A stretch of DNA of 64,000 nucleotides. It comes from Mycteria americana. Lineage: Eukaryota; Chordata; Aves; Ciconiiformes; Ciconiidae. Numbering within the stretch: position 1 is the stretch's first letter; each line of letters starts with the position of its first letter. Shown piece after piece: positions 1-64,000 of the stretch. Under the pieces are notes generated by a model. That model ran no database searches. It saw nothing but the letters and a program-made list of their open reading frames with translations, and was not told the origin of the DNA. The stretch is taken from positions 14,034,001 to 14,098,000 of the forward strand of contig NC_134373.1 of assembly GCF_035582795.1 (NCBI RefSeq), given 5' to 3'. Both the position numbers and the translations under genes were made by a program.

Positions 1-3000
1 ATTGAAAGATTAATTTTCAGAGTGTTTTGTCTTTTAGGACTTTCTTATGTGTAATCCCTTCCCTCTTTTTTTCCTTCCTTTCTTTTATATAAAGCAATTT
101 TTTCCCATGAGGTATCCAATTCAAGGGTATGTGTTCTCACACTGTAATTTCCTTTTTCAATTGTAATTGTAGTTGTAGGACTTGTATGTTAAGCCCCCCC
201 CCCCCCCCCAAGTCAGTGCTCTCTTTCCTACCTTTCAGTTAGCTATTGGTAAGCATCAATATTTGTTCAGTTTTGCTCTTCAGTCGCCTTGTTAGACTGC
301 CTTAACTTAAATTGCCTTTGGAGGGACCTGACTTCACAATTGCAATAGATGTGCGTGATGCCAGTTTACCTGTAGCAACTTCTGTCGGTCCATTGTTCTG
401 CAGTAACTTGTGAAGACATGGTAACTTGCTTGTTATTTTCCCACATTATGGATTTTGTTGATTTGTATTGTGTATGTTCTGTTTGTTTTGTTCTATTATT
501 TTGCTTTTTGAAGCCAGATTGCAGAAAGGCTTTGTTTCTAAATAGATTTAGAGTAGTGGGGGATGGATAGGAGGGTTGATATTTATCACAAATACTGGTT
601 TAAAGAGATAATCAGGCCAATTAAAACAGATCTAATATTTAAGAAGTGTCTATTTGATGAAACAGCTCCACTGTTTTTCATCAGCCACAGCTGTTGTAAC
701 TGTTATGTCTATGTAGGTCACATTAAGGAAAAACAGCAGCTGAATACATGCTTCAAGTATTGTAGAGGAAAGTGCAATGAAAATATTGTATATGTTCCCA
801 TTGAAGTGTTTTGAAACAGCAAGAGGAGTTGTGTAGTAGACTTTGGAGATTTATATTATGGCATGTTGTGAAGGTGGAAAAGTAAGTAAAAACGTATCCA
901 AAACATCCTTGCTCCATCTAAATAAAAGTAATTTGAAAACAGAATTCCTTGAAGGAATTTTTAAATCAGAGGAAAAGAGAGTACTTATAGGCTTTGTGCC
1001 TTGAAATGAGCAGCTTCTCTTGAACTTAAATAGTAAACAGGCTCTTCAGTTCTCATTCTCTCTGTTTGCCCAGCAAAATATTCTTTCCACTTTTTTTTGT
1101 GGGGGAGAGGAGAGGGTAATAGTTTCAGCTGCTTCAGTTTTGAAGCTGTCTGCTGCAGTGGCTTTGCAGATGATGTGACTGACTACATACACTTCCTGAT
1201 CTTTAATTTTGTTTTTTCCACATCATTTCTGTTTCCCCTTGGTAAAAAGAGAGAAGCTTCTTGAAGAGGAAGAGTAATAATTCAGAAGAAAAATACATAG
1301 GGAGAGTGCGACAGCTATTTCTGAGACACGTAACATGTTTGATATAACTTTGGAAGCAAGTGTAATTTTTAAGGAATGACACGTTGCGTTAGCATGCCAT
1401 GTTCTCCCATGGTATAGACAAAAGGAATGGTTTCTAAATCTGATATAAACAGACCCTTCAGTGTGCTGTATGGTGGTAGTAGTAGTCAGAGAATTTCTTT
1501 GATACAGCGGTCTTAAGTGCATGGTAACTCCAAAAGTGAGCTTTGCTGCTACTCCCTGAGAGCAGGTCTGCTGTGAGCTCAGTAGTAAGATTTTATCATT
1601 GTTGGTACTAGTAGAAATAATAAACCAGATGAGGCTTCTGGACTGCTTTATGTGAATGTGGCTGATGAAGTGCTAACAATTATTTCCTTATAGTTGAATT
1701 GAAATATTTTCCACACTTTTAGTGTGTACATTTCTAATGCAAAATTTGCATGAGGATATTTAGTATAGAATGTCACTAGACTTACATTTGAAAGATTGGT
1801 GTTCTATGAGACTAAGATGTTTTCCACACCACTGAAATCTATACCTAACATGTATTATTAATATTTATGTATCTTTAGTAGATTGAAACGGCTTAGAAAT
1901 TGCATTCTGGACTTCTGATGGTAGTGTTTTTATTTTCTGACCAGCAGTCAGACACTAATCAGGCACAACTTCTTTTGGCCGTAAATGAGTTTATGTAGAA
2001 TAAAAATTGCTATGTTATTTATACTTTCAGTGCAGAATTCATCCTAAGGCACAGTCAGGAAGGACATACAACTGAGTTTTTCCAGTGCCCTTCTAAACCT
2101 TCCATCTGATCTGTGTATCTTGTTTTCTGTGTCCTAGCCATTTGTTTTAGGCCTTTGTATTCATTATAGGTAAGATTAATACATGATTCTTTCAGGTATA
2201 ATTCTGTGGGGAGTAGATTAATTGATAGTAAGCTTAGATCATTGTGATCTCTGGATTTGCATTTTACGTCTAGAATAGCTAGTAACAAATAATGTGTGAG
2301 CATATATGTATATCTAAACCATGGGTCTTTCCTGCTTGTCAGCTTCTTTAACAAACCTCAGTTACTGTTTTGAGGAACCTTTCGTCACAGTGTTTACACT
2401 TATTAGCTTGCAGCGTAGACTTTTACTGCCACTTTAAGATAGTATTGACAGATGGGATAGATGCAAATTTTTGGTTTTAACCATATTCTTCCTTCTCATG
2501 TTACTTCCTGTGCTTGTTATATTTAACTTTTTTCAGTAAGCGTTCCTGTTAGTATCTAAATTGTTCTAAAAAGTGATATCAATGTAAACACTAAAAATGA
2601 GGTGTTGCAGAAGGTGTAGTGTCAGGCAAATATGAATGTAGTTACCAAGTAGCATGTAAAGGGAGGAGATGTCTTGATTATCTTGTAAAATGTAAATCAT
2701 TACCTTGTCAGAGTTGACTTCTGGATCTAAGGGTTAGACATAACTCTCTATGAATCTGCCATATGTTGTATACTGGGTGGTTAATAAAACATGTCAGTTA
2801 GTGTCCCTTGAATTAAAGTAGGTGAAGGGTAAAGGGCTAGTGGGATGAACTCTAAACTCGGCATTAAATTGAAAAAGTTCAGCACAGATTTTCTTTGTTA
2901 GCCTTATGTATGAGGAAACTTAGCTATTTTTATTTCTTCCAAGCCTTCATCATTTAAGAATCCAGTGACTGTTGCACCTTTGAGGGACTAAATGGTGGTC

Positions 3001-3236
3001 TGTGAGTACCAGTGCGGCATATGTGATATAAGGATGTTTTTAAGGAAACCATAAAACCACATTTCATTGCTTATTAAAACTGAATAGAGCCTGGAAAAGC
3101 AGACTTAATTCCTATATTAAAAGTATCTTGTTGTATACTTAATAACATAGTAGTTCTGATTTGATATGATTTCTTGTGGGCAATTAAAATAATTAAGCTC
3201 TCTGCCTTTCTTTCTAATCAAGTGTTCTTATTCTAG
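1..3236 (+). other. FAM117B intron 1 (3' part)
   Basis: AT-rich intronic sequence ending in a good acceptor. The one notable element is a run of 16 C at 194-209. I see no additional exon, RNA gene or clear transposon; the frames at 563-814 and 2055-2354 lack any family resemblance. Confidence 0.7.
194..209 (+). repeat. C16 homopolymer
   Basis: Sixteen consecutive C in FAM117B intron 1; on the - strand a G-run able to form quadruplex structure. Its length is likely variable between individuals or assemblies. Confidence 0.9.
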
Positions 3237-19509
<16,273 letters not shown>

Positions 19510-22500
19510 ATTTAGATTGTCTTGACGTTTTTCTGGGCAACTACTGGGAAAAAATTGGAACCAGTTGACTGGACCTTTCTGATCACACTATTTGCATTGT
19601 TTTACAAGTTATGGCACTGTCATAATTGAACTGTTTGTATAATTGACAGTTTGGTAGCACATTGAGAAGTTCAGGAGGATGCAGCAGCTGATACTCTGTT
19701 GCACTTTCCACTTATAAAGACTCCAGTTCTGTTTCTCTCCTGCTTTTTTAAACACTGGTGAAAACAAAGACTGTCATAATCCTTTGCCATTTAAAGGACC
19801 AGTTGTTGTGATGCCGTGTGTCCTTTGACTTTTTTTCACATTAAAACAAAAATCTCAAGACCAATCAGCTGATCACATTTACCATTGTAATCTGCAGAGG
19901 GAGGGGCAACCAGATGGTTTTGCAAGATGTCTTTTGTATGAAAATGTGTATTTTGTAACAAAAATTTGCCTTTTCTGGTGCACAGCAGATGGTGTTTAGA
20001 CGACACTTTCCTGGTGATGATCCCCCGCCCCCCCCCTTTTTTTTAGGGAAGGTTCTTTTTTACTTGGCTGTCTTACAGCTGCTGGGACCAAAGGATTGCT
20101 GAAGTATTTCAGCAGTCTGAAATTATGTGACCTTGCTGAACAGCCTCAGCCCTAAACAAAATAAGACAAGTTAATACATTTGAAACTTTTAAAACAGAAG
20201 AGTATCCAAAAAGCAGTGTTAGTATATAGTATACATTTTTTTTATATCGGAAGTTTGTGCTTCGGGTAAGTCACATTCTTAAAACTCCTTCCTTCACAGA
20301 ATTCCACCAGTGTTGGTTTATTGGCTGGAAAATTGCATTTTAAAGCACTTGCCCCAGTATTGTTCTATTTATCCATAGGATTTTTGCGCAGGGGTGGGGA
20401 AAAAACATGTTATCCTCTTACTTAGTATTCTTTCTTCCAGAAAATATGCCACTTGCCTCTTACAGGCTTGCTTGGCTACTTATGGAGTTAGTCAGCCTGA
20501 ATCATTAATCACTCTTGGCACAAATTTACTCTGACGTGACTCATCACTGTATTATAGACCCTGGCCACATAATACTGAAATATCTGTGCATGATTTCCTC
20601 CCTTTTGTCATAGTGGTGTTTTGTGTGTCTGTTGAAGGTGATGGTTTGTCAGGCATGGTATCTGTTATGCAGAAGTTTACAGCAGCAGATACATTCTCCC
20701 TTTTTGACTGGCAGCTTAGGCTGGCATGTAAAACAAAGGATTTTTTGGATACCTGGTCTGTCCTGATATGCAGCAGTTTATGGTTCTTTTGAAATTATTA
20801 TAAAAGATGAAAATGGGGGGGAAAGGCAATTGCAAATGGAAACTGTTCAGGAAGTTCAGTGAGGTTTCTCATGTGTTCCTGGAGTGCATTACTTGGGTTT
20901 GAGTAAATACAATATAGATATGCAAAAAAAGTGCAGTGACCTGAATACCAGTGTAGTATCAACTTATAAAACAAGTTGACCTTGCACCTCTTCTACAGAG
21001 TTAAATTCAGTAATTTCAAAGTAAGTGTCGTTGTGGACAGCCTCTGGGTCTGAATATTGGTCTGTTACACATGAGCAGTTCTCACTGGCTTGCATATACG
21101 TAGCTTCCATGGATCAGTTGCGTACTCAGGTCCCCTCATAACTGCATCTATTTAAAGATGATACTGCAAATATAACGATTTTGTTCAGTGCTTAATATGC
21201 TAAATTTGGTTGCAAACATTTCACTTGGGAGAAAAAAAACGCTGCATACCTGTGCAGATAATGGTCATAGTTTTGATGCACATTTACTGTTCCTTTAAAT
21301 CCTACATAAATAACTATGATAGCAATGTACTTTACTCAGCAAGTAAGTGTAAATCACAGTAGCATGCGCAAGTCCTGTGTTCATAGTATAATGAACCCCT
21401 TTTTAAAACAGTATGCAAAAATCCAGCAAAATAAAAATATACCAGGAAGTATTAAAATATTAGACCTGTCAAATTAGCAAACAAGCAGGATTTGGTTTAC
21501 AATCTTTCTTCCCATCAAAATAGATAGGATTGTGCAGATGGGACTAAAGAACTCTGTTTTGAAGTAACACCTCTGATTTACACTGACGAAGTTGTTGAGG
21601 GACAGAGTTTTAAAATAAGCAGCTTTGTGCATCAAATTTGTGTAATTTGGCCACTTGATAATTCTTTTCTAGGTTTTGTAGATTTTAATTAGCTTCTTCT
21701 GAAACAGTTACAGTGCAATTTGAAGTGTAAAATTTACTGCTTTAGATAGGTTTATTTAAACCTGGTATGACTGGATTCCTGGAAGATCAGATCATTCAGG
21801 TGAAGGAAGTGCTTGTAAGTCTGTTTTCTGTTTCTGTAACAGTAGCATGTAAAGAGCTTCTCCATCAATGCCAAACTGCCTAGTGCTTTATCAGGAGATC
21901 TTAACTGAATGGTTAAGAACCAAAGGGCTAAAGATAACAAATAGCCTTTATTACAGCCTTGAGACTTAACTGACTTCACCAAAACTGCATTCTGATGTTT
22001 GTTTTCATCACAGAGCGACTCTCCCAAATAGCAGTGGGCTTTCTTACCCTAGGACTTTTTTGCACCGTTGTTGTAGTACTTGAGCATCTCTTTGGTAGTT
22101 TACATTGTATGTTATTGGACAATGTACTGTACAAATTAGTGAGCTGCTCTGATAAAAACCAAATGTAAATGTGTGAGGTTTTTGCTTTTTATAAAAATCA
22201 ACTGCATTCAGGACAACATTCAGTCTTTTTTATATGCAGGACAACTCTACTATTGCTGTGGCAGCTCTACTTTATTATGAATCCATGCTAAAGACTCAGA
22301 ATTAAGAAAATATGACAGCTCTTGTTCCAAGACCAGCTTTTACATGTGTGCATAAAAAAATTAGCCTTAAACTTTTTATGTGCTGTCTTGTGCCATAGCA
22401 GAGCTGTTAGATAAAGTATTTAAATAAATTTCAAAATAGCTTTGAGAGTGCATGGAGCTTTTTAAAAATTCTTTTATTTATAGAGTGGGAATATTCCGTT

Positions 22501-25165
22501 TTTTGGGGGGTTGACCCATGCATTACTCAAGCATAGTTTTACTGAAAGAGTTCAAGTTCTTTTGGCATACTTTAAATCCTAACTATGCATAGACCTAGTC
22601 AGTTCCTTGATTGCATATTTTGTAGCTTAAGAAAAATTAAAGGTCTATTTTTATGCACAACTTGACACACTTGATACTCTTGTTATCTTGGTATTTTACA
22701 CTTCTAGCCACACTTAAAGACTGGTGGCAGTGTTCATTAACACTGATAGTTGATTTCGGGATATACTGAATGGTGTTCCTCCAGTTGTAAATTCTACATA
22801 AGTCACAAGGAAGGAGGTCATTGTAGTAATGAAGGTCTGTGGTGGCAGCTATGACTATTGGTATCCTTTTTAAAAAAACTCAAGGCACAAGGGAAGAGGA
22901 CTTCTTTGTTAAAGTTTGACCTGCTTCAGCTATTCTTTCCTTGCTTGGGGCCATAATCCTGTAGCAACAAATTTAAGTACTTGGAAAAGTAACAGATAAT
23001 GCTTGAGTACATATATCTTGGAAATAAATTCTTGGTTGCACGTTCATATCCCAAGTGAGGAAAAAAGGGAGTGAAAATTAAATATTGCATACTGTGGAAG
23101 TAAATGATTGCTGTGTTTGATTTATGTAAAGCAATAGCAGCTCTTAAAAAGTATGTTTAGTCTCAGGGCTATTTTTTGGTTTGTTCTAAAATACAATTTA
23201 CTGGAATTCAGAATCTGAGATTGTTGGAAAACACTGAAGCTGAGCCTTTTGGGAAGAAAAAAAAGTCATATCCATTAACTTTTCTTCTGCGTCAGGCCTA
23301 ACTTCTTGTTGCTTAATGAGTTTAATAGAATTCAGTGGTGCAGTAATAATTCCTTGCTGAAGTGTTATCTGTTCTCTCCCTGCCATCTCTGAAATGCTAA
23401 CTGATGTCTTCACAGTAACTCGCTGCCAGTGATGTCCATATTCCCTTGCTGAATGTTTCCTTGCTGAGTGCCTGACAGCTTCTCTGTGAAACTGAAAGGG
23501 CAAAGGAGAATGCATAGAAAGTCACCAGAGGCTTGCAGTTACAAAAATCAGTGCTGCAGGGTGACTTCTTAGGTATCTTGATTTCCACTTGACTCATTGT
23601 GCACACGTACAGTCTGCGTAGGTCTGCTGCTTTTAGCTTTATGGTTTGAGGCAGGACTGGTATTTGTAAGAATCTTTTTTTCATGGACAGACTTGCAGAC
23701 CTGTTCTCATCCAGAACTGATGCACACGTTACACGTATCTCCAAAGCAAAGCTTGTGGGTCATTCTTGTTCTCATGAAATTAATATAATCTGCAAAATAG
23801 ACCCTTGATATAAAAGCATCCGAACACTTGAGAATGTCAGGACTGTGCTTTCTCCATATAATTCCATAGTTTAAGTGTGTGCCCTTCATCAAATGTCATA
23901 GCCTAAAGATGTCGTTATGGCTTAGACTCCAACTGGGTTGGCACGTATTAAAACAAAAATGTTAGCTCTTAGAAAAGGTAATAGAAGGTATGCCTTTCCT
24001 AACCTAGGGAGGTGAAAAGCACTGTGGAAGAATTGGTTTCATTGTGATCAAAGAGTTCTTACAGAATTGTTTTTCTGAAGCTGGGTATGCAGGAAAACAA
24101 AATGACCACTTATTGCAGGATGTACCTCTATATTTTCTTGACATGAGTTTGTGAGTGTTCAACTCTGAAAATCAGTTCTGCTCTTAGCATTTTGTTTATA
24201 CAAAGAATGACCTAGATGCATTGTTCTGAAACTGTTACTTTGTGTGTCAAGTCAAGTGGGGAGAGAATGTTAACTATTCACAAGTGTTTTGTGAAATTCC
24301 AGTCCTGTACCCCAACTGAACTGCAACAGTCTCTTTCTGAATGCTCCAAATGTAAATGGAGTCCTGTTACTGCTTGCTTGATTTCATTGCATGTCATCAG
24401 TAAATACTTAAGGTATGGTCTTTGTTTAATAGTTCTTTATTGGGATTTGTATTTGACTACAGAGACTTCTGTAGTGTTGACAGGTCTATCTGAATTGCAG
24501 AAGAGGACTTGGCCTGATAACACTGCAAGTTAACATTTCTTACAGAAATTCCTTTTGAAACAACTCTTTGAAAAATCTAGTAAGCTAAAAAAAAAAAAGA
24601 AAAACCTTTCTGGATGCCTCATCCACCCTAATTGTCAATGTACTGATAGTTAAAGAAGAATATTGCTTGGCTTTATTCTAAATTATTTCGTTTATTGAAA
24701 TGTGCAATTTTTGAGGGTAGCAGTCAAGGGGTGTCCAAAACTGCCATTAGATTTGCCTTTGTATGAAATTGGCTGATATGTTTTCCTCTGTTACACTGTG
24801 ATAACTTGTGGAGGTGTTCTTGCTATGTTGTACTGATAGGTTACTTGTTGCATGTAGGGTGATTTTTGTAAGCAAGAGGAATTCCAGGGATGTTCTGCAA
24901 AAAGGGCCTATTCTGAGGTGATGTACACTGGTGTAAAACTGGAGCAGCTCAACTAATTTCAATGGAATTCTTGATTTACACTAGTCTCTTTGCTATGTGT
25001 AGTTATGCCAGTACTATTTTGCACAATGTTATTTTGAATCTTGAGTTCTGACTTGTGAACTGTTTCTACTGAAAACAGTGAAAATTTTACAAACTGCAAT
25101 AGCGGAATGTTTTGGGGAAATTTTTTTTTTTTGCCTAAAATAAAAAGTCATCACTTCGAGTTATG
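19510..25165 (+). other. FAM117B: FAM117B 3' untranslated region (inferred extent)
   Basis: About 5.6 kb follows the stop with no coding signal and no recognisable transposon. It is AT-rich with a mixed C/T tract near 20024-20044. Candidate AATAAA signals lie at 22422-22427, 25139-25144 and 25269-25274. I chose the second because a T-rich, then GT-rich stretch (near 25180-25215) follows at the usual distance. The human gene also has a very long 3' UTR as far as I recall. The exact 3' end is an inference; short frames here look like chance. Confidence 0.6.
25139..25144 (+). terminator. Probable FAM117B polyadenylation signal AATAAA
   Basis: A canonical hexamer in CCTAAAATAAAAAGTCATC, followed 40-75 bases later by T- and GT-rich sequence. 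A second AATAAA at 25269 and an earlier one at 22422 are alternatives. Confidence 0.5.
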
Positions 25166-26762
25166 GGCTAATCTTGGATTTATTTTTAGTAGTGAGGGGT
25201 TTTGTGTGCTCTGACAGCCTGAAGATTTGCCTGAGGATTTACCCTGAGGGTAGTAGGCATTTATGTCAAATAAAACATGCAGTTTTAACCTTTTTAGTGG
25301 AAATTCATCTGGGTGGAAATCTCTGATTAATCCATACCCTTATTCCTCCTGTGCATTCTCAGAATAGCCCTGAGAATCTTCCTCTCCCTGTCTTCATCTG
25401 CAGTAGGTTTGGTCAGTTCCTGAGCACTTTACAATTCCACTGTTGGGGGAAGATGCCACAAGTCCTGGATTTTGGGAACAGAATGATTCAGCATGTGTTC
25501 TCCTGGGAGTGAAGGTATGGGGACAGGACTGAGAAAAAAGACCTGGATTCCTGCTGGTAGGTTCATACTGCTGTTCGGTAGAATGCAACTGCTGAAGCCT
25601 ACCTGGGAAGGTACTTAGGCTGTTTGTTGAGAGAGTCTCATATTTTACCTGTTTTTGTTCACTCAAAACAAGCTCCTTTCTTCATGAGCAGAACTTGGAG
25701 CCAGGGCTCCTTTACACTAGAAATAGTGAGCTAGATAAATTATGGATTTTGGGGTTTCTTGCTAGCTCTTGTATTAAATTTAAGTCTAATTTGTCTAAAA
25801 AGCTTGGAGCAATTCCCCTTCTGGAAAATCATTGTCAACAATATTTCATTCCAGAATGAAGAGAAAGGTAGAAGATTTCCTTGAATCTTGAGGAACTGAA
25901 GGATTTCCAGTGTATACCCCTTAAAGCAGGGCTGGCTTGTGGTTTTCCATCGGTGGAGAGTTGGGCCAATACATGTGACAGCAGCATCAACTTCCCAAGA
26001 GTGTGCATTTCACAGCCAGAGTCCATGGGTAAATTCGCGCCTAACTCAGAAACTACTTGGTTAAAATGTAAAAGGAATTCACGGCTGTTGAAGTCTGGGG
26101 CAGAATACAAGAGTCTTCCGTATTTGGTGCTTTCTCACATTTTGTCCAGTTGTGTTCAGGTGTTTGCCTGCCTCCAGGTGAACAGGACCTGATTCTTTAT
26201 TAAATAGGCTGTGACCACATTCTCCATTAAACTATTTCTTCACCGCTAATTACAAATCTAGTATTTATGGTTTCATGCATGTAAGGATGATTTTACTGTA
26301 AATACATCCGGTGTTTAAATTCTTTTCACACCTTGTATTACATATAGGTAAACCACAAGACACATTAAGAAGCCGATGAAGATAATCTATGAATCTATGA
26401 AGACAGAACTAAAAGAGTAACTGTGTGGTGAGCAATGACAGTCCTCCAATTCTTGACTTACTGTTTTCATTGTGAGCGGTTACGTTCCTCAGTTAAATAG
26501 TTGCTCACTTTGTTTCTTCAGATTGTGAGAGAGAGAACCAGGCAGGAGACCGGCTAGGAGAATTTCTCAGGTATCTCAGTTTTTTTCTTAATTTAGGTCT
26601 GACTGCATAGCAAATTGGTATAGAAGTTGTAAGCCAAGGCTGCATGTGTCTTATCCTATCCCTTTGTTGTCCTCTTGACTCCTTTTGGCTCTCTGCTCAG
26701 CATTTGGAAGTTGTATACGATGGTCATCCCACCCAGACTTTGAAACTTTTCAGATGCTACTG

Positions 26763-26840
26763 TCTTAAAATATTCCTCCTGTATACAGCATTCACAGAAG
26801 CACTGTTCAGCTGCCAGACATGTACTGGTTAAGTGCTGTC
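26763..26840 (+). repeat. Unnamed repeat fragment, copy C
   Basis: Matches the second half of copy A (27653-27730) over about 75 bases, sharing CTGTATACAG, CACTG-TCAGCTGC and AGACAT in the same order, at roughly four in five positions by eye. Confidence 0.6.
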
Positions 26841-27534
26841 TAGGGTAGGCTTAAAGTTAGAATAGGGTGGAGGAAATAATTCAGGTGAAGTTCTCCCACA
26901 CTTGAAATAGGCTGGATTCATCACCACTGCATGTACCCTTTTTCCAAGCCTTACTCCTGCCAAAAAAGCCTTATTGGTTGCCTCCTGCACTGTCTTTTAC
27001 AGAACCTTTACAGAACCCTGTTTCACATACATACCTGCAGCCATGGCCCTGTAACTGATGCTTGTATTGATGTAGGAACATGTCTGCAATGAATAACACT
27101 TTCACGTTGTGGTGACATTGCTTGTAGGAAAGAAAAAAAATCAGTAGTAGATTAAAAACTAATTACTGCAAGCCAAGTTGAACACTGTTCATTAATTCTT
27201 ACACTTCTGAGCATGAGTACATAACTGCTGTGATTAAGCTGTTGATTAAGAAACTGTTTGTTACACAGTATGTTGTGGATGCCTTTTCTCACTATAGATG
27301 TGTAGCTGACCAGTGTAAACGCTGTTTCACTGTAAACACTAATTTCACTGTTGATGAAAATGGCAGTTAGGGAGATTTCCCTGTTTCCTAGCAGCGGGTG
27401 CTCCACTACAAGTTTGTGAACAGTGAGCACTGCCAGAATTCATCTGGCTTTGTGTGTCAGGCAGGCAGAAGCTGAGAATCTGTTCTGTTTGCACTTCTTC
27501 ATCTTTCCGAACCTCTGAACTTAATTGCAAGTTA

Positions 27535-27737
27535 GGGCAGAACTTGACATACAACATCTTCTGCTGGACAAATTAACAAAAAGGCTACATCCTGGCCTAG
27601 CCCAAATCTTTTGTGTGGCTTTTTCAAATTCAAGATTTTAATTGTGTCTTAAAAATGTTCTTCTGTATACAGAATTCATAGAGGCACTGCTCAGCTGCAA
27701 GACATATTCAGGTGCTGTGTAGATGAAGAGCTACAGC
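27535..27737 (+). repeat. Unnamed repeat fragment, copy A (longest)
   Basis: Its first half matches copy B (28729-28845), sharing GGCTACATCCTGGCCTA and TCAAGATTTTAA. Its second half matches copy C (26763-26840). It therefore bridges the two other fragments and shows they belong to one family. Confidence 0.6.
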
Positions 27738-27908
27738 AGAATTTGGTTTACGATTTGCAGGTAAAATTACCTGTAATTGCTGCAGTGAATACAGTTAACA
27801 TCAGCTGGGAAACTAGAAAACTAGGCTGAGGGGTCAGATAATGATGAGTTACGTCTCTCTTGAGATGAAGTTTTTGTTTCCATTTTCTGTTTAAATAGAG
27901 CAGTTTGT

Positions 27909-27948
27909 TTAAAAAAAAAAAAAAAAAAAAAAGAAAACAAACACACAC
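27909..27948 (+). repeat. A-run and CA microsatellite
   Basis: Over 20 A, then a short CA repeat. No transposon body was recognised upstream, so origin as a retroposon tail is unproven. Confidence 0.85.
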
Positions 27949-28728
27949 ACCCCAAGACCTAGACCATTCTCAACCTTTTGTGAGTTGTAGATATTTAATC
28001 CGTTGTTAAGAGGTTGCTTGACAGTGTTCCTGTGGTATGTATGGAACAATTCCCTTTCCCCACACAGAAAAAATGATCTCTTTGTAACGACTTTTGATGC
28101 AAGTTGTAAGCCATGTCTTCAGCCCATAAAGTGGACCTTCAGGTTTCCGCGAGCTGTTTGCTAAGTTCCAACAAATTTCTTCAAATAAAACTGCAAGGGG
28201 ATGTCCTTGCCCCAAGAGTAGGATGGGTGGCAGCATTCTCCTGCAGGTGCGTGACAGCTGCTATCCCAAATCACCAATATCCATCCACCCTGTAAGCCAA
28301 ATGCATGGAGAGCGGCAGGTCACTGAGTTCAGGAGTCACAATAGGGGGTGATTCTGATCTTAAAACTGCAGCCTCTGGACAGCATCAAATGCAGCTATCC
28401 AAAGAGTGTCGTTTCACAAATGTGCCTTCAGTTGCATTGCTTGTTTAAAGCAACATCGCCTACCTGCCTGTTCAAAAGAACAGCACCTTCAGTTGTGCCA
28501 TACATCTCTCTTTAGAGCCATAACCCCAGTTAAAATAGCCTTTAAAACCCACTGCTATGCAGTCAGAACTGACAGGATCTGAAATGCAAGAGCAACTAGA
28601 GTCTGCATAAACTAGAAGAAATGTTCAAACTGTGTCCTGCAGTGTAATTTTCCATGGCCTAAGGCTTACTGGAACCCACAGAGGGTTGATGCTGTTTTTT
28701 GTGTTGCAAGAAGTTAACTACAAGTTAA

Positions 28729-28845
28729 GGCAGAGCTTGACCAATGTCATCTTGTACTAGGCAAATTCATATAAGGGCTACATCCTGGCCTAATCTGGAT
28801 TTTGTGTGTGTGTGTGTTTCTTTGGCAATATCAAGATTTTAACCA
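28729..28845 (+). repeat. Unnamed repeat fragment, copy B
   Basis: Aligns with 27535-27645 through GGCAGAGCTTGAC, GGCTACATCCTGGCCTA and TCAAGATTTTAA. A TG microsatellite has expanded inside it (28803-28818). Confidence 0.6.
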
Positions 28846-29584
28846 TGAGATTCCCAAGTGCCCTCATTTTTGGCACACTGGATCTATATTTCTAACTGTA
28901 GTGGAAACAGTGCAGAACCTGTGCTCAGTCTCCCCTTTGTTGCCAAAAAAGGTCCTGTGAAATTGCAGATAGCCAGCAGAACAATTCTAAAGCTTTCAAA
29001 GTGCAGTTAAAAATGAAAAGTTACGGCTTCCTCAGGGTTGGGAAATGACACCATCATCCTATCCACTTCTATGTCCCAAATACGGTTTTGCTGTCTCAGA
29101 GGTGTGAGTCCTAGGCATGTGATTTCCTTGAAGATAAAACAATTAAAAAGAGTCCATTGTATGCCCTGGAGTATTTTCCTGGAACTAGTATTTGCCTGGT
29201 AACCCCAGGGATTTTATTTTTAGAAGACCACGGGATAAAAAGTAATTAGCTAGATCTAGTTCCCCCCTCCTTTTTTTTTTTCCTCTGTGATGCATCAGAA
29301 AACAAATCTTTTCTGCATTGAACCGTACCATCTTAATAGGCTTTCAAACAGCTCCAAAATATCCCAAACCCAAGGTGTTAGAGACTGTTTTTCTCTTAAA
29401 GCTCATAATGGGATCCTTTAATGGTGTTCTCCTTGGAACTTAAATGTCCACCATCATGCCAGATGATGATGTATGTTTGGAGCAGGATTTTAAGCATTCT
29501 TTGTAATGGTAAAATGAAATCAGTCTGTTTTGAAGACCACTGTAACAAAATACCGTAAATGTTTGCCCGTTGTATAATTCTATA

Positions 29585-29689
29585 AACATTAACCAGTTCA
29601 TCTGCTGAATATCCAGTGGCATCTGGATTTGAAAGGAGATCCAGCCCTGCAAAAAGACTGAACCATGTTGATACAGCTTCAGTCATATT
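29585..29689 (-). pseudogene. ICA1L: ICA1L last exon, stop codon lost
   Basis: After the acceptor CTAGTTGTTCAG the frame reads NMTEAVSTWFSLFAGLDLL and then SNPDATGYSADELVNV, matching the ICA69-family C-terminus that normally ends ELLNA-stop. Here the bases after the last Asn are GTTTATAG, as if TA had been inserted near a GCTTAG-like stop. The frame continues 62 codons to TAA at 29396-29398 with no family resemblance. Confidence 0.85.
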
Positions 29690-30136
29690 CTGAACAACTA
29701 GAAAAAAGATAGGATGAAGTAATGTTTTTGTTAAATCTAATAAGACCTTTTTAGAGAATAAAATATTTAAATTGACCTCAGGATATTCCTGTAGGCAAAC
29801 AAGTAATAACTGAAGTATTTTCTTGTCTCTCAACAAACCGGAAATGCTGGCCTAACTTGAATTGATTGGTACATGCAATGAAGTGGGAGATTAAGGTGCT
29901 TCACACGTTGAATGCAACTTGAAGTATGTTACAGATCATCTGGAATTAAGGACTTACTGAAGTAGAAACTGTTGGTGTTTCTTACCAAAAAAGTATTTCA
30001 TAATCCAATATAGAACACAGTCTGCTTAAACCCTTTTCTCCCTCCCTCAGCCTGAGTTCCATAACGTGAGACTGAGTACAGCCAGTGTCAAATACTGTGG
30101 TAAGAGTGTTTATGTTACTTTTTTCTCTTCTCTTAC

Positions 30137-30277
30137 CGGCACGTTTTCTGGCACTAGTGGAACTTAGAGTATGTAAAGTATAGAACAAATTCTCTCCCTG
30201 TGCCAAGAGTGTAGTACTGCTGTCTAACATTGTAGCATCTAGTGCTTTCACTTGGAAGCGCAAAATGTGGTTGACCT
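30137..30277 (-). pseudogene. ICA1L: Probable ICA1L penultimate coding exon, strongly diverged
   Basis: A clear acceptor CTCTCTTTCAG and donor GTAAGA bound 141 bases. One open frame contains HILRF, then LLAQGENLFYTLHTLSSTSARK, which fits the order HSSRF ... WVSQEESEL ... of the ICA1L C-terminal region. In that frame the exon ends with one leftover base, whereas the next exon needs phase 0; splicing them would create an early stop. Confidence 0.5.
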
Positions 30278-30410
30278 CTGAAAGAGAGAAAAATGGATTT
30301 GTGGTAACTTCTCAAGTATAGTGGGAGCCTAAAAGGACAGTAGCACTAAAGGTCACATGTTGGTTTATTTTTCCATTGGAAATTCAGATGTTATCACTTT
30401 TGCTGATAAC

Positions 30411-30446
30411 TTTTTGAGAAGTAATGAGTTTTTGAGAAGTAATGAA
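30411..30446. repeat. 18-bp tandem duplication
   Basis: Two copies of TTTTTGAGAAGTAATGA side by side, in the ICA1L locus just upstream of the 30137-30277 exon. Confidence 0.85.
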
Positions 30447-33400
30447 TTGGAGATCAACTACAAGCTTAAGATGCTATAAAATATGAGCTATGAGATCCAA
30501 GACACAGGCTATGCTGTGGTGACTCAATTATAAATTAGCAGTTATTCCAGTTATTTGGATTTTGTCTTTCCTTTGAGCAGTTTAAGGAAATAATGCCCAA
30601 GTAGATATTATTAACTGCATCAATATTATCCTTTTCTGATTTTTGTGTAGTGCTGGACACTACATATTTCACGTTTAAAAACATGTGCTACAAGACCTAC
30701 AATTATTGTAAGAATTAGAGATGGTTCTTTTTATTTTTGCTTTTGGCTGAAGTACTGATACAGATTTAAAGAACACTAGATCTGTATTTGCGTGCAAGAA
30801 AATCTCACCTAAATTTTAAAAGGAATTTTTTTAGTACATTTCCTGGAACGTCTACAAGAATTCAGTTTATTCAATCCAAGCCTATTTCTGACTCTTATTT
30901 TCTTTTACAATAACAGTCTAGAAAAAGCAACCCGGACAAAGTATTTCAAAATGTTTGTTTGAAGAGTGTGCATTCAAATTACAAAATTCTGAATCCAACA
31001 CATTTTTGAAAAGTGTTTGAAAAGATGCAGTCCTGTTCCTGGAGAAGAGGGTGGTCCACACATAGTTATTTCCTGTTTGCATTAGTCAGTAGTGGAACTG
31101 AGGATGCTGAGGGTGCAGAGAGGTCCATGCCTCTGTCCCATGCGATGCCTGTGTCTCAGGTTATATGGGGACTGAAGAGCTTTCCCCATCTGCAGCAACT
31201 CAATTTACCTCTAAATATTTTGACCTTCCTCTCAGCATGCACTTACGGTCTGAATGGTGCAAGTATTGCTGTGCCGTATCGTGATTGCTTGGTAATGTAG
31301 ATTTGTCCCTAATAACACTACAATAATTTTAGACCAAATCATTTTGCTATGAGAGTCTTGCTGTTGTTTTCAGTGAAAGTAAGACCCAGTCTTTGTCACA
31401 GAAAATAGTTGTGGACCTATGATATTTTGCAGATATTTAATCCTGATATTTTCAGCGCTGCAAAGATAGGAAGCCAGAGGAACTGGCTATGCTTTCTGAT
31501 CGTGTAATTGACTCCTGAGATGGCTGCCTACCTTGAAGACTTAAAAATGTATTTTCACTTTGCTGGATGATCTCTCCAATACGGGATGAATCAGAACTTA
31601 CTACGGGATCCAGATTCCCGGAGTGTTATTAGGATATTTTGAGAATTGACTACTTGTCCTATTCTTTCAATTTTCTGGTTGCTAATACATAACAGAATTT
31701 TACTTGTCTTCCTTTAGTTCTCTAGTTGTCTTCTCTCCTGCAAAACTTAACAATGCGTAAAGTAGGACAGTGGGATGTAATGTCTTTATGTGTAAACTTG
31801 TTCAGATAACTGTAGTATAACCTAGTTTCAGGAAGAAAAATTAATTTCTGTAAGTAATGAAGTTTTCATTTGGTTGTTACTGGATTTCAGATGGCATTTC
31901 TTAAATGAGTGCATGTTCTCATTTGAAAGTCCAGGGTCTTGAGAAATCTTTTCATGCTTTAGAGTAACTAATTCTGCAAGTGGCATAGAACTAGCTTGTT
32001 GGCCACTATACAGAGGACAGAGCAAAGTTTTTGCTCTCTGTAGCTGTATTTGGACATTTTACGCCATAGTTGGTTTGATTCATCCTAACATTGGGTGTGT
32101 CTGTAAGGCATTAGCCAGCTGTTCCTCTCTTTTGCAGAAGGTTATCACGCATATGCCTCTGACTGGGAAGCATTTGAAAATGTATGCTAGCATCTTGGGC
32201 TGTGCAACTCATGGTCTGCCAGGTTGAAACACTCCCTCCTCCTCCTCTTGCAGCACTTTGTGTGGAAAATGTTAATGATGTTAATGTGTTTCAGTACACA
32301 ACAGCTGGGTTTTTCGAACCATCTGGGCTACAGGTGAGGAGTAATGATTTTTATGATACTTCTTGTTGCTGTCTACATTAACCCTAGGGTATTTATTAAG
32401 GTTGATCTCATGGAAAAGCGGCTCCATCTACCCTCTCTTCTGAAGAACAGTAATAGGAAGTGTCAAAAAGTACTTTTGAATACAGGTGTTAAAGGCATTT
32501 TTTGTTTCTTGAATTTTCTTACCTTTTTCTGGGCTTAAAAGCTGAGAACATCAGGCTTGCTTATCTGCATGTTGTTTCTTCATTGAACTTCTGTCTTCTG
32601 AACTTCTGGAATAACTCCAGAAACAAAATTAGGCCTGAGCTGAAGAAACACTGCCAAAGAGCTGAAAATTAAAGCCAGCAGGCCAGAAGAAATTCCCAAA
32701 CAAATGTGTATGCATGGGGTGGGTCAGTCCCATCATTACTTGTTAAAGAAATAATTATATAAAAGTTAGATGACAAAGTATTTGCAGTAGTATTGTTTAA
32801 AGGTTACATCATTCTTGCAAAAATTGGGCGTTATATTTTGGAAAGTTCCTTTAAAAAGGACAACGAGAGATTTGACTTTGAGTCTCCATTGTTTGTAATA
32901 TCCTCTTTCAGCATGAAAATATTTTCCGTTCCCATCAGTTTTGTCGGTTTTTTTATTTGGCAAACATGAATATTTTTCCTGAACTTTAAGTAGAATGAAA
33001 AAACATTATTTTTGTTGGCTTGCAGATATTGTAGCTTCCCCTCCAGTAAGACTGGCAGATTTATTTTTAGAGATGTTGTACCAATATATATCTTACACAG
33101 TTATTTAGTGAAAGCAGATTAGACAAGCCTACAGAAAAGGTTTCGTTTAGGGCTTGCTTGCAAGATTTGAGAGTGAGCTATATGTGACAGAGAATATAGT
33201 TCTCTGTGAATATGCAGTAGGTTTTACTCCATGGTTACACAGCTATCTGCTTAGTGCTCTTGGCTGTCTCCATCTCCCTCTGATCCAGCTCCAAAGGGAC
33301 TACTTCTGACATTCCAAACTGCTGAGCAGCTTTCTGACAGCTGCCATTGAGATCGGAATAAAAACAAAACTGTTTTCTTTGCCTTCCTCCCAAGTGTGGA

Positions 33401-35686
33401 TCAGGTGAAAACAGAGCCAATTTCTCGTGTGTGCCAGCTCTACCCCACTGCTCCATCGCTGCTGTTGGGGTGGTCACCTCTGATGTGCAGCTGTCCCCTT
33501 AAGAAGACAACCAAAGACTGAGAGCTGGAGTTGCACTTTGAGAGAGGAGAAACAATAAATCACTGGCTTTGCACTTCTAAGGCCTGGAGACATGAGCCGT
33601 TGTGTATGGAGGGAACTGCCTGGCATTTCTGGTGAGGTGGTCCAAGATACACAGCAATCATTCTTTACCATTTCACCATGGTGCTGGACCTTAACCTGTA
33701 GTATTCAGGCCTGTAGAAAAACTATCTTAGGTGCCTTTCAAGTGTTTAATAACTTAAGTTTTAACTTTCCTGTTCCTGGTAACTAAGTTAACCTAAAAGA
33801 TTAAGCACAATTAATCTTAAGAAAAGATTAATTTAATGTTTTCTAAAAAAATTTAAAGAAAATACATTATAATAAATCTGCTGCTCCTTTGTCTTCATGG
33901 GTATTTCCATCCATTTGGTCTACATTCTAATAGATACAACAATCTGGGTACACCTTCTGCAAAGATCTCATTTGACTGTAGCTTCTCTGTCCTCTGCCTG
34001 CTTCAGCGGCTTGGCCCGCAGTAGCCTGAAGGATTTCGTAGTATAGAGGACCTGATGCTGCTCTCTACTCGGCCTCACTAGCGTGCAAACAGCTTGCTCC
34101 ATGGAGGAGCTCTTTGCATCAAAAAGTTGCAGATCTGAGCTGTGTGGATATGTAGCTGATCACATGTGATAGCATTTCTTTCTTTGCTAATCTGCTGTAC
34201 TGTATGAGGAAGAAATTCACTCTGAAAGCAAGTTCCTTCCTATGCGGTTGGATGGGTCCAGGCACAAGGGAACTAGGAGGGTTCAGGTAGCTAGTGATGT
34301 GCATGATGGGGATGAATTGACACCGCTCAGTGTACTTCTGGCATGCCTTTGTCTGTTACGGTGACTATGTTAATTGCTGAGATAAGTCAAGTTTCTTGAA
34401 AGAAAATTGCTATGCATTCATGTGTCCTACCTATTCCAGTTTCTGTTGTGACAGAACTTTCTTTAATGAGGTTAACCTGAACAGAGTAAGAACGAATTGA
34501 ACAGAGTGCTCGTGATGCAGGTTGTGTTCAAATCTTAGTGATCTGCCTGCTGTACAGACAAGGAGAGCCTACATCTCCCTCGTGCTGATTTTGTATTTGG
34601 TCAACCCTAGCTACTTCAGTGGAAACCCCTCTGACTTTGTGCTGACGTCAGGGAAAGGAGGTCACTACTATGAAGGTATGTAACTTTTTTTTTTTTAAAT
34701 TCGGTAGATATAAATTAATGAACATGTCATAATTTACGCACGTGACATAATACTACCAGAAACGCTGAAATTTAAAACTGTTGTAATGTGAAAGAAAAGA
34801 TACTTATACTATTATAAGTAAGGTGAAAAAGAAGAAAAATGAGAGACTGCAAGCTGAAGGAAAAGATTAGAAATTTGCAAATAGTCTTTTTTTAGTTGGT
34901 TTTTTGGTTGGTGGTTGTTGGGGTTTTTTTTGTGGTGGTTTTTTTTAAGAATTCTGGGAAGCAGATACTTCCTTCCTAATAAAACATGTAGAGAATGTTT
35001 ATGATTCTTCTGGACTCCAGCTTATTTTTTGTGCTTACTTATTGATATTTCTGGAAATGTCATCTTTCTTCTCTCCGCATTCTTCAGTGGGATTGTTTAA
35101 GGGAGACTCCTGTAATGGCTAGGACAAAAAAAATCTTTCTTAAGAAAGAAAGAACACATTGACCTATTGTTCCATCTCTCCGATTTATTCGTTTATACAG
35201 TGCAAAATGTGTAATGATGTTCTCTCAAGTATCTGCTTGTAAAAATAGTTTCAATAATGTGTTTAGAAACTCTTACGGAAATTCTGGTTACACTTCATAA
35301 CACTGGGACTGTTTATATTTCCTCAGGAAGATGATGATATGCCAAAATTTTGGTCACACTTAACAAGAAGATTCCATTTCTAAGTTACAATGCTGTATAG
35401 CCGTTTACTAATTTAATCCGATTTTTTAAAATTCTATAAAAATACTTTTATAGATGGAATTTTAATATACAATATGGCCAAAGAGCTTTAAAAGGGGAAA
35501 AAGTGAAGGAGGAGGAGGAGGAGAAATGTTTCATACTTCAATATAGATTGGCAAATGAGCATGGGGAGTGACCTTGAATGTGCTGAATGCATTTCAGCTG
35601 TTTAATTCTAGATTAAATGATCATTTTCCTGTTCTGAAACTTTGCATCTGTAGGAAAGCCATTGTCTTAGTATGAAAGAAATTTAC

Positions 35687-35781
35687 CTCCTGTGCAACAG
35701 AATTATATGGATGGAAGTCCACAGGCTGTTCAAGGACTTTGGACATGAGCTGAGCTATTTTGCAGAAACGCAGAAAGGTTA
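35687..35781 (-). pseudogene. ICA1L: ICA1L AH-domain exon, diverged
   Basis: Ninety-five bases between an acceptor CTCCCTTAG and a good donor GTAAAT. In the homologous frame it reads TFLRFCKIAQLMSKV and then DFHPYNSVA, aligning with LLGFWKKTARMMSQI and GFHPYDFVA of ICA1L. The family Trp is replaced by Cys and a codon is missing. The frame is open, but divergence is higher than in the flanking genes. Confidence 0.65.
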
Positions 35782-36149
35782 CTAAGGGAGTTAATTGAAC
35801 TAAGGGAGGGAAAGAAGTCATTGAACAAATTTAAAGCTGGGTGCTATTTGTGTCGTTGTTTAACTGTCTGGTTCTACAATATGTGGATCTCAAACAATTG
35901 GCTTCCTATTCAATTCACTTTTTTAAAAAAAGTATACGAGATATCTCAAGCTTGAAAAACACAATCCAATCTTACAGCCATTTCTTCATAAAGCTTCATA
36001 TATTCTAAAACTGGAAGACTCACTACTGAGCACGCAGTTCTCCTGTCCAGATACTTGCACGTGTGATTTTTGGACAGAAGGATAATTGGAAGATTCAAGG
36101 GTAAATGAGCACAGAATCTTTTACTTGCTTAGAGGAAGACAAGGAATTA

Positions 36150-36425
36150 GGACTCAGCCTTTCCTTAGGACGAGAGGAAATGGCCTCAAGTTGTGTCAGG
36201 AGAGGTTTAGATTGGATATTAGGAAAAATTTCTTTACTGGAAGGGTGGTCAAGCATTGGAATAGGCTGCCCAGAGGGGTGGTGGAGTCACCATCCCTGGA
36301 GGAGTTCAAAAAACGTGTAGATGTGGCACTTAGGGACATGGTTTAGTAGGCGTGGAGGTGTTGGGTTGACGGTTGGACTAGATGATCTTAGAGGTCTTTT
36401 CCAACCTTAATGATTCTATGATTAT
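36150..36425 (+). mobile_element. CR1 LINE, 5'-truncated 3' end
   Basis: The sequence has TAGGACGAGAGGAAATGGCC, GGCTGCCCAGAGGGGTGGTG, GAGTCACCATCCCTGGAGG, GTTGACGGTTGGACTAGATG and GAGGTCTTTTCCAACC, ending ATTCTATGATTATTT. This is the typical 3' end of a common avian CR1 subfamily with the octamer tail. It is well preserved, so younger than the copy at 15050. It lies antisense within the ICA1L locus. The short frames here are remnants of the CR1 3' region. Confidence 0.9.
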
Positions 36426-39239
36426 TTCTTTCCAGAAGGCTTTGCAGATGACATGTCTTTGCCTCCACTTAAATCATGGTGAACTTGTTGGCAACCAGTA
36501 CTTTGTCTAGTGTAGACAGTACTTGTCTGGATGAGTGAACGTTTACTTTTTGGAATTCCCCATTTTGCTTGCAGTTGTCCTGGGATTCATCTTTCATCCA
36601 CAGCAATGCTCCTCTCTATTCCATGCAGGCTTGTTCCAGAGAGTATCAGATACTGTATTTTTATGGCTGAATGTTGGTAGTTTCTGCCCAAGGCGAGGTG
36701 GGCCAATCAGAAGGTAAAAGAAGAAAAAAGAGTAAAATACACAAGAGCGCAAGTGAGCAGAATGTTTTGGGGAAACATGGGAGAAGTAGACTTACTGTAA
36801 TTACAGCATAGTTACAATTAAGACTTCAGCCTTCATGTTTATCAGCATTCACACACAGGCTGCCCCTTATTGCCTTCTTACTGCATGGCAAGAATAATAA
36901 TAAATGCTGAGCTAAAAGATGGCACATAAAGTTGATTTTCTTCCATTCTATGCCCCAAAGCATAAAACTACCAGAGATGCCTGTTCCATAAATGCAACCC
37001 TGTATTTACAGCAATAACAGGAACCTGTTTGCGTGCTCATGGCCAACAGTGCATCCAAACACTGCAAACGCCCGACTTAGGCAATGCCCATTTTCTCTCT
37101 GCCTTCCATGTCAAGAAGCAGAGCAAACCTCTGGGATCATGAAGGGTAAGTACATGCAGTATTTATTGAAATTCCCAGCATTCTGAATGTAAACAGAATT
37201 AAAATGCCATACTCCTACACTCCTGCCAACTCTCAGTAGACAAGTGGGTGAAGGATCTGGTTTTGACAGCAAGGTGTGTGTCTGTCTACTCAGCAGTAGC
37301 GTTGAACTCACCTTCAATCTGTTGACTGAAAATGTCCGGTAATAGCTTGAGTGTCTAACAACAGCTATTGCTTATTGTTGCCCGGGCGCTTTAACAGTAA
37401 GATCCCTCCGACAGAATTGCGTAGGGCTTTGCAAAGTGTTAGCGTATCAGGCTGAAGTTTTGGATTTGGTATGTCTCTGTGGATGGGCCTATATTAATAT
37501 TCGGTCTGAGGTGGTTGTGTAGCCCAATCTGAACAGGAGAATGATGTGTGGGAAAGAAATAGAGCAGGTACACGGCTTGAACTGTCTTGAATGGTAGGGA
37601 AGAAAGAGGTGTGTAGAGCTCCCTTTTATCGCCAGATCATCAACACCTGCTAGCTTGTACTTCGCGTACATCAGAGTTTAGGAAAGTGGTTTTCTCTTCA
37701 GGTATAAAATGGCTTTTACTTTTGACACATGTCCCTCCAAATACCTCTGCACCATATACATGCACGCTCTCTGAACCATACCTTCAATTGAATTAACAGC
37801 AGTGCATTGAACTGAGTGAATGGGGACTATTTAAAAAAAAAAAAGTTGAAAACCTTTGCTGTGCAGAAGAAAGGAGAATCCTTCCCTTGACATCTGTCCT
37901 TTTTCCAGCCTCACTTGCATTCTGCTCTGCCTGAAACATTAATGAAGAGCCCTAGCTTATTTTCGTCCTCAGATACGGCTATAAAAAGAAGTAATTGAAA
38001 AATAAAATGTGTGGCAATTCCCATTTATTGACTGTTTTTATCATGAGTACTCTGGGGGTGGCAGAACAAGCACATTGTTCAAACTGATAAGATGCGTAAA
38101 AAACCCCTTCAGGTTTTGACAACATTTGCCGTTGGATGTGGTGTACGTGGGGTTGAGGGGGAATTAATTAAAAAAACAGTCACTAATGTCCATGTCAGAC
38201 TTCATGTGGAACAATGGTGAAGTGATGGGCGTTGGGAAGGAAAAAAATGCAAAGGGATATATAGGCACGCTATAAAGGAAGATGAATGTGAATATTTTAC
38301 TGTATTATTAAATCTGGTACTTTTTGCTGGTTTTCTACGTAAATGTCTTTAATTGAACTCTGGGGCTTAAGAAGGCATTCCTAGCAATGTAATGTTTCCA
38401 AGAATTTTAAAAAGGGAAATTTTTCTATTATTTTTCTTGAGACTTATGGAAGCTTAGAAAAAATTATAATATCTGTGTGATATATATTAAAAATTCCCTA
38501 AATAACAAAAAAAGGCAAAAAGTTGAAAATAAATGGGGGAGCGTGTGTATATTTTTTTTTTATATATCCATGAACATTTTGAAAGAAATCTGAATATTTA
38601 ATACTTTTGAAATGCTCATTATGAACAGGAGACAGCATTTTGAAAGGCTATGCAGTTGTAATGTAATTCTAAATATTAATTTCCAAACCATTTCCCATAA
38701 ATGTTCTTAACATATCTGTAAAATACTGATTTTACTATCCCAAGGTGTTTTTTGTTTTTGTTCTGGTTTGGGTTTTTTTTGTTGGTTTTGTTTGTTTGGT
38801 TGGTTTTTTTGAGGATCAAGGGGTAAAGGTGCAAGGGAGGGGGAACTTTTCCATAAACTTTCCACCTTAGTAGTCCTGTTACGCTGTGTTATTTATAATG
38901 AATAGCACACTTGCAATTACATACTATTATGCCAGCATTAAATTTGTAATTGGAAAGACATAAAATCCTTTTTAATCCATAATTTTTTTTTGTATAAGGC
39001 ACCCTTAAAGTTTTCAAGGGTTATAAAGTTCTTCCTTCATTACAATTATAGCTTCAGTATTAGGCCCTGCAAAGTCTAGTTAGGTTAAATATTTAACAAA
39101 GGACTTTGTTTTCTTCTATTTGTGAAAATGCAGCATTAATGTATTTTTTCATGAAATCTCAAACCTAATCTCTCAGTGGTCAATCCGAAGCAGTGATTGC
39201 CTCCACAAATGTTTTAATGTATCCCAATGTTATAGGCTA

Positions 39240-39283
39240 TATAAATATATATATATATTAAAAAAAATATATAGAGAGAGATA
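39240..39283. repeat. TA-rich microsatellite
   Basis: An ATATAT stretch with A-run and AGAGAGAG segment, within the ICA1L locus. Confidence 0.85.
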
Positions 39284-40609
39284 ATATATCCCTAATGTTA
39301 CAGATACAGTATTTATTTAAATAATAAGAATGCTAAAAAGAAGGACAAAAGGAAGAAGAGCCTCAAACTAGAATAAACTTCTCACTGCATATGGTACCAT
39401 AAAAGTCCCTATGAGTATTCCTCAGTATTCGTCTAGTTAGTAGTAGATATTTGTGTAGGCCATCTGAATGGAACAAGAAAAACCCTTCAGAAAGAAATGT
39501 TGACGCATTATTTTGTAGACAGAATAAGTTAAACTATAACATTAAATTATATAAGCATCTAAATAAACAATATGAATTTAAATTTATAAAATTTAATATA
39601 TAACAGCATTCTTTTAGCTCAGAGCAATCAAGCTTCCTAGCAACAAAAAGAAAAGAAACTGCAAGTCAAGTTGAAAAAAATTCTTTTTTAGAGGTCATCG
39701 GGGCGTTTCTGTTGAGAAGGTCTTGTTTCAATACGGCGTTTCACTGGGCAGCAGTGCAATACAGGCAGAATCACATTCAAAGACTGAACCAGATTTCAAC
39801 TTGACATAAGCAGATGACATTTCTGTTTGAAACAAGAGTTGAACCTGACTGCTGACAAGTGCTGAGTGTATACTTGTAGACAACTTACGAAATATAATCA
39901 AGACAAAAGTCACACACACAAAAAAGAGTGGTGGTTCAAGCTATTTGTGCCTTTCATCGAAAGTAATTAGGACCACAGACACGGAGGGAGGGTTAGCTTC
40001 TGGAGAATGGGTGGTGGCTTAAGCGACAGGGGTGCAGACATCTGACTGTGCTTGTAGACCATGGGTTCTTCACAGAGCCCTGCTGTTCGTGTAGGAGAGG
40101 TGTTAGCAACCAGGGCTGCTGCTTATCACTTGAGCATCAGCGGTGCTTCCTTTCCACTTACCCCCTGTTCTTCAGGTTCTCAGTAATTCTTCTAAAGGTG
40201 GGGGAAAAACTTAACAATAGGGACATTTGCAGACTAAATGTAAATAACAAAAAGGTGTGTCAAAGGCAAATGCTGCCTGCCGTAATGGCCACAGTGTCAT
40301 AATGAAGTCAGTAATGTATGTGGGAAGAGAAATTCAGTGGCAATGCATTAGGCACCCGGAGTGTCTCCTGTATCGGAACATGTTAGCCTAAAGGTCAAAA
40401 CCTCATGTATTTAAAAGGAGGGAGACTTTTACCTCCTTGATCTTGATACTCCTATGAGGAATAAGAAACGAGATACTTCCCTTATAAAACACGGAGTGGG
40501 TGGCAAAATAAGGAGAGTAAATGGCAAGAAGATAACTACTGCAGAGGGAAATAAAAAAGCTTCTCTTTCTCTCTAACTTTTTACAGCAGCAGCCCTACAA
40601 ACTGCTGTG

Positions 40610-40780
40610 CCATAAATTGTAGAAGGGAATTAGAGAAGGCCAGTAGGAAATGGTGAAAGCAATGCTTGAGCCAGCTAAGCAAAATGATTAGCTTCAAATG
40701 TGTCTGCCAAGATATGAGATACAATTCAGACATCCCAAAACTGAAAGTATTTTTCAGTTGCTGCACTATACTGCGGCAAG
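40610..40780 (-). pseudogene. ICA1L: Weak ICA1L exon relic (AH-domain region)
   Basis: After an acceptor-like TCTTTTCTCAG, the - strand frame reads QQLKNTFSFGMSEL and, 20 residues on, LLSWLKH. In the intact family the same order is QEVATFSQRAVSDTL and then, about 24 residues later, ALLWMKD. Spacing and anchors agree but identity is low and no donor is evident, so this may be an advanced relic or a coincidence. Confidence 0.35.
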
Positions 40781-42851
40781 CTGAGAAAAGATTAGAAAAA
40801 GAGGTTTCTTTCATTAAAACAGCCTTCTCTGGTACACAGTCTAATATTATTATTCTCAAGAATGATCTGGTCAGCTAAAATTTTGTATCTCAATCTTCTG
40901 TGTACATCTAGCAAGCAATACTATAGATACTGCAGAGATTCACAATGGTGCATGGTGAGACGATGCACGGGTTGTAAACTGTTCTCCTTGCAAAAATGAT
41001 GGCTTCTTTTTAACGTGACACTCTGGACTTGTACATTTAAATGGCAGCAGACTAGAGGCTGGTAAAACTGAAATAGGGAAACTGTAGTCTCTTCATCTTC
41101 TCATCTTTGGTGAGTTCATGCTGGATTCTGTGGTGCCAGTATCTCAGGCAGCATTTTTCATATGAAACATCTGTTGTTTTGACTCCTCTGTTTAAAAAGA
41201 TTGGATTAGAAGGGGAGAAAAACCATCATCTCCTCCCCCTCACCATTCTGCTCCAAAGCTTAGTTACTATGAAGACAAATCTTATTTATTTCCTTCCAGA
41301 AAAGGCTTTGCTGACATGCGGTATTTGATTTTTTGGAAACTGGTTCTGACTCGGTTTTCAGCTACATCAAGATACAAGATCTAATTATTTTAAATTACGT
41401 TCAGATAGGCTGCATGTAAGCTCCTCTGTAAATCTATATTAAGTCCATCGATTTTGATAGGCTTCGCTGTCTTAACTGACATGCTCTGGAATTACAGCAG
41501 GGTAACTGAAACCAGAATCTGCTTAAATCTGTGCAGTTTAGATGTAGGAAACATTTTGTTTAGTGTTTTAACTGCAGGAGATAACTACTGGCTATAGTGC
41601 AGTCTTCTGAAAAGCAACACAGACTATCTGCTGAGGGTCTCTGTACGCTCTTAAATGTAAAGGCAAAACCGTATTATTATTTAATTTATTAATCTTTTAA
41701 ATGCTATGGATATATTAAGAGGACCACTTGCATGTTGATGCAAGATGGAAGAAAGATCTATTGTGTAACACCAAGAACTATACTTGATCCCTGCTCCGAG
41801 TATTAAAAACCTGCTGCCAGCAAATTCCAACACCTCATCCTATGCACAAAGTCCACCAAAATAACGAACTACCCATCCAAGATCTGCTGAAAGATAAGAT
41901 CTCTCATCTGATATTGAGAGTGGAAGAGTCAAAGATCACTGTGATCTTACAAGCACACAAACAGATTCTGGTCCCTGATGGAACTTGGTGAAATTCTGTC
42001 AGATTTTGACTTTTTTTTTAAAATTTTTTTCTAAACATCAAAAAGAGTGCCCAAATTTGTATGAATCTTCCAAGATTCAGGCTAACGTTGATGCAAAACC
42101 TGAGAGGGAAAGGATGGGAGAGAAATGGAAATTTGTGCTTTTTAAATTGGAAAACAAATTACTATATTTACTTTAACAGGGGACATTAGAAAACAGATGT
42201 TTGTTATGACTCCAAACCACATATCGTATGAACAACTCTTCCTGCTAATGCACACCCATGCCACACCTTCCAGACTTTTGTTCAAAATACACGCTTTCAG
42301 CACATGCCTCTGGGTCTCCGCATCCACTGTTCGATCAGTAATGTGCCTTCAGGCTTCAAAAAACTCAAACGAGGGATTTATGTCACCCAGTAGCCATCAA
42401 TGCTGCAAGTATTCTAAAAAAGGAGAGGGTAGCTTATTTGTCGTTGCCATCCTCCTGATCCCCAAAGAAGCCCTATATGACAGAAAGAATTCTCCATCTG
42501 GCTGGCAGACTGGTAACACTTTGGTTAATGCAGTAAGCTCAAAACTGCTAAGCTTTTCCACCAAACGTTAACTGTATGCGGGGATGTGTGCACAGACATG
42601 GTAATGACACCATTTAGAGTGGAGAATAATTTAAGAAAGTCCTCCTCTTTGATGCTGGATAGATTCAGAAAACAATAATGCAATTCCAACACTAGATACC
42701 ATATTTTGGGCTTCTCAAATGACACAAATGACTGAGACCGCCCTGTTGAAAGTAAGTAGTACTTGTTAGTGGCAGGAAAAATGATGCCATTTGCATGTAC
42801 TCATAGTCTATAACAATTCATACTGACACTGCTTACGATCCTTAGGTTTAT

Positions 42852-43049
42852 CTCTAATTTGGCATCCAGCTCTGCATCAGATGTTACCACATATTCATCT
42901 TCGTTCTTTGGTGAGCTTGTTTCAATTTCCAATATTTCTTCTGCATTTTGTCGACCATTGGGCAGTCTTTTGACCTGTCTTGTGTGTGGAAATCCATGAG
43001 ATCGCTGTGTGTGCATGCGTGTGTAACAAACTCGAATGTTTTTCAACAA
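42852..43049 (-). pseudogene. ICA1L: ICA1L start exon with frameshift
   Basis: Read on the - strand, the acceptor TATATCCCAG precedes a short 5' UTR and ATG at 42997. The first 27 residues (MDFHTQDRSKDC, then MQKKYWKLKQ) match the ICA1L start. The frame then breaks and ends at TAA 42884-42886. The other frame resumes the family sequence NEDEYVVTSDAELDAKLE. ATG to the final GAG is 146 bases, not a multiple of three. The base pair after GAG is AT where a GT donor is expected. Confidence 0.85.
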
Positions 43050-44238
43050 CTGGGATATAGAAATAGAGTTAGAGGAGAGCAATTAAGTCAGTGAGCATTT
43101 CCTGAATGGTCTTCCAAGTGATCTCAGCTGTCTTTCACATGCAGTTTACCGCAGCTGTGGTCTGACTGAAGATCAGAACTTCCCTATTCTAAATTTATAG
43201 ACCATAGATAATAGAAAGCATGACGAGGGGGACCCTTTTGGATAAGCAGTCTAGATTATTGGGATGCTTTGCTATAATTGGCATATCCTATTTCTCCATA
43301 CAGCTTTTTGTGAATTCTGGTTTGCATTCAGAGATGGCTTCAAACATTTAAAGAAATTTCTTTGCTTAAATTATAAGCTGAAAGTCTCAGTAGCAGTCAC
43401 AGAGCGTTTATGTCGATGTTTGTTTAGTTTTACAGACATTTAAACTCATACTAAGGTCCCCTGTTGGTCACAGGCTACTAGTTGCCCAATGGAATAAATT
43501 GCAAAGATATGCAAAGTTGACATTTTGAAGTTTTGAATATGAATATCGTAACTGATACAGAAATTTACATTTTTGTGGTTTGAGTTACGTTTTCAGCATT
43601 CCATACAGTACCTGTCTGATTTGGACAGCTTGGAAGACTCATCCAGCCTGAGCAGCTGTCTTTCCTAGACCGGACTCGGCCAGCTTCTCACTGGCAGCTG
43701 AAAAGCCACTCATTTCATGCAATTTACAGCACAATTTAAATTGGTTTTCATGACAATTAATTTTAACCCAGGTTTTGCCCCTAATTTGAGATCTCTGCCA
43801 ACGTGCTTGCGTCAAACAAAATTGGTGATTCTAACTTGATTGGGCTTTTTTGGTGTATGAATTGCAACATAAGCTACTGTAACTTGTTGCTATCCAACGA
43901 AGTGGGCTGTGCAGCTCATTGTGTCTCCCACCAGAGTTGGCCAAGCAGGAGCCAAGCGCAGGGAAGGCTGAAGCTTACGCTGGCGTGGGTGCTAAACCAG
44001 CGAAATAGCCGTTCGGTTTGCTTGGATGTTGGGCTAGAAATCAAGGGTGGGTTATAGTTCTGCCCGTCAGAAGAGGATCTTCAGCCTTGCTCCCTGAAAA
44101 GCTGAATGGCTTTCCTCAGCCATTTAACTATCATACAGAGGTGCAACAGGGATAGCGTGGCAGGACAACCTGCCACAATTATGCATTCTCAAAATATGTT
44201 TAGTAAACCTTATGGGTAAACAATAACTAATCCTACCA

Positions 44239-44309
44239 AATGTGAATACCTTTTTTTTTTTAATGTGAATACCTTTTTTTTTAATGTGAATATATATATA
44301 TATTTTTTT
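44239..44309. repeat. Tandem repeat, T-rich, about 24-bp unit
   Basis: The motif AATGTGAATACC followed by 9-11 T occurs twice, with a third AATGTGAATA running into a TA stretch and a T-run. Confidence 0.8.
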
Positions 44310-45175
44310 TAAACAAACAAGGAAACAAAAAGATGCAATAAAACAAATAACAGCATTAAATGAAGCAGGGTGACAATCCATAAACTGTATTCACCCCTGG
44401 ACTGGGGCACGTGAGGGCCAGCTTGGCAGCCCCATTCTGACAGAGAGTAGAAATCCAAGTCAAGTGTGTTGACCTAGTTTACATTAAGTATTTAATCTGA
44501 CAAAACCTTTTGCCTTTCCCACAGCAGGGGAAAAGAGCACGTGCTGAAATTTCAGTGAGGTCATGGAACAGATCTGCCCAAATCTGATCCGCCACTTTTT
44601 TTTTTTTAATATGTTTAGAATCACATTATCTTGGAAATAACATTGTAGCCTCCATTAATTCAGTGATGAGAAAAACATTAAAAATTCTGAAATTCTGAAA
44701 CTTATATCTATGTTTAAGTAACAAGTTGATAATTAACAAGACTTAGATCAACTTAGGAGTGTAAGAAAAGTGTATATTTTTCCTTTGGGGAATCTCTGCA
44801 TATGCCTAGCTAGCACTTTCTGTTGCAGAAATGGCACAGAAAATGCAGGAGAAAACCTTGTGTCTCAGTTTTCATTAAAAGTGCATTCCTTGTTCTACGT
44901 AAGTATTTCCTTCCAGCTTTGTGAAATATTTTTGAATTGTAGAAGTCACTTTAAGCATATGTAGTTAGATCCATTTCCTAACATTTGTGTGCTGAAATCT
45001 AGGGAAGTATGTTGAGTTTATACTGGAAATCTATCAGCCTATACAAAAGTCATTTAAACTGCATGGAAGTTTATTTTCATTAACGAAAAGCCTCACGGCC
45101 AGCCTATGGGCTGTATGTTGAAAGGAATAGGCAGAGTGGCACTGGCTGGAGATCTGCATCCTTGCCCCAAACTCT

Positions 45176-45440
45176 TTAGAAGTGCAGCCTAAGAAACCCA
45201 CGGTCTCCCACCAGCCTGTCCTCTCCTCTCGCCCGTGCCTCCAGGGCGTACGGTGCCCTCCTCAGCAGCTCACGCCCAGAGAAGAGGGTCCAGCGGCAAA
45301 GCGTTTGCCTGGGAGCAGGTATCCGAGGTGCGTTTGGGGGTCCCAAAGCCGTGACCGGCACGCGGGTAGAGGCTGCCGTCCGCGCTGCTGCGGGTGAGCT
45401 GACATGCCCTGCCCTGGTGGGGGTCTGCACGGTTTATGGA
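45176..45440. promoter_or_regulatory. Small orphan CpG-rich patch, possible former ICA1L promoter
   Basis: By eye about 18-25 CpG in 265 bases, with a GC content much above its surroundings. It lies about 2.2 kb upstream of the ICA1L start exon, the position expected for that gene's promoter. No clear donor or TSS motif was seen. Confidence 0.4.
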
Positions 45441-48400
45441 GAAGGTGGTGGTACCATGGTGAATGGCAGTACCACACGTGCTGTTAGGTTGTGTGTCGCT
45501 TTCACTGGAACACTTACAGTTTCCTTCCCTATCCCTTTGTTTTTACTTCAGTCTCCTAGTTGAGGGAAGGCCTAGAAATTAAAGATTAAAAAACTAAACA
45601 AAGTGCCAACAAGAGAGAAAAAACAGTGCTCTGCCAGGGCTGGCTATAGGAACGTGACGGCAATCATCCAGAAGCAAAGATGAAAGTCTCAAAGCAAGAA
45701 GGAAGCTGAAAGAACCAGCTGGGAAAAAGCAAACACATGAACAGAAAACGCAAATGTGACACTAAACCAAGGACCAAGCAGGTGAACCCTTGCCTTAAAC
45801 TAACGCTTTTGACATGTGTCTTAATGCATGATGTTGTTTGAACTGTATCTAGAGGCAGTGTATGTGCACCAGTAAAGGCAACAGCTTATGCCAGGTGTCG
45901 GTACAGAATGAAAAGATCAAATAGAACAATTTATTGCACAACCTCTCAACAACAAGCCCACCCCCCATCCCACTGATATAAAAAAATGAGTAAAGCTTGT
46001 AGTAGTTGACTATTGTCTTTATTCCCCTCACTTGTAGTATCACTTCAATGTTTAAGGAAAACTAGCTGTTAGTACATAAAAATTCTTTACTGTTCTATAT
46101 TATGCAATCAGGGCACTACGAATATGCAGAAATGTTTTTTTGGGGAAAACAAAAAGTATTTTTGTGAGTAGAATCACCATCAGCACCTTGATTCTGGAAG
46201 ACTAAGTTTGTTTTTGACTCAGTTCTTTTGCAATTTTAAAATCAACTCATGCTGGCCATTCTAATTTCACATCATTATTTTAAATGAAAGAACTGCATGT
46301 TTGGAGGAAAACAAATATTCTTATTAAAATGTTTTAATTAAGATTACGGATTATCCAAATCCAGCCAAATCTAAAAAGTATTTTTGTAGGTTCTAGGATA
46401 ACTTATAGACAGTGGTAATACAGATGCATTCCAAAAAGATGTTGGACTTACGCTGGTATCACTCCATAATGTTAATATGGTTTACTTAGTTGCTTCTTTC
46501 TGGGTCTGACGCAGTACTTTTCCAAATGAGAGAACACAAAGTGAGAGGAGGGTGTAAAAACCCTCCTGCTTCTGAACTGTGGTCTACCAAAACCTACCTT
46601 TCTAGGTACACTCTCTGTATTTACTACAGGTGCAAATGTAGTAGAGATCTAACGGATTCAGTGTTTGAAACTGAAACAACTAATGCCAGCTGTGATTTCT
46701 TAAGTCTAAATAATATTAATCTTTCTAAGCTAAGCTGACAGTCCAAGTGATATGACCTTTTCAAAAAGTATTTTTTAAATCTTTCTGGGAAGGCAAGAAA
46801 ACCGTATTAAGGTTACCTATCTTGCATTCATGAGTCTTTAAACATATGCATATAAGAGAACCCACTTATTTTTATCAACTACTTAATTGGCTGGAGGTGC
46901 TCTACAGCTATCTGACTGTAAAATACCACAGTAATTCTAAAAGCTATGCTCAAGCATAATTTATCTGAAAGAAAAACTGAAGAGAGTAATAAAATGGATG
47001 TTTCTTATAATAAGCAAAATAGTTCAAGACTTCAGATTAAATGGTCGCTGGGATTCTTGAAGAGAAATGAAGCAAACTAGTTTCCAAACTTACTTCACTG
47101 TCTTGCTTGCCACTGAAAACATCTCCAAACTTTACTTGGTTAAGACCTCCAAAAGTCAGGTATACTGGATTAAGGACTACCTAAAAAGGATATTACCCTC
47201 TTCTGTTTTCATACTGAAAAATTATTAGAGATTTTCTAAACTTTTATGAATATTAGGCCAACGATTGCCAGAATAGACTGGCATATCCACAAATGTGCAT
47301 GTGAAATTATACAAATCTGCGACAGTGGGGAGGAAGAAATGCTGCATGTTCCAGCACATACTAAACTCCTGCTCAAAAAATGCTTTGTATTTTTGGTAGG
47401 TTTACAAAACAAAATAGTTATTCACACCATATTTGCAAGTTCCAGATAGACAGAAGGCAATGTTTTAAAGGAATAAAGTTTAAATAAGAAAAAAATATAA
47501 TTAGTTGCTGTATTAGGGCATGAATAGTGTATGTTGCTTTAGAAAAGATGAAACACATACTAAGAACATGCACATGGATAAGATGACAGCAAGACAACTA
47601 ATTCCTTGTAAGCAGCATTTGTAAATAAAGGTTTTTTATTTACAGAGCGAAGGGATCAGAGATCCTTCCCCTGCACCCTGGCCCTTTTCTCCATAGTTTT
47701 GCTGTTTGGTGTTTCCTAAACTGCTTACTCAGAACTTGACCATATTGTAAACCTGGAGGTCAGAGATTTCACTCTTCAAAGAAAAATTACTAACCTTCAA
47801 TTTAAGCATTTGACTTGATTGTGCTGTACAGGTCTTACATTTATTGAAAGCTAAGACATTAGTGAGGATATTCAAGTTTGGTTTCCACATTGTTAAACTA
47901 TGTGCTGCTGGTTTACCATCACGTATATGGCATTTAACAAACTGCAGTAATAGCTTTTTCATTTAAATGCTGAATTAAAAGCAAGACCACCAGCAGAGAA
48001 AATGAGCATGTTTGGATAGTACTTACCCTTTATCAACCTAAAAGCTATTGTAACTTTTTATATCCATTCTTTCCAGGAACAAATTAATTTTTCTTCTGCC
48101 TTCTCTGTGTGATCCTCCACTTGTTTCTATAAATCTGCTGCTTTTTAGGGGTTAAGATACCACATTATAAGAATGCGCCTGCCTTGTGTTGCAGTACAAC
48201 TAAAGTAATTCACAGCCCTAACTTATGAGTAACAGAAAAATGGAATAAATAATGGAGTAAATCTAAAAAAAATGGATAATGGAGTAAATCTGTCAAGTTC
48301 CTTTACGTCATACCATTTCACTACAAACATACTAAGTCTCCATCCTAGAAAGAAGCCAGGGTTCATCACTTAAGGACCTAATCGTAAGAACTGCCAACAG

Positions 48401-48451
48401 CAGTACTGAATGGAGAGCTGAAGTCTGATTTTTATCTGAAGTGAGGCACTA

Positions 48452-48851
48452 AACCAATGAACTGTAGATAAAAGCTTTATTTTTTCTTTTCAAGGGAAAG
48501 CAGGTAAACTCAAAAAATAATTTAGTTCAGTAATTTTTCTGTAAGTATCAGGAACAGTTTACTCCTTATTAAAAGGGCTATACAAATAGTCATTTAAAAA
48601 ATGTTAATTCAAAGCCATCAAAAAGGGAGGAAATGCCCTTTGCTTTGTTTCACATTTATCACATTAGTAACTGCTTGTTGCCATTTTTCTGTGACAAATA
48701 TGGATATAGGTTACCAATACAAAAAAAACAGGAACAACAGCTCTCTGAGCAACAAAAAACTCCTTTCTTCAGGTGTTGGTTCTGTAGGGATGCTAGCAGA
48801 GAGTGAACGCTGCAAAGATCTTTAAGAAAAGGTCTTCTGGCTGTTTGACCT
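48452..48851 (-). other. WDR12: WDR12 3' untranslated region (inferred extent)
   Basis: About 0.4 kb to the first AATAAA on the - strand, plus about 25 bases for cleavage. Another AATAAA lies about 0.8 kb further (47635-47640), so a longer form is possible. Confidence 0.55.
48476..48481 (-). terminator. Probable WDR12 polyadenylation signal AATAAA
   Basis: A canonical hexamer on the - strand (TTTATT on +) about 370 bases after the stop, followed by AGCTTTTATC. An alternative is at 47635-47640. Confidence 0.55.
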
Positions 48852-57786
<8,935 letters not shown>

Positions 57787-57790
57787 GCTG

Positions 57791-57811
57791 CCGCCGCCGC
57801 CGCCGCCGCCG
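57791..57811 (-). repeat. CCG/CGG trinucleotide run in WDR12 5' UTR
   Basis: Seven uninterrupted CCG units on +, read as GGC in the WDR12 mRNA, a few bases before the start codon. Confidence 0.85.
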
Positions 57812-57825
57812 GCCTCGCCCCCGAC

Positions 57826-57831
57826 CACGTG
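57826..57831. promoter_or_regulatory. Canonical E-box CACGTG upstream of WDR12
   Basis: A perfect palindromic CACGTG lies 40 bases upstream of the WDR12 ATG. This is the preferred MYC/MAX and USF site; WDR12 and its PeBoW partners are reported MYC-responsive in mammals. Binding here is inferred. Confidence 0.6.
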
Positions 57832-57989
57832 CCGCGATTAGCCGCGATTAGCCGCGCCCGCCGCCTCCCCGCCCGCCGCCGCGCTCCGGCCCCGCCGAAG
57901 CCTCTTCCCGCGGCCGCGCTGGGCCGCGCCGCGCGCTGACCACCCCCGAGCCCGCTGCGCCACGCGGCCGGCGGCGCGTTGCCGCGGAG

Positions 57990-58013
57990 ACCACAACGCC
58001 CAGCATGCCGCGC
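57990..58013 (+). promoter_or_regulatory. ZNF143/THAP11-type motif 1
   Basis: The stretch ACCACAACGCCCAGCATGCC closely resembles the vertebrate promoter motif ACTACAATTCCCAGCATGC, known to bind ZNF143 and the THAP11/HCFC1 complex and common in divergent promoters. It lies in the gap between WDR12 and CARF. Confidence 0.65.
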
Positions 58014-58028
58014 GCGCCCCGGCCCGCG

Positions 58029-58054
58029 AGCTACGGCTCCCGAGAAGCCCCGCG
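58029..58054 (+). promoter_or_regulatory. ZNF143/THAP11-type motif 2 (weaker)
   Basis: GCTACGGCTCCCGAGAAGCC is a second, more diverged version of the ACTACAnnTCCCAGAAGGC form, about 40 bases after motif 1 in the same orientation. Confidence 0.45.
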
Positions 58055-58099
58055 CCACCGACTTCCCGGCGCCCTCCGCGCGCCCCTCTCCTCCTTCCC

Positions 58100-58573
58100 C
58101 TCCCTCCCGGCTCGAGGGCGGGTGCGGCGGCGCGCGTGCGCCGAGGGGCGGTCTGCATGGCGGCGCCTGCGGGAGCTGAGGCGAGGTGGAGTAGACCCCT
58201 TCGGGACCCCCCGCCGCTCCCCGCGGGGCTGGCGGCGGCCGTGCCGCCACGGGCCGGGCCGGGCTCTTCCCCCGGGGCGGCGGGCGGGGCCCGCGCTTGT
58301 GTGTCCCACTCTCCCCGCCCCGGGGCTGTGGTGCGGAGGGGTGCGACCGGGGGAGCCGCGGGGCGCAGGCTGAGGGGCAGGGGATGAGGTGCGCCCGTTC
58401 CCCTCCCGGCTGGGGCGTGGGGGGCGCTTTCCGTGGGGCACTCGCAGGCCCTTGCGCCGCTGGAGCGGGGCCCCGTGCCTCCCCCGCACCCGGGGGCCGC
58501 CTTGCTGCACCCCCGGCCGGGCCGGGCCGGGTGGTGCGGGGCAGCCCGCGGTACCGGCCTTGCCCCCGTGGCG
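58100..58573 (+). other. CARF: Putative CARF non-coding first exon region
   Basis: A strong donor (GCG|GTGAGT at 58574) terminates GC-rich sequence on the CARF side of the divergent promoter. The 5' boundary is a guess; an ATGGCGGC element like YY1 sites lies at 58157-58164. It would splice to 63021. Confidence 0.4.
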
Positions 58574-61500
58574 GTGAGTAGCTCCCCGTGTGGGGCTGCG
58601 GCGTTGCTGGAGCCGGCGAGCTGGCGTCTGGGACTGTTGGCTGCTGGTGGTGTCTTCTTGGTGTAACTTGGGTTGTGTTTCTTTGCATGTAAAGTGACAC
58701 ATCGACAATAAACTTCCTACTAAAAGTAATAAACCCAACATGCAGTGGACTCTAAAAGAAGCTGTAAGTGAATTTGCTCTTTTGGGAGAAAGCTGCTTGT
58801 GTGAGTACCTGCTGTGTGCTTGGTTTATATATCTTTTTTCCTGCCTTTCTGACAGTTACTTGTGGCCTCTCGAGGAACAGTTGAGCTTTCCCTATGTGGT
58901 GACTCAGGTTAGGGCAACTTGTTGGAGCAGGCAGGTGTTGAGTCTTGATGTTTTGTGAGGCTCTGAAGTCTCATCTATTTCTTAAGTGTACTTAAAAGAT
59001 CTAACAGTGTTTGTCAATGTAATTGACACAGGTGTATTTTCCAGATAGCTTGTGCTGGCTACACGGAAGTGATTTGCTTGAGAAACCTTTTAAGTAGGAG
59101 TCCCCAGATGATCTGTGCATTCTTAACACTATCTGCCTGCTCTTCCATGACAGAGAGAAGCTGAATCTCAAACCTCGTACAAGTTAATATAAAGCTAATT
59201 GTAACTCATTTACTTGAGGGTATCACTATGCCCTAATTTCCTCCCTGTTATGTTTTACTGTAATTTGTTCCCTTCGTAATGGTGGTAGACAAATGTCATC
59301 AGAGGTAGCTTTTTCAGAGAGAGCGTTTAATTGTTGTAAGCTATGCAATTATCTTAAATCTTCTTGTAAAACCTCTGAAACATTTCATAGGAAGCCCAAA
59401 AAAGGTTGTTGGTGAGGCATTCAACTGTATGTATTTCCTGTCAAGAAGTATAAATTAAAACCTGAATGGGGAATATTGCTATCAGAAGTGCTGAAAACAT
59501 GAACTTGCACAGTCAAGCTTTGATTTACTTTTTTTTTTAATGGGTATGCATTGAAGACTTGAAGCTTGAAAAACATAAGAGAATTCCCTCCTTCCTTGCC
59601 CGACAGAATACTCCTAGCTAGAACGTGCTTATTATCACAATGGACCTGTTTTTTACCTGTTTTTTACAGTTTAGGTTTCTTCTCATGACTAAAATCTTGC
59701 AATATTGACTCAGTGTTAAAGTAATTGGCTCTGGGATTTTGAAAGGCAGTACTTCCCTTTGGGATCTGGCTGTGTGTTGCCTTCACAAGGAGGCCTCGTA
59801 ACTGAGGGAGGGCAGAAGCAAGCATTCATATGAGGCCTTAAAATTATGTCAGGCTAGAACTGGTGTATTCTTAGGGACCACTGCTTGTAGTTGATAAGTA
59901 TAGGTATTACGGTAGAATAAAGAATCGGAGGCCAGAAAATACAGAAATCTAATACTCTGCCTTAAGGCAGGGCAGAGATGTGACTGGTCAACAACAGGAT
60001 TTTAAAGTAATGCTAGTTTGACTTTTCTATTAGTGTCTTTAAAAGTTTACGTATTAAGAATCAGTATGTGGGTTTCTGGGTTAGAGAGGAGATTGCAACT
60101 GTTATAAGAAAGGTTCACCTCAGAGTGGGCATTGAAATCCTGTTCCTGTTGAGAGTACCTGATGTTATATAGGTTGTGTCTGTGGATGACAATCAGTGAG
60201 AACCTAGCGTTGCAAGAGGTTGCCACTGGCTTTGACAGCTGTGTTATCACAGGAGTTCTTGAAGGCTAAATAAATCAAGATCTGACTGCCTTTTGTGTTT
60301 TGCTAAATGATCTTGAACTATCAGTGCATTTGTCTTTGGAATTGAACCACTGATGGTAACGTGTAGGCTAGATTGCAGTGCATGATTTTTGCTCTCTTGA
60401 AGATCCTGTCTGTAAGACCCTGCATAAAATGCTCATGATGGTTGTCGTGTTTGCCTGTGCTAGCAGTTTCTGTGGCTGCTTGCTCTCCTTGTAGAATTGA
60501 ACCAGGGACAGCAATGGCCATAGATTTCCCTTTATTTTGAGCAGAGTGCTTCCCAAATGGAGTCAGGGCGAAGGAAGCAGTCCTGTGGCGTTAAAATGTG
60601 CTAACCCTTGAGTTGGAAATGGCCTTGGAGTGGTGGACTTCACAGAGAGCAGCCTGTAGAGTGGTCTGGGTGGAGCTGCATTAAGGCTAAAGCTGAGGCA
60701 TGGAGACCTGCCTGTTTGATGTGTGCAGTGACGATGCAGCTGTTGATACCGTTTTACACTAACATTAAACTCCCACATTTCTCCTTCAACCCGTTGTTAA
60801 ATGGGGGATATAGTGGTGTTACATTGGAAACTTTTGTGGCACTTATGTAAAGTCTTTATGAAAAGAAGAGATACTTGTATGTTATTTACTCATCCATGAG
60901 TACATATTCATACGTATATATGTATACAGGATTTAACTGTCTTGTTTGGGGAATTTGTTAGCAATATTTATACAACTATAAAATTTCTTAACTATGTATG
61001 TACTTGTAAGTATCTGTAAAAGTATATTTCTTTAAGACAAAAAAAAATCTTTTTTGTTTGGGCTTGCACAGCACTTAGATTAATGAAACCTGGATGGTTA
61101 AACCATGAAGTTCATTGTCTGGGGTAATGTGCATGTCAGTGGTTTGCCTGGGTTAGAACAGTGATTAGACAAAGTCACAGGGCAAAAATGTACCAAGGGC
61201 ATTTTTTAAACACAAAGATAAAACTTCAGCTATTTCTGGGCTGCTTATAAGAGGAAGCTGGATAAATATCACTGTATATTTACCCTACTGCTGTCATTTT
61301 TTCCCTGAGCTTTATTATTAACCAGTGTTAGATACAGGGTATTGGGCTACTGGCGCTGGTGGTCCGTCCCAATATAGCTGTCCTTGTGTTCTGTAGTTCG
61401 GTTCCAGCACGCTCAGGGTACGTGCCATTGTTATCTCTGGAACAAACTTCTTCAGTTTATCTCAAAGAACTAAACATGCTGCTTTGGCAAAACTGACATA

Positions 61501-63020
61501 TCTTCTTTACATCTTTTAACTGAGGGGAAATGATTGAGTGATGATGAAATCTAGTTTTCTGACTTTTTTTCATTTGCTGCTAACATGCTTCAGACATTTT
61601 AACTGAAACATCTTATAATTGTTCTTGGATCCAGAGCTACAAAATATTTGGTAAACGTGAGGTTTCAAATGAAGATTTGAAATTTCGTTTGGAGTGTCAT
61701 CACTTGAAAACTGAATGGAAAAATAAATCTGCTTTAGATTAAAGTATTTAGTATATTGAGCATATGAGCAGCTTAACTTCACAATGTTGTTTGTATCAGC
61801 AGGATGCTTTATTCAGCTTCAAAAGCCAAGGAGATGTGGATTTACTTTGCCTGTGGTCCTTTATATCTTTGCAAAGCAAAATAAATTTGTGCTGCCAGGG
61901 TTGTACAGTTCTTTTCAAGTTACTCTCTAGCCTTTTGCATTCTCCTTGCTAAAGCTGTAAACGGTTGAAATACCGCAGCCAAGAAGGTCCATCTCAAGGA
62001 ATTTACTATGTGGTGTGGTGAAGAAGAGAAAGCTGGTAGGAGTCATGTGCTAATATAATGCTGCCTGTCTTTAAAATAAATACTGAAGGTAAAAATCCTG
62101 AACACCTTTCCCCCTCCCTCACCCCAAACTGCAGGAATTAAGTATTCTTCTACGTTTGGTATGTTATGTGTGTAGTCTAGTATATATGTACTCTAGTAAT
62201 GCAGGGGCCAAGTTAATTTGTCATTTTGTCTCGTTGCTTATGAATATTTGGAATTGGTCACTGCTTCAAAGGGTGTACTGTCTGGGTGAAAGCCTTATCC
62301 CGTGGATATGGCAATTTACTGTCCAATATTCTGTTTGCTTGAAGGTTTATAGAGGGCAGCTGAGCTCCTTGAAGTACTTTTCTTTGGGATAGCAGGTAGA
62401 TCTCTGAAGTGCCGGGAGCTCTGTCTTCTTGTCTTTCATCACATGATTAGTACCAAATTTTGTTTTGGATATCTGGTGTTTTTCCTGCCCAAAGCTTACA
62501 GTTGTAGACTAACAACAGTAATTTTATTTAATTTATGTGTTGTTTTATAACCCTTTACAACAAATGTAATTTACTTCAAGATGGCTGCATGACAGAGTTG
62601 GGTAGCACAAATCCTGTCTGTTGATTATGGAACTAGATGACTAATGTTTTTGTAAAGCAGTGCTGGCATATCTTTAAATACCAAGTGTTCTCTAGTTGTG
62701 TATGGTTGTTAGTTGAGTGCGTATTTAGATTAAAATAATGAGAGTGTGTATGTGTGTTTTGTATCTGTGTGTGCAATGACAACTCAAGCAAATTTGTCTG
62801 ATACAAGAGGCTAAACTATACTCCTGGAGCAACACACTGAAATTTTTCTGCAGTGAGTAATAACGTGATAGAGGCAAGGATTTCTTGAGGGCTTTGCTGG
62901 TAGCTTGCAACGGCATTCAAACTTGTAAGACTAAACTTCTAAGAGTAAAAAAGCCTGCAGCAATGTCTTGGTTGAGGCTAAAGTATGGAAGGCTGAAATA
63001 AACTTTTGTAACTTTTTCAG
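58574..63020 (+). other. CARF intron 1 (5' non-coding to first coding exon)
   Basis: About 4.4 kb, AT-rich after the island, ending in the acceptor AACTTTTTCAG. No repeats or RNA genes were recognised, and the short frames lack family resemblance. Confidence 0.6.
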
Positions 63021-63142
63021 GTCATCTTGTAATGGAAGAAAATGGAGCCGACCGTGACATTGCTATGGAAGGATCTAATGAGTTGTTCATAGGCAACTGT
63101 AATAATACAGGAGAGTCAGAAACAAATGATTGGGTTTTTCAG
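63021..63142 (+). CDS. CARF: CARF first coding exon (partial gene)
   Basis: The exon starts after AACTTTTTCAG. An ATG at 63032 in good context (G at -3, G at +4) opens a 37-codon phase-0 frame starting MEENGADRDIAMEGSNELF and ending ETNDWVFQ, then donor GTGAGG. CARF (calcium-responsive transcription factor, formerly ALS2CR8) binds a calcium-response element of the BDNF gene in neurons; the human protein is about 725 residues and begins with a similar acidic, poorly conserved leader ending in VFEHL. Position and orientation next to WDR12 match the human order. Only this exon is inside the window. Identity rests mainly on synteny and the short leader, so it is less secure than WDR12. Confidence 0.8.
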
Positions 63143-64000
63143 GTGAGGTATGAATGTCCTGTCTTTGTAGATGCTTTCTTTACATCCTTTCTGATGAATT
63201 TACAGTATGATATTTCATCAATACGTTTTTTCTTGCCTTTATAGTAATACATTGTGTCTTTTTAAAAAGTACAAAAAGTACCTTCCCTTGGATTCTTGTG
63301 CCAAGGGATTCTTGAATCCCTTGGATTCAGTTTTGAACTGGTGAATATCCAGATGTTACATGTAATGACAGCCTTTAGTAATTATATTAATAGATCCTGT
63401 TACAGTGCTGAAGAAATATGTGTTTTATTGTGTTAACAAAATCCTTTAATAAAAGAATACTTGATGACATGCCTTGGAGTAGGGGGAATTCAGAACACTT
63501 GAAATTCAGGTCAAATTGCTCAGTGACTAAATGTGGTAAATAAGAATGCAGGGACACAGGACATCTGTGTACGTATTGGGGAAGGGGAGTCTTTAATGTA
63601 TTTATTATCAAATATTGCCAGATATTCCTGGTCAGAGAGATTTCTGTGCATAAATGTTCTTCTGCAGATTACTTCAACTAACATAAAATATCATTCAGGT
63701 AGTGATTTAGTAGTGTGCTTATCGTCTCTGCACAATGTCTTTAACACAACTAGTACCATTTATTTGTTGCTGCTTTTCTGGTGTAGTTTACAGTAGGCAG
63801 TTTCAGCACAGAAGATTTATACCTGCAGAATTTTTAAGAAGGTTATTTGGCCCAGGTCTGACTTCAAAATAAAATTTAGAAACATTTTCCCCCACTCTTT
63901 GGATTTGTAGTTTACAAATTTTTGTAGCAGAAATGTCAGAGTTGTGTGTTTGATTGCTGCAAGAGATACAACAAATTGCATTCCTTCTTGCATTGGCCAA
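63143..64000 (+). other. CARF intron 2 (5' part)
   Basis: AT-rich intron running out of the window. It contains a nested inverted repeat at 63285-63324; no exon was recognised. Confidence 0.6.
63301..63324. repeat. Perfect 11-bp inverted repeat, 2-base loop
   Basis: CCAAGGGATTC, TT, then GAATCCCTTGG. A further CCCTTGG arm upstream at 63285 can pair with the same CCAAGGG, giving alternative hairpins. Confidence 0.9.

Follow-up and report, generated by a model that had tools for sequence, protein, structure and literature searches.

Background

In mammals ICA1L combines an Arfaptin/BAR domain with an ICA69 C-terminal domain. Human ICA1L has been linked to stroke. A paper on stroke names ICA1L 24 times (PMC9022281). 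In mice the gene is required for building the sperm acrosome; the mouse protein binds PICK1 via its BAR domain, and sperm of Ica1l knock-outs have features of globozoospermia (He et al. 2015, cited in PMC5260884; see also PMC11398861).

Unitary pseudogenization is a known mode of gene loss. For birds, vertebrate genes that were lost while their neighbours were kept have been reported (Lovell et al. 2014, PMC4290089). Judging by titles and abstracts, these earlier sets of bird losses were argued from missing syntenic clusters and have been disputed as hidden GC-rich genes, whereas at the locus described here the decayed exons are legible. Since they can be read in ordinary sequence (G+C content of the window 0.389), an explanation by genes hidden through their GC content does not apply to ICA1L. 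This is thus a bird gene loss with its remains still in place, which cannot be attributed to sequences escaping assembly. No description of a loss of ICA1L in birds was found in the literature searched; genome annotation databases may already show it.

The ICA1L remnant of Mycteria americana resembles mammalian ICA1L in exon order, strand, position and in the residues of six segments. It differs from mammalian ICA1L in that disruptions affect at least three exons, two of the BAR exons are undetectable and the stop codon is lost. Within the same genome the 2R sister gene ICA1 has the same exon plan and also adjoins a gene of the FAM117 family. The human ICA1L, ICA1, WDR12 and PICK1 sequences used as references were approximate, and single residues in them may be wrong.

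Genomic position and neighbouring genes

We analyzed a continuous stretch of 64,000 nucleotides from M. americana (contig NC_134373.1), here referred to as the window. The ICA1L remnant sits between FAM117B and WDR12. We take the order FAM117B-ICA1L-WDR12 to be that of the human genome as well.

WDR12 (48855..57666, minus strand) served as neighbour and control. Residues 13-423 were recovered and the first residues were not located. A total of 352 of 414 aligned residues were identical to the human reference and no stop was found. This sum covers 13 of 14 pieces, which overlap by about 12 residues; the piece with residues 1-16 scored 17 and was left out. The single frameshift scored by the aligner was rejected, as it represents an exon border inside a query piece. 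The FAM117B exons (3278..19323, plus strand) form the tail-to-tail neighbour and gave seven matches to the Pfam family FAM117, two of which were flagged with a stop. These flags were taken as overrun into introns. Both neighbours had been described as looking intact in the preliminary description, and this agrees with our results: WDR12 showed neither a stop nor a real frameshift in the 13 pieces, and FAM117B covered profile positions 1-309 of 310.

An eroded CpG island lies at 45001..45700 (minus strand), with a G+C content of 0.52-0.61 and an observed/expected CpG ratio of 0.57-0.64 in 400-base bins. We infer that it is probably the former promoter or non-coding first exon of ICA1L. A strong CpG island was also seen at the start of WDR12 (window positions 57000-58900, CpG ratio up to 1.24). 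It is presumably a two-way promoter common to WDR12 and CARF, the latter being assumed to lie beyond WDR12 from the human gene order; Pfam found no family on the plus strand of 58.7-64 kb. Between WDR12 exons a perfect 32-base tandem repeat of 2.8 copies is present (52366-52453), the unit of which is partly self-complementary.

The start exon

The start exon, here named exon A (42852..42997, minus strand), corresponds to the N-terminus of the BAR domain. It carries a deletion of about 13 nt, a frameshift and a TAA codon, and its donor is lost. The frame from the ATG (42997-42995) reads MDFHTQDRSKDCPMVDKMQKKYWKLKQAHQRTKMNMW and ends after 37 residues with TAA at 42886-42884. The segment NEDEYVVTSDAELDAKLE (42905-42852) follows after KLKQ and lies in a frame other than that of the ATG. 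The gap from KQ to EDEH comprises 14 nt, compared with nine codons (27 nt) in both human references, ICA1L and ICA1, as well as in the ICA1 gene of the same genome, and the exon is therefore 13 nt short. In total, exon A is 146 nt long versus 162 nt in the human ICA1L reference, a deficit of 13 nt plus one codon, so that no placement of the gap restores the frame.

These observations bear out three statements of the preliminary description. It had placed an ICA1L-like start and the TSDAELDAKLE segment in different frames of a 146-base exon, which can be read directly and whose two halves are both found by tblastn; it had estimated about 13 missing bases between KLKQ and the NEDE segment, in line with the spacing of 14 versus 27 nt; and it had located the stop at 42884-42886, where the TAA was found after 37 residues.

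Both halves of exon A were matched by the human ICA1L reference (tblastn against the 64 kb window, E 7e-7). The human ICA1 reference matched both halves slightly better (tblastn, E 2.8e-8). With Pfam the first half gave no family and the second half gave Arfaptin at E 0.019, which falls short of the cut-off. The codon pattern for DAELDAKLE occurred once in the window and in none of 100 shuffles. In collections of microbial and viral sequences the pattern was found in 77 stretches titled bacteria or archaea and in 10 untitled stretches of the viral collection; these were taken as chance matches.

At the donor position of exon A (42851-42850) AT is found, giving GAG/ATAAAC as compared to GAG/GTTTGT after DAKLE in the own-genome ICA1. 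A donor-like GTAAGC site is present on the minus strand at 42836-42835, 15 bases beyond the lost donor. It could act as a cryptic donor, which would leave the upstream frameshift of exon A in place.

Remaining exons of the ICA1L remnant

Further ICA1L segments, corresponding to exons C, D, E, F and G, were located below exon A on the minus strand and in protein order by tblastn and a frameshift-tolerant aligner. Together with exon A they form six collinear segments on one strand. The aligner scores for exons A, C, D and G were 108-124, while the opposite strand reached at most 52 there. Exons E and F were weaker, with scores of 63 and 66, respectively, in one alignment and of 59 and 68 in another; in the latter none of 40 shuffles reached these values. 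The borders of exons C to G were set by eye against the exon borders of the own-genome ICA1.

Exon C (37854..37978, minus strand) carries a +1 frameshift, with 10 nt at 37943-37934 where 9 are expected. Its acceptor AG and donor GT (GTTTTC) are kept. A YQLRLN-like match upstream of exon C was rejected as a pyrimidine tract.

Exon D (36547..36707, minus strand) carries several lesions, their sizes and the borders being set by eye. The acceptor at 36709-36708 is changed to TG (TG/ATTGGC versus AG/ATTAGC in the own-genome ICA1), 16 nt are deleted near 36638, a TAG at 36618-36616 replaces the Tyr of TEYRGALLWMKD, and four further codons (12 nt) are gone. The donor GT is kept. At the start of exon D an additional deletion is possible by eye; it was excluded from the lesion count.

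Exon E (35687..35781, minus strand, borders by eye) has kept its acceptor AG and donor GT. A frame lesion scored here at first was withdrawn, since with the borders of the own-genome ICA1 the exon is open and one codon is missing. Exon F (31452..31613, minus strand) belongs to the linker and shows weak similarity over 52 residues, 20 of them identical (score 68 versus at most 48 in 40 shuffles). It contains a TGA at 31454-31452, where the reading of ICA1 and ICA1L continues.

Exon G (29588..29697, minus strand) carries the ICA69 C-terminal motif, which was detected by Pfam with an E-value of 5.7e-9, and its acceptor is kept. The motif is recognizable but altered: the D and P of LFADLDPLSNPDA, residues common to ICA1 and ICA1L, are changed. 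The stop codon is lost as well, and the frame continues to 29396, beyond the end of the human reference and that of the own-genome ICA1.

Two exons of the BAR domain were not found. In 37990-42850 the two queries for exon B were matched in score by 55 and 39 of 60 shuffles, and in 35800-36545 the two for exon D2 were matched by 19 and 11 of 60. Pfam Arfaptin was absent from the three minus-strand frames of 28.0-38.0 kb. The Arfaptin/BAR domain is thus interrupted by the frameshifts in exons A, C and D and by the TAG in exon D, with exons B and D2 not found. Within the interval between exons D and E, where D2 is expected, an element at approximately 36165..36425 is present that we take to be a CR1-like retroposon by its resemblance, with a 3'-end-like motif at 36411. 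Human ICA1L residues ~262-345 and the part of the linker following exon F gave matches that did not exceed those of shuffles. Nothing is concluded from them because these parts evolve fast.

Overall, 150 of 277 residues in exons A, C, D, E, F and G were identical to the human ICA1L reference, with five scored frameshifts and one stop. Exon B is excluded from this tally, and three of the five frameshifts were kept after review. The two others, located after 36540, were dropped: they lie past the donor of exon D, where the match to D2 is no better than that of shuffles.

Orthology and search for further copies

Three exons allow the two paralogues to be told apart in favour of ICA1L. With tblastn, exon C gave E 6e-7 against the ICA1L reference versus 0.20 against ICA1, and exon D gave 2.5e-6 versus 0.002. 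With human ICA1L, exon E scored 59 in 29700-36545, which none of 40 shuffles reached; with the own-genome ICA1 it scored 25 in 35600-35830, which 22 of 60 shuffles reached. Judged by these similarities, the remnant appears closer to ICA1L than to ICA1, exon A pointing slightly in the opposite direction.

The whole genome (1.348 Gb in 279 contigs) was scanned with Pfam profiles. ICA69 gave four matches (all five candidates scored), which were found only at ICA1 on contig C2 and at exon G of the window. Arfaptin gave 15 matches at four loci (all 16 candidates scored), namely ICA1, PICK1 and two others, which are probably ARFIP1 and ARFIP2. No second intact ICA1L was found by these genome-wide ICA69 and Arfaptin scans of the 279-contig assembly. 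The Arfaptin scan (E up to 1) speaks to intact copies only, because the decayed BAR exons of the window itself were missed by it; other decayed copies could be missed likewise. A 601-base region around the start exon had a single match in the genome, which was itself.

The own-genome ICA1 is located at C2:29.42-29.48 Mb and was recovered in 11 tblastn rows, among which the ATG exon could not be located and exons 8-9 matched only weakly. PICK1 is present as well, with residues 116-372 of the human reference found by tblastn in seven pieces, five of them at 92-100% identity and two running into introns. On C2 a FAM117-family gene, presumably GLCCI1, lies tail-to-tail with ICA1 (29.37-29.48 Mb). 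Because this arrangement mirrors that of FAM117B and ICA1L, we regard the two as 2R duplicates and the ICA1L locus as being in its original place. The block on C2 and the window apparently represent an ohnologue block whose ICA1L member has died.

Loss of constraint

As a measure of constraint we used 148 positions in exons A, C, D, E and G which are identical in the human ICA1 and ICA1L references, aligned by hand. The own-genome ICA1 retained 146 of these 148 residues in the five exons and, unlike the remnant, had no stop inside its exon borders as read; the stop flags in its Pfam and tblastn matches lie outside these borders according to our reading. The remnant kept 89 of 135 residues (those alignable among the 146 kept in ICA1), a comparison in which the control is a paralogue and possibly more constrained than a living ICA1L. 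Retention per exon was 21/28 in A, 16/27 in C, 27/39 in D, 8/17 in E and 17/24 in G. The open exons E and G were not spared, their residue loss being about the same as in the broken exons. Taken over the five exons, these counts point to relaxed constraint along the ICA1L remnant.

Interpretation of the locus

The locus is, with high confidence, the orthologous, intron-bearing ICA1L at its ancestral position, flanked by FAM117B and WDR12; the gene has become a unitary pseudogene and has drifted for a long time. The preliminary description had proposed from the start exon that ICA1L was lost in this lineage. The proposal can now be extended to the whole gene: lesions are present in several exons, exons B and D2 were not found in their intervals, no second intact copy was found in the genome, and invariant residues were lost in five of five exons.

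A sequencing or assembly error in the start exon of a living gene would account for the first lesion, and we consider it extremely improbable. An error at 42900-42920 alone cannot rescue ICA1L, because lesions, missing exons and residue loss extend along the gene: exons C, D, F and G have separate lesions, B and D2 are undetectable, and all five exons tested have lost invariant residues. WDR12 on the same contig is also free of such errors in the pieces counted. Nor does it seem at all likely that the remnant is a duplicated or retroposed copy with the working gene elsewhere. Such a gene might have escaped if the assembly is incomplete. However, the locus has introns and occupies the slot between FAM117B and WDR12 that is mirrored beside ICA1 on C2, and the scans which detected the exons of ICA1 and PICK1 showed no other intact copy, the start-exon region matching itself alone.

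A further explanation, which is compatible with a unitary pseudogene, is that the locus is dead as a BAR protein gene while a truncated transcript, begun at the former promoter or further downstream, still yields either a C-terminal protein with the ICA69 motif or a non-coding RNA that has a function. The frames of E and G are open and their splice signals kept, and a residual CpG island is present at 45.0-45.7 kb. As far as the frame alone goes, a short 3' product may be compatible with the locus, since no frameshift occurs in E, in G or in the part of F before the TGA, and a number of splice signals survive. We nevertheless regard a surviving product as unlikely, though less so than the two former explanations. 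Exon E with 8 of 17 and exon G with 17 of 24 invariant residues show a loss like that of the broken exons, the ICA69 motif is altered, its stop codon is lost and exon F contains the TGA.

For the unitary pseudogene, the course of events would be the natural loss of one of two 2R duplicates, after which full-length ICA1L protein would no longer be made. ICA1 probably takes the role of the ICA-type BAR partner of PICK1 in the traffic of Golgi-derived vesicles, including proacrosomal ones. Alternatively, PICK1 alone may serve, or the role of ICA1L may matter only in other lineages. Another protein may therefore do the job of ICA1L in M. americana, or the job may not be needed. A lineage without ICA1L but with ICA1 and PICK1 would be a natural knock-out, which could show which roles of ICA1L are dispensable.

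Age of the loss

Assuming a retention of 90-100% of the invariant residues in a living gene, the remnant has accumulated approximately 0.14-0.19 substitutions per non-synonymous site. For birds, rates at fourfold sites of 1.23-2.21 x 10^-9 per site and year have been given (PMC2911116). Dividing the former by the latter results in roughly 60 to 150 million years, a crude value that depends on a small count and a hand-made alignment, while the rate of the lineage itself may differ; it says that the loss is old, not when it happened.

The amount of decay suggests that ICA1L was lost tens of millions of years ago, which is the least certain part of our interpretation, and the loss is for this reason probably common to many bird orders. 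It likewise argues against a loss private to M. americana. Tentatively, and with somewhat less than even confidence, the loss of ICA1L might date from the stem lineage of birds or from the very beginning of the crown group, in which case, unlike mice, all or most living birds would make acrosomes without ICA1L, relying on ICA1 and PICK1 together or on PICK1 alone.
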